Shown: piece by piece, positions 1 to 64,000 of the stretch
Position numbering within the stretch: position 1 is the stretch's first letter
Layout: the number at the start of each line of letters is the position of its first letter
Assembly (NCBI RefSeq): GCF_004028275.1
Contig: NZ_CP035033.1
Coordinates: 62,001 to 126,000 of the forward strand
DNA: 64,000 nt
Source: Hydrogenovibrio thermophilus
Lineage (GTDB): Bacteria > Pseudomonadota > Gammaproteobacteria > Thiomicrospirales > Thiomicrospiraceae
Direction of reading: 5' to 3'
Program-made: the position numbers and the translations under genes
The notes under the pieces: model-generated
Database searches by the model: none
What the model was told of the DNA's origin: nothing
What the model saw: only the letters and a program-made list of their open reading frames with translations

Positions 1-2182
1 AGCGAATCAAGGCTTCAGAACCGACAATGCGTTTGCTTTCACACTCGTATTTGGGCTGATAATACACCTCGAATTCATTTTCTTGCAAGGCGCGTCGCAA
101 TTCGGATTCGAGTTGAATGTGCTGAAACGCGATCTGCGTGAGTTCGTCGGTGTAAAAAGCGTAGGTGTTGCGGTCATTATCCTTGGCACGATACATGGCG
201 GCGTCGGCATTGCGCAATAAGATATCGGAGGTTTCGCCATTATCGGGGTAAATGCTGATGCCGATACTGGCACCAATATACAACTTATGACTTTCCACCA
301 AAAACGGCTTCTCTAAGGCTTTTAGCACCTTTTGCGCCACCACTTGGGCATCTTCCGGATGTTTGAGGTCACGCATCAAAAAGGCGAACTCGTCGCCACC
401 GAGACGGGCGATGGTATCGGACTTGCGACCGGTGGTTTGCAACTGTTTACCGACTTGCTCCAATACCTGGTCTCCGATTTGGTGGCCCAGGGAATCGTTA
501 ATTTGCTTGAAATGATCCAGATCGATGAACAAAATCGCCAGTTTTTCCCGATGGCGCTCACTGTGAGCAACGGCTTGATCCAGCAGGCTGGTAAACAGGT
601 GACGGTTCGCCAGACCGGTCAAATCGTCGTGGTGCGCGAGATAATACAGTTTTTCTTCGGCTTTTTTGCGCGCGGTGATGTCCCGGCTGACCCCGACCAA
701 ACCGTACACATTGCCGTCTTCGCCGTAAAACGGTGTTTTTAAGGTATCCACCAATACTTCTTTGCCATCCGGGTAGGTCAACCATTCCTCGTTTTGGCGA
801 GCCTTCCCACTGTCGAACATGGCGTAATCCTGCTGGCGGAAAAAATCGGCCACCTCCCAGTCGAACAAATCGTAATCGGTTTTGCCGATGATTTCCGCTT
901 CGGTTTTATCGGTAAATCGCTCAAAGGCCGGATTACATCCCTGATAAACCCCCATCGCATCCTTGATGAAAATTAAATCGGTGGTGGCATTGATGACCGA
1001 ACGCAACAGGGTTTTCTGTTTTTCCAATGCCTGCTGCGCCATATATTGGTTGGTGACGTCCTGCAAGGTGCCGACAATACGGGTCGGCGAATGCTCGACA
1101 TCATAACGGGTAATACCACGCTGTTCGATATAACGGATTTCCCCGGACGACCGCACGATGCGATAGATGGAAACCTGTTCTTCATCGGATGCCAAACTCC
1201 GTTCGAATTCAGTTTCAACCGATTCGCGGTCTTCCTCATGCACCAGTGCAATGAAGTCTTCGTAGACGACGTCCATACCCGGCGACAACCCGAGAATGGC
1301 ATAACACCCATCCGACAGAATGATTTTTTCCGACGTGATTTCATATTCCCAAGAACCAATCTGTGCGATGGTTTCCGCCTCTTTCAGCAGCGCCTGTTTT
1401 TCCACCAATTGCTGTTTGGCCATGTGATAAGCGGTGATGTCCTGCACGGTGCCGCTCGACATCAACGCCCGGCCGTCGGTATCAAAGTCGGATACCCCTT
1501 CTTCCAGTACATGCTTGACACGGCCGTCCGGCATCAATAATCGATGCTCCACCTGGTAGGGCTTTCGGGTTTCCAGTGAATGATAATAGGCGTTGTTAAG
1601 CTTGTCACGATCGGCCGGATGCGTCCGTTCCAACAGCAATTCATAGGAGGGCTTGGTCTGCGTCGGATCCAACTCGAAAATTCGGAAAACTTCCTGGGAC
1701 CAGTACAATTCCTGAGTACCGAGATTCAATTCCCAACTGCCAACCTTTGCCATGTTTTCGGCTCGCTGGAAACGCTGTGTTTGCAATTCCAATTGCTGCA
1801 GAGTCCGTTTATAGTCGGTGATGTCGGTGGCCAAACCGTGGACGGCCACAACTTCATGCCGATCGTTCCGGACACCAAACTCCTGAACCTGCAACCAACG
1901 CGTACCACCCTGACTGTGGTGAATCTCCACCGTATAGACCGGCACTTTACGCCCGCTTAAAGCCGTGGCGACATTGCTGTCCACCAAGCTGTTTTTAGGA
2001 TGATCGGTCAGGAATTGACTGTAATGAACGAGAAACTGCTCGGGCGAATAACCGAGCACTTTGGTGATGGAAGGGCTGACATAGAAGAAAACCCCTTTGG
2101 CGTCGCGAGCGTAGAAGAAACTCTTGTCACCCAGGCATTCTTCATACTGTTCAAGCGTCACACTGTCGCGATATTGACTCAT
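1..2182 (-). CDS. PAS-GGDEF-EAL cyclic-di-GMP signalling protein (C-terminus outside window)
   Basis: The minus frame is open from an ATG at 2182 to the window edge, so this is a partial gene of at least 727 codons. Four PAS-type sensor segments lie roughly at residues 10-120, 145-245, 275-375 and 390-510. A diguanylate cyclase domain follows at about 510-670, with an intact GGDEF signature preceded by RL near residue 594 (plus coordinates about 390-405). An EAL domain begins near residue 685, with a YYQP motif and then SEALIR, and runs out of the window. There is no obvious membrane segment, so it is probably a cytosolic sensor making and/or degrading c-di-GMP. Whether the EAL domain is active cannot be seen because most of it is outside. 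The gene lies 70 bp downstream of a chemotaxis transducer on the same strand, suggesting a shared behaviour or attachment context. Confidence 0.9.
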   Translation of the reverse strand, partial: MSQYRDSVTLEQYEECLGDKSFFYARDAKGVFFYVSPSITKVLGYSPEQFLVHYSQFLTDHPKNSLVDSNVATALSGRKVPVYTVEIHHSQGGTRWLQVQEFGVRNDRHEVVAVHGLATDITDYKRTLQQLELQTQRFQRAENMAKVGSWELNLGTQELYWSQEVFRIFELDPTQTKPSYELLLERTHPADRDKLNNAYYHSLETRKPYQVEHRLLMPDGRVKHVLEEGVSDFDTDGRALMSSGTVQDITAYHMAKQQLVEKQALLKEAETIAQIGSWEYEITSEKIILSDGCYAILGLSPGMDVVYEDFIALVHEEDRESVETEFERSLASDEEQVSIYRIVRSSGEIRYIEQRGITRYDVEHSPTRIVGTLQDVTNQYMAQQALEKQKTLLRSVINATTDLIFIKDAMGVYQGCNPAFERFTDKTEAEIIGKTDYDLFDWEVADFFRQQDYAMFDSGKARQNEEWLTYPDGKEVLVDTLKTPFYGEDGNVYGLVGVSRDITARKKAEEKLYYLAHHDDLTGLANRHLFTSLLDQAVAHSERHREKLAILFIDLDHFKQINDSLGHQIGDQVLEQVGKQLQTTGRKSDTIARLGGDEFAFLMRDLKHPEDAQVVAQKVLKALEKPFLVESHKLYIGASIGISIYPDNGETSDILLRNADAAMYRAKDNDRNTYAFYTDELTQIAFQHIQLESELRRALQENEFEVYYQPKYECESKRIVGSEALIR

Positions 2183-2251
2183 CTAATGGAACCTTTAGGA
2201 ACCTGCCGGCACCCAAACAGACGATGCGGGCGCCAATAACGTTTGGGAGCG

Positions 2252-4489
2252 TTAGAAATCCTCCCATTCATCGCCGCCACCCAGATTCTGGGTTACCGGC
2301 TTCTCTTGTTTTATGTCTTTTTTCTTTTCATTATGCGAAACTTTGTGGGAAACGTCCAGCTTTGGCTGCGATTTGACGACCGTCGGTTGGGTGTCCGAAT
2401 GATGAATTCTCAAATCCGCTTCGGCCTGCTGCATAAAGTGCCCGGCGATGGTGAACTGACGCATACGATTCACCAACTCTTTGGAACGCCCGGAAATCAT
2501 TTCCGCACTGTTGGCCGACAACTCCACCAGCCGAGCATTTTCCTGCGTATTCCGATCCAACGAGACGATGGTCTGGTTTAACTGCTCAATCCCTTGCGAT
2601 TGTTGTAAGGAAGACGTGGCGATTTCACTGACCCGTTCCGTCACCTGACGAATGGACAAGTTAATTTCATCCAAAGACGCACCGGACTGTTCGGCCAGCT
2701 GTGTGCCGTTTTCCACTTGCGAAACCGACTGTTCAATCAAGGTTTTGATTTCCCGCGCGGCATCCGCCGACTTACCGGCCAGATTACGGACTTCACCGGC
2801 CACCACCGCAAACCCACGGCCATGGTCTCCGGCGCGAGCGGCTTCCACCGCCGCGTTCAAAGCCAGCAGGTTTGTCTGGAATGCAATGGAGTCAATCAGG
2901 CCGATAATCTGTTCGATTTGATCACTGGACGCTTTAATGCCCTGCATGGCTTGAATGGTCTGTTGCATGATGTGTGCCCCTTCGGCCATTTTATCGCTGG
3001 CTTGAACGGTCAAATCATTGGCTTGCTGCGCGTTTTGGGCGTTGTTACGCACGGCAGCCGTCATCTCTTTCATGGTCGCGGCGGTTTCTTCAATAGACGC
3101 CGCCTGTTCCTGCAAGCGTGACGATACGTTGGTGTTACGTTCTGTGGTGGCTTGTATGTCTTCGGCAATTTCCCGAACGGAAACGTTCACTTGCGCCATT
3201 ATCAACGACAAATTATCCAACGATTGATTAATGGCGGCCTGCATGGCGCCCAGGTCCGCTTCGTAATCGCCTTCCACCCGTGGTGTTAAATCACCTTTGG
3301 AAAGGTGAACGATCACATCGGAGATTTTTTTATTGGCGACATGAATGGCATTGGACATGGTGTTGATTTGCTCACCCAAGTCACGGATAAAACCGTCCAG
3401 TGCCGAAACATCAATTTGCGCGCCGATGTGGCCTTTGGCAGCTTTTTCCACCATGGTTTTCAGGTTTTGTTCCACGGCTTCCTGCATCTTCTCCAGCTTG
3501 ACGGTTTCGGTGATGTCTTTCCACTCGGTCACAAAGCCGACCCGTTCCCCGTCCGGCCCCCAAATCGGGTTGACGATGATGTCGAGGTGTAATTCGCCCA
3601 ATGTCAGTTTCGCCACATAGGTATCGGTCAATTCGGCCAACAACTGACGTTGATGGGATGGCTTCACGTGGAACACATCGATGTTCTGCCCCACCAGGTT
3701 TTCAGTGGAAAACTGCGGCAACATCTTTTGAATGTCCTTTTCCACCTTTTTCAAGGTATTGACAATCGATTTGTTCATGTAGGTGATCACCAGGTCTTTA
3801 TCGGCGAGCATGATGTTGGCGGTGCTTTGGTCCACCACCGTTTTGACCGAGTTCATTTTGGCCACTTCGTTCTGGATGCGTTGCAACATACCGTTGATGT
3901 ATTGGCCCAAACGCCGGGTTTCGCGTGCCCCTTCCACGCAAATGTCGGCGTGGATATCCAAATCGCCTTCGGCATCACACACTCGGGTCAATTGTTGGTT
4001 GATATGTGAAACCGGCTTAACCAGTGCGCGACGCACCAGCCATTCAAACGCCAGCCAAGTCAACAATAAGGAAATTCCGAAAATCACCGCCAACTGTATC
4101 AGTTCATTACGGTCCGCTTCCGCGTGCAGTGCAGCAATGCGTTGCGTGGCATCCGCTTTGAGAAATTTTGACCAGGCCTGCAACGCCTCCATTGCCGGAC
4201 GGTCGTCCACCACGATTTGCTGGTCGATGGCTTCCACACTCAACCCCAGCGATTTCAGCTCGCGTACCTTATCGGCCATCTTCTGATACTGCGCCACCAC
4301 CGCTTCGATGGCTTTCAAACCGTTGGTTTCCGGCGGTTGCAAATCCGGAAAACGTCGATATGCCTCGATATCGGATCGGATTTGCTTTAAGTTGGTTTGC
4401 AACTGTTGGGAATAGCTGCTGGAACGGTAATCACGTTCACCGCGAATCACTAAATTCTTGAAATTATGAATGAACTGACCGTAACCCAT
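2252..4489 (-). CDS. Methyl-accepting chemotaxis protein, main part, separated from its N-terminus by an in-frame stop
   Basis: This 745-residue frame carries most of a chemoreceptor. It has a periplasmic helical part (residues 1-130, with a [11 protein letters not shown] motif), a membrane segment near 133-155, a HAMP-like linker, a PAS domain around 215-335, a second HAMP-like segment, and a signalling hairpin around 440-690 containing the highly conserved [17 protein letters not shown] core. The C-terminus ends in EWEDF, which resembles the CheR/CheB tethering pentapeptide. The first transmembrane helix is missing: it is encoded in the same frame just upstream (4490-4675) but is cut off by a TAA at 4492-4490. 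The ATG at 4489 directly follows that stop (TAAATG), so re-initiation could produce this polypeptide. Without TM1 the topology of the sensor would be wrong, so it is either a recent nonsense mutant or a sequencing error. Confidence 0.85.
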
Positions 4490-4675
4490 TTACGCTTGAA
4501 TGTCTTCAAACAGGGTCACTTCATGATTGATTTGCTGCTTCAGGTCTTCCAAAGCCAGATTCGACTGGGTTTTGAAATGGGAAAAGGCCGCGAAACCGCC
4601 CCCGTAAACCAAAACCAACACAATAAAAAACAAACCGATGTTTTGAACGGTCGTACGACCTTGGGAAGCATTCAT
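4490..4675 (-). pseudogene. N-terminal fragment (TM1) of the split chemotaxis transducer
   Basis: This 61-residue frame holds a short basic N-terminus, one hydrophobic helix (about residues 14-31) and the start of a helical periplasmic segment ending DIQA, then TAA. It is in phase with the 745-residue frame that begins at the next base. In homologous receptors as I remember them, a residue such as Leu or Ile precedes the GYG..FIHNFKN motif, so TTA to TAA is one simple route to the stop. It is best read as the 5' end of one interrupted receptor gene, not as an independent gene. Confidence 0.75.
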
Positions 4676-4845
4676 CTTAGAATTCGCTCACTGAAACATT
4701 TAACAAAAAGAAGGGCGACAACCATACAATAATTTGCGTAAGAAAGCAGGTCGCTTGCATCGGTTGCATATTTGTTCCATTATATCGCTATCGCCGTCGA
4801 TTAGGCTGTTTACCGCCACTTTTTTCGACCGAAAAAGGAAAAAAC

Positions 4846-6198
4846 TTGATTGAAAAATCCCAACAAATTAAAGGGTTAATCTGGGCCATTCTGTCAGGCC
4901 TGGTGGTTTTTGCGGTTTTAACCCCTTTTCTCCCCGGCATTCAAGCGACCTTGCTCGGCATCGTCGTGACCATGGTGTTTTTATGGAGCAATGAAGCCTT
5001 GCCATTGGGCTGGGTGGCGTTATTACCCATCGTCCTGTTTCCGCTGTTCGGCATCACCCACACCAATGAAGTGGCGCCCAACTATGCCCAATCGATTATT
5101 TTCCTGTTCATTGGCGGCTTTATGCTCGCCATCGCCATTGAAAAAACCGAATTGCATCATGTGATTTCCCAGAAAATGCTGGCCATATTTCCCGCCACAC
5201 CGAAAGGGATGATTTACGCCCTATCCATCACTTCCGGCGGTTTGAGTGCTTTTTTATCCAACACCACCACGGCCTTGCTGTTAATGCCGTTGGCGCTGTT
5301 TTTGACCGAGCGACGCGAACTGCAAATGCGCTTCGCACTCGCCATCGCCTACGGCGCAAGTGTCGGCGGCATTCTCACTCCGATCGGCACCCCGCCGAAT
5401 CTGATTCTGTTCGGGTTTTTCGACCAACATTTGATTCCGGGCATCAGTTTCGCCCACTGGGTGCTGATGGTGCTGCCGTTGGTGGCGGCGATGTTCGTTG
5501 TGGTGGGCTGGGTCCTGGCGCTGGGCACCGTCAACGAAACCCTGAAAACCGACTTCAAACCGCAACCCCTCAACTCCGGCCAGAAAAAAGTGCTTTATTT
5601 GGTCTCGGCTTTGGTAGCGATTTTGGTCATCAATGCCTTGGCGACGTCGTTACTCGGCTGGAGCGGGTTCAATGAAAAAGGGCTTTTACTCGGTTTCGGA
5701 CTTTTGCTGTTTTTACCGCCCTTCGACATTCTCAATTGGCAGGACACCAAAAAAATCCCTTATGAAATCATCTTTCTGTTCGGCGCCGGGTTTGCCATTG
5801 CCGGGGCTTTCACCACCACCGGTCTGGCGGATCAACTCGCCTGGCTGTTACAACACATCGCGGTGTTTCCCACCTGGTTGGTCATCGCCATCATTGCCTT
5901 TCTGGTGACGTTCAGCACCGTCATCACCAGCAACACCGCTTTGATTGCAATGGTGCTCCCTATTTTACTGGCGGTGTGTGAACAAAGCGGACTCGACAGC
6001 CGTTTGTTGATGATGGTCGCCACCGTCTGCGCCAGTTACGCCTTTATGTTACCCATTTCCACGCCCCCAAATGCCATTGCCATGAGCAGCGGCGCCGTGT
6101 CGGTGAAAACCATGGCCACTTATGGTTTGGCGTTTAACTTGCTCGGTATCACTTTCGTGACACTCACCGCCAATCTCTTTTGGCAACATTTGTTGTAA
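4846..6198 (+). CDS. SLC13/DASS-family sodium-coupled anion symporter
   Basis: A 450-residue, very hydrophobic protein with about 11-12 membrane segments. It shows the two repeated signature regions of the divalent anion:Na+ symporters: SNTTTALLLMPLAL near residue 140 with GGILTPIGTPPNL soon after, and SNTALIAMVLPI with the LPISTPPNAIA motif in the second half. The internal SNT...TPxN pairs are the Na+/anion-binding loops of this family, whose substrates include C4-dicarboxylates, citrate and sulfate. The exact substrate cannot be told from sequence. The start is a TTG at 4846 with an AAGGA-type ribosome site just upstream; no closer ATG exists. A CCAGGCCTGG hairpin terminator follows 12 bp after the stop. 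Confidence 0.88.
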   Translation: MIEKSQQIKGLIWAILSGLVVFAVLTPFLPGIQATLLGIVVTMVFLWSNEALPLGWVALLPIVLFPLFGITHTNEVAPNYAQSIIFLFIGGFMLAIAIEKTELHHVISQKMLAIFPATPKGMIYALSITSGGLSAFLSNTTTALLLMPLALFLTERRELQMRFALAIAYGASVGGILTPIGTPPNLILFGFFDQHLIPGISFAHWVLMVLPLVAAMFVVVGWVLALGTVNETLKTDFKPQPLNSGQKKVLYLVSALVAILVINALATSLLGWSGFNEKGLLLGFGLLLFLPPFDILNWQDTKKIPYEIIFLFGAGFAIAGAFTTTGLADQLAWLLQHIAVFPTWLVIAIIAFLVTFSTVITSNTALIAMVLPILLAVCEQSGLDSRLLMMVATVCASYAFMLPISTPPNAIAMSSGAVSVKTMATYGLAFNLLGITFVTLTANLFWQHLL

Positions 6199-6209
6199 GC
6201 CATGTCTTG

Positions 6210-6233
6210 AAAACGCCCAGGCCTGGCGGTTTT
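6210..6233 (+). terminator. CCAGGCCTGG-type hairpin terminator after the SLC13 gene
   Basis: A stem built around CCAGGCCTGG (6217-6226), with flanking AAAACG/CGGTTTT arms that pair with one mismatch, ends in a T-run. It lies 12 bp past the symporter stop. Confidence 0.8.
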
Positions 6234-6257
6234 CCTCCTTTCCGTTTTACCTTGATT

Positions 6258-6277
6258 TTGTTAACAATTCCGAACAA
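6258..6277. promoter_or_regulatory. Putative σ54 enhancer site (tandem TTGTTAACAA-like 10-mers) upstream of the porin
   Basis: TTGTTAACAA (6258-6267) is a perfect 10-bp palindrome directly followed by TTCCGAACAA (6268-6277). The same arrangement occurs at 7784-7803 and 20496-20515, each upstream of a σ54-type promoter. Here it lies about 96-115 bp upstream of the -24 GG, a normal distance for enhancer-bound AAA+ activators. The binding protein is inferred, most simply the regulator at 11173-12861. Confidence 0.65.
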
Positions 6278-6371
6278 TTTGTCGGTGATTGAACTGTATT
6301 GTCAACCGCATTAAACAAAATTTTGGGTGCATATAAATATAATCTATTGATTTTATTCACTTTGTTTGTGC

Positions 6372-6387
6372 TGGCACATCCGATGCA
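6372..6387 (+). promoter_or_regulatory. σ54 (-24/-12) promoter of the porin gene
   Basis: TGGCAC followed by GC with exact GG-N10-GC spacing (GG at 6373-6374, GC at 6385-6386; TGGCACATCCGATGCA). This is a close match to TGGCAC-N5-TTGCA. Transcription should start near 6398, leaving a short leader before the ATG at 6417. Confidence 0.75.
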
Positions 6388-6416
6388 ATACGGAAGGCTC
6401 AGACAAGGAGATCATT

Positions 6417-7661
6417 ATGAAAAAAACGGTTCTATCACGCTCTATCCAGAGCATCCTAGCGAGCTCGGCCATCGCGGTATCCAGCATGGCGGTTTCGCAA
6501 ACAGCACAAGCAGACCAATTCACCGACGCCCTAACCGGTGGTAAAGTGAATGTCGATGTCCGCGTTCGTTACGAAGGCGTTGAACAAACAGGCAAAAAAG
6601 ACGCGACCGCCATTACCGAAAGAACCCGTATCGGTTACACAACGGGTGACCTATACGGCTTCAACGGTATGGTCGAAATGTCCGGTACCGAATCATTGGG
6701 TAGCCGTAAAGATTACTTCGTAGGCGCGGGACCAGGAGCCGGTGGAGACAGTAACAGAGCCGTTATTTTAGATCCTACCATCACCGTATTGAACCAGGCT
6801 TGGGTCGGTTACAAATACAAAGAGACAGCCGCGAAAGTCGGTCAACAACGTATTATTTTCGACAACCGTTTCTTGGGGAACGTGGGTTGGCGTCAAACGG
6901 AACAGGTTTACACCGCCGCCAGCTTGAAAACCAAAGCCATTCCATACACCGAAATCGACTATGCGTACCTCATGAACGTTCGCAACCCGGTCGGTGTTAA
7001 CCAAACCATGACGTCCAATGCGATCCAAGCCAAATTCACCGGCATCCCGTTCGGCACCATCACCGGTTACGGTTACCTTTTGGATTACGATCTGCAAAAC
7101 TTGACCGACAGTGAAACCTACGGTGCCCGCTTCGCCGGTAAAGCGAAAATGACAGATACCTTAAAACTGTTCTACCACGCTGAATACGCGACTCAGGGCA
7201 AATACGCCAACACCAAAGGTGACGTGGGCGGTGATTACACCCGTTTCGAATTGGGTGTCGGCGTCGGTCCCGCTAAGATTTTAGCCGGTCAGGAAAAACT
7301 GGGCGGTGACGGCAAGAGTTCCTTCCAAACACCATTGGGTACGGTTCACTCGTTCAACGGTTGGGCGGATATGTTCATCGGACCGGCCGGTGGTACACCA
7401 ATCAACGGTTTGGTGGATAACTACCTGAGCGTTTCCGGTAAAGCATTGGGCTTGAAACTGGCTGCGATTTACCATGACTTCAGCGCCGACACAGGTGGAG
7501 ACGACTACGGTTCGGAATACGATTTGTTGGTGGCCAAGAAATTCGCCAAAATCTACACGGTAGGTGTGAAATACGCCAACTATACAGCGAAAGATTCTTC
7601 TGCGAACAACAACCTGGTCGACACCACAAAACTGTGGGTCTGGGGTGAAGTTAAGTTTTAA
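6417..7661 (+). CDS. Outer-membrane porin-like β-barrel, σ54-controlled
   Basis: A 414-residue protein beginning with a clear signal peptide (MKK..., hydrophobic stretch, cleavage near QAD at about residue 33). The mature part has alternating hydrophobic/aromatic β-strands throughout and ends in ...WGEVKF with the terminal Phe typical of BAM-assembled barrels. The first strands (VNVDVRVRYEG, ITERTRIGYTTGD) resemble porins of the alginate-export/OprD-like superfamily. I chose the ATG at 6417, with AAGGAG 6 nt upstream, over the longer in-frame extension, which overlaps the promoter. It has its own σ54 promoter and the same upstream element as the ABC transporter and cyanase, so it is probably the outer-membrane entry route for the same nutrient. 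A strong terminator follows at 7694. Confidence 0.85.
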   Translation: MKKTVLSRSIQSILASSAIAVSSMAVSQTAQADQFTDALTGGKVNVDVRVRYEGVEQTGKKDATAITERTRIGYTTGDLYGFNGMVEMSGTESLGSRKDYFVGAGPGAGGDSNRAVILDPTITVLNQAWVGYKYKETAAKVGQQRIIFDNRFLGNVGWRQTEQVYTAASLKTKAIPYTEIDYAYLMNVRNPVGVNQTMTSNAIQAKFTGIPFGTITGYGYLLDYDLQNLTDSETYGARFAGKAKMTDTLKLFYHAEYATQGKYANTKGDVGGDYTRFELGVGVGPAKILAGQEKLGGDGKSSFQTPLGTVHSFNGWADMFIGPAGGTPINGLVDNYLSVSGKALGLKLAAIYHDFSADTGGDDYGSEYDLLVAKKFAKIYTVGVKYANYTAKDSSANNNLVDTTKLWVWGEVKF

Positions 7662-7693
7662 CAGAAAACCATTTTGACTGATAAAAATCACTT

Positions 7694-7720
7694 GGCCCGC
7701 TGACGCGGGCCTTTCTTTTT
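7694..7720 (+). terminator. Intrinsic terminator after the porin
   Basis: GGCCCGC-tgac-GCGGGCC stem (7694-7711) followed by CTTTCTTTTT, 32 bp after the porin stop codon. Confidence 0.9.
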
Positions 7721-7783
7721 CTGAAAGCCGTTTGAAGCGGACATTTCAGCCATACGCACCAAAAAACAACAAAGTGCTACAAA

Positions 7784-7803
7784 TTGTTAACAATTGTTAA
7801 CAA
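7784..7803. promoter_or_regulatory. Putative σ54 enhancer site, perfect tandem TTGTTAACAA-TTGTTAACAA
   Basis: Two perfect, directly abutting copies of the palindrome TTGTTAACAA. This is the strongest example of the element shared with 6258-6277 and 20496-20515. It lies about 74-93 bp upstream of the -24 element of the ABC operon. The tandem 10-bp spacing would put two dimers on the same DNA face. Confidence 0.7.
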
Positions 7804-7875
7804 ACCAATTCATTTTCAGCCGAAGTTTGTCATAAAATTTAATTAAGCTATTGATTTAATTAAACTTATATTTGT

Positions 7876-7892
7876 TGGCACCACCTAAGCTA
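7876..7892 (+). promoter_or_regulatory. σ54 promoter of the ABC uptake operon
   Basis: TTGGCACcacctaaGCTA has GG at 7877-7878 and GC at 7889-7890, exactly N10 apart. The -24 half is perfect (TGGCAC); the -12 half (AAGCTA) is weaker. Predicted start is near 7902, about 30 bp before the ATG at 7932. Confidence 0.7.
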
Positions 7893-7931
7893 TACCATTA
7901 ATAAATTTAATTGATAAAAGAAGATTCGATT

Positions 7932-8720
7932 ATGACAGCAAAAGGCTCCAATGTATGGATTTCAGAATTATCCCATACATTTAAAAAACAAACCAAACCC
8001 ACTCTGAAGAACATCAACCTGACCATTCCGAAAGGCCAGCTGACGGCGTTGATCGGACGAAGCGGCTGTGGTAAATCCACCCTGTTGCAAATGATTGCCG
8101 GTCTGTTGATTCCATCCGACGGTGCGGTGCGTATCAACGCCCACACCGTTACCAAACCCAGCGCAAAATGGAACATGATGTTCCAGAAACCGTCGCTGTA
8201 CCCTTGGATGACGGTTCGTGAAAACGCCGCTTTGGGTCTGGTGTTCTCCGGCACCTATAACGACAAAAAAGACCGCGTGGAAGAATTGTTGGACATGGTC
8301 GGCCTGGCCGAGCACAAAGACAAAAACGTACAGCAATTGTCCGGCGGGCAACAGCAACGTGTCGCACTGGCACGCTCTCTGGCGACGGAGCCGGAAATCC
8401 TGCTGTTGGACGAACCTTTTTCCGCATTGGATGCCTTTACCCGCTCCCAATTGCAAAACGAGGTTTCCGAAATCTGCCACAACCAGGGCATCACCATGAT
8501 TCTGGTCACGCACGATATCGAAGAGGCCGTGGCCATGGCCGACAACGTTGTCATCATGAGCCAAAACCCTGGGGAAATCGTCGGTGAAATGGAAGTCAAG
8601 CTCGACTACCCGCGCGACCGCTCATTGGAAGAGTTCAATACCCTGAAAGAAAACCTATTTAACGAATTCGAAAAAATTGACTTGGCCAAGCAGCGAAGTG
8701 TCGCCGAATCGAATGCTTAA
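7932..8720 (+). CDS. ABC transporter ATPase of the NrtD/SsuB/TauB type
   Basis: A 262-residue nucleotide-binding subunit: Walker A GRSGCGKST (about residue 43), signature LSGGQQQR, Walker B ILLLDEPFSALD and the switch His in LVTHDIEEA. These features match the nitrate/sulfonate/taurine/cyanate subgroup of importers. It would energise the membrane protein encoded two genes downstream. The ATG at 7932 is preferred over the TTG at 7911 because an AAGAAG site precedes it. It is the first gene of a σ54-driven operon: 28 bp before the binding protein, whose stop overlaps the permease start. Confidence 0.9.
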   Translation: MTAKGSNVWISELSHTFKKQTKPTLKNINLTIPKGQLTALIGRSGCGKSTLLQMIAGLLIPSDGAVRINAHTVTKPSAKWNMMFQKPSLYPWMTVRENAALGLVFSGTYNDKKDRVEELLDMVGLAEHKDKNVQQLSGGQQQRVALARSLATEPEILLLDEPFSALDAFTRSQLQNEVSEICHNQGITMILVTHDIEEAVAMADNVVIMSQNPGEIVGEMEVKLDYPRDRSLEEFNTLKENLFNEFEKIDLAKQRSVAESNA

Positions 8721-8748
8721 TATTCCATCGCTTTAAAGGAGAACCAAC

Positions 8749-10005
8749 ATGTGTCAATACTGCAATTGCGATAACGAATTATCCAAACACGACTATACAT
8801 TTAATCCGACCAAAGGCCGTCGTGAGTTCATTCTCGACAGCATGGCCGCCACCGGTGGCTTGGCCGCCGCCATGAGTTTACCATCCACACAGGCGTTCGC
8901 CAACATGACGCCTCCGGAAGACGAAGTCGTCCGTATCGGTTATTTGCCGATCACCGACGCCAGTGCACTTTTGGTCGCACACGGCATGGGCTTCTTTGAA
9001 GAAGAAGGCCTGAAAGTGGAAAAACCGACCTTGATTCGCGGTTGGTCGCCATTGATCGAAGGCTTCGCGGCGCACAAATTCAACCTGGTGCATTTCCTGA
9101 AACCGATTCCAATCTGGATGCGTTACAACAACAACTTCCCGGTCAAAATCACCGGTTGGGCACACACCAACGGTTCCGGCCTGGTTGTCGGGAAACACAC
9201 AGGTGTTGAGTCGTTTGCGGAATTGGGCGGCATGCAAGTGGCCGTGCCTTATTGGTACTCCATGCACAACATCGTATTGCAGATGGCACTGAAAAATGCT
9301 GGTTTGGAGCCGGTTATCCAGGATCAGACCGATCCGTTGAAACCAAACCAAGTCAACCTGCAAATCATGCCACCACCGGATATGCCACCGGCTTTGGCGG
9401 CGAAGAAAATCGACGCTTACATCGTGGCGGAACCGTTCAACGCGGCGGGTGAAGTCCTGGCTGGCGCGAAAATGTTGCGCTTCACCGGCGACATCTGGGA
9501 AAACCATCCTTGCTGCGTTGTCTGTATGCACGATGACGACGTCAACAAGCGTCCGGAATGGTCACAAAAAGTCATGAACGCGGTGGTCCGAGGCGGTCTA
9601 TACGCTCAGGAAAACAAAGAAGAAGTCGCGAAAATGCTGTCACGTGAAGGTAAGCGTTACCTGCCGATGAAAGCCAAGGTAGTGGAAAAAGCGATGACGG
9701 ATTATTCGCCTGCGGATTATCAAGATCCAAAAGCGATCAAACACCCGGATTGGGACATCGGTCGTATCGACTTCAACCCTTATCCATATCCATCCGCGAC
9801 CAAATTCTTGATGGAACAATTGAAAGAAACTTTGGTGACCGGGGACAAAACCTTCCTGGACAACCTGGATATCGACTATGCGCTGAAAGACCTAGTCAAT
9901 TACGACTACGTCACCAACGCCATGAACAAATACGACGTTTGGGACAAGGTACCGGGTGTCAACCCAGCTGACCCAACGAACCGTAAAGAGGTATTTGAAC
10001 TATGA
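8749..10005 (+). CDS. Tat-exported NrtA/CmpA/SsuA-like substrate-binding protein
   Basis: A 418-residue periplasmic binding protein. It starts with an unusual Cys-rich n-region (C2, C5, C7), then GRREFIL, a twin-arginine signal, a hydrophobic stretch and a probable cleavage after QAFA near residue 51. The mature body follows the NMT1/NrtA plan: VRIGYLPITDASALLVAHGMGFFEEEGL at the start of the ligand fold, and a VAEPFNAAGE segment. A CC pair occurs in NHPCCVVC. Export by Tat suggests folding, possibly with a cofactor, before export. Ligand specificity cannot be read directly, but the shared regulon with cyanase makes cyanate or a related small nitrogen compound the leading guess. An AAGGAG site lies before the ATG. 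Its stop overlaps the permease start (ATGA). Confidence 0.87.
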   Translation: MCQYCNCDNELSKHDYTFNPTKGRREFILDSMAATGGLAAAMSLPSTQAFANMTPPEDEVVRIGYLPITDASALLVAHGMGFFEEEGLKVEKPTLIRGWSPLIEGFAAHKFNLVHFLKPIPIWMRYNNNFPVKITGWAHTNGSGLVVGKHTGVESFAELGGMQVAVPYWYSMHNIVLQMALKNAGLEPVIQDQTDPLKPNQVNLQIMPPPDMPPALAAKKIDAYIVAEPFNAAGEVLAGAKMLRFTGDIWENHPCCVVCMHDDDVNKRPEWSQKVMNAVVRGGLYAQENKEEVAKMLSREGKRYLPMKAKVVEKAMTDYSPADYQDPKAIKHPDWDIGRIDFNPYPYPSATKFLMEQLKETLVTGDKTFLDNLDIDYALKDLVNYDYVTNAMNKYDVWDKVPGVNPADPTNRKEVFEL

Positions 10006-10832
10006 GTAACACGGCTGCAACAACAAAGTTGTCGTTCGGCCAAGCATTGGCGGGCTTTAAAAGCCTGCCGGGCTGGATGCAAAGCATCATCAACGCAAGT
10101 GTGGGGATGGGAATTCTTCTCTTGGTCTGGTGGGTCGGCGGTCTGTTAATCGCGTCCAATCCGGACACGCAAGCCTTTGCGGATTTCGCACCTGGGCCGA
10201 CTTTCTCAGCGCTGTGGTATCTGGTTGAAACCGGCACCATCTGGGAAACCATTTATTCCAGCTTGTACCGCATTGTATACGGTCTTTTTTGGGGGATTGT
10301 GATTGGGGTGCCGACCGGGATTTTGGTGGGTTACTTTTTAATGGTGCGTCAAATCGCCAATATGCCGTTCCAATTTCTGCGAATGATCAGCCCGCTGGCC
10401 TGGATGCCGATTGCTGTACTGGCTTTCGAAACCTGGGATGCGGCCATCATCTTCCTGCTGGCCATGGCAACCATCTGGCCCATCGTATTCGGTACCGCAC
10501 ACGGCGTGCAACGTATCGACCCTAACTGGTTCCAAGTGGCGAGAAACCTGGGCGCCGACGGCTACCAGATGCTGCGCCGCGTGATCATGCCAGCCATCGC
10601 ACAAGATGTTTTCGCCGGGATTCGTCTCGCCATCGGTGTCGCCTGGGTGGTTCTGGTTCCCGCGGAATACCTTGGGGTGACCTCCGGACTGGGTTATGCC
10701 ATCAATGATGCGCGTGACACCCTTGACTATGCAGCCTTGGCAGCCATCGTTGTGGTCATCGGGATTATCGGTTACCTACTGGATTTCATTGCCGTGACCT
10801 TAATCAAACGTTATTCATGGCATGTTGAGTAA
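10002..10832 (+). CDS. ABC transporter permease of the NrtB/SsuC/TauC type
   Basis: A 276-residue inner-membrane protein with about six hydrophobic segments and the binding-protein-dependent permease EAA-like loop (ARNLGADGYQMLRRVIMPAIAQDVFAGIRLAIG...), which docks onto the ATPase. The C-terminus is basic and cytosolic. Translation is coupled to the binding protein by a 4-bp ATGA overlap. With 7932-8720 and 8749-10005 it forms a complete importer. A hairpin terminator follows at once. Confidence 0.9.
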   Translation: MSNTAATTKLSFGQALAGFKSLPGWMQSIINASVGMGILLLVWWVGGLLIASNPDTQAFADFAPGPTFSALWYLVETGTIWETIYSSLYRIVYGLFWGIVIGVPTGILVGYFLMVRQIANMPFQFLRMISPLAWMPIAVLAFETWDAAIIFLLAMATIWPIVFGTAHGVQRIDPNWFQVARNLGADGYQMLRRVIMPAIAQDVFAGIRLAIGVAWVVLVPAEYLGVTSGLGYAINDARDTLDYAALAAIVVVIGIIGYLLDFIAVTLIKRYSWHVE

Positions 10833-10846
10833 TGCAGTGACTTTTT

Positions 10847-10876
10847 GCAGGGGCGTTCCATTCCCTGCCTTTTTAT
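10847..10876 (+). terminator. Terminator of the ABC operon
   Basis: GCAGGG...CCCTGC stem (arms 10847-10852 and 10863-10868) followed by CTTTTTATTT, 14 bp past the permease stop. Confidence 0.85.
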
Positions 10877-11106
10877 TTCGTGTCCTTGAGTATCTCAATG
10901 GACACCAAACCTTCCAACGGCCATACCGGGTTCTCCCGGTCGCCGTTTTTTGCTTTAAAGAACTCCTCACCGTTGCGGCTGAACAAGTCTGTAATCACCC
11001 CTTCGAAAATCGTTTCGGAATGCGGTGGTTCAAACCTCAGTCGCACCTTCTGCTTCCGCATGGCGGCCACTTCCAATTGGTCGTACAGATGGCAGGAAAT
11101 CGGCAT
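10873..11106 (-). CDS. Rof-like (Rho-binding antiterminator family) small protein
   Basis: A 77-residue protein beginning MPISCHLYDQLEVAAM, close to the start of Rho-binding antiterminator (Rof/YaeO) family members. It then has β-strand-rich sequence (KVRLRFE..., EGVITDLF, ...LEGLVSIEIL) consistent with their Sm-like fold. Rof family proteins bind the Rho hexamer and reduce Rho-dependent termination. The gene sits convergent to the ABC operon and divergent from the σ54 activator. Its tail overlaps the ABC terminator. Assignment rests on motif memory only. Confidence 0.65.
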   Translation of the reverse strand: MPISCHLYDQLEVAAMRKQKVRLRFEPPHSETIFEGVITDLFSRNGEEFFKAKNGDRENPVWPLEGLVSIEILKDTK

Positions 11107-11172
11107 GAGGGTTCTCCATTTTTTGTAACAAAATGCTAATATGAAAGCTCTTGAGCTTTAAGGGTAGGTTCT

Positions 11173-12861
11173 GTGAAACACGTTGAACATTTAGATATTG
11201 CCAACCAGTCGGAATATATTGTCATAAAGGAAGCGGCTGAGCAAATCGAAAAGGCCTACGAGCCTGAAAAAGCGATTCACACCATCCTGAGCCTGATTTC
11301 GCGTCAAATGGGGCTGAACCGCGGCCGTGTCCTGTTGCAGGAAAGCAGCTCCGGCTACCTGCACACCGCTTATGCCTATGGCTTGACCAAAGAAGAAATC
11401 GCCCAAGGGCGTTTCGCCATCAGCGAAGGGATTTCCGGGAAAGTCATGCACTCCGGCAGCCCCATTATCGTCGCCGACATCGACCGTGAAGACGACTACC
11501 TGTTCCGGACCGTCGACCGCTCCACACTTCCGCAGGAAACCGTGGCTTTCATCGCTACGCCGATTGTCCGAAACGGCACCACCGTCGGCGTTTTAGCGGT
11601 TAACCGTTTGAGCAAACGCCCCCGTTCGCTGGACCGCGATTTGGGCATTCTCAAACTGATGTCGCTGTTCATCAGTGAAATTCTGGCAGTGAATGCCATG
11701 ATTGAACAGCAAACCCAATTGCTGAAAGAAGAGAACGAGCAGTTGCGCGCCATGGCGCTTGGCCAAGGCAGCCAATACGGCATCATCGGCGAAAGTGCGG
11801 CCTTGCGCGCCGCCTTGAATAAAGTCAGCCGCGCCACCAACACCGCCGTCACCGTCATGCTGAAAGGCGAATCCGGGACGGGGAAAGAGCGCTTTTCACG
11901 AATGCTGCATCTGGCGTCGCACCGTCAAGACGGCCCGTTTATTGCCATCAACTGTGCCGCCATTCCGCCGGATCTGCTGGAATCCGAATTGTTCGGGCAT
12001 GAAAAAGGCGCTTTTACCGGCGCCACCCAAACCAAGCAAGGCAAAATCGAACTCGCCAACAACGGCACCCTATTCCTCGATGAAATCGGGGACTTGGATT
12101 TTGGCCTGCAAGCCAAACTGTTACGCGTGCTGGAAGAACGCTGCGTGACCCGCGTCGGCGCCACCAAGCCGATTCATGTCGACACCCGCATCATAGTCGC
12201 TTCCCACAAAGATTTGCACGAAGCCGTCAACCAAGGGCGCTTCCGCCTGGATTTGTTCTACCGTTTGAACGTCTTCCCGATCGAACTGCCGGCGCTGCGT
12301 GAACGCGAGGGCGATATTCGCCTGTTGGCGCGTCATTTCCTCAACCAGGCCAATCAGGAATACCACACCAGCGCCATTTACGACCAAGGCGCCATGGCGT
12401 TTTTGGAAGGCTATGAATGGCCGGGTAACATCCGACAATTGGAAAACGTGGTGAAACGTGCTGTGCTGATGGCCGACAAAGGCCGTCTGATTTCCGCCCG
12501 GTTAATTGAAAAAATCATTCAGGAAGAAAGCGCGATTATCCACGGCGGTCATGTCAAACCGCTGGAAAACGAACTTCAACCGGTCAGCCCGAACCTTGAA
12601 GCGTTCTCGCAAGAACCGCAAGTGGTGAACGGCCAAGCGACCGCTAACGGGTTCGCGCCCCATGCCAACAACGGCCTGGCGTTTCCGAACGGCCAAACCG
12701 CCATGGACGACAAGCGCGCTTACTGGCGGGTGTCGGAAGACGAGTCCGAACAACTCAAACAGGCTCTGGAAATGGCGCGCGGCAACAAAACCCGCGCCGC
12801 CCTGCTGCTGAACATGACACCGCGTCAATTCAGTTATCGCTTGAAAAAACTCGGGTTATAA
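11173..12861 (+). CDS. GAF-domain σ54-dependent transcriptional activator (NifA-like architecture)
   Basis: A 562-residue regulator with three parts. An N-terminal GAF sensor (about 30-180) is followed by a short coiled linker ([17 protein letters not shown]). The AAA+ σ54-interaction domain (about 205-435) has Walker A GESGTGKE near residue 233, the GAFTGA σ54-contact loop near 279 and [11 protein letters not shown] as Walker B. A Fis-type helix-turn-helix ends at the C-terminus ([24 protein letters not shown]). A low-complexity Asn/Ala-rich linker (about 475-515) joins AAA+ and HTH. This domain order is that of NifA/VnfA-type activators, where GAF binds a ligand or partner. It starts at a GTG. 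It lies next to the σ54-driven ABC operon and is the only σ54 activator visible in the window, so I infer it binds the TTGTTAACAA tandem sites. It has no receiver domain. Confidence 0.92.
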
Positions 12862-12891
12862 AAGCGACAGAAATCCCCGCACGGAGGATAA

Positions 12892-12915
12892 AATACGGTT
12901 ACGATTAACCGTATT
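12892..12915. promoter_or_regulatory. Inverted repeat upstream of the histidine phosphatase gene
   Basis: AATACGGTT-acgatt-AACCGTATT, a perfect 9-bp inverted repeat with a 6-bp loop. It lies 30 bp after the activator stop and 26 bp before the next start. It has no T-run, so it is more likely an operator or RNA stem than a terminator. Confidence 0.4.
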
Positions 12916-12940
12916 GACACCCTCGCGTTAAGGAGCCGCC

Positions 12941-13594
12941 ATGGCCAAGTTCTTCATTCAGTTCGCTACTATCTGTTTGCTTTTATCCGGCATCGGCCAT
13001 GTGGCCGCTTCAGAACCCGCCCTATGCACCGCCTCGGAAACCCCGGCTCAAAATCTGACGCTCATAATTGCACGGCATGGGGAAAAACCACGCCCCATCG
13101 CCAATGACCGCGGCGTCCTCAACTGTCGCGGTGAAAACCGGGCACTGCGCCTTCCGCAAGTCATGCAAAACCGATTCAAAACCATCGATGCGGTCTTTAC
13201 CCCTTCGCCGCACTTCACCACCAAATACGGTGCCGACGGAAAAGGCGCTTTCTCCTTGAGACCCTTTCAAACCGCTTTACCGACCGCGACCTTCTTTAAC
13301 ACCGGCGTCAACCTGTGTGTGGCCGTGGACAAACCCAAAGCCATCGCCCAGCTCGCCACCTCATCGCAGTACGAAGGCAAAACCGCGCTCATCGTCTGGC
13401 AACACACCCGAATTAAAGACATTGCCAAACACGTCAACGACGCCTACGGCGCCAGCTACGATTTCGGCAAATGGCACGGCAGCGACTTTGACACCCTGTA
13501 TGTTTTTACCGTCAAAAACGGCCAACTGACGTTTGAAAAATCCGCGGAAGGGCTTAACAAGATTCTCTCCGATCAATGCCCGAATATCCAATAA
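12941..13594 (+). CDS. Secreted histidine-phosphatase-superfamily protein
   Basis: A 217-residue protein with a signal peptide (MAKFFIQFATICLLLSGIGHVAAS) and an RHGEK motif near residue 45, the phosphohistidine-forming RHG signature of the histidine phosphatase superfamily. A late WQHTRIKDIA segment could supply the second catalytic His. Four Cys in the mature part (CTAS, LNCRGE, NLCVAV, DQCP) may form disulfides in the periplasm. The start has AAGGAG 6 nt upstream. The substrate is unknown. The hairpin terminator begins inside its stop codon. Confidence 0.75.
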   Translation: MAKFFIQFATICLLLSGIGHVAASEPALCTASETPAQNLTLIIARHGEKPRPIANDRGVLNCRGENRALRLPQVMQNRFKTIDAVFTPSPHFTTKYGADGKGAFSLRPFQTALPTATFFNTGVNLCVAVDKPKAIAQLATSSQYEGKTALIVWQHTRIKDIAKHVNDAYGASYDFGKWHGSDFDTLYVFTVKNGQLTFEKSAEGLNKILSDQCPNIQ

Positions 13595-13614
13595 CCGCCA
13601 GGCCTGGCGGTTTT
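13593..13614 (+). terminator. CCAGGCCTGG-type terminator overlapping a stop codon
   Basis: A 20-bp perfect palindrome (13593-13612) centred on CCAGGCCTGG (13598-13607) with TTTT following. Its first two bases are the last two of the TAA stop of the histidine phosphatase gene. Confidence 0.85.
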
Positions 13615-13688
13615 GGCCACTCAGCCTGTCTTTAGACCGGCAGGCTGGCTATACTAACGCTTTTACATCACTGACATAACCCGTTTTC

Positions 13689-14633
13689 ATGCTTGGAACC
13701 CTTTCAATTCTGTTACCCATTTTCGGCCTGATCGCCGCCGGATTCATCAGCCGCAAAACCGGCGTGATGGGTCAAACCGCCGCCAGCGAGCTGAACCGTT
13801 TCGTGGTGTGGCTGGCGCTGCCGGCTTTGCTGTTCGACATCATGGCCAACAGCAACTGGTCGGCACTCTATTTGCCCGATTTCATTCTGGTGTATCTCAT
13901 CGGTTCGGTTGGCCTGTTTGTGTTGGTGCTCATCTGGCGCCTCAAACAAGGCGTGCCGCTGGCCGATGCCAGCATCGACAGTGTTTCCGCCGCTTATTCC
14001 AATACCGGTTATGTCGGTTTTCCACTGCTGTTTCTGGTGTTCGGCGCATCCAGTCAGGTACCGACCACCATTGCCAGCATTATCGTGGTCAGTATCGTCT
14101 TTGCGATGGCGATTATCCTGATTGAAACCGGCCTGCAAGCGGAAGCCAGTTTGCGCCTTAAAATCAAAAACGTACTCAAAGCCGTGTTTCTCAACCCGCT
14201 GATTGTCTCGCCCATCGCCGGGATGTTGTTTGCCCTGAGCTCCTGGCAACTGCCGCAAGGCGTGGAAACCTTTTTAACCCTGTTGGGCGGTGCCGCCAGC
14301 CCGGCCGCTCTGATCAGCTTGGGGCTTTTTCTGGCGGATGCGGTGGCGTCTTCCAATGACAACACCACCGCGGCACGCAAAACCGCCTGGCAACTGACCG
14401 CCATCAAACTGATTGCCCAACCATTACTGGTGGCATGGTTAGCCTTAAGTGTGTTTGAAATGGATTATGAACTGGCGATGATGGCCATCCTGTTAGCCGC
14501 CTTGCCGACCGGCACCGGGCCGTTCATGTTGGCCGAATACTATCGACGCGAAGCGGTCACCACCGCCCAAACGGTACTCTTTTCCACCGTGCTGTCGCTT
14601 GTAACCCTGACACTATTACTGAGCTTTATGTAA
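13689..14633 (+). CDS. AEC-family (auxin efflux carrier-like) transporter
   Basis: A 314-residue membrane protein with about ten helices in two five-helix halves. It shows AEC-family traits: an N-terminal LSILLPIFGLIAAGFISRKTG segment, AYSNTGYVGFPL in the middle, and GTGPFMLAEYY in the second half. Bacterial members export or import organic acids such as malate or malonate; the substrate here is not determinable. It ends at a bidirectional hairpin shared with rsgA. Confidence 0.85.
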   Translation: MLGTLSILLPIFGLIAAGFISRKTGVMGQTAASELNRFVVWLALPALLFDIMANSNWSALYLPDFILVYLIGSVGLFVLVLIWRLKQGVPLADASIDSVSAAYSNTGYVGFPLLFLVFGASSQVPTTIASIIVVSIVFAMAIILIETGLQAEASLRLKIKNVLKAVFLNPLIVSPIAGMLFALSSWQLPQGVETFLTLLGGAASPAALISLGLFLADAVASSNDNTTAARKTAWQLTAIKLIAQPLLVAWLALSVFEMDYELAMMAILLAALPTGTGPFMLAEYYRREAVTTAQTVLFSTVLSLVTLTLLLSFM

Positions 14634-14655
14634 TTCGCTTGGTACACAGAAAGTA

Positions 14656-14681
14656 AAAAACCACCAGGCCTGGTGGTTTTT
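14656..14681. terminator. Bidirectional CCAGGCCTGG terminator between the AEC gene and rsgA
   Basis: A perfect 26-bp palindrome with A5/T5 ends and CCAGGCCTGG at its centre (14664-14673). It lies between two convergent genes, so it can terminate both. Confidence 0.9.
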
Positions 14682-14707
14682 GAGATGAACCGTAAAACGG
14701 CTTTAAG

Positions 14708-15748
14708 TTATCGTTGCTTGAGGTGTTTGGCGGATTTGACCATTTTGCTGAAGCGCTTATCTTGCGCGCGTTTTTCCGCCAAAGTCACGGCGTTAAACGC
14801 TTGCTCCTTCATCAGCTTGTGATAGTTCACCAAACGGCGTTCCGCCAACTGACCGGATTCAATCGCCGCCCGAACCGCACATCCGGGTTCCGATTGATGC
14901 TGACAATCGGAAAACTTACACTGCTCCGCCAAAGTGGCGATGTCCGCAAAGGTTTCCTCCACGCCCTGTTCGCAATCCGCCAATTGCAATTCACGCATCC
15001 CCGGCGTATCCAGCAACAACACGCCGGATGCCGTCAAATGCAACGAACGCGCCGTGGTGGTATGGCGCCCTCGGCTGTCGTCTTCGCGAATCCGATTGGT
15101 TTCCTGAACGTCACCGCCCAACAGCGTGTTCACCAACGTCGATTTGCCCACGCCGGACGACCCCAAGAAAGCCAGCGTATGGCCGGGCGACAACCAGAGT
15201 TCCAACGCCTGTAAAGTCGCCGAATCATGGGCATTGACCGCAAACACCGGCAGCATCTTATCCAGCGCCTGAACCGCTTCCACAAACGATTCGGGCTCAT
15301 CGCACAAATCGGCTTTGGTGAGCACAACAATCGGCTCCACACCAGCTTCATGCGCCAACGCCAAATAGCGCTCAATGCGGTTCAAATTAAAATCGTTGTT
15401 CAAAGAACTGACAATCAAAACCGAGTCCACATTGGCGGAAATCAATTGGCGATCAACCCGTGTGCCCGCCGCCTTTCGCGAAAACAACGACGCTCGATCC
15501 AACAAGCGAACAAAGCGATGCTCGGCATCGATTAAAACCCAGTCGCCCACCGCCAGATTAGGAATGGATTGTGTCATCGCCATGGACAACGGACCTTCCG
15601 TGGTCAATAGCTGAATAATCGAACGTTCGACGCCGAAGACGCGCGCCGGAATCAAGGTTTCCAACTCATCAAGTGACAGTTGGTGTTGAAAAAAGGGTTT
15701 CCACCCTAATTGATGAAGAGAATAATGTGATGTCATCATAAGCCCCAT
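14708..15748 (-). CDS. rsgA: Ribosome small-subunit-dependent GTPase A
   Basis: A circularly permuted GTPase of up to 346 residues (E. coli RsgA is 350). An OB-fold N-terminus (GDWVLID) is followed by G4 VLTKADLCD, then G1 GSSGVGKSTLVNTL, G3 DTPGMREL, and a C-terminal zinc-binding segment CKFSDCQHQSEPGC. RsgA binds the 30S subunit late in assembly and releases RbfA. An ATG at 15736 (four codons in) is at least as likely a start as 15748, since GGGGCTT precedes it. Confidence 0.95.
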   Translation of the reverse strand: MGLMMTSHYSLHQLGWKPFFQHQLSLDELETLIPARVFGVERSIIQLLTTEGPLSMAMTQSIPNLAVGDWVLIDAEHRFVRLLDRASLFSRKAAGTRVDRQLISANVDSVLIVSSLNNDFNLNRIERYLALAHEAGVEPIVVLTKADLCDEPESFVEAVQALDKMLPVFAVNAHDSATLQALELWLSPGHTLAFLGSSGVGKSTLVNTLLGGDVQETNRIREDDSRGRHTTTARSLHLTASGVLLLDTPGMRELQLADCEQGVEETFADIATLAEQCKFSDCQHQSEPGCAVRAAIESGQLAERRLVNYHKLMKEQAFNAVTLAEKRAQDKRFSKMVKSAKHLKQR

Positions 15749-16074
15749 AACGCTTAAGCGTTGTAAGAAATCAAATTCTGGGGCTGAAAAGGCCCCGGTA
15801 CACTGACCGGGTAGCGAAGAATAAATCTACGAAAAAACTACCCGGAGGCTTTTAACAACAATCATCAATATCCTCCGTTTGAAATAGAAATATAAGTTGG
15901 TTTTTATTATAGCAAATTAAAGAGTAGCGCCCAATTTTTCCAGACTGGCAATGGTAAAACTCTATTTGTTAAACACTAAAGTTCCTGATTATTTCAAATA
16001 ACTTCTAAAGGATTTTAAACTTATAGTAAGCTACTGTTTTTATAATATTTTTTAGTCTAAAACCTTTTATTAAA
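15749..16074. other. Non-coding stretch with a stable hairpin
   Basis: There is no supported gene in this 326-bp gap. At about 15786-15856 is an extended imperfect hairpin: CCGGGTAG pairs with CTACCCGG across an AT-rich loop, with outer AAAAGGCC/GGCTTTT arms. It could be an orphan terminator, the rsgA leader or a small RNA. From about 15880 the sequence turns strongly AT-rich and remains so to about 17110. Confidence 0.4.
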
Positions 16075-16488
16075 TCATTTTTCAAAATATGGTTCATACA
16101 ATAAATGTAAGTGTGACTCTAAAGCGTAAGCTAGAGGTTTACTAAAATTATTAAAAACAACATTTATACGGTAAGTGTTGTTTTTTATCCATAATTTTGC
16201 ATCATTCTGACACATACCAGAATTAAGTAATGATTTCGCTAAATTAGAATTCGCGGAATTTTCATTGTAATGCTGGCTTGAAAACCTGGCTGAACTATTA
16301 GGGCCGGCAACTCCAATTTTCAATGCTAAGTCGTTTTCATTAAGCCAAAAAGAGTAAATATGCCATTTTCCAGGCCTAAACTTTTGGATATGATCCATGT
16401 CCGTAAAACATTCTATTAACTCAACATCATAGCCTTTAGTTTCCTTGATGAATTTGGCCCATTGCTTAATTGACTCTTCCATTTTCAT
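16075..16488 (-). CDS. Orphan protein, possible GIY-YIG-like fold
   Basis: A 137-residue protein in an AT-rich island, not firmly recognised. LALKIGVAGPN followed by ARFSSQHY in the middle, and LAYALESHLHLLYEPYFE at the end, resemble the layout of small GIY-YIG nuclease-like proteins (I/KIGxA near one end and a late Glu in an ExxLH helix). The canonical GIY...YIG pair is not clear, so a nuclease activity is only a possibility. Base composition differs from the GC-balanced neighbours, pointing to horizontal acquisition with the next gene. Confidence 0.6.
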   Translation of the reverse strand: MKMEESIKQWAKFIKETKGYDVELIECFTDMDHIQKFRPGKWHIYSFWLNENDLALKIGVAGPNSSARFSSQHYNENSANSNLAKSLLNSGMCQNDAKLWIKNNTYRINVVFNNFSKPLAYALESHLHLLYEPYFEK

Positions 16489-16530
16489 TTTTATCCCTCA
16501 TAAAATTGATGATAACTTATATGAGTGACA

Positions 16531-16995
16531 TTACTCAAAATATCGCTTGACCTTATATGCAGCCATATTCCAAGACCCAAACTGAACTAATGCCCTAGCA
16601 ACTATCCGATTTACAGTGTCTTCACCGTATTGCTCACGATAATACATAACATCCTTTATTCCCTCAATTTCTTGATTTAAACAATGTGCCATCATCCTTG
16701 TATCTGAAATTCCTCTCTTAGTCCATTTGTCACGGCAATATGGAAATGCCGTTTCTGAATAAAAGCTTTGATTTGCATATTGATGCAAATATTTGAGTTC
16801 TTTATAACCATCCATTTGCCCTTCCATGCAATGTTTGTACATCCTGCTATTAAGTTCACCCCGCTTGTTCCACTTTTGGTAACAAATTTGTTGAGAGTCT
16901 TTCTCGTAAGATTCTTTAGACTTCAAATCTATTGAGCCAGCAGATGTTGGCATTGAAATGATATAAAGTAATACAGCAATGAAATATTTTTTCAT
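16531..16995 (-). CDS. Secreted orphan protein with duplicated Cys-KRG motif
   Basis: A 154-residue protein with a signal peptide (MKKYFIAVLLYIISMPTSAGS). Two related repeats follow: ICYQKWNKRGELNSRM..HC around residues 37-57 and YCRDKWTKRGISDTRM..HC around 86-106. Each places two Cys about 17-18 residues apart with a conserved K-W-x-KRG core, suggesting one disulfide per repeat. I do not recognise the family. The gene is 42 bp upstream of the GIY-YIG-like orphan on the same strand, in AT-rich DNA, with a purine-rich AAAAGGAG site before the ATG. Confidence 0.7.
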   Translation of the reverse strand: MKKYFIAVLLYIISMPTSAGSIDLKSKESYEKDSQQICYQKWNKRGELNSRMYKHCMEGQMDGYKELKYLHQYANQSFYSETAFPYCRDKWTKRGISDTRMMAHCLNQEIEGIKDVMYYREQYGEDTVNRIVARALVQFGSWNMAAYKVKRYFE

Positions 16996-17163
16996 TCATG
17001 CAACTCCTTTTAACGAGGTTATTTCAGTTAAAAGACTACTTTAAAAACAGTTTATTGACCATATTAAATACGTAATTTTATAAATATTAAATTTATTTTT
17101 TGAATTAACGGCTTTCACCAGGCCTAGTCGTTTTAGAGATTCCCATTCATTTTTATCAAAGCA

Positions 17164-17190
17164 TAAAAAAAGGCCACCGAAGTGACCTTT
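17164..17190 (-). terminator. Terminator of the OsmC/ACAD/rubredoxin-reductase operon
   Basis: Read on the minus strand: AAAGGTCAC-TTCG-GTGGCC followed by seven T. A UUCG-capped stem about 50 bp past the reductase stop. A second smaller stem (GCCC...GCGTT) lies at about 17200-17221. Confidence 0.85.
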
Positions 17191-17241
17191 TATGACGTTT
17201 AACGCTTTTGGGCGTTGTTTTGGGTACAGATTAATGCTGAA

Positions 17242-18609
17242 TTACGCGCTGAACAGCTCTTGGTAAAGAGCGTTGGCGCTGGTGACCAGGTCGCCGCTGA
17301 GGGCGAAACCGGAGACATCTTCGCCTTCTTTGTAAAGCAGGCGTTGGTTGTCCCCGACCATCATGGTTTGCTCCCACTGCCCGTGCGTGGCGTGCAATGG
17401 CGGGCTGATCATAATGGGCAAGCTTGGTGTTTTGGTTTTGATCAAGCTTGGCAGCACTTGGAACTGGTCGGTGTCTTCGCCTTTCAGGTGCGCGGCAATA
17501 GCCTTGGCCTGGCGACGAATCGGTTCCAGATACGCTTGCAACACGCCACCGGCTTCGGCACAGTCGCCAATCGCGAAGATATCCGGGTCGGAGGTTTGGC
17601 AAGCGCCGTTAATGCAAATACCGCGATTGGTTTCCAGCTTGGCTTTTTTAGCCAATTCCAAATTCGGTGCCAGGCCGATGGCGGCGACCACGACACCTGT
17701 TTCGATGTATTCACCTTGGTCGGTGTTCAGCCTATACCCGTTTTCGGCTTGGTTCATGTCCACCAGTTCGGAATTTTTGTACAGCTTGACGCCTTTGCTT
17801 TGCAGCTTTTCTTCCAACGACTGGGAAATGGCTTGCGGCAGAATCTGGCTCATCAAATGCGCACCGCGCACCACCATATTGACTTCGATGTCTTGTGAAC
17901 TGAGGTCTTCGGCCAGCTCGGTGGCAATCAAACCGCCGCCGATAAGGGTGACGGATTTTTTGCCTTCCAGGGCTTTATGGAAACGTCGGTAATCCGGCAG
18001 GTCGTTGATGGTCATGATGTCCTGAGCGGCATTGCCGTCCACGGTTGGCGACAAGGCTTTGGCACCGGTCGCAAGAATCAGTTTGTCGTATTGAAAGCTG
18101 CCGGAGGTGGTCATGACCTTTTTACGCTTGGTGTTGATGGACATGACTTTGGTACGGGTTTTAACACCCATATTCAGTTCGGCGGCTTTGGCTTCGGCGG
18201 TCATTTCTTTTAAGTCGTCCGGCGTACGCCCTTGGCTTAAGGCCATGGACAGGGACGGTTTCGGATAGACGGTTCCGTCACAGGCGGTGAGCAAGCTGAT
18301 TTCGGCGTCCGGCATGGCTTGACGAACGTTTTCAGCGGCTTGCCAACCGGCGTAACCGGCGCCGATAATCAAGACGTCGGCATGGGTGCTGGCTTTGCGC
18401 TTAGGCGCACCATCCGGTGAAGATTTCGCCTTCGCTTCGTCCAGTGGAATGAAATCCGATTTACTCACCAGGCACAAAGGGCAGTACCAGTCATCCGGGA
18501 TGTCTTCGAAACGCGTGCCCGGCGCCAATCCGGAATCCGGATCGCCCAGCTCTTCGTCGTAAATCAAACCGCATGTCTTACAAATATACTTTTTAAAATC
18601 TTCACTCAT
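17242..18609 (-). CDS. Rubredoxin-fused FAD/NAD(P)H oxidoreductase
   Basis: A 455-residue fusion. Residues 1-55 are a rubredoxin with both knuckles ([11 protein letters not shown] and DDWYCPLC) that would bind one Fe. After a short linker comes a two-dinucleotide-binding flavoprotein: FAD site [14 protein letters not shown] near 80, NAD(P)H site [15 protein letters not shown] near 222, and a late [16 protein letters not shown]-closing motif. It would pass electrons from NAD(P)H via FAD to rubredoxin, and on to an acceptor. It lies 9 bp after the ACAD-like gene in the same operon, so the ACAD-like protein is the obvious partner. An AGGAGACC site precedes the ATG. Confidence 0.88.
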
Positions 18610-18618
18610 CTTGGTCTC

Positions 18619-19707
18619 CTATGCCGCTTCGATGCGGTCAATTTCCTTACGAAGATGCTTGATGGATGGCGTGACGATAATCACGAAATACGCTTCACGC
18701 AGTTTACGTTGCGGTGCGGCATCCACCAGATAGCCTTTGGCTCCGGCGTGCTGCATGACCGAATCGGCCGCGCGTTTACAGATTTCCGCGCCCAGCAAAC
18801 GGGCTTCCAATACCGACTTGATGTATTCTTGGCCCGGTGTGAAAGGGTCTTCGCACAGCGCTTCGATCAAATCGATGGCATCTTCCAAATCTTCGGTTAT
18901 TTCTTCCGGCGAATCGTCCAGATATTCGTTGATCTCGGACAAAGTCAGATTCGCTTTTTCCATTTCGTTGACGGCGCCTTTAATGACTCCGGCGGCCATT
19001 CCGGTTTGCAATAAGATGAATCCGGCTTTGATTCTTTCCAAATAGGGTTTCAACGGGTCGGCCAACAGGTATTTCTTAGGCAAGAAGGCGTTGTCGAACA
19101 ACAGGGAATAGGTTCCCGTGCCTTCCATCCCGACGAATTCGGCCATTTGTTTCATGGTCAAGCCTTCCAAATCACATGGAATCAGGGCCATGACATCTTT
19201 TTCATAGTTTTTGTCGTGGTCGTGCACACTGAAAATCGAGCCGAAGAAGTGCTTGTCGGAGCCTTCCAACAGGTTGGATACCCAAGGCAAGGTGCCGTTG
19301 ATGATGTAACCGTCTTCGGTTTCTTCCGCGGACAATTTCAGGTCTTCAATGCCGGCAAAATACTTCATCGGGTTCGACAAAGCCGTGGCACCGAAATATT
19401 CGCCATCCACCATTTTCGGCAGGATGTCGGACTTCAACCATTCGTTTTCAGAGTTTTCGATGTACCAGGTACAAACGGACTGCGCCCACATCATAAAACC
19501 GGTCGACATACATTCTTCGGACACGGTCGCCATATCCTGAATAGTTCCGAACAGGTTCAAATCGCCATTGTTCAGGGATGGAATGTGGTGACGAAACGCG
19601 CCGGCTTGGCCAACTTTCGATAAAATTTCGGTCGTGTACTGTCCATGATCAATGGCCACTGTTAACGGCTTCAGATCTTTTTGAACAATTTGACTAATCA
19701 TGGTCAT
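18619..19707 (-). CDS. Acyl-CoA-dehydrogenase-fold flavoprotein lacking the usual catalytic Glu region
   Basis: A 362-residue protein with the ACAD plan: an N-terminal helical domain, a central β-domain (TALSNP..., then a GTLPWVSN segment and a VGMEGTGTYSLLFDNAFLP-like substrate loop), and a C-terminal helical bundle. The C-terminal GGxGY...R..RDA....I.EGT pattern is degenerate: HAGAKGYLVD, then RKLREAY, then TPS (about 346-348) where EGT normally stands. The C-terminal catalytic Glu of classical enzymes is therefore absent. ACAD-fold members without it include flavin-dependent monooxygenases (DszC/SfnB type), so an oxygenase or other oxidoreductase is plausible. An acidic insertion (about 259-290) is also unusual. 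Its co-operon rubredoxin reductase could supply electrons. The substrate is unknown; regulation with cyanase suggests a nitrogen compound. Confidence 0.75.
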   Translation of the reverse strand: MTMISQIVQKDLKPLTVAIDHGQYTTEILSKVGQAGAFRHHIPSLNNGDLNLFGTIQDMATVSEECMSTGFMMWAQSVCTWYIENSENEWLKSDILPKMVDGEYFGATALSNPMKYFAGIEDLKLSAEETEDGYIINGTLPWVSNLLEGSDKHFFGSIFSVHDHDKNYEKDVMALIPCDLEGLTMKQMAEFVGMEGTGTYSLLFDNAFLPKKYLLADPLKPYLERIKAGFILLQTGMAAGVIKGAVNEMEKANLTLSEINEYLDDSPEEITEDLEDAIDLIEALCEDPFTPGQEYIKSVLEARLLGAEICKRAADSVMQHAGAKGYLVDAAPQRKLREAYFVIIVTPSIKHLRKEIDRIEAA

Positions 19708-19724
19708 TCTCCTTCAAAGTGGGA

Positions 19725-19752
19725 AAACCTGGCGGAAACCGCCAGGCCTGGA
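19725..19752 (-). terminator. Intercistronic hairpin (possible attenuator) between the OsmC-like and ACAD-like genes
   Basis: Read on the minus strand, CCTGGCGG-TTT-CCGCCAGG is a perfect 8-bp stem followed by TTTTCCC. The flanking CCAGGCCTGG (19742-19751) offers an alternative pairing. It may trim or partly terminate the operon so that the OsmC-like gene is expressed more than the two downstream genes. Confidence 0.55.
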
Positions 19753-19760
19753 CAGTGTGA

Positions 19761-20300
19761 TTAACCGACTAACTTACCGGACAGATCCACCGCATTCATA
19801 TAGGTGTTGGCTACTGGCGACCATTTGATGGCGTGCGCCACCAAAGCTTCCAAATCTTCTTTTGGTGTACCTGGTGATTCGATGGTGAACATGGCACGCA
19901 CTTCGGTAACACCCAATTTTTTGTTTGGATCCACGTCACCGGTACCCCAAACAGCGGTGATGTTGATGTCACCTTCCAATTCGATTTCCAATTTGGTTAA
20001 ACTAATACCACGGGCTGTCGCATTGGCTTGAACCCCAACAGACAAACATGACCCCAAAGACAACAAAGCCATTTCAGATGGGTTTGGGGCCGTGTCTTCA
20101 CCCAACAAGACAGGTGGCTCGTCCACAACAACCGGGTCCAAGTCACGGATGTAGTTCAAGTTTTTGAACTGACCTTCCAATACGGTTTTGGACTTCAATG
20201 TTTTGATGGTATCCGGTGCGGCTTTCCCTGCTTCGGCCAATTTATTCAAACCATCGTTATCGATTGGACGGATACATGAAGGGATATAGACTTCGCTCAT
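19761..20300 (-). CDS. OsmC-like protein with a single active-site Cys
   Basis: A 179-residue OsmC/Ohr-fold protein. The first family Cys is present in LSLGSCLSVGV (C85). The second, usually in a CPV motif, is Ser here (KWSPVANTY, S161), so the two-Cys thiol peroxidase cycle of Ohr/OsmC is not possible in its standard form. A one-Cys thiol chemistry or a carrier role is more likely. It is the first gene of the minus-strand operon, with GAGGAG upstream of the ATG and a σ54-type promoter at 20365-20380, divergent from cyanase. Confidence 0.82.
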   Translation of the reverse strand: MSEVYIPSCIRPIDNDGLNKLAEAGKAAPDTIKTLKSKTVLEGQFKNLNYIRDLDPVVVDEPPVLLGEDTAPNPSEMALLSLGSCLSVGVQANATARGISLTKLEIELEGDINITAVWGTGDVDPNKKLGVTEVRAMFTIESPGTPKEDLEALVAHAIKWSPVANTYMNAVDLSGKLVG

Positions 20301-20364
20301 TTGAGACTCCTCGTAAATTTTTAAAGTGAATAATTTCGACTTCTTCGAAACTTACCCCTGACAT

Positions 20365-20380
20365 AGCGTGAAGGATGCCA
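20365..20380 (-). promoter_or_regulatory. σ54 promoter of the OsmC/ACAD/reductase operon
   Basis: On the minus strand TGGCATCCTTCACGCTA has the GG (plus 20378-20379) and GC (plus 20366-20367) exactly N10 apart. It is weaker than the cyanase promoter at the -12 element. Predicted start is near 20354, about 54 bp before the ATG. Confidence 0.6.
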
Positions 20381-20495
20381 CAATTTAACAAAACATTATT
20401 TTTCAAATATTTATATAATATTGTTTATAATTTAGATTAATAAATTAACGGAAAATGTCTACAAATTACTTACAAAGTTTTACATTTGGTAATAT

Positions 20496-20515
20496 TTGTT
20501 AACAATTGTAGACAA
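20496..20515. promoter_or_regulatory. Putative shared σ54 enhancer site between cyanase and the OsmC-like operon
   Basis: TTGTTAACAA (20496-20505) directly followed by TTGTAGACAA (20506-20515), the same plan as at 6258 and 7784. It is about 64-83 bp from the cyanase -24 element and about 117-136 bp from that of the divergent operon, so one site could serve both. Confidence 0.68.
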
Positions 20516-20577
20516 AAAGAAAAGCCCGAAACGCCAAAAAATAGATAATATACAATTAAATCAACTACTTAATAAAT

Positions 20578-20593
20578 TGGCACAAGCCTTGCA
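20578..20593 (+). promoter_or_regulatory. σ54 promoter of the cyanase gene
   Basis: TTGGCACaagccTTGCAT is a full match to TGGCAC-N5-TTGCA (GG 20579-20580, GC 20591-20592). It is the best σ54 promoter in the window. The predicted start near 20604 puts the whole 170-bp palindrome into the 5' leader. Confidence 0.82.
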
Positions 20594-20620
20594 TTATGGT
20601 CATTGCTTTTTAATTAACTT

Positions 20621-20790
20621 AGGGCACCTTGACTCACTCAGATGGATTCTGGCAACGCCAAATGCGTCATATCGAGGCGTGAACTTTGAACAATGTCTAG
20701 GCCTTGTAAAAGTTCACAACAATGAGATGGCGTATTTGGCTAAGCCCTTTAAGTCCCGCAGAATCTCACCTGAGTGAGTCAAGGTGCCCT
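20621..20790. repeat. 170-bp palindromic MITE-like element in the cyanase leader
   Basis: Perfect 21-bp terminal inverted repeats (20621-20641 and 20770-20790; outer bases AGGGCACCTTGACTCACTCA). Partial pairing continues inward: ATTCTG, then GCCAAAT-CG-CAT, then TGAACTTT-ACAA, down to a CTAG centre near 20698. The right arm has about 11-12 extra bases. There is no transposase and no clean target duplication (flanks CTTA/TTTA). It looks like a non-autonomous element, and as RNA would fold into one long hairpin ending about 4 nt before the cyanase GGAG site. Confidence 0.75.
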
Positions 20791-20808
20791 TTATTGGAGA
20801 CAAAGACT

Positions 20809-21252
20809 ATGATGTCAAAAGTAGAAATGACCGAAGCAATTATCCTGGCGAAAGCGGAAAAATCCGTCGGGTGGAGTGATATTGCGGCGGCCGCAGGATT
20901 GAGTGAAGTCTATACCACATCCGCTTGTTTGGGGATGAACCACTTGGACGCCGAGCCGGCTTCGAAAGTGGCCGCTTTCTTGGGATTGGGCGCGGATATT
21001 GAAGCTGCTTTGCAAGCCTACCCGCACAAATCATGGGAAAAAGCTGTGCCAACCGATCCATTGATTTATCGTTTGTACGAAATTGTCGGTGTTTACGGTC
21101 CAACCATGAAAGAATTGATCCACGAAAAATTCGGCGACGGCATCATGAGTGCCATCGATTTCTCAATGGACATCGATAAAGAAGAAAACCCGGCCGGCGA
21201 CCGCGTTGTCGTCACCATGAACGGTAAATTCCTTCCGTACAAAGCCTGGTAA
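20809..21252 (+). CDS. cynS: Cyanate hydratase (cyanase)
   Basis: A 147-residue protein (E. coli 156) that converts cyanate and bicarbonate to carbamate/NH3 and CO2 as a decamer. The N-terminal helix-turn-helix-like domain (VGWSDIAAAAGLSEVYTTSA) is typical. The catalytic Arg and Glu lie in IYRLYEIVGVYG and the catalytic Ser in GDGIMSAIDF. The start at 20809 (ATGATG) is chosen because GGAG lies about 10 nt upstream; the longer in-frame extension runs back through the palindromic element and is not conserved. It is driven by a consensus σ54 promoter and divergent from the OsmC-like operon. Confidence 0.95.
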   Translation: MMSKVEMTEAIILAKAEKSVGWSDIAAAAGLSEVYTTSACLGMNHLDAEPASKVAAFLGLGADIEAALQAYPHKSWEKAVPTDPLIYRLYEIVGVYGPTMKELIHEKFGDGIMSAIDFSMDIDKEENPAGDRVVVTMNGKFLPYKAW

Positions 21253-21406
21253 TCCAACCGGCTTTCCATTGCTTGGCGACGACATTCGTTCGGCGCCGGC
21301 AACCCGCTTTCCCTCCCACTTTCGTTATGTCACCTTAAGCCAATCTTTTCATTGCCAAAATTTCGTTTTCAGCGCATAATTCTTCGTCTTGCCTCTGGAG
21401 GCGCTC

Positions 21407-22051
21407 ATGCCGCTGAAACTCACCCCCAATACCCTGAATGAACTGCTGGATGCTTTAGTCGAACAAGGCTGGTACGAATGGCCGAATGCCGTGACCGATT
21501 CCTTGTGCGAACAATTGCTGGCCGAAGTCGAAACCTACGATGCCCAAGGCGATTTGCAGAAAGCGGGCATCGGGCGTGGCGACATTCATCAAATCAACGA
21601 ATCGATTCGGCGAGACCAAATCAAATGGCTCAATGGCGCCACCGATGCCCAACAACTGTATTTGGCGCAAATGGCGGAATTACGCTGCCAATTGAATCGT
21701 GCCTTGTTTTTAGGGCTGTTCGAATACGAATGTCATTTCGCGCTTTATAAACGCGGCGATTTCTATAAAAAACACTTCGACAGTTTTCGCGGCCGCGCCA
21801 ATCGCATGGTGACCACGGTGTTGTACCTGAACCCGAACTGGCAACCGAACTGGGGTGGGGAATTGGTACTCTACGCCGAAGAAGGCGACGAAAAGCTGGC
21901 GGTGATTCTGCCGGAAATGGGCAAAATGGCGGTGTTTATGAGTGAATGGATTCCGCACGAAGTGTTGCCCGCGCAACATGAACGCGTCAGCATCGCCGGT
22001 TGGTTCCGTTGCAACACCAGTATCGGCGGCTACGTCGACCCGGCGAAATAA
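21407..22051 (+). CDS. 2-oxoglutarate/Fe(II)-dependent oxygenase (prolyl-hydroxylase-like)
   Basis: A 214-residue PKHD-like protein with a double-stranded β-helix core. The Fe-binding HxD is in KKHFDSF. The distal His is in WIPHEVLP and the 2OG-binding Arg in ERVSIAGWFR. TTVLYLNPNW and WGGELVLY are characteristic core strands. It would hydroxylate a protein or small substrate using O2 and 2OG; the target is unknown. I chose the ATG at 21407 because GGAGG sits 6 nt before it. Confidence 0.85.
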   Translation: MPLKLTPNTLNELLDALVEQGWYEWPNAVTDSLCEQLLAEVETYDAQGDLQKAGIGRGDIHQINESIRRDQIKWLNGATDAQQLYLAQMAELRCQLNRALFLGLFEYECHFALYKRGDFYKKHFDSFRGRANRMVTTVLYLNPNWQPNWGGELVLYAEEGDEKLAVILPEMGKMAVFMSEWIPHEVLPAQHERVSIAGWFRCNTSIGGYVDPAK

Positions 22052-22082
22052 TACCCGCTGCAAAATCGGCCTTCCGAAAACA

Positions 22083-22108
22083 AAAAACCGCCAGGCCTGG
22101 CGGTTTTT
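22083..22108. terminator. Bidirectional CCAGGCCTGG terminator
   Basis: A perfect 26-bp palindrome with A5/T5 ends and CCAGGCCTGG at 22091-22100, between the convergent oxygenase and DUF4395 genes. Confidence 0.9.
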
Positions 22109-22135
22109 CATTCACTTCAAAACATGATTAAAACA

Positions 22136-22885
22136 TTAAGAATTGCCTTGCGCGGCTTCCTGCGCTTGGCGTTCCGCATGTTTGCGGGCGATTTCGTCCC
22201 AGTCGATGTTGTTACAGGCTTCACATTCTTCTTTAAAGATGCCGACTTTCACCAACAGAGCGTGTACTTTACAACCCACACAGAACCCGAGAATCGCTTC
22301 CAGCCACATAAAGCCGAAACACACCCAAACCAGAATCAATGGGATCCAGTTGGACATATAGTTTTCCGTGGTCGGTAACAGCTTGCTGCTGAAAATCGCA
22401 TTCACCCAGTTCGCGAACACATCCGGATTAAAGAAAATCAAACAGACGGTGATGAAAGACGCGCCAATCGTCCAGGCAAACCGTTTCGGCACCAGCGGTT
22501 TCCAGTTCGGTTTTTGCGTTTTCGCCAGAAAGGATGCGATGTAGATGGTCGGCGACAAACGCGAGGTGGTGACGAACATCCCGGCAATCATTTCAAACAA
22601 GCCATAGAACAATACCCAGGTTTGGATGGTGTAATCATACACCCGCTGAGTGGCCTGAACTTGATAGATGGTGTGCCAGTTCCAATCGGTTTCCAAGGTA
22701 TCGATCATGGTGGTGTTTTCCATCACCGACCAGCTGGAACCGAACACCACGTCAATCAAGGTGTAGGTCATGTAAATCGGAATGATCAACAACATCCCGG
22801 CACGGATTTTCACGGCGTTATCGTTGATGAAAGTCGGTTTTTCCTTTGGGTCTCGAAACCAAAGGTTTTTGAAAACTGAGTGCAT
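22136..22885 (-). CDS. DUF4395-type membrane protein
   Basis: A 249-residue inner-membrane protein with about four to five hydrophobic segments and a C-terminal soluble tail. FCVGCKVH and the EECEACNNIDW segment give paired Cys near the C-terminus, typical of DUF4395 proteins. Their function is not established. The ATG at 22885 follows AAGAAGGGGG, so the 19-residue upstream extension is not used. Confidence 0.75.
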   Translation of the reverse strand: MHSVFKNLWFRDPKEKPTFINDNAVKIRAGMLLIIPIYMTYTLIDVVFGSSWSVMENTTMIDTLETDWNWHTIYQVQATQRVYDYTIQTWVLFYGLFEMIAGMFVTTSRLSPTIYIASFLAKTQKPNWKPLVPKRFAWTIGASFITVCLIFFNPDVFANWVNAIFSSKLLPTTENYMSNWIPLILVWVCFGFMWLEAILGFCVGCKVHALLVKVGIFKEECEACNNIDWDEIARKHAERQAQEAAQGNS

Positions 22886-23103
22886 ACAACCCCCTTCTTT
22901 GGACAGCTTGGGCTTTACCCCTGAACGCATCATGGGTATCAATTTATTAGAATATAATGAAGCAGTGATATAGTGTTACATCAATATAACAATTGAGACC
23001 GGAAGCGCCAGCAAAAGTTACTGATTTTTCGATAGAATTTTTTAATTCCGGGGAAATAACAGGGTTGGATTTTCAGAAAATTTAGAGAGTTTTGATGCCA
23101 AAA

Positions 23104-24027
23104 TCAATGCGAACGATGGGCCAGAAGCAGGCTTTTGAACACGTTAGGGTCTTTGATTTGCGTCATTTCGCCTTCTCTCGGCAGATGCTTGTCTTTCAAA
23201 CGCGACAGGAAAAAACGCAACGCGCCCATTCGCAACGCGGCCGGCCAGGTTTGCTGCTCCAGTTCGGTCATCGGGCGCACTTGCTGATACGCCGCCAACA
23301 CCGCCGCGGTTTTCTCCTCGCACAAGGTTAAATCCGGCAGTCGGCACCAATCATTCGCCATCACCGCCAAATCGTACAGCATGGTGGAATTGCACGCATA
23401 ATACAGGTCGATGATTCCGGACAGTTCATCCCCATTGAATAAGGCATTGTCACAGAAAAGATCGGCGTGGATCACACTTTTCGGCAAGTGCGTCCAATCC
23501 TGTTGCGACTGAAAAGCGATTTCGGATTCGATCAAGTCGACCTCGTCCTGCGGCAAATGGGACCGAATCAATTCGAACGTCGATTGCATCCAATCCAAGC
23601 CTCGGTCGTTGGCGCGGAAAGCGTCATAATCCTGCCCGGCCAAATGAAACTTGGCCAAATACGTCGCCATCACTTCGCATTGTTTCAAGGTCGGGTGTTC
23701 CACGCCGGAACCGGTCAAACGCTCCACCAGCGCCGCCGGCTTGCCTTTCAGTTCCTTGAGATAAGAACCGTCACGCGTCGGTTTAGGGTGCGCGGTGGGA
23801 ATGGCGTGCTCCGCCATAAACGCCATGATGTCGAGGAAATACGGCAATTCGTCAAAGCTGTGGTGTTCGAAAATGGTGAGGACAAAACGCCCGGCCGTGG
23901 TATCGACAAAATAATTGGTGTTCTCGATGCCGGCACTGATGCCTTCAAACGCAACCAGCGTTCCTTGGTCAAAATCCGCCAAAAACGCTTCCAAATCCGC
24001 TTGATTAACGACAGTGTAAACAGACAT
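23104..24027 (-). CDS. thrB: Homoserine kinase, APH-fold (ThrB type II)
   Basis: A 307-residue kinase of the aminoglycoside-phosphotransferase fold. It has an N-terminal β-lobe (GISAGIENTNYFVDT), the catalytic loop VIHADLFCDNALF and the metal-binding SGIIDLYYA. This layout and length match the γ-proteobacterial ThrB that phosphorylates homoserine in threonine synthesis. The start at 24027 (MSVYTVV) matches the family N-terminus better than 24069. It is divergent from polA. Confidence 0.9.
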   Translation of the reverse strand: MSVYTVVNQADLEAFLADFDQGTLVAFEGISAGIENTNYFVDTTAGRFVLTIFEHHSFDELPYFLDIMAFMAEHAIPTAHPKPTRDGSYLKELKGKPAALVERLTGSGVEHPTLKQCEVMATYLAKFHLAGQDYDAFRANDRGLDWMQSTFELIRSHLPQDEVDLIESEIAFQSQQDWTHLPKSVIHADLFCDNALFNGDELSGIIDLYYACNSTMLYDLAVMANDWCRLPDLTLCEEKTAAVLAAYQQVRPMTELEQQTWPAALRMGALRFFLSRLKDKHLPREGEMTQIKDPNVFKSLLLAHRSH

Positions 24028-24136
24028 CCCAAACCGCCCTGAGAAAAGGTTAAAATTACGACAACTCAATCTTAACGGAACCCGGTTCCGCTAAACGGCG
24101 ACATTTTAGCATAATCCTTTAGAGGCAACGCATTCA

Positions 24137-26977
24137 ATGACTCAGATCCTACCCAAATTCAACCCCGACAGCCCTTTCATTCTGGTGGACGGTTCCTCCT
24201 ACCTGTTTCGTGCTTTCCACGCCATGCCACCGTTGACCAACAGTGAAGGGCATGCCACCGGGGCGATTTTCGGGGTCATCAATATGATTGGGAAACTGCT
24301 GGAACAATACCAGCCTGAGCGCATTGCCGTTGTGTTCGACGCCAAAGGCAAGAACTTCCGCCACGACCTCTACAGCGAATACAAGGCGCACCGCCCGCCC
24401 ATGCCGGACGAATTGCGCATTCAAATCGAACCGATTCACGACATCATCAAAGCGCTGGGCATTCCGTTACTGGTCATTGACGGTGTTGAGGCGGACGATG
24501 TGATGGGCACCCTGGCCCACCACGCCACCCAAGCGAAAATGGACGCTTTGCTTTCCACCGGCGATAAAGATATGGCGCAGTTGGTCAACCAGCACATCAC
24601 GCTGGTCAACACCATGACCGACACCTTGATGACCCCGGAAAAAGTTGAAGAAAAGTTCCACGTGAAACCCGACCAGATTATCGACTATCTGGCGCTGATG
24701 GGCGACAGCAGTGACAACATTCCCGGGATTCCGAAATGCGGCCCGAAAACCGCTGCGAAATGGCTGGCGGAATACGGCGACATCGACAATCTCATCGCGC
24801 ACGCCGACGAGATCAAAGGCAAAATCGGCGAGAACCTACGCGCCAACCTCGACCAATTAAAACTTTCCCGCGAACTGACCACCATCCGCATTGATTGCGA
24901 TTTGCCGATCGCCTTGGCCGACATCAAACGCCATGAAGCCGATATGGACGCTTTGGAAACCCTGTTCGCGCGCTTTGATTTGCGTAACTGGTTGTCACGG
25001 GTGTTGAAGGGCGACCTGCCTTTCAGCCAGAGCAGTGGCCGTAAAGCCCACTCCGAGACCGTTACCAATGGCCATTCCCAAAAATCCGCCGCCACGGAAA
25101 CCGATGGTGTGACCATTGAATCCGAACCCTATGCCACGATTTTGGACATGGCCGAACTGGACCAATGGCTGAAAAAACTCGAAAGCGCCGAGGTGTTTGC
25201 CATCGACACCGAAACCACCTCGCTCAACGCGATGCAGGCCAAAATCGTCGGCATCAGTTTCGCTTATGCAGAACCGGCCGAAAAAGCCGATAACGCCAAA
25301 AACAGCCAGGCCTGGCGAAATTTCGCGGCCTATGTGCCTTTAACCCACGATTACGACGGTGCCCCGACACAACTGCCTTACGACGAAGTCATCGCCAAAT
25401 TGAAGCCGATTCTGGAAAATCCGGCCATTCAAAAAATCGGGCAAAACTTCAAATACGACTGGCACCTCTTTCAAAATGCCGGTATCGACGTGCAAGGCAT
25501 CGCTTTCGACACCATGCTGGAATCCTACTGTTTCAACAGTGTCGCCACCCGCCACAATATGGACGATTTGGCACTGAAATACCTGAACCATTCCACCATT
25601 CATTTCGAAGACATCGCCGGTAAAGGGAAAAAACAGAAAACCTTCAATGAAATCGATATTGAAACCGCCGCGCCTTACGCCGCCGAAGACGCCGACATCA
25701 CCCTGCAATTGCACCAAACCCTGATGCCGAAACTGCAAGCCGAGCCCAAACTGGAAAGCGTTTTCCGCGACATTGAAATGCCATTAGTGCCGGTATTGGC
25801 GAAAATGGAACACACCGGCGTCCGCATCGACCGCCAGATGCTGGCCGATCAATCTTATGAACTGGGTGAAAAACTCACGGCACTGGAACAAAAAGCCCAT
25901 TTGATTGCCGGCAGCCCTTTCAACTTGAACTCTTCCAAGCAATTGCAGGAAATCTTGTTCGAAAAGCTGGATTTACCGATCATTAAAAAAACCCCGAAAG
26001 GCCAACCGTCCACCGCTGAACCGGTGCTGGTGCAACTGGCCGAAGACGGCCATGAAATGCCGAATCTGATTCTGGAATACCGCAGTCTGGCCAAGCTGAA
26101 ATCCACTTACACCGATTCATTACCCAAGCAAATCAATCCGAACACCGGGCGGGTACACACCTCCTACCAACAGGCTGTGGCCTCGACCGGGCGTTTATCA
26201 TCCACCGAACCCAACTTGCAGAATATTCCGATTCGCACCCCCGAAGGCCGCCGCATTCGACAAGCCTTCATCGCCGATGACGGGCACCAACTGCTGGCGG
26301 CGGATTATTCGCAAATCGAACTGCGGATTATGGCGCATTTATCGGGCGATGCCAGTTTGTTAAAAGCCTTTGCCGAAGGCAAAGACATTCACCAGGCGAC
26401 CGCGGCGGAAATTTTCAATATGCCGTTGGAAGAAGTGACGTCCGAACAACGCCGTAGCGCCAAGGCCGTCAACTTCGGTTTGATTTACGGTATGTCCGCC
26501 TTCGGCTTGGCCAAGCAATTAAACATTTCGCGTGGCCTAGCGCAGGAATACATCAACCTCTATTTTTCTCGTTATCCGGGCGTGGCGGATTATATGGAAA
26601 ACACCAAACAAAATGCCAAGCAGACGGGTTATGTCGAAACCCTGATGGGCCGTCGCTTATATCTGCCCGACATCAATGCCAAAAACGGGCAATTGCGTCA
26701 ATACGCCGAGCGCACCGCCATCAACGCGCCTATGCAAGGCACCGCCGCCGACATCATTAAAACCGCGATGGTGAAAATGCAGGCCTGGCTGAATGAGACA
26801 AAGCTCGACATCAAAATGCTGATGCAGGTGCACGATGAATTGGTGTTTGAAGTCGCCGAGCAAGATATCGAATCGGCCAAAGCGGAAATCAAAACCATAA
26901 TGGAATCCGCCTTAGCACTCGACGTGCCGTTGATTGTGGAAATCGGTCAAGGCAAGAATTGGGACGAAGCGCATTAA
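24137..26977 (+). CDS. polA: DNA polymerase I
   Basis: A 946-residue enzyme with all three domains. The 5'-3' exonuclease (about 10-290) has FRAFHAMPPL, VFDAKGKNFRH and GDKDMAQLV. The 3'-5' proofreading domain (about 330-530) has DTETTSLN and later NFKYDWHLF and YAAEDADIT, so it is probably active. The polymerase domain has ADYSQIELRIMAHLSGD, RRSAKAVNFGLIYG and the QVHDELVFEV palm motif. A CCAGGCCTGG copy (25306-25315) lies inside the gene in a linker of the proofreading domain and encodes QAWR. Repair and Okazaki-fragment processing are its known roles. Confidence 0.98.
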   Translation: MTQILPKFNPDSPFILVDGSSYLFRAFHAMPPLTNSEGHATGAIFGVINMIGKLLEQYQPERIAVVFDAKGKNFRHDLYSEYKAHRPPMPDELRIQIEPIHDIIKALGIPLLVIDGVEADDVMGTLAHHATQAKMDALLSTGDKDMAQLVNQHITLVNTMTDTLMTPEKVEEKFHVKPDQIIDYLALMGDSSDNIPGIPKCGPKTAAKWLAEYGDIDNLIAHADEIKGKIGENLRANLDQLKLSRELTTIRIDCDLPIALADIKRHEADMDALETLFARFDLRNWLSRVLKGDLPFSQSSGRKAHSETVTNGHSQKSAATETDGVTIESEPYATILDMAELDQWLKKLESAEVFAIDTETTSLNAMQAKIVGISFAYAEPAEKADNAKNSQAWRNFAAYVPLTHDYDGAPTQLPYDEVIAKLKPILENPAIQKIGQNFKYDWHLFQNAGIDVQGIAFDTMLESYCFNSVATRHNMDDLALKYLNHSTIHFEDIAGKGKKQKTFNEIDIETAAPYAAEDADITLQLHQTLMPKLQAEPKLESVFRDIEMPLVPVLAKMEHTGVRIDRQMLADQSYELGEKLTALEQKAHLIAGSPFNLNSSKQLQEILFEKLDLPIIKKTPKGQPSTAEPVLVQLAEDGHEMPNLILEYRSLAKLKSTYTDSLPKQINPNTGRVHTSYQQAVASTGRLSSTEPNLQNIPIRTPEGRRIRQAFIADDGHQLLAADYSQIELRIMAHLSGDASLLKAFAEGKDIHQATAAEIFNMPLEEVTSEQRRSAKAVNFGLIYGMSAFGLAKQLNISRGLAQEYINLYFSRYPGVADYMENTKQNAKQTGYVETLMGRRLYLPDINAKNGQLRQYAERTAINAPMQGTAADIIKTAMVKMQAWLNETKLDIKMLMQVHDELVFEVAEQDIESAKAEIKTIMESALALDVPLIVEIGQGKNWDEAH

Positions 26978-27105
26978 AACGGACTAAACAAGTGGTTTTT
27001 TGGTTTTTTTTCAGTAGAATCCTAACAGAGTAAAGAAAATTAACTGTATATACCAATAAACAAAAATACAGAAAACTTAAAAACTGTCTTTGGAGAATTT
27101 TAAAC

Positions 27106-28386
27106 ATGATCAAGCGTACCCCTCTGGCCGGCGCCATTCTGATGGCCACGGCGATGTCGGTTCAGGCCGCACCGAGTTCTTATACCCCAATTGCGTCCAA
27201 TATCGGCTATGGTGATGCCTCCAACCCGAACACCCTTTACAGCCCATTGGCCAACCCGGCCAATAATGCGCTGACCGCGGCGGACATGGAAGGCTCTCGT
27301 TTCGGTTTGGGTGCCACGGTTCAAATTCAAGCGGAATTCGACGGCCTTGAAGGTTCCAAGGATTTCCTGGATGACAAGATTAAACCCATCCTGGATAAAG
27401 GAACTTATACTCCTCAAGATGCCATCGATCTTCAGAACCTGACCAATGAATTTTTAACCAAATACAACCACGGTAATTTCAGCACCATCGCTGGTGCCAC
27501 CGTACCCTTAGTGGTCAAACACAGCTTTTTGGGCGGCGGCCTGTCCTTTGACTACACCCGTCAAGTCGGGGCCAAAGGCTACGTCATCAAACAAAATGAC
27601 GTTTCCGCTTACGATAATGGCGGTAACTTAGCCATCTCCTCAGGCGATGCCGCTTTGGGTGTCGGCTATAAACAACTGGATGAATTCGCTGTCAGTTACG
27701 GTTTTGATGTATTGAAATCCGACAGTGGCGCCCTGTCACTCGGTATCACCGCCCGTTATTTGAACTTGATGTCCAATGTGAAACTGGTCGATTTCAGTGA
27801 AATTGCCGACGACAACCTGGGTAACAGCAGCAAAAATACCGACGACTACATTAAGGACATCGATTCCGGTTCCAGCGACAGCAACTTCACCGCGGACATC
27901 GGACTTAACTGGACCGGGCAGAATTACATGATCGGGGTGGTCGGGATGAACCTGACATCGCCTAAATTCGATATCAACAACAAGTCTGCGGCCGCAACTT
28001 CCGCCAGCTTCAGCAGTTACATCGATTCCAAATTCGAATTGAAGCCACAATATCGTATCGGCGCGCAAATTTTCTCCCAGAACCGTAAATGGACCTTGGC
28101 CGGGAGTTACGATTTAAACAAAGCCAACGATTTGAATAACGAAGACACCCAATGGTGGACCACCAGTGTCAGCTACGCCACCAATTCCGCCTGGTATATT
28201 CCGGATGTCCGTTTGGGTCTGCGCGGTAATATGGTCGGCACCGAATACACTTACGGTACGGCCGGTTTAACCTTTGGCTTCCTGACATTGGACGTGGCCT
28301 CAACAACGACCGATTTCAGCGGCATTTCGGATAAACAGAAAGATGCCGGTGCCATGGCGTCAGTAGGCGTTGAATTCGACTTCTAA
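27106..28386 (+). CDS. TraF-like outer-membrane β-barrel protein
   Basis: A 426-residue protein with a signal peptide cleaved after VQAA (about residue 22-23). Its start resembles proteins annotated as conjugal-transfer TraF (PF13729 type): NPANNALTAADMEGSRFGLGATVQIQ, a middle SLGITARYLNL, and a final ...VGVEFDF with terminal Phe. Such proteins are chromosomal barrels with no demonstrated link to conjugation. No transfer genes lie nearby. Confidence 0.75.
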   Translation: MIKRTPLAGAILMATAMSVQAAPSSYTPIASNIGYGDASNPNTLYSPLANPANNALTAADMEGSRFGLGATVQIQAEFDGLEGSKDFLDDKIKPILDKGTYTPQDAIDLQNLTNEFLTKYNHGNFSTIAGATVPLVVKHSFLGGGLSFDYTRQVGAKGYVIKQNDVSAYDNGGNLAISSGDAALGVGYKQLDEFAVSYGFDVLKSDSGALSLGITARYLNLMSNVKLVDFSEIADDNLGNSSKNTDDYIKDIDSGSSDSNFTADIGLNWTGQNYMIGVVGMNLTSPKFDINNKSAAATSASFSSYIDSKFELKPQYRIGAQIFSQNRKWTLAGSYDLNKANDLNNEDTQWWTTSVSYATNSAWYIPDVRLGLRGNMVGTEYTYGTAGLTFGFLTLDVASTTTDFSGISDKQKDAGAMASVGVEFDF

Positions 28387-28410
28387 ACATATCGTTTATT
28401 AAGAAAGTCT

Positions 28411-28449
28411 GAACCCCTCTTCAAGATTCCCTTGAATGAGGGGTTTTTT
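28411..28449 (+). terminator. Terminator after the TraF-like gene
   Basis: AACCCCTC-TTCAAG pairs with CTTGAA-TGAGGGGTT, followed by TTTTTTG, 25 bp after the stop. Confidence 0.9.
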
Positions 28450-28480
28450 GTTTATAATGCTCGAAAACGGAGTCAGACAT

Positions 28481-29209
28481 ATGTTGAAGAAAACCCTACC
28501 CTTTCTGTTGGCGATTCCCTCGGTCGGATTCGCTTCCGGCGCCAAAATCGATTTTTTGAATTTCGACAGTCAAACACAATTTCAGGACTTCGCTAAGGAT
28601 TTGACCGGCGCTTTGTCGACCAAAACCCTCGAACCGGCCGAGCCGCTAGGTTTACCGGGGTTCGACATCGGCATTTCCTATAATATGTCCAATCTGAAAA
28701 ACGATTCGATGGACCATGTCTCCAATAACGGCGGAAAAAGCATTGACACGATTACACTTCATGCGGTCAAAGGGCTGCCATTTGATTTGAATTTCGGTTT
28801 GGATTATTCCCAGGCGCTCAACAGTAATATCCAGGTTTGGGGGGCCAAACTCAGTTACGCGTTGATTGAAGGCGGGACTTTGTATCCAGCCGTTAATATC
28901 AGTGCGAATTACACCCAAACCACCGGCATTGATGCCCTAACCTTCAACGGTTATGGTGCTGAAGTCGGGGTTTCCAAAGGCTTTGCTAATTTCACCCCTT
29001 ATGCCTCTTTGGGCATGGTCACGGGAAATGTTAAAGCGCGGGAAGACAATACCGGCGCGGCCGGACCGGATTTGCAAGACGAAACCGTCTCTATGCCGAA
29101 AGCGGCTATCGGGGTGAATATCAATCTATTGGTAATGGATGTCCTGGTGGCCTTCAACCAAATCGGTGAAGTCTCCACCTATTCAATAAAAGCCGGATAT
29201 CGTTTCTAA
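28481..29209 (+). CDS. Outer-membrane β-barrel protein (TIGR04219-like)
   Basis: A 242-residue protein with a short signal peptide (MLKKTLPFLLAIPSVGFASG) and about eight amphipathic strands ending ...YSIKAGYRF. Length and ending resemble the TIGR04219 family of small barrels. I chose the ATG at 28481 with GGAG 8 nt upstream. It follows the TraF-like barrel on the same strand but has its own unit, since a strong terminator lies between. Confidence 0.7.
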   Translation: MLKKTLPFLLAIPSVGFASGAKIDFLNFDSQTQFQDFAKDLTGALSTKTLEPAEPLGLPGFDIGISYNMSNLKNDSMDHVSNNGGKSIDTITLHAVKGLPFDLNFGLDYSQALNSNIQVWGAKLSYALIEGGTLYPAVNISANYTQTTGIDALTFNGYGAEVGVSKGFANFTPYASLGMVTGNVKAREDNTGAAGPDLQDETVSMPKAAIGVNINLLVMDVLVAFNQIGEVSTYSIKAGYRF

Positions 29210-29228
29210 TCCAAAATATCCATTGAAT

Positions 29229-29251
29229 ATTGCCAGGCCTGGGCGTTTTTA
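29229..29251. terminator. CCAGGCCTGG terminator between the β-barrel gene and engB
   Basis: CCAGGCCTGG (29233-29242) with extra GC pairing and TTTTT on the plus side. It lies between convergent genes. Confidence 0.7.
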
Positions 29252-29271
29252 AGATTCAGACAGTGAATCTA

Positions 29272-29904
29272 TTAGGACGGCTCGGCCTTGGATTTCACCG
29301 GACGTTCGTATTCCATCCATTCATCCAGTTTCGACCAGACCTGCTCCAACCCTTGACGTTTCAAAGACGAAAACAATTGGACCGTGGCATGCGGATACTG
29401 TTCTTTCAATAATTGTTTGAATTTCAATAGGCTATTCTGTGCCGGGCCTTTTTTCAACTTATCACTCTTGGTGAGCAACACGTGCACCGGCAATTCCAAC
29501 GATAAGGTCCAATCCAGCATCGTCAAATCGATTTCCGTCGGGGGCATCCGCGAATCCACCAATAAAATCAGACCTTTCAATGCATGACGGGTTTCAATGT
29601 ATTCAGACAGGCTCTGTTCCCACGCCCGTTTGGTGTTCACATTCACTTTGGCATAACCATAACCGGGTAAATCCACCAGTTTGCGTTCGTCATCACACCG
29701 GAAAAAATTGATGAGCTGAGTCCGCCCCGGCGTTTTACTGGTTTTGGCCAAGCCTCGCTGGGAAGTGATGACATTCAAAGCGCTGGATTTACCGGCATTG
29801 GAACGACCGGCAAACGCTACTTCAAAGCCACTGTCTTCCGGGCAATGGTTAACATTCGGTGCAGAAATTAAATAACTGGCTTGTTGGTAAAGTGGGTGCT
29901 GCAT
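29272..29904 (-). CDS. engB: Ribosome-biogenesis GTPase YihA/EngB
   Basis: A 210-residue P-loop GTPase of the EngB family. G1 GRSNAGKSSALNVI, G2 GRTQLINFF, G3 DLPGYGYAKV and G4 LTKSDKLKK are in order. It is needed for 50S assembly in other bacteria. It is divergent from resB, an arrangement common in related genomes. Confidence 0.96.
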   Translation of the reverse strand: MQHPLYQQASYLISAPNVNHCPEDSGFEVAFAGRSNAGKSSALNVITSQRGLAKTSKTPGRTQLINFFRCDDERKLVDLPGYGYAKVNVNTKRAWEQSLSEYIETRHALKGLILLVDSRMPPTEIDLTMLDWTLSLELPVHVLLTKSDKLKKGPAQNSLLKFKQLLKEQYPHATVQLFSSLKRQGLEQVWSKLDEWMEYERPVKSKAEPS

Positions 29905-30010
29905 AAAACTTCGATTATCCGTGCTGTTGGGCGTTCATTCTTTATCAATGGTTTGAATCGGTATATACTTTACAATCTTTTGTCTAACTGCATACAGAAT
30001 ATTGTTTATT

Positions 30011-32005
30011 ATGGCCGATTTATCGAGTAATTCCAGCCCTTCAAGGAAGAAGAACCCCGGGGTTTTCATTCAATTTTTAGGTTCCATGAACCTGGCGGTC
30101 ACCCTGCTGATGATGTTGGCGATTGCGTCCGTTATCGGGACGGTTCTGCAACAAAACCAAGCCTTTCAGGACTACATCATCAAATTCGGCCCTTTCTGGA
30201 CCCAGGTGTTCAATCAGCTCGGCCTGTTCCATGTTTACGGTGCCGCCTGGTTTATTTTGGTCCTGTTGTTCTTGCTGGTCTCGACCGCCGTTTGCGTCAG
30301 CCGTAACGGGCCTTCGTTCATTAAAGACATGAAGCAATACAGCGAAACGCTGTCGTTAAACGCCTATAAACACCAACCGCATAACCTCACCTATACGCCG
30401 GAACATTTTGACACCGAAACCGCAGAAGCGGTCTTGAAAGAACAAGGCTTCAAAACCAAAATCCATCAACGCGACGACGGTGTTACCGTTGCCGGTCTGA
30501 AAGGCCGATGGAACCGTCTCGGCTACATTTTCACCCACGTTTCCATCATCATTATCTGTATCGGCGCCCTGTTCGACAGCAACTTGATGTTGAAATACCG
30601 TGAACTGACCGGTCAATTGGCTCCGGAAACCCGTTCGGTGCCACTGAGTCAAATTCCGCAGAAATCCTGGGTCGGACCGGAAAACTTCTCGTTCCGCGGC
30701 ACCGTCAACATCGCCGAAGGCCAAAAATCGGATGTGCTTTTCTTACCGTACGAACGCGGTTTTCTGGTGCAAAAACTGCCTTTCACTCTGGAAGTGAAAG
30801 ATTTCCGAATTGAATATTACGACACGGGTATGCCGAAATCCTTTGAATCGGATTTAATTTTGACGGCACCGGATCTGGATGAACCGATTGAAAAAACCAT
30901 TGCCGTCAACCACCCGCTGTTCTATAAAAATTACGCCATCTACCAATCGTCATTTGGCGACGGCGGCAGTCTATTGAAATTGGAAGTCCATCCATTGTTG
31001 GCGCCGGAAAACAAACCATTGATTCTGGATACGGCCGTCGACAAAGTGGAACCGTTGAAAACGCCGATCGGCACTTTCCGAGTCGAATTGAACGATTTCA
31101 AGATGTTCAATATCGTCCCGGCCACCGAAGAAGAAAAAGCCAAAACCGGCAAGAAAATGCATAACAACGGTCCAAGCATCATTTTCAAAGTCCGTAACGA
31201 TCAAGGAAAGGCTTGGGAATACGAAAATTACATGCAACCAAGCTTGCAGGATGACCGTTGGTTCTTTATGACCGGCATGCGCACCAGCCAGGCCGAACCT
31301 TTCCGTTATCTGTTTATTCCAGCGGACGAAAAACGTGGTAAAGAACGTTTCTTCAACTTCCTGGCGTTAATCAACAACAAAACCGAAACCACCAAGGTAT
31401 TGGAAAATGCCTTCCCGAAACTGGACGGAATCGACGAACGCACTTATGAATTGCAAATTCGTCTGTTGAATCAGTTGATGGTGCTGTTCCGCCAAAAAGG
31501 CTTCAGCGGCATCACCCAATTCGTTCAGCAAAATGTGCCGGAAAAAGACCGGGAAAAAGTCGAAGAATATTACATCAACCAAACCAGTATCGCCCTGCAA
31601 ACCTTGTATTTGTCAATTCTGGAAAAGGAAGACGTCAAGGAATTGGCCGATATCTCCGATTTCAACAAACAATGGTTTGAAGATGCCATCACCGTCATCA
31701 ACAGTTTACCGAGCTACGGTCCACCGCTGTTTTTCGACTTGGCATCCTTTAAACAAATCGAGTCGACCGGTCTGCAAATCACCAAATCCCCTGGAAAAGA
31801 TATCGTTTATTTCGGGAGTGCATTACTTATAATTGGGGTATTCTTTTTATTCTACGTTCGACAAAAACGGATTTGGTTGGTCTATTCGGAAACGGATAAA
31901 AAACTGACCATCGCCGGAAAAGATACCAAAGAGCTGCCTGAAGTGGCTAAAGAATTTGAACACGTTGTACAGGCGGTACAATCTAAACTACAGGTGAAAT
32001 CATGA
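30011..32005 (+). CDS. resB: Cytochrome c biogenesis protein ResB/Ccs1
   Basis: A 664-residue membrane protein. It has three N-terminal helices (SMNLAVTLLMMLAIASVIGTVLQQN is the family start), a long periplasmic domain (about 240-600) and a last helix near 605-625, followed by a short cytosolic tail. ResB and CcsA form the system II haem-export and cytochrome c ligation complex. The ATG at 30011 is preferred to the upstream TTG at 30002. Its stop overlaps the ccsA start (ATGA), showing translational coupling. Confidence 0.93.
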   Translation: MADLSSNSSPSRKKNPGVFIQFLGSMNLAVTLLMMLAIASVIGTVLQQNQAFQDYIIKFGPFWTQVFNQLGLFHVYGAAWFILVLLFLLVSTAVCVSRNGPSFIKDMKQYSETLSLNAYKHQPHNLTYTPEHFDTETAEAVLKEQGFKTKIHQRDDGVTVAGLKGRWNRLGYIFTHVSIIIICIGALFDSNLMLKYRELTGQLAPETRSVPLSQIPQKSWVGPENFSFRGTVNIAEGQKSDVLFLPYERGFLVQKLPFTLEVKDFRIEYYDTGMPKSFESDLILTAPDLDEPIEKTIAVNHPLFYKNYAIYQSSFGDGGSLLKLEVHPLLAPENKPLILDTAVDKVEPLKTPIGTFRVELNDFKMFNIVPATEEEKAKTGKKMHNNGPSIIFKVRNDQGKAWEYENYMQPSLQDDRWFFMTGMRTSQAEPFRYLFIPADEKRGKERFFNFLALINNKTETTKVLENAFPKLDGIDERTYELQIRLLNQLMVLFRQKGFSGITQFVQQNVPEKDREKVEEYYINQTSIALQTLYLSILEKEDVKELADISDFNKQWFEDAITVINSLPSYGPPLFFDLASFKQIESTGLQITKSPGKDIVYFGSALLIIGVFFLFYVRQKRIWLVYSETDKKLTIAGKDTKELPEVAKEFEHVVQAVQSKLQVKS

Positions 32006-33177
32006 ATACTATGAATTCTTCCGTTAATATGGAAATCTCGAAGCGAACGGTTTCAATCAGCGATTGGGTATGGGCCATCCTGGTCATCGGCGGGTCCTTT
32101 TATGCCTGGCAAGTCTTCGGACGACTCATGGATAACTATGAAATCGGCATTCTGATCGGTTCCGCCATCGGTTTGATCGCACTGGGACGTTTTTGGCAAA
32201 GTATCAAACCCCTGACCTACTCGGTCGCGGCCTTGAGCTTACTTGCGGTTTGGACTTACCAGACCCACGGTAATCAAATTGCCATTAACGAACAGGCATT
32301 TTTCCTGAAATTCCTGGTGTCCAGCCAATCCGCCATTATGTGGATGAGTGCCTTGTTTGTCTTAGCCACCGTCGCCTATTTCCTAGCCTTGTTCTCCAAA
32401 TCGGATTATGTCGGTAAAGTGGCCTCCTTCCTGGCTTGGGCCGGTTCCACTTTCGGCTTGGTCGGAATGATGGTTCGCTGGCGCGAATCTTATCTCATCA
32501 ACCCGGACTACGGCCACATTCCAGTCAGCAGTCTATATGAAGTCTTTATCCTATTCGCGGTATTGACGACATTGATTTACCTGTATTACGAGCAAAAGAT
32601 GCGCACTCGATCCATGGGTGGTTTCGTTATGCTGATCGTCAGTGCATCCGTCGCTTTCCTGCTTTGGTATACGTTTGATCGTCAAGCTCATGTCATCCAA
32701 CCATTGGTACCAGCCCTGAAAAGTTACTGGATGAAAATCCACGTACCGGCTAACTTCATTGGTTACGGCGCTTTCTCCATCGCGGCCATGGTTGGTTTGG
32801 CTTATCTGTTGACCGATAACATCAAACAGAAAAACCCGGATTCGTCCTTCCTTAAAACCATGCCGAGCTTGGAAAAAATGGACGACCTGATGTACAAAAC
32901 CATTGCACTGGGCTTTGCTTTCTTCACCATCGCCACCGTTTTGGGTGCAATGTGGGCCGCGGAAGCCTGGGGCGGTTACTGGTCTTGGGACCCGAAAGAA
33001 ACCTGGGCTCTCATCGTCTGGTTGAACTATGCCGCCTGGTTGCACATTCGCATGTCGAAAGGCTGGCGCGGTCGTCCAATGGCCTGGTGGGCTTTAGTCG
33101 GCTTGTTGGTCACCACCTTCGCTTTCCTGGGCGTGAATATGTTCCTGTCCGGTCTGCATTCCTACGGTGAGCTGTAA
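32002..33177 (+). CDS. ccsA: Cytochrome c biogenesis protein CcsA/ResC
   Basis: A 391-residue polytopic protein with the periplasmic WWD domain (AWGGYWSWDPKETWALIVWL) that presents haem, and conserved His residues around it (AWLHIRM, and LHSYGEL near the end). It is the partner of the ResB protein just upstream. Several Met codons cluster at the start; the ATG overlapping resB is taken. Confidence 0.94.
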   Translation: MNTMNSSVNMEISKRTVSISDWVWAILVIGGSFYAWQVFGRLMDNYEIGILIGSAIGLIALGRFWQSIKPLTYSVAALSLLAVWTYQTHGNQIAINEQAFFLKFLVSSQSAIMWMSALFVLATVAYFLALFSKSDYVGKVASFLAWAGSTFGLVGMMVRWRESYLINPDYGHIPVSSLYEVFILFAVLTTLIYLYYEQKMRTRSMGGFVMLIVSASVAFLLWYTFDRQAHVIQPLVPALKSYWMKIHVPANFIGYGAFSIAAMVGLAYLLTDNIKQKNPDSSFLKTMPSLEKMDDLMYKTIALGFAFFTIATVLGAMWAAEAWGGYWSWDPKETWALIVWLNYAAWLHIRMSKGWRGRPMAWWALVGLLVTTFAFLGVNMFLSGLHSYGEL

Positions 33178-33189
33178 GTGAGGTTTTTC

Positions 33190-33813
33190 ATGACAAAAGG
33201 ATTCGTCACTTATGCCTTCTTCCTGCTTACCCTGGCGTTTCAGCCAGTGCAAGCCAATACCGACATGGGCATTGTTGAAGGCGTCGAATACAAGAAAGTG
33301 CCCAACCCGCAATCCATTGCACCGCATAAAAAATCGGTGGTGGAAGTCTTTTATTACGGTTGTTCGCATTGCTACAATCTGGAACCCAGCCTGCACAAAT
33401 GGCTGGAAACCAAACCGAAAGACGTTCATTTCGAACGCATGCCGGCGGTGTTGAACAACCCGAATTGGGTCTTTATGGCGCGGGTGTATTACACGGCAAA
33501 GCTTCTCGGCATTGAAACGCAATTTCACAATCGGTATTTCGACGCCATCCAGCGCGATCGTAAACCGATTTTCAATGTCGATGCCTTGGCGAAATTCGTC
33601 GAACCGATGGGTGTGAAACCGGAGGACTACAAGAAAATGTTCAACAGTTTCCAAGTCAACAGCGCCATCGCCAAAGCGAAACAAAAAACACAGGATTACG
33701 GCATTGACGGTGTTCCGGCGGTTATCGTCAACGGAAAATACCTGACCGATGTACCCATGGCGTCTTCCCGTGAAGGGCTTTGGAAAGTGGTCAATACCCT
33801 CGTCAACAAATAA
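33190..33813 (+). CDS. dsbA: DsbA-type thiol:disulfide oxidoreductase
   Basis: A 207-residue periplasmic protein with a signal peptide (ending VQAN) and a thioredoxin-fold active site CSHC in FYYGCSHCYNLEP; classical DsbA has CPHC. The cis-Pro loop is GIDGVPAVIVNGKY. It introduces disulfides into exported proteins and here follows resB-ccsA, which fits with apocytochrome c thiol handling. The ATG at 33190 is preferred over the GTG at 33178 because GAGG is 7 nt upstream. Confidence 0.92.
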   Translation: MTKGFVTYAFFLLTLAFQPVQANTDMGIVEGVEYKKVPNPQSIAPHKKSVVEVFYYGCSHCYNLEPSLHKWLETKPKDVHFERMPAVLNNPNWVFMARVYYTAKLLGIETQFHNRYFDAIQRDRKPIFNVDALAKFVEPMGVKPEDYKKMFNSFQVNSAIAKAKQKTQDYGIDGVPAVIVNGKYLTDVPMASSREGLWKVVNTLVNK

Positions 33814-33927
33814 TCTCTATCCGTTTGGAATGCTCGTAATCGGGCATTCTGCCCCCCCTCTCTTAGCTGAATTTTGCGCTTCTCCTGTTTTTACGTTTAT
33901 AATCGTTAGAAACACAAAATTATTCAG

Positions 33928-33951
33928 AAATCACCAGGCCTGGTGATTTTT
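33928..33951 (+). terminator. CCAGGCCTGG palindrome with T-run before the acetolactate synthase gene
   Basis: A perfect 22-bp palindrome (33928-33949) with AAAT/ATTT ends, 115 bp after dsbA and 25 bp before the next start. It may end dsbA read-through or act as a leader structure. Confidence 0.65.
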
Positions 33952-33976
33952 AACCATTTACAAAACGGAACCGTCA

Positions 33977-35620
33977 ATGAAAGCCTCCAAACTCTTCGTG
34001 CAATGTCTTGAAAACGAACAAGTTGAATACGTATTCGGAATTCCCGGCGAAGAGAATATGGACATGATGGATGCCCTGTTGGACTCCAAAATCCGTTTCA
34101 TTACCTGCCGTCATGAACAGGGTGCGGCTTTTATGGCGGACGTTTACGGCCGTTTAACCGGCAAGGCCGGTGTTTGTCTTTCCACCCTTGGCCCAGGTGC
34201 CACCAACCTGGTCACCGGCGTCGCCGATGCCAATATGGACAATTCACCCGTCGTAGCCATTGCCGGTCAGGCCGCCACCACCCGATTGCATAAAGAATCG
34301 CATCAGGTCGTGGATTTGGTCAATTTATTCAAACCCATCACCAAATACGCCACTCAGGTATTGGAACCGGAAATTTTGCCGGAAGTGGTTCGTAAAGCCT
34401 TTAAATTGGCGCAAGCGGAAAAACCGGGTGCGGCCTTTATCGATTTTCCGGAAAACGTCAGTGAAATGACCACACCAGAAAAACCTCTCCCGGTTGTGGA
34501 AACACGACTCAGTTTAGCAGATCATAAACTCATCGATAAAGTCGCCAACATTATTCAAAAAGCATCAAAACCTATGATTCTGGTCGGCAACGGTGCCGTT
34601 CGTGCCAAAGCCACTTCACAACTAGAAGCCTTTTCCAATCATTACCAGATTCCATTGGTGAATACTTTTATGGCCAAAGGTGCTGTGCCTCACTACAAAA
34701 ATCCGTTGTCGGTCGGCACCGCCGGATTGCAAAAAGGCGACTATGAAAACGCCGGTTTTGCCGAATCGGATTTGGTGATTTGTGTGGGGTTTGATATGGT
34801 CGAATACCACCCACATCTCTGGAACCCGAACCGCGAACACACGATCATTCACATCGACACTTTCCCCGCAGAAGTCGATTACAGCTACATTCCCGATGTG
34901 GAATTAATCGGAAACATCGGTCGAAACCTCAAGGCTTTGACCGAAAGACTGCCGAAAAAAGAATCGGTTCCCACCCCTTTTCCATTACGCGAATCGATGA
35001 TTCAGGAAATGAATCGCATGGGCGACAGCGATGCTTGGCCCATGAAGCCGCAAAAAATTATCTGGGATCTGCGGACAGCGATGCATAAAGAAGACATTGC
35101 CATTTGCGATGTCGGCGCTCATAAAATGTGGATGGCGCGTTTTTTCCGTTCCGAAGTGCCCAATACCTGTATTATTTCCAATGGGTTTGCCAGCATGGGA
35201 ATCGCCGTTCCCGGAGCCATCGGAGCTAAACTGGCTTTTCCCGAAAAAGCGATTGTCGCTGTCACCGGTGATGCCGGTTTTATGATGAATGCCCAGGAAA
35301 TCGAAACCGCACTGCGTTGTGAAACCCCAATAGTGGTCCTAATTTGGAATGATAGCCAATATGGTTTGATTAACTGGAAACAAAACCGTCGTTACGGCCG
35401 GCCCGCTTACATTGATTTCAAAAATCCGGATTTCGTCAAATACGCTGAATCCTTTGGTGCCACCGGTGTTCGAATCAACGCGGCCAATGAATTGCTCCCT
35501 GCGTTAAAAACCGCCTTAAATAACCATACGGTAACCATCATTGACTGCCCGGTGGATTATTCGGAAAACAGCCGTTTAACAGAACTGCTTGGAAATGTCA
35601 TTTCGGAAATTGAATCTTGA
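33977..35620 (+). CDS. Acetolactate synthase large subunit-like ThDP enzyme
   Basis: A 547-residue thiamine-diphosphate enzyme. The catalytic Glu lies in CRHEQGAAFMADVYGR, and the ThDP/Mg motif is GDAGFMMNAQEIETAL with a later NDSQYG. It condenses two pyruvates to 2-acetolactate. There is no regulatory ilvN subunit beside it and no acetolactate decarboxylase, so it is a stand-alone enzyme, either catabolic AlsS-like or an extra anabolic copy. Confidence 0.87.
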   Translation: MKASKLFVQCLENEQVEYVFGIPGEENMDMMDALLDSKIRFITCRHEQGAAFMADVYGRLTGKAGVCLSTLGPGATNLVTGVADANMDNSPVVAIAGQAATTRLHKESHQVVDLVNLFKPITKYATQVLEPEILPEVVRKAFKLAQAEKPGAAFIDFPENVSEMTTPEKPLPVVETRLSLADHKLIDKVANIIQKASKPMILVGNGAVRAKATSQLEAFSNHYQIPLVNTFMAKGAVPHYKNPLSVGTAGLQKGDYENAGFAESDLVICVGFDMVEYHPHLWNPNREHTIIHIDTFPAEVDYSYIPDVELIGNIGRNLKALTERLPKKESVPTPFPLRESMIQEMNRMGDSDAWPMKPQKIIWDLRTAMHKEDIAICDVGAHKMWMARFFRSEVPNTCIISNGFASMGIAVPGAIGAKLAFPEKAIVAVTGDAGFMMNAQEIETALRCETPIVVLIWNDSQYGLINWKQNRRYGRPAYIDFKNPDFVKYAESFGATGVRINAANELLPALKTALNNHTVTIIDCPVDYSENSRLTELLGNVISEIES

Positions 35621-35713
35621 TGGCTGAAAAAAGTTAATAAGATTTTTTACTCATGAAAAATCCAAAAGGAACCTCTATACTAGGGTTTTCCATTCCAGTA
35701 TTGCGGATATTCT

Positions 35714-36052
35714 ATGATTTACATTAAATGCGATGCCCAAAACCAAATCCAAGACATCACCTTTTCCGAAACCGAGGGTTACATCGAATCAAGTGTGTTT
35801 GACCCGCAAGTCAAAGCGTTTTTACAAAATACCCAGAACGAAGAACTCATTAAAGAAGTCCTTAACAAGCTCGATTTGGATATGGTTCGTGTCATTGAAG
35901 ATATGGTCGATTTGATGATTGAAAAACGCTTGATTCTGTTCACGGATCTACCGCAACCGGTTCAGAATAAACTCTTGTTCAAACGCTCCTTACGAGAATC
36001 CTTGAACCCGGAAATCAGTCTGATCGACGACGAAGAAACCCTGAATTTCTAA
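35714..36052 (+). CDS. Small conserved acidic protein (often labelled tryptophan synthase β-like)
   Basis: A 112-residue cytosolic protein, acidic, mainly helical after residue 30 (VFDPQVKAFLQ..., LDLDMVRVIEDMVDLMIEKRLILFTDLP). It resembles a small γ-proteobacterial family that databases call a tryptophan synthase β-like protein, but it is far too short for TrpB and has no PLP lysine motif. Function unknown. Confidence 0.7.
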   Translation: MIYIKCDAQNQIQDITFSETEGYIESSVFDPQVKAFLQNTQNEELIKEVLNKLDLDMVRVIEDMVDLMIEKRLILFTDLPQPVQNKLLFKRSLRESLNPEISLIDDEETLNF

Positions 36053-36072
36053 ACCATGAAATTTTGGCGTTT

Positions 36073-36639
36073 TCAATCCAGATATGTTGTCACCTTTTCA
36101 ACCGGTTTACGGCCGGATTCCCCGACACAAGCCGGTTTACCCATGTACAAAGCCCCAATCAATTCCACCTGATTAGAATCGATTTGTAAGGCATTAAACG
36201 TCCTTTCATCCTGAATAACCGGCCCGGTACTCCACTGCACACCCAGGCCTAATTCCCAAGCCGCCAACTGAAAATTTTGAATGGCGCAGCTACAGGCGGC
36301 GTAATCCTCTTTGCACATAACCGGATCGGCGTTTAAAACCTGCCCTACCAAAACAATTTTGGGAATGGCTTGAAATTTAAAAACCGCTTTATCATAAATT
36401 TCGTTAAAGGCATCGGTTTTTGGATCGGCTCGCTTCTTCGCACGGCTGTCCGCATAGATATGCGCCAAAGTCGCTTGCATGTCGGATCCCAGTACCCAAA
36501 AGCGCCAGGGTTCCGTAACTTTATGATTGGGTGCCCAAATAGCGGCTTCCAGGCACTGATCAATCCATTTCGCTTTGACTGGAGCTGAAGTGAACTGATA
36601 AACACTGCGACGTGATTTAATTGTCTGTAAGATTGACAT
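36073..36639 (-). CDS. Nitroreductase-family FMN oxidoreductase
   Basis: A 188-residue protein of the NfsB/YdjA-like fold: TIKSRRSVYQFTSAPV near the start binds FMN phosphate, APNHKVTEPWRFWVL gives the substrate/flavin loop, and the ELGLGVQWSTG region follows. It reduces nitro or quinone compounds with NAD(P)H. The ATG at 36639 is the likelier start than 36651. It is divergent from the OxyR-like gene, so redox control is possible. Confidence 0.87.
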   Translation of the reverse strand: MSILQTIKSRRSVYQFTSAPVKAKWIDQCLEAAIWAPNHKVTEPWRFWVLGSDMQATLAHIYADSRAKKRADPKTDAFNEIYDKAVFKFQAIPKIVLVGQVLNADPVMCKEDYAACSCAIQNFQLAAWELGLGVQWSTGPVIQDERTFNALQIDSNQVELIGALYMGKPACVGESGRKPVEKVTTYLD

Positions 36640-36704
36640 AGAATAACTCATGAATAACTATAGTATTTAGACTTGGATAAACTGTAACAAATTGTGAATA
36701 AAAT

Positions 36705-36724
36705 CTTGAGTAAAGTTTATTCAA
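36705..36724. promoter_or_regulatory. Possible LysR-type operator
   Basis: CTTGA-N10-TCAAG dyad in the intergenic region between the nitroreductase gene and the OxyR-like gene, with an overlapping TGAATAAA...TTTATTCA dyad (36695-36723). LysR-family regulators commonly bind such sites at their own divergent promoters. Not proven. Confidence 0.35.
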
Positions 36725-36920
36725 GCGGTTATCCACAATTCTTTCACATCTCATACAGTAAAAAATAGTCCAATTCTTATTAGGGTTATAAACAGGCTAA
36801 CAAATTGAATTCAAAATCAAAATACAACTTATCCTTGTTATTGGGCCTCACTAAGAGAAATAAAAAGAACAAAACAAAATAAAGAATACATAAATATATA
36901 CTTAAGTGTGAATAATCAGA

Positions 36921-37847
36921 ATGACATTAAACGAACTGAAATATTTAGTGGAATTGGCAAAAGAAAAACATTTTCGAAAAGCATCGGAAAATTGTTTCGT
37001 CAGTCAGCCAACCCTGAGTATCGCCATTAAAAAACTTGAAGACGAATTGAATGTAAATTTGTTTGAAAGACGCAAAAACGATGTCTTAATCACGCCAATT
37101 GGCCAGCAAGTGGTCGATTTGGCAGAAGAAATCATTCAAAAAACCAAAACCATCAAGCAAATTACCCAAGATGAACAGTCTCAAACCACTGAATTAAAAT
37201 TAGGTGTGATTTATACCATTGGGCCTTACCTGTTACCTTACCTGATTTCTGAATTTCATCAGAAAGCGCAAAACATTCGTTTATCCATTGAAGAAAATTA
37301 CACTCACGAGCTGGCTAAAAAATTGCACAGTGGTGAATTGGACATTATTATTGTCTCCTTGCCCTTTTCGGAACCGAATACCGAAGTGTTTCCACTTTAC
37401 GAAGAAAATTTTGTCGTGGCCATGCCGAAAGATCATCCATTGGCTGAAAGGAATGAAATTGCTTTAGAAGAAGTGCATAACGAAACCGTTTTGCTATTGG
37501 GGGCCGGTCATTGTTTTCGCGATCAAGTGATAGAAGCCTACCCGAGTTTGATGCATTTGAATTATCAAAGTAATCCATTACAAAAAACACTTGAAGGCAG
37601 CTCATTGGAAACCATTCGTTATATGGTGGCTTCAGGAGCCGGTATTACCGTGTTACCCTGTACCGCCTGTCAAAATCAGGACGATTTGCTGGTGTACAAG
37701 CCGCTTAAAACACCTATTGCAAAACGGGAAGTGGTCATGGCCTGGCGAAAAAGCTTTCCAAGACATAAAGTGTTACAAACCTTTAAAGAAACCTTCGATG
37801 GTATTAAGTTACCCTGTACTCTTAAACCGGATTTGAAAGAAGAATAA
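36921..37847 (+). CDS. OxyR-like LysR-family regulator with a Tyr in place of the resolving Cys
   Basis: A 308-residue LysR protein (E. coli OxyR 305) with an N-terminal winged HTH (HFRKASENCFVSQPTLSIAIKKLE) and an OxyR-type effector domain. The peroxide-sensing Cys is present in GAGHCFRDQ (C198), but the position nine residues on, where E. coli OxyR has C208, is Tyr (Y207, codon TAC). Two other Cys lie in LPCTACQNQ. It may sense oxidants by another mechanism, or not at all. It is the first gene of a tight operon with MlaA and an RND pump (5, 13 and 10 bp gaps). Confidence 0.87.
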   Translation: MTLNELKYLVELAKEKHFRKASENCFVSQPTLSIAIKKLEDELNVNLFERRKNDVLITPIGQQVVDLAEEIIQKTKTIKQITQDEQSQTTELKLGVIYTIGPYLLPYLISEFHQKAQNIRLSIEENYTHELAKKLHSGELDIIIVSLPFSEPNTEVFPLYEENFVVAMPKDHPLAERNEIALEEVHNETVLLLGAGHCFRDQVIEAYPSLMHLNYQSNPLQKTLEGSSLETIRYMVASGAGITVLPCTACQNQDDLLVYKPLKTPIAKREVVMAWRKSFPRHKVLQTFKETFDGIKLPCTLKPDLKEE

Positions 37848-37852
37848 GTACT

Positions 37853-38617
37853 GTGATTCAATTAAAAAACACCCTATTTGCTGTCTGTTTAAGTTTGATG
37901 ACGGTTACAATTCAAGCCGATGACGATATTCTCAAAGATTATGAATTTCCGACTCAACCGGCCATGAACACACAAGACCCTTATGAAAACTATAACCGGG
38001 CGGTTTATCAGTTTAATATGGCGTTTAACGATGCCATTGGAGAACCCGTCGCAGGTGCTTATAACCGTTATGTTCCGAGCCCTGCGCGAACCGGTATCGG
38101 GAATTTTTTCCGGAATTTAAAAGAACCTTTGAATACCGTTAATGCGTTTTTTCAGGGAAATGTTGAAGCCGGATTAACCAGTTTTATGCGGTTAGCGATC
38201 AATTCCACTTTCGGGTTATTTGGGATATTGGACATCGCCACACCGGCCGGGTTGACTTACGAAAAAGAAGATTTAGGACAAACCCTTTATAAATGGGGCG
38301 TCTGGTCGGAAGCTTCTTTTTTCATGGTACCGATTCTCGGGCCTTATACCACGCGGGAATTGGTCGGTGGCGGTATCGATGCGGTCTATAACCCGACTTA
38401 TCCGTATTTGATTGAAACCGATGATGTCGGTCGTATCATGCTCTTCCTGGGCGAGAAATTCGTCGATTACACGCAAGTCGTCACTCTGATGGGTGAAGTC
38501 CGTTCACAACCCGATCCATACATTTTCATGCGTGAAAGCTATATGCAATATCGTATGAATTTGATCTATAACGGCAATCCACCGGCACCGAATCTGGATG
38601 ATTTCAACTTTGAATAG
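37853..38617 (+). CDS. mlaA: MlaA-family outer-membrane lipid-asymmetry protein
   Basis: A 254-residue protein with a signal peptide ending near QADD and the family signature DPYENYNRAVYQFN...DAIGEPVAGAYNR. MlaA removes misplaced phospholipids from the outer leaflet together with a porin. There is no lipobox, unlike E. coli MlaA (VacJ). It starts at a GTG 5 bp after the OxyR-like gene. No mlaBCDEF genes are nearby, and the gene sits in an RND-pump operon instead. Confidence 0.88.
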   Translation: MIQLKNTLFAVCLSLMTVTIQADDDILKDYEFPTQPAMNTQDPYENYNRAVYQFNMAFNDAIGEPVAGAYNRYVPSPARTGIGNFFRNLKEPLNTVNAFFQGNVEAGLTSFMRLAINSTFGLFGILDIATPAGLTYEKEDLGQTLYKWGVWSEASFFMVPILGPYTTRELVGGGIDAVYNPTYPYLIETDDVGRIMLFLGEKFVDYTQVVTLMGEVRSQPDPYIFMRESYMQYRMNLIYNGNPPAPNLDDFNFE

Positions 38618-38630
38618 GATTTGAAAAATC

Positions 38631-39707
38631 ATGAAACGTTTACTGATGTTATGTTTATTGCCAGGCCTGGTGCTTTTGGCAGGATGTGAATCTCAACAAC
38701 AACAGGATTCGGAAACGGAAAACAGCATCAGGCCAGTGAAATACACTATCGTTTCCGAGCCCACCCTCTTGACGCAGCGCGAATTTCCCGGGGTATTGCA
38801 AGCCAAAGACCGGGTCGATTTGTCTTTCCAGGTGTCGGGAAAACTCAAAAAACTGCCGATTAAAGAAGGTCAAATCATCCAAAAAGACGATTTGATCGGT
38901 CAATTGGATCAACGCGATTACCAAGCCAAATACGATTCGGCGGTGGCCGATTTTGAAAACGCCCAAGCCGACTATGAGCGGGCGAAAAAACTCATCAAAA
39001 AAGAGTTTATATCCCAATCGGATTTTGACAAACTCCGCGCCAAAAAGGATATGACCGACGCCAATGTCCGTTTGGCTAAAAAAGCGCTTGAAGACACCGT
39101 TTTAAAAGCGCCTTTTTCCGGAACCATTGCCAAGCAATACGTTCGAAATTTCACCGATATCCAGGCCAAGGAACCCATCGCCAGTTTGCAGAATAACGAC
39201 GAATTGGAAATTGTGGTTTCGGTTCCGGAATATCTGATGGTGATGAATGATGAAGACAAGCGTCAGGGCAGCTTTGACCTTAAAGCGGTGTTTCAGAACA
39301 TTCCCAAAGAAACCTTCGATTTGAAAGTGAATGAATTCGCCACCGAAGCCGATTCCTCCACCCGAACCTACAAAGTGACCTTAGGCATTCTGGATAAAAA
39401 AGGTTACAACCTCTATCCGGGGATGACCGCCAATGTCTATATTTCCGGAAAAGCGGGCAAAAAAGTCAATTTGGTTCCGGTTAATGCCGTGTTCGCCGAT
39501 CCGGACGGTAAGCGGGCTTCTGTGGTCTGGAAAATCGATTCGGACAACCGGGTGCATCAGCATCCGGTTGAAATCGGCCAGTTGAAAGGTGACCAAATCG
39601 AAATCCTCAGCGGTTTGGAAACCGATGACAAAATCGTCACCGCTGGTGTGCATCATCTGGTTGAAAATCAGCCGGTGAAATTGCTTCCGGCTTCTCAAAC
39701 CCCTTGA
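38631..39707 (+). CDS. RND efflux periplasmic adaptor (lipoprotein)
   Basis: A 358-residue HlyD/MFP-family adaptor. The lipobox LLAGC gives a lipidated Cys near residue 19. The lipoyl halves (LSFQVSGKLKKLPIKEGQIIQKDDLIGQLD and later APFSGTIAKQYV) flank a coiled-coil hairpin (about 100-155). A CCAGGCCTGG copy (38661-38670) lies in the signal-peptide coding region and encodes PGLV. It links the RND pump to an outer-membrane channel; no TolC homologue is encoded here. Confidence 0.92.
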   Translation: MKRLLMLCLLPGLVLLAGCESQQQQDSETENSIRPVKYTIVSEPTLLTQREFPGVLQAKDRVDLSFQVSGKLKKLPIKEGQIIQKDDLIGQLDQRDYQAKYDSAVADFENAQADYERAKKLIKKEFISQSDFDKLRAKKDMTDANVRLAKKALEDTVLKAPFSGTIAKQYVRNFTDIQAKEPIASLQNNDELEIVVSVPEYLMVMNDEDKRQGSFDLKAVFQNIPKETFDLKVNEFATEADSSTRTYKVTLGILDKKGYNLYPGMTANVYISGKAGKKVNLVPVNAVFADPDGKRASVVWKIDSDNRVHQHPVEIGQLKGDQIEILSGLETDDKIVTAGVHHLVENQPVKLLPASQTP

Positions 39708-39717
39708 GGAGACGGTT

Positions 39718-42700
39718 ATGAATATCGCGGAATACGCCATTCGAAAAAGAACCGTCACCCTTATTTTGACGCTTTTTGTGATTGTTGGCGGTTTATTTTC
39801 CTACGAAAACATGGGCCGTTTGGAAGACCCGGAATTCACCATCAAGGAAGCGGTGATCATCACTTTCTATCCTGGCGCGTCGGCTCAACAAGTTGCGGAA
39901 GAAGTCTCCGATAAACTGGAAACCAAAATTCAAGAACTGGGCGAAGTCAAAGAAATCCGCTCGCTCAATAAACGCGGTTCCTCGGTGATTACCGTTCAGA
40001 TGAAAGATAAATACGGTAAACAGGATTTACCGTTAATCTGGCAGAAATTACGTTCCAAAGTGAACGATATCACGCCGAGTTTACCGCCCGGCGTGTCGAA
40101 ACCCATCGTCAAAGACGATTACGGGGATGTCTACGGTATTTTATTCGCCATGACCGGGGACGGTTTCTCTTACGCGGAAATCAAGGAATACGCCAAACTG
40201 TTGCGTAAGGAACTGTTGTTGGTGCCGGACGTTGCCAAAGTGGAAATGACCGGCGTTCAGGATGAAACCATTTACATCCAATTGGATCGCAGCCAAATGG
40301 TGTCGTTGGGAATCGGCATTGATGAAATCGTTGATAATCTGCACAACAAAAACACCATTTTGTCGGCCGGGGCGGTAAAGGTCGGGCCGGAATACATTAC
40401 CTTGAACCCCACCGGTAAAGTCGATGCCATTGAAGACATTAAAAACCTGGTCATCGGTTCTCATTCGAGTGGTTCGGACGGTCGAACCAATCTGATTTAC
40501 CTCAAAGATATCGCCAATATTTACCGCGGTTATGAAGATCCGCCGAGCGAGATGATTCGCTATAACGGCTTTCCGGCGATTGTTTTGGGAATTTCGACGG
40601 TGCAGGGCGGTAATGTCGTCAAGATGGGCGAGGCCATTGAAGCACGCCTGGCGGAAATCGAAACTCAGATTCCGGTCGGTATCGAATTGAACGCCATTTC
40701 CATGCAATCCGACAGAGTGACCGAATCCATCAATGCGTTCATTATCAACCTGATTGAAGCGGTCTTGATTGTGGTGGCGGTGCTGGTGATTTTCATGGGC
40801 TTCCGCAGCGCTTTGATTATCGGAACCGCCTTGTTTGTGACAGTAATGGCCACCTTTATTCTGATGAAAACCCAGGGCATTCTGCTGGAGCGGATTTCCT
40901 TGGGGGCGTTGATCATCGCTTTGGGGATGTTGGTCGATAACGCCATCGTCATCATCGACGGCATGTTGGTGCGAATTCAAAAAGGCCTGGAACGGGTTCA
41001 AGCGGCGCGGGAAGTGGTCAAACAAAATCTTTGGCCGTTATTGGGTGCCACCTCGGTGGCGATTCTGGCGTTTGGCGCCATCGGCCTGTCTCAAGACAGC
41101 ACGGGGGAATACACCCGTTCGTTGTTTTACGTGATTCTGTATTCGTTATTGCTGAGCTGGTTGGTGGCGATTACCGTGGTGCCGTTATTGGGCGTGATGT
41201 TCATCAAGGTTTCGGAACAGCAAGGTGACCCTTTCGCGAGCCGCTTTTATCGCGGTTTGAAATCGGTGCTGATTGTCCTTCTCAAACATCGTTGGGTCAC
41301 CGTGGTGGTGATGCTGGGGCTGCTTTACAGTTCCTTTCTGGCGTTTGCGCAACTCAAGGACAGTTTTTTCCCGTCTTCCACTCGGGATCAGTTCATGTTC
41401 CACATGTATTTTCCGGAAGGAACCGATATCCGTGTGGTCAGTGAAGTCAGTCATGAATTTGAACAAGTCTTGCTGAAAGACGACGAAATCAAAGATGTGT
41501 CCACCTTCGTCGGCAGTGGCGCGCCGAGATTTCTATTGACCTATTCGCCGGAAAAAGACCCGTCCGCCTATGCTTACATGGTCATCACCGTCAAAGATTA
41601 TCAGACCATTCCGGCGTTGATGAAAAAATATTACGACTATGTCGAAGCGCATTATCCATCGGTTTTGCCGCGGCCGGAAGCTTTCGCGCTCGGGCCGACC
41701 AAGCCGGCGGTGGAAGCGGTGATTTACGGTGAAAATGCCGATACGCTTCGCCACATTGGCCATCAAATCGAAGACATCATGCGTGAAAACGGCGCCACCG
41801 CCATCCGTTCCGAATGGCGTGAACGCGTTAAGGAAGTCATTCCGGTGTTTGACGAAGTGCGTGCCCGTGAACTGGGTGTGAGCCGCGAGGATTTCAATCA
41901 GACGCTCGACATCACGTTTAAAGGTTTAGCCGTGGGTCATTATCGTGAAAAGGATGAAATGATCCCTATGGTCATCAGAAGCGACGAGAAAGACCGTTCT
42001 GATATCGATCAGCTGAACAATATTCAGGTTTGGAGCAGCGGGGCGCGTAAATACGTGCCAATCAATCAGGTGGTCAAAGACATCAAAGTCGAATTCGTGG
42101 ACGCCGCTTCGCATCGAAAAAACCGAAAACGGATTTATAAAGTGATGTGCGATCCGGCCATCGGCGCCTTGAAAAGTTCCATTTTCAAAAAGGTGCGCGA
42201 ACCGATTGAAGCACTGCCGTTGCCGGAAGGCTATCATCTGGAATGGGAAGGTGAGTTCAAGTCCTCGAACGATGCACGAGCCGGTCTGATGGCGTCGATT
42301 CCGATGTTCCTGATATTGATGATTTTGATTGTCATCGCCTTGTTCAACTCGATTCGTGAACCGTTGATTATCTGGTTGACGGTGCCTTTGGCGTTAGTTG
42401 GGGTCGGGTTTGGTTTGTATATCGCCGACCAGCCTTTCGATTTCATGGCCCTGCTGGGTTTCCTCAGTCTGTCGGGGATGTTGATCAAAAACTCGATTGT
42501 TCTGATTGATGAAATTAATTTGGAATTGTCGCTAGGGCGTGAAAAATTCGACGCCGTCATCCATTCGGTTTTGTCGAGAACCCGTCCGGTGAGTATGGGC
42601 GCTTTGACCACGGTGCTGGGGATGATTCCACTGTTGTCGGATGCGTTTTTCGTTGCCATGGCGGTGGCGATCATGGCCGGTTTGGCGTTCGCGACCGTTC

Positions 42701-42771
42701 TGACGTTATTGTTCGTACCGGTACTCTATGCGATTTTCCACGGCGTTAAAGTGCCGGAAAACGTTAAATAA
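39718..42771 (+). CDS. RND-family efflux permease
   Basis: A 1017-residue inner-membrane transporter with the twelve-helix RND plan. TM1 is at 14-32, a large periplasmic loop follows, then TM2-6 (about 335-480) with GMLVDNAIVIIDG carrying the proton-relay Asp residues. A second periplasmic loop and TM8-12 follow (LIKNSIVLIDEINLE). It belongs to the AcrB/HAE-like class, not the CzcA metal class, judged by motif style only. It is translated 10 bp after its adaptor. Confidence 0.93.
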   Translation: MNIAEYAIRKRTVTLILTLFVIVGGLFSYENMGRLEDPEFTIKEAVIITFYPGASAQQVAEEVSDKLETKIQELGEVKEIRSLNKRGSSVITVQMKDKYGKQDLPLIWQKLRSKVNDITPSLPPGVSKPIVKDDYGDVYGILFAMTGDGFSYAEIKEYAKLLRKELLLVPDVAKVEMTGVQDETIYIQLDRSQMVSLGIGIDEIVDNLHNKNTILSAGAVKVGPEYITLNPTGKVDAIEDIKNLVIGSHSSGSDGRTNLIYLKDIANIYRGYEDPPSEMIRYNGFPAIVLGISTVQGGNVVKMGEAIEARLAEIETQIPVGIELNAISMQSDRVTESINAFIINLIEAVLIVVAVLVIFMGFRSALIIGTALFVTVMATFILMKTQGILLERISLGALIIALGMLVDNAIVIIDGMLVRIQKGLERVQAAREVVKQNLWPLLGATSVAILAFGAIGLSQDSTGEYTRSLFYVILYSLLLSWLVAITVVPLLGVMFIKVSEQQGDPFASRFYRGLKSVLIVLLKHRWVTVVVMLGLLYSSFLAFAQLKDSFFPSSTRDQFMFHMYFPEGTDIRVVSEVSHEFEQVLLKDDEIKDVSTFVGSGAPRFLLTYSPEKDPSAYAYMVITVKDYQTIPALMKKYYDYVEAHYPSVLPRPEAFALGPTKPAVEAVIYGENADTLRHIGHQIEDIMRENGATAIRSEWRERVKEVIPVFDEVRARELGVSREDFNQTLDITFKGLAVGHYREKDEMIPMVIRSDEKDRSDIDQLNNIQVWSSGARKYVPINQVVKDIKVEFVDAASHRKNRKRIYKVMCDPAIGALKSSIFKKVREPIEALPLPEGYHLEWEGEFKSSNDARAGLMASIPMFLILMILIVIALFNSIREPLIIWLTVPLALVGVGFGLYIADQPFDFMALLGFLSLSGMLIKNSIVLIDEINLELSLGREKFDAVIHSVLSRTRPVSMGALTTVLGMIPLLSDAFFVAMAVAIMAGLAFATVLTLLFVPVLYAIFHGVKVPENVK

Positions 42772-42788
42772 TGTTATTCAAATACAAA

Positions 42789-42810
42789 AAACGCCCAGGC
42801 CTGGGCGTTT
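42789..42810. terminator. Bidirectional CCAGGCCTGG terminator between the RND and Mrp operons
   Basis: A perfect 22-bp palindrome centred on CCAGGCCTGG (42795-42804) with A-rich and T-rich ends, between convergent operons. Confidence 0.88.
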
Positions 42811-42840
42811 GTTAATTAATGTAATTCCATGAAAAGCGTT

Positions 42841-43167
42841 TCAATCGATAGAGTTTCGGGTTTTGTCGATCTGTTTGATTTTGATGTGTAAAGCCGCTTT
42901 GGCCATCAAATGCGCGCTGACCGGCGCGGTGATGAACAAAAAGAAGGTCACCAGAATTTCGTGCAGGCTCACGCCGTCCTTATCCAGGCTAAAATACAGC
43001 GCAGAGGCCAATAAAATCGCGCCCACGCCCAAAGTGGTGGCTTTGGTCGGTCCATGCAGACGCATGAAGAAATCCGGCAGTTTGAACAGCCCGATGGAAC
43101 CCACCAGCGTGAAGAAAGCGCCGATGAGAATCAGCGCGGCTAAAAGATATTCCAACATGATGCTCAC
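42841..43167 (-). CDS. mnhG: Mrp Na+/H+ antiporter subunit G
   Basis: A 108-residue protein with three hydrophobic segments and the MrpG hallmark GSIGLFKLPDFFMRLHGPTKATTLGVG. It is the last gene of a six-gene Mrp operon that exchanges cytosolic Na+ for external H+. It starts one codon after the mnhF stop. Confidence 0.92.
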   Translation of the reverse strand: MSIMLEYLLAALILIGAFFTLVGSIGLFKLPDFFMRLHGPTKATTLGVGAILLASALYFSLDKDGVSLHEILVTFFLFITAPVSAHLMAKAALHIKIKQIDKTRNSID

Positions 43168-43168
43168 C

Positions 43169-43438
43169 TTATTCCATGATGTCGCCGCGAAGCAGGTATT
43201 TGCTTAAGGCGACGGTGCCGACAAACCCCATCACTGCAATCAAGAGCGCCGCTTCGAAATACAGCGGACTGCCCAGATACAATCCGAACAGAATCAATAA
43301 AGCGATGGAATTGATGTACAGCGTGTCCAACGCCAGAATGCGGTCGGGAATGTCCGGCCCTTTCAATAATCGGTAAAAACTCAACACCAACGCCAGACTC
43401 ACCATGACGAAAGCGATTTCCAAAACGGTTTCTAACAT
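43169..43438 (-). CDS. mnhF: Mrp Na+/H+ antiporter subunit F
   Basis: An 89-residue protein with three helices and the MrpF motif LLKGPDIPDRILALDTLYIN. It overlaps the end of mnhE by 7 bp, showing translational coupling. Confidence 0.9.
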   Translation of the reverse strand: MLETVLEIAFVMVSLALVLSFYRLLKGPDIPDRILALDTLYINSIALLILFGLYLGSPLYFEAALLIAVMGFVGTVALSKYLLRGDIME

Positions 43439-43929
43439 GACTCAAAAATCTCCATTAACGGTCGCTCATAGCGTTGTTTGATTTCCTGAATGGTTTCGGC
43501 CGGGTTTTCGACATGCAGCGCGTGTACCAGCAATTGCTTGCGGTCTTCCGACAAATCGCAGGAAACCGTGCCCGGCGTCAGGGAAATGGTATTGGCCAGA
43601 AAACTGATCCCAAGCGGATGTTGGATGTCCAGATCGATGGTGATGAACCCAGGTTGCAAATGGTCTTTCGGCCCCAGAATCAGTTTGGCGACCGCCACGT
43701 TGGCCACCAAAATATCCCACAGCACAATACCGAAAAACCGTAATTGGGTCCAGGGACGGCTCAAACAGACCTTTTCCTGCCAGAAAACCGCCGTGATCAT
43801 CGGAATGACCAAAGCCAGCACCAAGCCGAGTACCATGTGTCCGGCGCTGAAATTATTGTTCAATAATAACCAGATCAGCCATAAGAACAGGCTCAATACC
43901 GGATGGGGCAATAGTGTCTTTAATCGCAT
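43432..43929 (-). CDS. mnhE: Mrp Na+/H+ antiporter subunit E
   Basis: A 165-residue protein with N-terminal membrane helices and a cytosolic C-terminal domain containing ANTISLTPGTVSCDLSEDRKQLLVHAL, the conserved MrpE segment. It lies between mnhD and mnhF; the 12-bp gap to mnhD includes a CCTATC-rich spacer without an obvious terminator. Confidence 0.9.
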   Translation of the reverse strand: MRLKTLLPHPVLSLFLWLIWLLLNNNFSAGHMVLGLVLALVIPMITAVFWQEKVCLSRPWTQLRFFGIVLWDILVANVAVAKLILGPKDHLQPGFITIDLDIQHPLGISFLANTISLTPGTVSCDLSEDRKQLLVHALHVENPAETIQEIKQRYERPLMEIFESC

Positions 43930-43941
43930 CGTCTCTTCTCC

Positions 43942-45459
43942 CTATCCTGTCACCGCTGGGGTGCCGAGCACCGTTTCGATATACAGCATCGGCTGCTGCA
44001 ACTGCTGGGCGATCGAGTCGGTCAAAGCCGTCACCGGCGTGGCGAAAATCACCAGCAGTGGACTGACGGCCAATAAAAATGCGACCGCGACATAAGCGTT
44101 GCGGTTACAGCGTTCGCCATCCGATTCAATGTGCGGTTGGGTGTGATAGAACAGCAGGGAACCGGAGCGCGCCAAGGCGATGATCATCAATAAACCGGAA
44201 ACCAGTACCGTGGCCAGAATCCACCCGAACCAATCGGATGTCAGGGCCGCCGACAGAATCAAGACTTTCCCGAAGAAGCCGGATAACGGTGGCACGCCGG
44301 TCATGGCGACGGCGACGAACATGAAAGTACCGCCCAGCAAGACCGCGCGGTGCATCATCGGGCCGGAATCGAAACGGTCATGGAAGTGGCCGCGCCCACG
44401 GGCAATCATATCCGCCAGCAAGAAGAAACCACCGGCCATTAGCGTGGAATGAATCAGGTAATACAAGGTCGCGGAAAGTCCGGCTTCGGTGTTTAAACCG
44501 ATCCCGATCAATAGCGTCGCCACCGAGGTCAACACCAGATAAGCCACTTGTTCGCGCAAACCGCGGGAGGCCATGACGCCCAGGGCGGCGAGCAGCATGG
44601 TGACCAGTCCGAAGCCCAATATCCAAGGAATGTAATAGAAAGCCAAATCCTGTGCGGTTTCCCCGAAAACGGTGCCGTGCACGCGGATAATCGCATAAAG
44701 CCCGACTTTGGTCATAATCGCAAAAAGTGCGGCGACCGGCGCCGAGGCATTGGCGTAAGCCTGCGGCAACCACAGATACAACGGGAAAATCGCCGCTTTG
44801 ATGCCGAAAACCAACAAGAGTAATAAACCGGCGGCGGCGACGACCGCGTGCTCGCTTTCCGGTAATTGCGACACTTTCACCGCCATATCGGCAATGTTCA
44901 AAGTGCCGAGAATGCCGTAAAGCGCGCCGACCGCGAACAGGAATAAAGTGGAACCGATCAGATTGATGACCACATACTGCAAGCCGGCTTTGGTGCGGAG
45001 ACGGCCGCTGCCGTGCAACATTAATCCATAGGAAGCCAACAACAAGACTTCAAAGAAGACGAACAGGTTGAAGACGTCGCCGGTCATGAAAGCGCCGTTC
45101 AGACCGAACAACTGAATCTGGAACAATACATGGAAATGCGACCCTTTGGCGTCCATTCCCGTGCTCATCGCATACCAAAGCGCGCCGATGGCAAGAACCG
45201 ACGTCATCAACACCATCAAGGCGGATAATTGATCCAGCACCAGAACGATGCCATAAGGGGCCACCCAGTTTCCTAAAGCATAAACCTGAGGTGAGTTGTC
45301 CATGGCGGTCTGCAACAACAAAACCGCAATAAACACCAGGCCTGACGTCAACAGGAAGCTTAAGGCGCGTTGCAATTTGAGGCCGCCGAAACGCGCCAAC
45401 AGAAGCAGTACGCCGCCAATCAATGGCAACAGCAGCGGATAAATCGTTAAAGGCATCAT
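43942..45459 (-). CDS. mnhD: Mrp Na+/H+ antiporter subunit D
   Basis: A 505-residue polytopic protein homologous to Nuo M/N-type proton-pumping subunits. It has about 14 helices, with the proton-path residues in FEVLLLASYGLML and the internal Lys-bearing GIKAAIFPLYLWLPQAYANA segment. Its ATG overlaps the mnhC stop (ATGA). Confidence 0.92.
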   Translation of the reverse strand: MMPLTIYPLLLPLIGGVLLLLARFGGLKLQRALSFLLTSGLVFIAVLLLQTAMDNSPQVYALGNWVAPYGIVLVLDQLSALMVLMTSVLAIGALWYAMSTGMDAKGSHFHVLFQIQLFGLNGAFMTGDVFNLFVFFEVLLLASYGLMLHGSGRLRTKAGLQYVVINLIGSTLFLFAVGALYGILGTLNIADMAVKVSQLPESEHAVVAAAGLLLLLVFGIKAAIFPLYLWLPQAYANASAPVAALFAIMTKVGLYAIIRVHGTVFGETAQDLAFYYIPWILGFGLVTMLLAALGVMASRGLREQVAYLVLTSVATLLIGIGLNTEAGLSATLYYLIHSTLMAGGFFLLADMIARGRGHFHDRFDSGPMMHRAVLLGGTFMFVAVAMTGVPPLSGFFGKVLILSAALTSDWFGWILATVLVSGLLMIIALARSGSLLFYHTQPHIESDGERCNRNAYVAVAFLLAVSPLLVIFATPVTALTDSIAQQLQQPMLYIETVLGTPAVTG

Positions 45460-45872
45460 GGCGTTCCGTCCTCTTGGTTAGGGGAATCGGAACCGTTTTT
45501 ATGCAGTTTCGGTGGCACGGTATTTTCCAGAGAATCTTCGTCCGGCGCCAAATGCAGACCGTCGACATGGTCGTTGCCCAATTCGGCGCGGGCTTTGAGG
45601 GATAAAACAATCAAAAAGGCGGTCATCCCGAAGGCGATAACGATCGCGGTCAGCACCAACGCCTGCGGTAACGGGTCGGTATAACCGCCTTGTTCCGGGT
45701 CGATGACGGCTGGTAAACCGATGGTCAAACGGCCCATGGTGAACAGGAAGACATTCACCGCGTAAGACAGCAAAGTGATACCCAATACCACCGGAAAGGT
45801 TCGGGCGCGGAGGGTCAAAAAGACGCCGCTCGCGGTCAGAACACCAATGACCAAAGCCACGAGAATTTCCAT
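45456..45872 (-). CDS. mnhC: Mrp Na+/H+ antiporter subunit C
   Basis: A 138-residue NuoK-like subunit with three helices (ILVALVIGVLTASGVFL, VVLGITLLSYAVNVFLF, LVLTAIVIAFGMTAFLIVL) and a hydrophilic acidic tail of about 45 residues that is longer than usual. Coupled to the MrpAB gene (TAATG) and to mnhD. Confidence 0.92.
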   Translation of the reverse strand: MEILVALVIGVLTASGVFLTLRARTFPVVLGITLLSYAVNVFLFTMGRLTIGLPAVIDPEQGGYTDPLPQALVLTAIVIAFGMTAFLIVLSLKARAELGNDHVDGLHLAPDEDSLENTVPPKLHKNGSDSPNQEDGTP

Positions 45873-48727
45873 TATTTCACCTCCTGACTGACGGGATTCG
45901 CCGTTGGATCATTCGGATGATGCGAGGCGTAACTGAGTTTACCGAGTTGCACCAGGCTCATGACCGTGGCGCCGACGACGACCAGGAAAACGCCCAGGTC
46001 AAACGCAATGGCGCTGGCCACTTCGAATTCACCGACCACCGGCCAATGCAGATGCGTAAAGGCGGATGTCAGGAACGGATAACCCAGTCCCATCGCCACC
46101 AGGCCGGTGGAAATGGCAATCAGCAATCCGACGCCGATGGACCAATGCATGTCCACCTTGATGCGCTGGCTGGTCCATTGAATGCCGTTGGCCAGGTATT
46201 GGACGATCAGCGCCACCGAGGCAATCAAACCGGCGATAAAGCCGCCGCCCGGCAGGTTGTGGCCGCGCAGGAAGATAAACACCGCCACCAGCAACATCAG
46301 CGGCAAGAGCAGGCGGGTCAGGGTTTGCATGATTAATGGATGCTTGTCGCTGTTCCATAAACGGCCCTCGATATCGTTTTTCGGAGCCGGCAGTTTCATG
46401 CCTTCCAGCATAGCAAAAACGCCCAGGCCTGCCAGCGCCAATACCACGATTTCACCCAAGGTATCGAAGCCACGGAAATCCACCAGTATGACATTGACGA
46501 CATTGGTGCCGCCGCCGCCCGGGACACTGTTGGCGAGGAAATATTCGGCGATGGTGCTGTAATCGCGTGTCAATACCGACAAGGTAAAGAGAGTGACACC
46601 GATACCGGCAAAAGCCGCCAGCAAACCGTCACGCCACAGACGAATCCGTCCGGCTTGTTTTGGGGTGTATTGCGGCAGGAAATACAGCGCCAGCAATAAC
46701 AGAACAATGGTGACCACTTCCACCGACAATTGCGTCAACGCCAAATCCGGCGCGGAGAATTTCACAAAGCCGAGTGAAATCACCAGCCCGATGACGCCGA
46801 TGACTATCAGAGTCAACAGTCGTTGACGGTGCCAGACCATGGTGAGAAGGCTGATAATCATCAAGCCGAGGGCGACCACCAAGGTCACGCCGTCCAGTGG
46901 CAGCAAGGCCCGGTCGCCGAGCAAGGCGCCTGGATACGCCAGGAAACCATAGGCGCCAATCACCAGCGAGGCCCCGATAATCCAAGCCGAAGCGTTCTGC
47001 AAGGAACCTTTATCGAAGCTTCGGGTAACGCGAATCGACGCATTGAATAATTTCTGTAACCAGAAGTTGAAGTACCGTTTGGCATTGATGCGGCGGAAAT
47101 AACGTTTGTAGAAGGCAAAGAACCGCTCGCGGCGGAAATACACCAGCACCCCGACGGCCATGGCGATAAAGCTCATCATCAACGGATAGTTAAAGCCGTG
47201 CCAGATGGCCAGACTGTACGCCGGGGCCGTTGTCTGTAAGGTGCCCATGACCGCCACCTGCAGAATCGGTGCAACGGTGTAAGCTGGGAAAATACCCACG
47301 GCCAGACAAACAATAACCAAAATATCGACGGGAATTTTCATAAAACGCGGCGGTTCGTGCGGCGTTTTGGTCAAACCAATCGGTTCGCCGTTGAAGAAAA
47401 CATCGTGAATGAATCGAATCGAATAGGCCACCGAGAAAACGCCACCGATGGTGACCAGAACCGGAATCATCCAGGCCATGGAATCGGCATTCGACATTTC
47501 CACGGCCTGCTGGAAGAACATTTCCTTACTCAGGAAACCGTTCATCAGCGGCACACCGGCCATGGCGGCCGAAGCGATGATTGCCAGCGCGGCGGTGTGC
47601 GGCATGTATTTAATCAGACCGTTGAGTTTACGCATATCGCGGGTGCCGGCTTCGTGGTCAATAATGCCCGCCACCATGAACAATGAGGCCTTAAAGGTGG
47701 CGTGGTTGATGATGTGGAAAATCGCCGCGACGGCCGCCAATTGCGTGCCGAAACCGAACAACAGAGTAATCAGGCCCAGATGACTGATGGTGGAATAGGC
47801 CAGCAGACCTTTTAAATCGTTCTTGAACAGGGCGGTGTAACCGCCGAGCAGGAAGGTGATTAACCCGGCACCACCGACCAACCAGGACCATTCCGGTGTG
47901 CCCGATAAAACCGGGAAAAAACGCGCCAGAAGGAAAATCCCGGCTTTGACCATGGTGGCCGAGTGCAAATAGGCCGATACCGGGGTCGGTGCGGCCATGG
48001 CATGCGGCAACCAGAAATGGAATGGAAATTGGGCCGACTTGGTGAAAACACCCAATAGAATCAATATCAAAATCGGCAAATACAAAGGGCTGTTACGAAT
48101 GACTTCGCCAGCTTGCAACACGTCGGTCAGCTGGTAGCTGCCGACGACGTTCCCCAGCAATAATACGCCCCCGAGCAAGGCCAAGCCGCCGCCGCCGGTG
48201 ATGGCTAAGGACATGCGCGCGCCCTGACGGGCGTCTTTACGTTGCTGCCAATAACTGATCAGCAGGAAAGAGGTGATGGACGTCAATTCCCAGAATACCA
48301 CCAATTGAATCAGGTTTTCCGACAGCACTATCCCGAGCATGGAGCCCATGAACATCAGCAGGTAGGAGAAGAAGCGCCCCATGGAGTCTTTGGCGGCGAG
48401 GTAATAACGGGCATAAAAGATGACCAGTAACCCGATGATCAGAATCAATAAGGCAAACAGTAGGGCGAGGCCATCGAGGCGGAAAGCGAAGTGCAGTCCG
48501 ATGGAATCAATCCAAGGCCAACTTTGAATCAGGGTTTCACCTTGAAACGGCAAGGAAGCCGATGGCATCAGAAACGCCAATGAAAGGAGGGCAACACCGC
48601 CGCTGGTCCAAGCCGCCGCCAGACGGTTCAGCTTGGAAGCCCACGCCGCCAAAATGGCGCCGAAAAAGGGAAGGAGCACCACGATGGGAAGATTAAAGGC
48701 CAATAGATTCATAATAATCGGATTCAC
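45872..48727 (-). CDS. mnhA: Fused Mrp Na+/H+ antiporter subunits A and B
   Basis: A 951-residue fusion. Residues 1-about 790 are MrpA: a NuoL-like module with [13 protein letters not shown], the Lys-bearing [34 protein letters not shown] loop, then an MrpA-specific NuoJ-like C-terminal part. From about 800 to the end an MrpB domain follows ([29 protein letters not shown]). Separate mnhB is therefore absent. The start could be the GTG at 48727 or the ATG at 48712. It is the first gene of the operon. Confidence 0.92.
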
Positions 48728-48833
48728 TATAAAAGCAGTTTATAACCTGAAAAGGTTACCATAAAGCGCCAGCGAGTCAATGTTTTAGCGGTTTTTCTGC
48801 CAATTTTAATCCTGTCAGGAGAAAAAATTTTCA

Positions 48834-50699
48834 ATGGGGTTTCGTAAGTTGGTTTACTTTGCTGAAAATTCGGATAGGATTGGAGTTTTCAAGCCGGAAA
48901 ACCGCGTCATGAACCCGATTGAACTGTCTTCGAACGCCCGACAACATTTGAAAACCCTGGTTTTGTTTACCCTGTTACTCAGTGTGACCGGTTGGGTTAT
49001 GGCAGCGGACGATTACGTTGTGAAACTGGACTGGCCGACCATGATCATGTCGTTGCTCGGTGGGTTGGCGTTGTTTCTGTTCGGTTTGGATTTGATGATT
49101 AAAGGCTTGTTGGCGGTGGCCGGTGAACGCATGAAACAATTGCTGGAAAAACTCACCGTCAACCGGGTGACCGGCGCGCTTTCCGGAACCTTGGTCACCG
49201 CGGTGATTCAATCGTCGTCGGTGACGACGGTTTTGGTGGTGGGGTTTGTTTCCGCCGGATTGATGACGGTGAGTCAGGCCGCTGGGGTCATTATGGGAGC
49301 CAACCTCGGGACCACCATCACCGCGCAAATCGTAGCGTTTAAAATCACCAATCTGGCGTTATTGATGATTGCGGTCGGGTTTGTGATTCAGTTCGTCGGC
49401 CAGCTGAGTCGAACCCGCCATTTGGGGGAATTGATTCTCGGGCTAGGTTTGATTTTCTTCGGCATGAACGTTATGAGCGATGCCATGTACCCATTGCGCA
49501 GCTACGAACCCTTTTTGAATCTGATGGTGGAAATGCAGAATCCGTTTTATGGCATTCTGGTCGGGTTGGTGTTTACCGCGCTGGTGCAATCGTCGTCCGC
49601 GACCATCGGGATCGTGATTGTCATGGCCAGTAACGGCTTTTTGACCTTACCGGCGGGCATCGCCTTGTCGATGGGGGCGGATATCGGCACTTGTGTGACC
49701 GCGATGTTGGCCGCCATCGGCAAATCGCGGGATGCGGTGCGTTCCGCCATGATTCATGTCGGTTTCAATGTGCTTGGGGTGTTGATCTGGCTGCCGTTCA
49801 TTTCCGTATTGGCGTATCTTTCGGTATCGATTTCACCGTCGGTGACGCCGGACATCATCACCATGGAAACCTTGGCGGAAAACACCCCGCGTGAAATCGC
49901 CAACGCCAACACCATCTTTAAGTTCTCCGCCTTATTGCTGTTTTTGCCGATGGTGCCGTTGTTTGTCTGGGCGGTCTATAAGCTGTATCCGGTGGTGGAA
50001 GACGAAACCAACCAGCGTGAAATCAAACCCAAGTTTCTCGACAAAGGGCTTTTGACCGCGCCAACCATGGCTTTGGATGCGGTGGAAATGGAGATCGACA
50101 GCTTCCGGCAACGCTTGAACAGTCTTTTCAATCATGCCGTACAGGCCGATTCAATCACGCTGGATAAATTGACCTTTGAAGATAAATACGTGGAACGGTT
50201 GAAGAACTATCAGCATCAGATATTGTTGTATCTGGGTAAAATCAGTGAAGCGGACTTGGATGAAGCCTTGCAAAACCGTTATCTGAAATTGATTACGGTG
50301 GTGAATATTCTCGAATCTATGGTGGAAACCATCGATAACGGTATTGTGCAGGCCAAGCACAAAGCCTTTGAGAACAAGTTCAAACCGAGCGAAACCATGA
50401 CCAATCTGCTCGGTAACCTGGCTAAGGAAGTCGGGAAAGGGGTGGATAATGCGTTATTGTCGCTCACCGAAAAAAGTGAAGACAAAGCCATGCTGGTATT
50501 GTCGGTTAAATCGACCATCGACCACCTGATTCAGGAAGCCCTGAAGCATCAGGCACGATACCTGAAAGCCGATGCGCAACGGATGATGATTTTCCGCCTA
50601 GAAATGCAATTGGTGGATGCGTTCAAACGCATGCATACCTTGTCGAAACGCATCGCACGGTATCAAATGACAACGCCATCCGGAAACGATAAAAGTTGA
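48834..50699 (+). CDS. NptA-type Na+/phosphate cotransporter with PhoU-like tail
   Basis: A protein of up to 621 residues with two Na/Pi repeats: GALSGTLVTAVIQSSSVTTVLVVGFVSAGLM and ILVGLVFTALVQSSSATIGIVIVMAS, the QSSS motifs of this family. A helical cytosolic tail (about 400-610) resembles PhoU. It takes up inorganic phosphate with Na+, or controls it. An ATG at 48909 (MNPIELSS) is a credible shorter start, since the AGGAG before 48834 is rather far from its ATG. Confidence 0.9.
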   Translation: MGFRKLVYFAENSDRIGVFKPENRVMNPIELSSNARQHLKTLVLFTLLLSVTGWVMAADDYVVKLDWPTMIMSLLGGLALFLFGLDLMIKGLLAVAGERMKQLLEKLTVNRVTGALSGTLVTAVIQSSSVTTVLVVGFVSAGLMTVSQAAGVIMGANLGTTITAQIVAFKITNLALLMIAVGFVIQFVGQLSRTRHLGELILGLGLIFFGMNVMSDAMYPLRSYEPFLNLMVEMQNPFYGILVGLVFTALVQSSSATIGIVIVMASNGFLTLPAGIALSMGADIGTCVTAMLAAIGKSRDAVRSAMIHVGFNVLGVLIWLPFISVLAYLSVSISPSVTPDIITMETLAENTPREIANANTIFKFSALLLFLPMVPLFVWAVYKLYPVVEDETNQREIKPKFLDKGLLTAPTMALDAVEMEIDSFRQRLNSLFNHAVQADSITLDKLTFEDKYVERLKNYQHQILLYLGKISEADLDEALQNRYLKLITVVNILESMVETIDNGIVQAKHKAFENKFKPSETMTNLLGNLAKEVGKGVDNALLSLTEKSEDKAMLVLSVKSTIDHLIQEALKHQARYLKADAQRMMIFRLEMQLVDAFKRMHTLSKRIARYQMTTPSGNDKS

Positions 50700-50728
50700 T
50701 AATTCATTAAAATAAAAGGGGAATTCTT

Positions 50729-50977
50729 ATGGAGCGTGTAATTTTAATTGGCTTGGCCGCATTGGTACTAAGCGCCTGTGGCAATAAACAGTTTGTGAAA
50801 AAGCCCGAGCAGAGCCAAGACCAATTTCGCAATGACATGAATTATTGTAAAGGCGAAGCGCTGGGCGCTTGGGACGACCGAAACGGTGTGTCGCAAATTA
50901 ACCTGCGCAGTCAGACCTCCGGACAAATGTCCTACGAAGACTGCATGCTGCAAATGGGTTACGAACAGGCCAGATAA
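50729..50977 (+). CDS. Small lipoprotein
   Basis: An 82-residue protein with a lipobox LSAC and a mature part of about 64 residues rich in Gln/Asn, with two more Cys (NYCKGE, EDCMLQ). It lies 29 bp after the NptA gene. Function unknown. A ribosome site AGGGGAA precedes the ATG. Confidence 0.75.
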   Translation: MERVILIGLAALVLSACGNKQFVKKPEQSQDQFRNDMNYCKGEALGAWDDRNGVSQINLRSQTSGQMSYEDCMLQMGYEQAR

Positions 50978-50984
50978 CGCTGTT

Positions 50985-51221
50985 TTATAAATCCTGTTTG
51001 ACGTAATGGATGAGATTTTCCGGTTGCGTCATTTCCGAGTTGGCGTGGTCGCTGGCGTGGATTTCGTATTCGGTGAAATGGCCGTCTTCCTGCTCCAGCA
51101 ACTGTTCCGCGACTTTTTTCAGATAGTCTTTGTCATTGTGTTTGGTTTTAAACACCAAACCGTGTTTTCCGGTCACTTTCAACACATAATGCGTTGCATT
51201 GACGGCGGGTTCCTTAATCAT
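50985..51221 (-). CDS. Small hypothetical protein coupled to yjbQ
   Basis: A 78-residue acidic/His-containing protein (MIKEPAVNATHYVLKVTGKHG...), not recognised. I chose the ATG at 51221, about 10 nt after GGGAG; a TTG at 51230 is the longer option and overlaps the yjbQ stop region. It follows YjbQ immediately, so co-translation is likely. Confidence 0.65.
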   Translation of the reverse strand: MIKEPAVNATHYVLKVTGKHGLVFKTKHNDKDYLKKVAEQLLEQEDGHFTEYEIHASDHANSEMTQPENLIHYVKQDL

Positions 51222-51226
51222 GGTTT

Positions 51227-51646
51227 TCAATCTCCCTGAAGCGTGACCACCACCTGGCGATTAAAACGCCCGGTACGGTGTTCGTATAAAAAAAGGCCCT
51301 GCCAGGTGCCCATATTCAACCGACCGTTGGTGATTGGGATGGTATGGCTGGTTTCCGTTAAAAGAGTGCGGATGTGGCCCGACATGTCGTCGTCGCCTTC
51401 GTAATTGTGGCGGTAATTGGCATCGCCGTCGACAATGTGTTTTTGCATCCAGTATTCGATGTCTTCGCGGACCGTCGGGTCGGCGTTTTCGGTGATGATC
51501 AACGACGCCGAGGTGTGTTGGCAAAACACATGGCACAAGCCGACATTCAGCCCTGATTTCTCAACCACCTGATTGATGTCCGGGGTGATATTGAAGGTGC
51601 CGCGGTTCGGGCTGTTGAAGGTCAAAGTGGTTTGGTAGGTTTTCAT
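51227..51646 (-). CDS. yjbQ: YjbQ/UPF0047-family protein
   Basis: A 139-residue protein with the family signature: LCHVFCQHTSASLIITENADP, then DANYRHNYEGDDDMSGHIRTLL and a final GTWQGLFLYEHR. The conserved His/Glu/Asp residues form a metal site in structures of the family. Some members can complement thiamine-phosphate synthase loss, hence the name secondary thiamine-phosphate synthase; the true role is unsettled. Confidence 0.9.
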   Translation of the reverse strand: MKTYQTTLTFNSPNRGTFNITPDINQVVEKSGLNVGLCHVFCQHTSASLIITENADPTVREDIEYWMQKHIVDGDANYRHNYEGDDDMSGHIRTLLTETSHTIPITNGRLNMGTWQGLFLYEHRTGRFNRQVVVTLQGD

Positions 51647-51799
51647 AAATCCGTTCTGTGTTCGTGCGTTTTCGATACGTTAAATTTAGCACAGAAGCCG
51701 TTTAACGCCTAGGGTAAAAAAATAATGGGGTTTTTCATCGGTTTCGTGGCTTGTATAATTCGGTAAACTATTTTGACTATAAAGAACATCGGACCTGTT

Positions 51800-53839
51800 A
51801 TGAACCCATTATTGCAAATCGATCAATTGCCGGACTTTCAAGCGTTTCACGTGGAACACATCCAACCGGCGGTGGAAACCCTTTTGGCGGAAAATTTGGA
51901 CGCCATCGACGCTTTGGTGCAGGATACCGCCACGCCTACGTGGGAAAATTTCGTGGAGCCTTTGGAAGCCTTAAGCAATCGTCTGGAACGCGTCTGGGGG
52001 CCGGTCGGGCACTTGGATGCGGTGAAAAACAGCGATGACTGGCACGCGGCTTACACCGGTTGTCTGGAAAGCATTACCGATTACTACACGCAAGTAGGTC
52101 AAAACCAAGGTTTGTTCAAAAAATTCGAGCAGGTCGCCCAGTCCGAAGCATTTGAATCCTATTCATTGGCACAGAAAAAAGTGGTGGAAAACGCCCTGCG
52201 CGATTTTCGTTTGTCCGGCATCGACTTGCCGAAAGACAAACAAGCGGAGTACAAACGTTTGTCTCAGGAGTTGTCTCAACTGAGCAGCCAGTTCGGCAAC
52301 AACGTTTTGAAAAGTACCCAGGCCTGGTCGAAATCGGTGGAAGACGAAGCCGAGTTGGCCGGTTTGCCGGAGAATGCGCTGGGCTTGCTGCAACAATTGG
52401 CGCAGCAAAAAGAACAATCCGGTTGGTTGGTGACCTTGGATTTCCCATCGTATCTGGCGGTGATGACCCATGCCGACAACCGTGATTTGCGCGAAGAAGT
52501 CTATCGTGCTTTTGCCACACGCGCTTCCGAACAGGCCGCCGATCCGCAATACGACAATTCCGACAATATCCGTAAGATTCTCCAGTTGCGTCACGAAAAA
52601 GCCCAGTTATTGGGCTTCAACGATTACGCCGAGCTGTCGCTGGCGACCAAAATGGCCGATTCCAGTGAGCAGGTCATCGGTTTTCTGCGTGACCTGGCGG
52701 CCAAATCGAAACCGCAAGCGGAGCAGGAATTGGCCACGCTGGCGGATTTTGCCCGTCGTGAACTCGGACTGGACGACTTGCAGCCTTGGGACGTGACCTA
52801 TGCGTCGGAAAAATTCAAAAACGCCACTCTGTCCTTATCTCAGGAAAAACTGCGTCCGTATTTTCCGGTCACCAAAGTACTGGACGGTTTGTTCAAAATC
52901 ACTCAAACCTTGTTCGATGTAAAGGTCGTGGAAAAGCAAACGGTACCGGTCTGGCACGACGATGTGCGTTATTTCGAGATTTTGAATGTCACCGGCGAGC
53001 CCATCGCGGCCTTTTATCTGGACTTGTACGCGCGTGAAAACAAGCGCGGCGGGGCCTGGATGGATTCGGCCATCAGCCGTTGGCGCCACCCGAAAGGCGA
53101 TTTACAGGCACCGGTGGCCTATCTGGTGTGTAATTTCACTCCGCCGGTCGGTGACAAACCGGCCTGCTTGACGCACGACGAAGTCACGACCCTGTTCCAC
53201 GAATTCGGCCACGGTCTGCATCACATGTTGACGGAAATGGAGCATTTCGATGTGTCCGGCATCAACGGTGTGCCGTGGGACGCGGTGGAGTTACCGTCGC
53301 AGTTTATGGAAAACTTCTGTTGGGAGCGGGAAGGCATTGACGAAATCACCGCGCACATCGACAGCGGCGAGACCTTGCCGTCCGATTTGTTCGAGGCCTT
53401 GCAGCAAAGCCGTGGTTTCCAGTCGGCGATGATGATGGTGCGCCAGTTGGAATTCGCCCTGTTCGATTTCCTCGCTCATGCCGATTATCAACCGGACGCG
53501 CCACAGCCGATTTTAGAATTGGCCAAGCAGGTGCGCGATGAAGTAGCGGTGGTTCAACCGCCGGCGTATCATCGTTTCCCGCAGAGCTTCAGCCATATTT
53601 TCGCGGGCGGTTATGCGGCCGGTTACTTCAGTTACAAATGGGCGGAAGTCTTGTCGTCCGATGCGTTCAGCCTGTTTGAGGAAAAAGGCGTGCTGAATCC
53701 GGAAATCGGCGTGAAGTTCCGCAACACCATTTTGTCGGCCGGCGGTTCGGTGCATCCGATGACGTTGTTCAAAGCTTTCCGCGGCCGGGAACCGCAAATT
53801 GATGCTTTGTTGCGTCATTCCGGTATCAAAGCGGCGTAA
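51800..53839 (+). CDS. prlC: Oligopeptidase A (M3 metallopeptidase)
   Basis: A 679-residue zinc peptidase (E. coli OpdA 680) with HEFGH in TTLFHEFGHGLHHM near residue 470 and the downstream Glu ligand in ELPSQFMENF. It cleaves signal peptides and other short peptides in the cytosol. The ATG at 51800 matches the family start better than the TTG at 51773. A CCAGGCCTGG copy (52318-52327) lies inside the gene and encodes TQAWS. Confidence 0.95.
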   Translation: MNPLLQIDQLPDFQAFHVEHIQPAVETLLAENLDAIDALVQDTATPTWENFVEPLEALSNRLERVWGPVGHLDAVKNSDDWHAAYTGCLESITDYYTQVGQNQGLFKKFEQVAQSEAFESYSLAQKKVVENALRDFRLSGIDLPKDKQAEYKRLSQELSQLSSQFGNNVLKSTQAWSKSVEDEAELAGLPENALGLLQQLAQQKEQSGWLVTLDFPSYLAVMTHADNRDLREEVYRAFATRASEQAADPQYDNSDNIRKILQLRHEKAQLLGFNDYAELSLATKMADSSEQVIGFLRDLAAKSKPQAEQELATLADFARRELGLDDLQPWDVTYASEKFKNATLSLSQEKLRPYFPVTKVLDGLFKITQTLFDVKVVEKQTVPVWHDDVRYFEILNVTGEPIAAFYLDLYARENKRGGAWMDSAISRWRHPKGDLQAPVAYLVCNFTPPVGDKPACLTHDEVTTLFHEFGHGLHHMLTEMEHFDVSGINGVPWDAVELPSQFMENFCWEREGIDEITAHIDSGETLPSDLFEALQQSRGFQSAMMMVRQLEFALFDFLAHADYQPDAPQPILELAKQVRDEVAVVQPPAYHRFPQSFSHIFAGGYAAGYFSYKWAEVLSSDAFSLFEEKGVLNPEIGVKFRNTILSAGGSVHPMTLFKAFRGREPQIDALLRHSGIKAA

Positions 53840-53848
53840 GAAAATGTG

Positions 53849-53876
53849 TGAAAACGCCCAGGCCTGGGCGTTTTCA
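53849..53876 (+). terminator. CCAGGCCTGG terminator after prlC
   Basis: A perfect 28-bp palindrome, the longest of this type in the window, 10 bp after the prlC stop and before the DUF2905 gene. Confidence 0.88.
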
Positions 53877-53901
53877 GATAATCAACTCCGGGGAGGTGCA
53901 G

Positions 53902-54108
53902 ATGGTAAAGTGGCTGATTATGGTTGGCGCTTTATTGCTGGTCATCGGCGTGCTGTGGCATTTCGTTCCTGGGTTGTTCAGTTGGTTCGGTAAATTGCCG
54001 GGCGACATCGATCACCAAACCGAAAACGGTCGGGTGTTTATTCCCATTACTTCCATGATTCTGATCAGCCTGGTGCTGACCGTTCTATTGAATCTGTTTA
54101 ACCGTTAA
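53902..54108 (+). CDS. DUF2905 small membrane protein
   Basis: A 68-residue protein with two hydrophobic helices (WLIMVGALLLVIGVLWHF and ITSMILISLVLTVLLNLF) and a conserved GKLPGDIDHQTENGRVFIPIT loop, the DUF2905 pattern. Function unknown. The ATG at 53902 has GGGGAGG upstream; the longer frame overlaps the terminator. Confidence 0.82.
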   Translation: MVKWLIMVGALLLVIGVLWHFVPGLFSWFGKLPGDIDHQTENGRVFIPITSMILISLVLTVLLNLFNR

Positions 54109-54149
54109 TCACGGCTAAACAGTTATTTGGAAGGTCATACCGTTCGATA

Positions 54150-56564
54150 TCAATAAATGTCGCGCAAGTAGCGGTTATGCTCCAAAAGCGTTTGATAATC
54201 AGTAGGGGACAAGATGTTTTGCAAGGCATCGTCGACGGCTTTAGCCATGGTATCGGCGCTGCCACACACCAAAATCACCGCACCTTGCTGGACCCAGCTT
54301 TTAATCTCTTCCCCGGCCTCGCGCAGCTTATCTTGAACATAACCTTCCTGCTCGCGGGAAAAGGCCGTGGTCAGTTTTTCAAGCTGACCGTTTTTTAGCC
54401 AGCCATTCAACTCGTCTTGATAATAGAAATCAGAGGCTTGGTTGCGTTCGCCGAATAATAACCAGTTTCGATAATGGCCGTGCTGGACGCGTTGTTGCAG
54501 ATGAGCACGCAAACCGGCCAGTCCGGTGCCGTTCCCGATTAAAATCAAAGGGCCGGAATGGTTGGTATCGAGATGAAACGCGCTGTGGGACTGAATGGTC
54601 AGATAGGCGGTTTGGCCGAGCGTGAGTGAATCCGTGAGAAAACCGGACCCTTTTCCAAGTGTATTGTTTTCAAAACGCACTTGACGTACCAAAAGCTGTA
54701 AGCCGCCGGTTTCCGGAATGGAGGCGATGGAGTACTGACGCGTCGCGGTGGTTTGGTTGTCTTTCAGAGTAAGTTCAACCAAATCGCCCGCTTGCCAATC
54801 AACGGTTTTTGCATTGACCGGTTCAAAACACAAATGGTAGGTCGGCATGCCTTGGCTGCCGGGGTTGAGTAAAGTGCGTTCGGTTAAGCGCCATTCATCC
54901 GGTTCCGCGATTAAGGATACTTCGCGATTTCCGCCGAGCTGAATCAGCAAATTCTGCCAGGCCTGGAGGTTTTTCGGATTTAATTTATCGACCGTCGTAC
55001 AAGGTTGAAGGGCGGTTGCCCCGCTTTGGCGCATCCAGTTATCCAAAGCCAAACCAAAGGTACAGAAATGCTCGTAATGGCTGTCACCTAATGCCAGTAC
55101 GGCAAATTGAAGGTCGGGTTTGAAGTCGACCACGGTTTCAAGGTGTTTGGCAAAACGTCGGGCGCTGTCCGGCGCTTCGCCTTCTCCAAAGGTGGAGGCA
55201 ATTAATAAAACCAGGGACTTGTCGGCCAGTTGTTCGGGGGTTAATTCCCCCAAACCGGTCAGGGCGGTTGCTCGGTCGGTGCCTTGTAATATTTGCCCGG
55301 TCAACCAGGCCAGTCGTTCGGCACTGCCGTTTTGGCTGGCATAGACAATCACCGTGTCCGCCTGTGCCAGTGGGACGGTTTTGAGGTTGGCTTGTTGCTT
55401 GGCTTCACGACGCAGTTTGGCGGTTTTTCGACGATCCATATACAGCATGAAGCCGGTAATGCCGAATAACAACAAGGATAAAGAGGCGATGAACAGCAAG
55501 ATACGCCCGATGATGCCAAAGTATTCACCGGTGTGAAGCGGTAGCATGCTTGACATGAGTTTTTCGTTCAAGGCTTTGTCTTCATAGCGGCTGTGCTCGA
55601 TGGCTTCGCCGGTTTCGGCGGAAACCGTCATACGGTTTCTGGCCCGAGGGTGTTGTGGGTCAGGGTCGAAATAAGTGAAGGCGTAATCGCCGCCGTTTTT
55701 GGGTAATCGCAGAGTGGCGGTGGAATAACCGAATTCCTTGACGTGTTGTTCGAACGCCTGCCATGCATGACCGGCCAAATTAAAACTGGAATCGGTTTCA
55801 CGTGAAACGGTGTCGGACAGATCATTACTTTGTTTTTGAGGGGCGCGTGGCCCGCCTTTGCGAACGGGTTGCGGTACGCCGCTGATGGCATAAAGCCCGG
55901 CGCGATACCAGTCATAAGACCAATATAATCCGGTGAAAGAGACCAAAAGCAAGAAAATCATCATCCAGGTGCCGATAACGGCATGCAGGCTGGACACAAA
56001 ACTGCGCCCGGTTTTTTGCACGTTGAAGGTAAACCAGGTCTTTAGACTGTGCCAGGTTTTCGGCCATCTTAGATAGAGGCCGGACAAGACCAGGATGATC
56101 AGAGCAATTGTCGAAGCGCCGACAATTTGTTTGCCGGGTTGGTCCAACAGCAGTCGTCGGTGCAGATGCAAAACGGTGCGGAAAAAGGACTTTCCTTTTA
56201 CGTCCTGCCATCGCACATTGCCGGTATAAGGGTCGACATAGCGTGTTTCGCCTTTGCGGGCGCGTTTTCCGGTGCCTTCAAGGGCAAAGTTGACCCTTGC
56301 GGCTTCAAAGGGGTTATTCGATAAAGTGAGTGCATTGATTGTTCGTTCCGGGTATTTGGCCTGGATGCGCCTTAGAAGTTTTTCCGGTGCGAGTGCAACA
56401 GCATTCTTGGCCGGTTGTACTTCCATTAAATCGGTGTTGATGGCACGGAGGATTTCCCGCTCAAACGATAAGATGCCGCCAGTGGTGCCAACCACCATCA
56501 AAACCAACCCGGCGGTGATCCCTAGAATCCAATGGAGCTGGAACCAAATATTTTTAAATGTCAT
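54150..56564 (-). CDS. PepSY-membrane/flavodoxin/ferredoxin-reductase fusion (siderophore-iron reductase candidate)
   Basis: An 804-residue fusion. A PepSY-type membrane module (about 1-380, four helices with periplasmic segments) is followed by a flavodoxin-like domain (TVIVYASQNGSAERLAWLTG near 400, ASTFGEGEAPDSA later). A FAD/NADP reductase domain ends the protein (ATRQYSIASIP for FAD, GNGTGLAGLRAHL for NADP). Such proteins move electrons from NADPH across the membrane and occur next to TonB receptors, where some reduce ferric siderophores in the periplasm. Here it lies with a TonB receptor and FecIR. A CCAGGCCTGG copy (54957-54966) lies inside the gene. Confidence 0.87.
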   Translation of the reverse strand: MTFKNIWFQLHWILGITAGLVLMVVGTTGGILSFEREILRAINTDLMEVQPAKNAVALAPEKLLRRIQAKYPERTINALTLSNNPFEAARVNFALEGTGKRARKGETRYVDPYTGNVRWQDVKGKSFFRTVLHLHRRLLLDQPGKQIVGASTIALIILVLSGLYLRWPKTWHSLKTWFTFNVQKTGRSFVSSLHAVIGTWMMIFLLLVSFTGLYWSYDWYRAGLYAISGVPQPVRKGGPRAPQKQSNDLSDTVSRETDSSFNLAGHAWQAFEQHVKEFGYSTATLRLPKNGGDYAFTYFDPDPQHPRARNRMTVSAETGEAIEHSRYEDKALNEKLMSSMLPLHTGEYFGIIGRILLFIASLSLLLFGITGFMLYMDRRKTAKLRREAKQQANLKTVPLAQADTVIVYASQNGSAERLAWLTGQILQGTDRATALTGLGELTPEQLADKSLVLLIASTFGEGEAPDSARRFAKHLETVVDFKPDLQFAVLALGDSHYEHFCTFGLALDNWMRQSGATALQPCTTVDKLNPKNLQAWQNLLIQLGGNREVSLIAEPDEWRLTERTLLNPGSQGMPTYHLCFEPVNAKTVDWQAGDLVELTLKDNQTTATRQYSIASIPETGGLQLLVRQVRFENNTLGKGSGFLTDSLTLGQTAYLTIQSHSAFHLDTNHSGPLILIGNGTGLAGLRAHLQQRVQHGHYRNWLLFGERNQASDFYYQDELNGWLKNGQLEKLTTAFSREQEGYVQDKLREAGEEIKSWVQQGAVILVCGSADTMAKAVDDALQNILSPTDYQTLLEHNRYLRDIY

Positions 56565-56611
56565 GTTCTTTCCTTCCTACGCGAGGATGTGTGCAAATGG
56601 TGCTTGTGGGT

Positions 56612-57274
56612 TCAGTTCGCGTTATTCCAGGGAATGCCTTGTGACGTTCGAAAAGTGAGCGTCAGATTGTATTCCGTTTGGTCATAGGGTTTTTGGCCGA
56701 CTTTTCCCGGCCGATTGTCGATGTATTTGGCTTTTAACAGGTAGAAGCCTTTCCAGGGCGTTTGGATGGTGATTTGCCCATTTTGGTCGGTTTTAAAGGA
56801 TTTTTGCCAGCGGTTGGGTGCCATTACGGTGACACGGCTTTTGGCTAGAGGTTTGCCTTGATAGGTTAAGGTAAAGGTTTGGCTGTCTTTTACGGTAGGT
56901 GTTAAGTCAAATTCAAGCCATGATTGAGTGTGATTGCGGCCGGTGCGGGCCAATAAAACATGGCGTACCGAATCGGTACGGTTTTTCTTGATGCGCGGGG
57001 ATTGGGCCTCGGTGATGGCGAAATCACCCGGTTGTTTGAGGTGTATGGCGATATGATCGTGTTGTCGGTCAATTGATTGAACGTGTGTTGAAGGGGTAAT
57101 GTTATTGGCCTGAATCCGGGACAGACGCCCGTCTTCGGTTTCCACTTCACCATTATGCCATTCGCCAAAATACAGGTTGGCTTGGTTAGGGCTTTCCGGT
57201 TCAATCCAAATATAATGACCGAACGCGGAACAACTGGTCAGGCTCAAGGCCAGTGTGATTAGCATTGTTTTCAT
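56612..57274 (-). CDS. DUF4198-like periplasmic protein
   Basis: A 220-residue exported protein with a signal peptide (MKTMLITLALSLTSCSAFGHYIWIEPE), the GHYIWIEP-type N-terminus of DUF4198/nickel-uptake-accessory proteins, and a later carboxypeptidase-regulatory-like β-domain (GQITIQTPWKGFYLLKAKYID). DUF4198 genes often accompany TonB metal receptors and are thought to help metal handling. It lies 47 bp before the PepSY reductase on the same strand. Confidence 0.78.
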   Translation of the reverse strand: MKTMLITLALSLTSCSAFGHYIWIEPESPNQANLYFGEWHNGEVETEDGRLSRIQANNITPSTHVQSIDRQHDHIAIHLKQPGDFAITEAQSPRIKKNRTDSVRHVLLARTGRNHTQSWLEFDLTPTVKDSQTFTLTYQGKPLAKSRVTVMAPNRWQKSFKTDQNGQITIQTPWKGFYLLKAKYIDNRPGKVGQKPYDQTEYNLTLTFRTSQGIPWNNAN

Positions 57275-57300
57275 TTCTCTCTCCTGGTATTAAATGCTAA

Positions 57301-57325
57301 GAAACCTCTGAGGTTCGCAGAGGTT
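57301..57325 (-). terminator. Possible terminator after the FecIR-linked TonB receptor
   Basis: An AAACCTCTG...CAGAGGTTT stem between the receptor stop (57376) and the DUF4198 start. There is only a weak T-run, so termination may be partial. Confidence 0.45.
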
Positions 57326-57375
57326 TACTCTAAAAATTTACGGTGATTTAAAATGTGCGGGCACAGAAGCTTCGG

Positions 57376-59655
57376 CTAAAAATCAACGGAAACCCTTAGG
57401 TTGAATCGACGACCATCCAATGTTTTGCCATAGGTTTCCGTATTGATTTGTTTGTCGAAAAGGTTATAGACTCCGCCAAAAATGTTGATGTATTTCAAAG
57501 CCTGGTAATTCACCCCGGCATCGACAATGGTATAAGACGGTATACGCTGTTCGTCATCGATGGTTTCGCTCTTATAGTTGACCGAGGTCCAAAGATTCCA
57601 CAGGCTGGTCGGGTCCCAATTGATGGATAAATTGGCCATGTGCTTCGGCAGGTTGTTAAATGGTTCGCCGACCTTTTCCGGTGCCTGCTCCGATTTGGTT
57701 ATTTCACTTTGTGAGTAGGTGTAGTTGGTTGCGAAATTCACGGTTTTCCCGATCGGCATTTCAAAAGAGGCTTCGACACCATTCAGTTCCGCCGCATCGT
57801 TATTGATGTATTGGTTAATGTATTGGCGGGATTCGCCGTTTACCGTACAGTTATAGGCCGGGCGGGAGTCACAGATGATCTTTTTGCCGATTTGGTCTTT
57901 GAAATCGGTGTGATAAGCGGTCAAACCGAAATTGATACCGTTGGATCCATTCCAAATGAAGCCGAGTTCGTAGTTGACGCTGGTTTCGGGTTTCAGGTTA
58001 CTGTTACCTTGGTCGAACGCCCGGCTGCGTGCCGCATTCTCGACGATGTTTTCATCGGACTGTTTCAGGGTCGGAGCCTTAAAGCCTCCGCCCACACCGC
58101 CTTTAACGGTGAACTGTTCGGTCAGGTTATAAACACCGTACAAACGGGGTGTGACAAAGCTGCCGAAATCTTCGTTTTCATCAAATCGTACCCCGCCGGT
58201 GACGGTGAACTTGTCGGTCAGAAAGTACTCGTCTTCCAGAAAAACGGCGGCCTGCCAGCGAGATAGGTTCAGGTCCCCATTGGGGCCGTAAAAACGATCC
58301 TGATCGTGATTGGTTTGTTCTAATTTATAGTCCAGGCCAACGGTGAGGTAGTTGGAATCGAAAGACATAATGGTTTTGGTATTGGCAATGGTCGCCATAT
58401 ATTTCGATAGGTTATCGCCATTTTCAATATCCACATCTTCATAGGTCAGATAAGTCAGGGTTGAGGTTGGAATCTCGGTTTCCCAATCAATGTCGTGTAC
58501 CAACGCATAATTTTGCCGTTCGTTGTTCATCGAGTTTTCACTGCCGTCCCCACTCTTATCGGCGGTACGTTTGTTATCGTGTCCGGACAGTCCGGCTTCG
58601 ATTTCAACGGTTTGGTTGTCGGTTGGTGTCCATGTGAATTTTGCGGTGTTGTCGATGCGGTCTTTTTCCGCGAAGCCATCAACGATGTCGTCCTCGTCGC
58701 GATGGTATCTGGAACCGTATAGGGTTAAAGACAAGGTATCTTTAATCAAAGGGCCATTTAAATAGTAGCGTGCTTGTTTGGCGGAACCGGATTTAGAGTT
58801 GGCTGGAATAACGGTATCGACCGAAATGTTGCCGTTCCATGTATTGGCACCTTTTTTGGTGATGACGTTGATGACGCCGCCCAATGCGCTGGAGCCGTAA
58901 AGGGATGACATTGGACCGCGAATCACTTCAATGCGTTCAATGGACGACAGGGGCGGTAGCCAGCCAATCTGAGTCGCTCGACCGTAACCGTTATAGTAAG
59001 CTTCACCTGATGCCCCCAGAGGACGACCGTCGACCAGGAAGAGAACATAATCCTCTCCCATGCCGCGGATGGTGACCTCGGTGGATTCAATCTTGCCGCC
59101 GCCGCCGCCCTCGATTGAGATGCCGGGCACGTTTTTCAGAACGTCGGTAACGTCACGGTAGCTTTTTCCTTTGAGTTCTTCTTGGGTGATGATTGAGATG
59201 GATGCGGAGGCATTGGTTTCGACTTGCTCATAACCGGATGCAGACGTGACCAGAACCGGCGCCGTTTGAGTGGAGCCATGTTGATCGTGTTTTGGAACGG
59301 CCACAATTCTAACGCTGTTATCTTTGCCAAATTTTGCCGTCAGCCCGCTGCCTCGTAACAGTTTTTGCAAGGCCTGGGATGTTGAGAAATCGCCTTTAAG
59401 CCCCGAAGTGGTTTTGTTTTTGAGAATATCGCCATCAACGCTTAAAAGCACGCCCGATGTATTGGCAAAACGGGTCAGCGCCGTGGATAATTTTCCGGCG
59501 GGAATGTGATAGTTTTGAGTGCTTATTGATTCGGCTTGGGCCGGTGTGGTTAACACCGCATTAATCGGCATTTGCAGAATCAGTGCCAGCAAGAGTGGCT
59601 TTAAAAGATAGACACCTGTTCGGTTCACAGGTCGGCGATTGGCCGGGAACAACAT
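57376..59655 (-). CDS. TonB-dependent siderophore-type receptor with STN signalling domain
   Basis: A 759-residue outer-membrane receptor. It has a signal peptide (to about 40, QAES), then an STN domain (HIPAGKLSTALTRFANTSGVLLSV...) that contacts FecR in cell-surface signalling, a plug (about 130-270, VTIRGMGEDYVLFLVDGRPL), and a 22-strand barrel ending ...FNLRVSVDF. The STN domain and the adjacent FecI/FecR genes show a transducing receptor for an iron chelate, probably a catecholate-type siderophore by overall style. Confidence 0.92.
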   Translation of the reverse strand: MLFPANRRPVNRTGVYLLKPLLLALILQMPINAVLTTPAQAESISTQNYHIPAGKLSTALTRFANTSGVLLSVDGDILKNKTTSGLKGDFSTSQALQKLLRGSGLTAKFGKDNSVRIVAVPKHDQHGSTQTAPVLVTSASGYEQVETNASASISIITQEELKGKSYRDVTDVLKNVPGISIEGGGGGKIESTEVTIRGMGEDYVLFLVDGRPLGASGEAYYNGYGRATQIGWLPPLSSIERIEVIRGPMSSLYGSSALGGVINVITKKGANTWNGNISVDTVIPANSKSGSAKQARYYLNGPLIKDTLSLTLYGSRYHRDEDDIVDGFAEKDRIDNTAKFTWTPTDNQTVEIEAGLSGHDNKRTADKSGDGSENSMNNERQNYALVHDIDWETEIPTSTLTYLTYEDVDIENGDNLSKYMATIANTKTIMSFDSNYLTVGLDYKLEQTNHDQDRFYGPNGDLNLSRWQAAVFLEDEYFLTDKFTVTGGVRFDENEDFGSFVTPRLYGVYNLTEQFTVKGGVGGGFKAPTLKQSDENIVENAARSRAFDQGNSNLKPETSVNYELGFIWNGSNGINFGLTAYHTDFKDQIGKKIICDSRPAYNCTVNGESRQYINQYINNDAAELNGVEASFEMPIGKTVNFATNYTYSQSEITKSEQAPEKVGEPFNNLPKHMANLSINWDPTSLWNLWTSVNYKSETIDDEQRIPSYTIVDAGVNYQALKYINIFGGVYNLFDKQINTETYGKTLDGRRFNLRVSVDF

Positions 59656-59756
59656 ACAATTTCCTTTTTGAATCTCGTTTAAATTTCGTTTTCACTTTCT
59701 ATACCGAGCGAAAACGAAAAAAGGGAACCGTTACAGGAAATTTTTTTGATGAATGG

Positions 59757-60722
59757 TTATGCGGAACCGATAAACCAGTTCTGTTCGTGCCGTTGGTAAA
59801 CTCGCACGTTTAACGTGTTTTGAATGGCCCGTAGGGTTTGCGGAATGTCTTCAATGGAAAAGGAGCCCACCAGACGGCGTTTCGATAATGTCGGGTCGAG
59901 ATTGATTTCACCGTCGTAATATCGGCCGAGTTCTTGGATGAACTCATCCAGACGCCAATTGTCCACAAGCAAGATACCGTTCACCCAAGTGGCTCGGAAT
60001 TTTTCAGCCGCTTGTCGTGGACCGATGGTTTTTGCATTGAATCTGGCCTGTTGACCCTTCTGGATTTGTTGTTTTTGTCCATCCAGAGTTTCGATTTCAA
60101 CCGTGCCGTCAAATACGGTCAGGAGGGTGTCTTGAAATTGACTTCGTACCGTAAAGCGTGTGCCGCGTGCTGTCATCCTGCCATGGGCGGAGTCGATTAA
60201 CAAAGGAGGCTGTTGGGAGGTGTGATCTCTTTTGACAAAGATTTCCCCGTTTCTCAAGTAGAGTGTATGGGAGTGTCCGTTTGGGTTAATGTCGAGTGAT
60301 GAACCGGTATTCACCCATATTTGGTCGGTCGTGGCCATTTCAATATGACGGCGTTCGCCGATTTTGGTTTGGTATTCGGCGGATAACGCGAGTACTTGAA
60401 AAGACAGTTGTTTGGCAAAATGTGATTGTGCCAAATAGCCGGCACCAAACAGGCCGAGCAGGCCAACGGACAGCTTTTTCAATGCCGCTCGTCTCCCCAT
60501 GCCTTTGGGCGCGTTTAATGCGGCTCTGGCCAGGGTTGGGTCGAGACCTGACAGGTGTCTTCCGGCTTGCTCAACCCGTTGCCAAGCTTGGCCGTGCTTT
60601 GGGGATTGATTCAACCAATGGTGCCAGTCATTTTTGTCTTTTTCGCTGACCGACTCGTCGTTTAAAATGGCGTACCATTCGCAGGCAGAGGCCAGAACGT
60701 GGTGTTCGTGTTCTTTATTCAA
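59757..60722 (-). CDS. fecR: FecR-family anti-sigma/transducer
   Basis: A 321-residue protein. The N-terminal cytosolic domain (ACEWYAILNDESVSEKDKNDWHHWLNQSP..HGQAWQRVE) is the DUF4880 sigma-binding part. One helix near 86-100 crosses the membrane (LSVGLLGLFGAGYLA). The periplasmic FecR domain follows (TTDQIWVNTGSSLDIN, RGTRFTVRS). It relays the receptor signal to the sigma factor, with which it overlaps by 8 bp. Confidence 0.92.
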   Translation of the reverse strand: MNKEHEHHVLASACEWYAILNDESVSEKDKNDWHHWLNQSPKHGQAWQRVEQAGRHLSGLDPTLARAALNAPKGMGRRAALKKLSVGLLGLFGAGYLAQSHFAKQLSFQVLALSAEYQTKIGERRHIEMATTDQIWVNTGSSLDINPNGHSHTLYLRNGEIFVKRDHTSQQPPLLIDSAHGRMTARGTRFTVRSQFQDTLLTVFDGTVEIETLDGQKQQIQKGQQARFNAKTIGPRQAAEKFRATWVNGILLVDNWRLDEFIQELGRYYDGEINLDPTLSKRRLVGSFSIEDIPQTLRAIQNTLNVRVYQRHEQNWFIGSA

Positions 60723-61236
60723 CGGCTTTCTCCTCGTCCGCAGCGAGAATACAAGCCATCATGGCCTGAGCCATGTATTTCTTGACCATGCGTTCGCTGA
60801 CGTCCAGCTTGACGGCGATTTCACGGTATTTCAAACCGTCGAACTGCGCCATCATGAAAGCCCGGCGGGGTTTTTCCGCTAAGCTCGATAAGGCTTGATC
60901 GATTTTGAGCAGGGTTTCGATGATTTCATTGAGGTGTTCACTTGACGGGGCCGTGGGTTCCGGCATGGCCGAGATGGCATCCAAATAGGCTTTTTCAATT
61001 TCCTCACGTCGCCATTTATCGATTAAAAGGCCTTTGGCAATGGCTGTCAGATAGGCCCGGGGTTCTTTGCATTTCAGACACTGGCCGGACTTTCTCAAAA
61101 TTCGGACGAATGTATCCTGTGTCAGGTCTTCTGCGGTATGTGGGCAACCGGCACGATGGCAAATCCAGCCTTGCAGCCAGCTTTGGTGCTCAGTGTATAA
61201 CGTGATGACGGGAATGCGGTTCAGTTCTTCGCTCAT
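60715..61236 (-). CDS. fecI: FecI-type ECF sigma factor
   Basis: A 173-residue sigma-70-family ECF factor: region 2 (AEDLTQDTFVRILR) and region 4 (EKPRRAFMMAQFDGLKYREIAVKLDVSERMVKKYMAQAMM). It should transcribe the adjacent receptor when FecR releases it. Upstream is a Fur-box-like dyad, so iron starvation probably controls the system. Confidence 0.93.
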   Translation of the reverse strand: MSEELNRIPVITLYTEHQSWLQGWICHRAGCPHTAEDLTQDTFVRILRKSGQCLKCKEPRAYLTAIAKGLLIDKWRREEIEKAYLDAISAMPEPTAPSSEHLNEIIETLLKIDQALSSLAEKPRRAFMMAQFDGLKYREIAVKLDVSERMVKKYMAQAMMACILAADEEKAVE

Positions 61237-61271
61237 GGTGGAAAATTCTGGGGTAAATTTTATTTAAAGCA

Positions 61272-61292
61272 AATGATAACACATATCATTAT
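61272..61292. promoter_or_regulatory. Fur-box-like dyad upstream of fecI
   Basis: AATGATA-N5-TATCATT (61272-61290) followed by ATTA, a good match to the Fur GATAATGATAATCATTATC consensus. It lies 36 bp before fecI and about 190 bp before the divergent TonB receptor. Confidence 0.65.
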
Positions 61293-61351
61293 TATTTTGG
61301 TTATTGAAATATTGACGGTTGCATAATTTAAGGAATCTACAATTCAAACAA

Positions 61352-61367
61352 TGACCAGGCCTGGTCA
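61352..61367. repeat. CCAGGCCTGG palindrome in the fecI/TonB-receptor intergenic region
   Basis: A 16-bp perfect palindrome around CCAGGCCTGG (61355-61364) with GTTTTG after it. It sits upstream of the second receptor, not at a gene end, so it is either a leader structure or a free copy of the genome-wide word. Confidence 0.6.
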
Positions 61368-61484
61368 GTTTTGACTTTCATGCTTTGCAATCGGTTGCAG
61401 GTGCGACAATTTGTCACATTGTCATTTTCGGCGGGACGCTTAATATTTTGGCCTTTCAAAACGTCACGAAGCAGGAGCGTAATT

Positions 61485-63620
61485 GTGAGGCCTTCCATTG
61501 TCTTTCGTGCCAAAGATTGGCACTTTTCCCCTATATCATTTTTTGTGTTGAGCTCGGCGGTTTGGGCGCCGTTACCGGCTTCCGCCGAAGTCGTTCTGGA
61601 CGGCATCACCGTCACCGCCTCGAAAGAAGAGCGTCAGGCCTTGGATGTGTCGCAAAGCGTGGACGTGGTGCCGAGAAAAGTGATCGAGGACAAGAATGCG
61701 CGCAATATTAACGATGTGGTGAAAACCCTGCCCGGCGTCATCGCGGTGAGCGAAAACGGCGGCTACGATTCGCGTTTGATTATCCGCGGTGCCGGTTTGA
61801 AGGCGCGGTATGGGGTGCGTGAAATCATGGTGATGCGCGACGGCGTGCCGATGACCGACCCGGACAGTTTCACCCGTTTCGATTTCGTGGACATCGACGA
61901 CATCGACTCGGTCGAGGTGTTTAAAGGGCCGGGGTCGATTGAAGCGGCCAATGCCAGCGGCGGGGTGATTTCGGTCCGATCGCAGTCGGTGTTCGATGCA
62001 TCGCAGGATTACATCAAACTGGGCGGCGGATCGGAAAGCAGCGCCAACGCCGCTTTGCACAAAACCTGGCAGGCGGGGCCGGACGATAACTTTTCGGTGC
62101 AATTGTCGCGCCGCCAATCCAACAATAATTGGCGCGAGCACAACCATTTCGACACCACACAATTTTCCGTCAAGCAGGGTCATTTCTTCAGCGACGACAG
62201 CACCTTGGAATCGGAGTTGAGCTATCAGGAATCGAACCTGCAATTGCCGGGTTCTTTGAACCAGGACGGTTACGAATATTATAAGCAAACCGGGCGCACC
62301 TTGAACGATCCGGCGAATACCGGCTCGGCCTGGACGCAAAGCGCGCGCGACAGTAAAACCTTGTTTTTCAATACCCGCTACAAAACCGATTTGGGCAATG
62401 GCGTCAGTTTCAAACCGCAGTTTTACATCAATAAATGGGAGCATTTCCACCCGGTCACCGGTTTCATCAACGATTCCAAGGACAACTATGTGGTGGGAAC
62501 CGATTTGATGTTCAACCATCGTCATACCTTGTTCGGACTGCCGGCCAGTCAAGTGTTCGGGGTCACGGTACGGGGCGACATTCGCGATAACAGTAAGAAA
62601 TACACTTACGCCGATACGGTGACGATTCCGTCCGGGCGCATCATTAATGTCACGTCGGACCAGAAAGGCGATTTGGCGCAGGTGGAAGACGCCAACAGCC
62701 AGTTGAGTGGAGCCTATTTCCAGCAAACTTTCTCTCCGGCCGAGAAATGGACCTTGGAAGCCGGGTTGCGTTATGACCATTTGAATATGGACATTTCCGG
62801 TGACGAATATTACGCCTACAGCTATTCGACCGGGAAGTATGTGTCGGGCGGCGGTAAATATTCCTATAAAGCCAGTTACGATCTGTTTGCACCGAAAGCG
62901 TCGGTGAATTATGCGTTGACCGATAACAGCCGGACCTATTTTTCCGTCAGTGGCGCGCAACAGGCCCCCACCGACAGCGAAGTGAGCGCCAACCAATCCT
63001 ATGACCAGGCCAATGACTTAAAAGCCTCGACAGCGGTGCAGTACGAATTGGGTTATAAATTGGACGGTAGCCGTTTCTCGACCGCGGTGGCGCTTTATCA
63101 AATCGATCTGACCGATGAAATCGTCTCGGTGCAAGACAATTACGTGACCTATTACGTCAATGCCGGTAAGACTCGTAAACGCGGCGCGGAATTCAGCGTG
63201 TCTTATCGCCTCAATGCCTCGGTGGCCGTCGGCGGAAATCTGGCTTTGCAGGATTATGAATATCTGCAGTATGAAGACGGCGGAAACGATTATTCCGGTA
63301 ACAAGGTGCGTTTCATTCCGGAGCAGCAGTACAACGTTTTCATCGGTTATCAGGCCAAGGGCTTGCAGGCGCGGATTGAGGCTTTGGGCTTCGGCCGTTA
63401 TTACATCGACGACGCCAACACCGAGAAATACGACGGTTACCAGATGGTGTCGAACCTGATGATGGGGTACAGCCTCGGGCATCATAAGCTTCAGTTGAAC
63501 GTCAATAACGTCTTCGACATGCGTTATGCGGAAGAGGTCTCCAAAGACACCCGCGGCAATTACAGCTACACGCCGGGTGCGCCGAGAAACTTCCAGATCA
63601 ATTACCGTTATAAATTGTAA
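61485..63620 (+). CDS. TonB-dependent receptor (second)
   Basis: A 711-residue outer-membrane receptor starting at a GTG with AGGAG 8 nt upstream. A long signal peptide (to about ASAE) is followed by a TonB box-like segment LDGITVTASKE, a plug with LIIRGAGLKARYGVREIMVMRDGVPM, and a barrel ending ...FQINYRYKL. It has no STN domain, so it is not itself a FecR signaller. The adjacent polyferredoxin gene, 11 bp after the stop, suggests a ligand that needs reduction after uptake. Fur control is possible. Confidence 0.88.
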   Translation: MRPSIVFRAKDWHFSPISFFVLSSAVWAPLPASAEVVLDGITVTASKEERQALDVSQSVDVVPRKVIEDKNARNINDVVKTLPGVIAVSENGGYDSRLIIRGAGLKARYGVREIMVMRDGVPMTDPDSFTRFDFVDIDDIDSVEVFKGPGSIEAANASGGVISVRSQSVFDASQDYIKLGGGSESSANAALHKTWQAGPDDNFSVQLSRRQSNNNWREHNHFDTTQFSVKQGHFFSDDSTLESELSYQESNLQLPGSLNQDGYEYYKQTGRTLNDPANTGSAWTQSARDSKTLFFNTRYKTDLGNGVSFKPQFYINKWEHFHPVTGFINDSKDNYVVGTDLMFNHRHTLFGLPASQVFGVTVRGDIRDNSKKYTYADTVTIPSGRIINVTSDQKGDLAQVEDANSQLSGAYFQQTFSPAEKWTLEAGLRYDHLNMDISGDEYYAYSYSTGKYVSGGGKYSYKASYDLFAPKASVNYALTDNSRTYFSVSGAQQAPTDSEVSANQSYDQANDLKASTAVQYELGYKLDGSRFSTAVALYQIDLTDEIVSVQDNYVTYYVNAGKTRKRGAEFSVSYRLNASVAVGGNLALQDYEYLQYEDGGNDYSGNKVRFIPEQQYNVFIGYQAKGLQARIEALGFGRYYIDDANTEKYDGYQMVSNLMMGYSLGHHKLQLNVNNVFDMRYAEEVSKDTRGNYSYTPGAPRNFQINYRYKL

Positions 63621-63631
63621 GGAGGCGAGTG

Positions 63632-64000
63632 ATGACGATGAAAAACATCTTGTCCTGGCCATTGGTCGGCGGTTTGCTGACGCACCCGATGAGTTTGAAT
63701 GTGTTGCGTTCTCTGGTATTGGTGCTGTTTGCCAGCGCGATTTATTTCGGGCTGACCTATCCGGATGAAATCGATAACCCTTATACGCCGGCGATTTTCT
63801 GGTCTCTGTTTTGGCCGTTCTTTCTGGTGGTGTCGATGGTGACCTTCGGACCGGTGTTTTGCACCGTGTGTCCGCACAGTTTCATCGGCAAATACCTCAA
63901 TAAAATCGGCCCTCAGAAGTTGATGCCAAACTGGCTGCGCAACCGTTGGTGGGGGCTGGGGTTGTTGGTGGTGAGTTACTGGGTGCCGGTGTATGTGTTT
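63632..64000 (+). CDS. Polyferredoxin-like membrane protein, 5' part only
   Basis: The frame is open from the ATG at 63632 (GGAGG 6-10 nt upstream) to the window end, at least 123 codons. It has two N-terminal hydrophobic helices, then a cytosolic CTVCPHSFIGKYLNKIG with a CxxCP pair, as in NapH/RdxA/CcoG-like 4Fe-4S membrane proteins, and a third helix at the edge. It probably carries electrons to a periplasmic or membrane acceptor. It is co-transcribed with the TonB receptor. Confidence 0.72.
   Translation, partial: MTMKNILSWPLVGGLLTHPMSLNVLRSLVLVLFASAIYFGLTYPDEIDNPYTPAIFWSLFWPFFLVVSMVTFGPVFCTVCPHSFIGKYLNKIGPQKLMPNWLRNRWWGLGLLVVSYWVPVYVF

Follow-up and report, generated by a model that had tools for sequence, protein, structure and literature searches.

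The window, the whole stretch of 64,000 nt analysed from the Hydrogenovibrio thermophilus genome (G000), contains the cyanase gene cynS, preceded by a sigma-54 type promoter, a long palindrome and a ribosome binding site. Divergent from cynS, positions 17242-20300 hold genes for OsmC-like, acyl-CoA dehydrogenase-like and rubredoxin-FAD oxidoreductase proteins, as assigned by Pfam. The features of the cynS upstream region, where G009 denotes a related genome and D1 and D2 the two hairpins of the repeat family described below, are the following:

20577-20593, + strand: sigma-54 type -24/-12 promoter of cynS, TTGGCACAAGCCTTGCA, read directly as TTGGCAC-N5-TTGCA
20618-20621, no strand: left copy of a 4-bp target duplication, CTTA, from sequence reading and comparison with G009
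20622-20641, + strand: left terminal inverted repeat (TIR), GGGCACCTTGACTCACTCAG, the same as the right arm over 20 bases
20657-20740, + strand: D1 hairpin domain, an imperfect stem with the motif AGGCGTGA / TTCACAAC and the tip GTCTAGGCC, boundaries set by reading
20741-20759, no strand: scar of the lost D2 hairpin, TAAGCCC joined to TTTAAGTCCCGC, from comparison with 263-bp relatives
20770-20789, - strand: right TIR, from comparison of the arms
20790-20793, no strand: right copy of the 4-bp target duplication, TTTA, with one mismatch, from sequence reading and comparison with G009
20796-20799, + strand: Shine-Dalgarno sequence GGAG of cynS, read directly and present in the G009 leader too
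20809-21252, + strand: cynS, cyanase of 147 aa with ATG at 20809 (Pfam Cyanate_lyase 3.7e-38, CYNS_N 1.2e-17)

A sigma-54-like motif (TGG[CT]A[CT]N5[TA]TGC) was present upstream of 13 of 18 cynS loci, the window included. Its distance to the start codon is 49-98 nt in 12 of the 17 other loci, compared with 234 nt in the window, and the five loci without the motif include cynS copies preceded by apparently coding DNA. The window genome has a second cynS (G000:C1:2459462-2459899, 81% amino acid identity), and the DNA just 5' of it looks to us like the terminal part of a gene for a transporter ATPase-like protein. In Pseudomonas pseudoalcaligenes, the cyn genes are reported to have a regulator that depends on sigma-54 and a promoter putatively of this type (PMC6627978).

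The palindrome between promoter and ribosome binding site was confirmed. Its inverted arms (20621-20644 and 20767-20790) are 24 nt long and 96% complementary, the first 21 positions pairing perfectly as given in the initial annotation, and the region 20600-20820 is predicted to fold with -97.8 kcal/mol compared to a mean of -51.8 for shuffled sequences (z -10.75; none of 200 shuffles equalled it). The length of 170 bp assigned there needs a small correction, as the mobile unit comprises 168 bp (20622-20789) bordered by CTTA and TTTA, and the outermost pair A20621/T20790 belongs to the flanking duplication outside this unit. Likewise, GGAG does follow just 3' of the palindrome, at a distance of five bases (20791-20795) after 20790 and not about four. 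With 168 bp the unit is too short for a transposase gene and it carries terminal inverted repeats, as is characteristic of a MITE.

Comparison with other cynS loci supported the proposal of a MITE-like insertion. The leader in G009, which encodes an identical CynS (100%) in flanking DNA of 93-96% identity, runs directly from the promoter to the Shine-Dalgarno sequence and thus represents an empty site. Among the 18 cynS loci the window alone carries the element, the 400-nt upstream regions of all 17 others lacking it. The search for further copies and empty sites suggested in the initial annotation found both, the copies lying in the window's own genome and in relatives, many of them between target duplications. 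The element would accordingly have entered the cynS leader with a 4-bp duplication, the simplest timing being after divergence from G009, and this insertion would have left the sigma-54 promoter and the Shine-Dalgarno sequence intact. That the palindrome is instead a native regulatory RNA of cynS that never inserted, as its strong fold and the base-pair covariation across the family might suggest, is extremely improbable and contradicted by both the empty sites and the duplications, since copies sit at many unrelated loci, the other cynS upstream regions contain none and no Rfam entry matched the element.

The repeat family is widespread among sulphur-oxidising bacteria. At least eight elements of the same family occur in the window genome, and family matches were obtained in 28 of the 62 genomes of the host family. 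Scanning named genomes with a pattern yielded 21 loci, of which 18 belong to genomes named Thiomicrorhabdus, Thiomicrospira or Hydrogenovibrio and the remaining three to metagenome-assembled genomes labelled Methyloprofundus, Thiotrichales and Gammaproteobacteria. The copy L099 had no match in plasmids and phages. Altogether 45 distinct elements were delimited, 28 with a length of 261-264 bp (21 of exactly 263 bp) and ten of 155-185 bp. For these counts sequence-identical elements were included once, which drops their sites as well (e.g. L027 with the duplication ATAG), one element interrupted by the contig ends (L005/L007) was left out together with partial copies at such ends, and L085 at 785 was removed as false. 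The 42 sites assessed for duplications are distinct by their flanks, although L006 and L106 seem to be the same insertion present in two genomes. Exact 4-bp duplications flank the element at 21 of these sites, compared to a mean of 1.7 and a maximum of 7 in 2000 permutations, and at least three of the four duplication bases match at 31 sites compared to 8.2 after permutation. Duplications of the form YTAR accounted for five of the six exact cases in the class of copies with GGAACC ends and for none of the 15 in the GGGCACC class.

Flanks were long enough to determine the context of open reading frames at 37 of the 42 sites, the flanks of the other five being too short. At these 37 sites no ORF of at least 100 aa ran through the element, a test to which genes cut by the element are invisible; the neighbouring ORFs are divergent at 17 sites, tandem at 16 and convergent at four. 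An ORF start, taken from the longest ORF and read from the table, was located within about 100 nt at 28 of the 37 sites, which suggests that leader-like positions may be usual for the family. Among the titles and abstracts listed on MITEs or insertion sequences of the host genera or on MITEs and IS5, mostly from the open-access literature, no earlier account of the family was found. We consider it a new family within a known category of MITEs, its unusual trait being a core shared beneath diverging ends.

Rfam searches of seven loci with E values up to 1 returned a c-di-GMP riboswitch beside one copy as the sole match. This c-di-GMP-I-GGC riboswitch (L004 1702-1776, G000 near C1:1184125) is situated about 70 bp beyond a full-length copy, and by its flanks the same insertion is present in G009 (L011). 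Both ends of the single G000 contig (C1:1-103 and 2612735-2612894) hold part of a copy, which suggests that the contig boundary falls within a single element. G019 shows a burst of copies with 89 TIR matches, and several of its contigs end within an element; a 301-bp copy at C78:11-311 of this genome abuts a match to a DDE transposase (C78:311-928).

The family unit of about 263 bp consists of a TIR stem enclosing two inverted, related hairpins. A full element has a TIR stem of about 26 bp with an additional conserved TTCTG/CAGAA clamp, followed by D1, a small CCCC-TTCG-GGGC hairpin, and D2, the minus strand of which resembles D1 by reading, through the common motif AGGCGTG ... CACAAC .. AGA. 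Nine of the ten short copies lack D2 and one lacks D1. The window copy belongs to the former, the end of its D1 being followed by TAAGCCC directly joined to TTTAAGTCCCGC. Palindromes of 27 bp (GGAACCTCTGATTGAATCAGAGGTTCC, with an odd centre base) at L107, L115 and L124 recur in several genomes and are apparently TIR-only remnants. Three copies of 301-302 bp (L096, L114 and L018), representing both TIR classes, carry about 40 additional nt at about the same position between D1 and D2. L122 and L132 in G000 and L256 in G009 combine an ordinary D2 with a D1 whose interior clearly differs, as though this hairpin had been exchanged.

Unusually, the TIRs vary from copy to copy, yet within a copy the arms mostly match each other, and the same D1/D2 core is found beneath different TIRs. 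In G014, G059 and G067 the core stands between other ends of the GG.. type, and core copies in G049 have ends like GGAAACGCAGAACAAGTCC and GGAGACACAGAACAAGTCC, close to the ends GGAAACACAGAACAAGTCC and GGAAACGCGTAACAAGTCC of the IS5-type elements in the same genome. Two weak core matches in G004 (E 3.0e-7 and 2.4e-5) lie in an unlike shell starting with AGTGTGGTGTCCC or AGTGTAGATTCC, which we regard as a lead only.

The mobilising enzyme was approached through elements with similar ends. The genome of the relative G075 contains two elements of about 1.26 and 1.15 kb, each starting with GGGAACCTCGAATAAC at both ends and coding for an IS5-family transposase (271.5 and 199.6 bits against NCBIfam NF033581, cut-off 140); the first transposase also matches DUF772 and DDE_Tnp_1. 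One IS end, GGGAACCTCGAATAACCCC, in which GGGAACCTCGAATAAC continues as CCCC, is identical at 18 of 19 positions to both arms of L099 and to one arm each of L022 and L015, and at 13 of 19 bases to the window TIR; this comparison used one end of a G075 element whose other end differs after base 16. G075 also holds the family copy L184, both arms of which read GGGCACCTCGAATAACCC, so an IS5-family element (L236) and a copy are found in the same genome. Neither of the two G075 IS elements has a direct duplication at its own ends, and a PDB search with the G075 transposase gave no match. YTAR is the target of the IS5 group.

Near-identity of the best family TIRs to those of an IS5-family element makes mobilisation of this type likely. 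Judged from these ends, the family was probably moved in trans by IS5-family transposases, the likely class of enzyme. Neither PF01609 nor PF05598 had a match in the window genome or G009, and no relative of the G075 transposase was detected in either, suggesting that the enzyme responsible for this insertion is now absent from them or of another kind. A search of the window genome for a second site within three mismatches of the left arm was negative, and no donor copy with the window TIR was found there within the same limit. TIR matches inspected in 37 and 62 genomes for a longer parent element with the same TIRs turned out to be miniatures, palindromes of 27-52 bp or single remnants. Two longer TIR-bounded stretches in G019, with ORFs that we presume to be NUDIX-like and GntR-like, look like neighbouring remnants rather than an IS.

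REP and BIME repeats form inverted hairpin pairs with strand preference, and the window family is like them in this respect. Hairpins mobilised in their way by a RAYT-type Y1 transposase are nevertheless a very unlikely explanation. Y1_Tnp matches were obtained in six of 14 genomes examined, namely in six of the 11 with element matches, including the window genome with one match, and in none of the three without (G003, G008 and G015). Against this, G009 and G047 are both rich in copies and have no Y1_Tnp match, none of the six Y1_Tnp loci contains an element match up to 1.5 kb on each side, and the 4-bp duplications and GG..CC ends, which are traits of DDE enzymes, point to an enzyme of that kind. 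The window family thus differs from REP/BIME in its TIRs and target duplications and in that no link to Y1 genes was found. Taking identity and movement together, we favour the reading that the window copy is a non-autonomous, one-hairpin MITE of the approximately 263-bp family moved by IS5-family transposases, with a probability of roughly 0.78.

Compared with MITEs derived from the IS5 family, the window family is similar in its TIRs, nearly identical to the G075 element, and in the YTAR duplications of its GGAACC class, and dissimilar in having a core common to copies with unlike TIRs and non-YTAR duplications in the GGGCACC class. By their published descriptions (PMC10969869, PMC2229807), the Correia/NEMIS elements of Neisseria are likewise short and non-autonomous with TIRs, one copy lying just 3' of a promoter; the window family is set apart by its pair of inverted hairpins, its 4-bp duplications and ends like those of IS5, and the window copy yielded no sigma-70-like promoter. 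The CIR repeats of Caulobacter share the two long hairpin arms and linker and, as far as described there, lack the closing stem of 5' and 3' ends that the window family has (PMC2229807). ERIC/IRU of enterobacteria are also mobile palindromic repeats, with a length of 127 bp given for ERIC, and when transcribed they alter mRNA stability in an orientation-dependent manner (PMC2229807).

Given its position, the element would form a long hairpin in the cynS mRNA leader if the predicted sigma-54 start is right: transcription would begin near 20604, so that a short tail would precede the hairpin. The initial annotation had proposed that such a hairpin hides or presents the ribosome binding site. This found no support, as the mean unpaired probability predicted for GGAG at 37 C was 0.75 in the presence of the element and 0.69 for joined flanks, although the first G alone was less open with the element (0.26) than with joined flanks (0.62). 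For the natural G009 leader, folded from a modelled 5' end 8 bases longer, the corresponding values were 0.38 and 0.62. Pairing of GGAG with an upstream U-rich sequence appeared in the 221-nt fold only, and hiding of the Shine-Dalgarno sequence was set aside because the best structure computed from the predicted start with more of the coding region lacks this pairing. Uncoupling from sigma-54 control was not borne out either, since a scan of the element revealed no sigma-70-like promoter. No short-loop terminator was found inside the element by a scan that is blind to terminators with so large a hairpin.

Two outcomes for cynS have to be weighed. A perfect 20-bp stem close to a ribosome binding site is a plausible RNase III target, and cleavage would in our analysis be the likeliest effect, with no effect almost as likely. 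The complete sequence of events, i.e. a start near 20604, a leader hairpin and RNase III cutting at the TIR stem with a modest effect on the mRNA and no on/off switch, is tentative and may have a chance slightly below even. Alternatively, the same MITE insertion may be a neutral passenger that does not appreciably change the amounts of cynS mRNA and CynS, which we consider quite possible, at somewhat longer odds. Promoter and Shine-Dalgarno sequence are intact, the mean predicted openness of GGAG is hardly different with the element (0.75 compared to 0.69), and the second cynS (G000:C1:2459462) may buffer effects. The RNase III target offered by the TIR stem speaks against neutrality, as does a Neisseria precedent: the mtrCDE operon is affected by a similarly placed Correia element immediately 3' of its promoter, which carries an IHF site and TIRs at which RNase III cuts the mRNA (PMC10969869).

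Structure conservation was assessed in an alignment of 30 of the 32 full-length elements, from which L122 and L132 were omitted owing to their diverged D1. In these copies 43 of 84 consensus pairs were changed on both sides, and 95.8% of the pairing cells were compatible with pairing, compared to 84.7% after shuffling and at most 48.6% when the arms were slid. None of 500 shuffles reached any of five covariation measures, which kinship of the copies can inflate. Departures of the TIRs from the consensus were largely shared by the arms: in the GGGCACC class 51 showed the same base in both arms, five different bases and 45 affected one arm, and in the GGAACC class the respective numbers were eight, one and 15. 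The window copy takes this to the extreme, with a TIR that is unique in the genome (within three mismatches) and arms that agree over 20 bases.

Wobble pairs differed between the hairpins. Counted on the plus strand of the alignment, G.U to A.C cells amounted to 34 to 5 in D1, 13 to 59 in D2 and 33 to 24 in the TIR stem; an alignment-free count was weaker, with 27 to 14.5, 22 to 32.5 and 19.5 to 17.5, respectively. Folding stability pointed the same way, D1 being more stable on the plus strand in 27 of 30 and 17 of 28 copies in two sets, and D2 on the minus strand in 19 of 30 and 23 of 28. The divergent L250 is absent from the alignment-free count and from the stability comparison, and L247 in that set has a broken D2. 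Opposite strand bias of D1 and D2 is suggestive, the copies being related and the counts made without tree correction.

For the covariation of the arms we give even odds to template switching during replication, that is copying from arm to arm, in place of selection for a folded RNA or single-stranded DNA. Such switching can both make and repair hairpins (PMC8794818), and it would fit the excess of shared over different arm departures (51 to 5 and 8 to 1 in the two classes) as well as a window TIR that is unique in its genome and yet the same in both arms. However, strand-blind copying does not predict that wobble pairs lean in opposite directions in D1 and D2 with a near-balanced TIR stem, a lean that is weaker in the alignment-free count. 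A further reading, though rather doubtful, is that the two-hairpin core is a selected module keeping its fold while the mobile shell changes, each hairpin acting single-stranded in a fixed orientation. The shells would then include GGGCACCTCG.., GGAACCTCTG.., GGAAGTGCTG.., GGAAACGCAG.. and perhaps the unrelated AGTGTGGTGTCCC.. in G004, and each hairpin would work as RNA or as protein-bound single-stranded DNA. If this is true, insertion in either direction would always present one correct hairpin to the transcript.

The window and G009 offer a natural pair with and without a MITE between a sigma-54 promoter and a ribosome binding site, through which the effect of a leader hairpin on a probably nitrogen-controlled gene is directly measurable. 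Since the core remains folded and common to copies with diverging ends, and both arms of a copy largely vary in concert, the family is suited to asking whether MITE cores are leftovers or selected structures.
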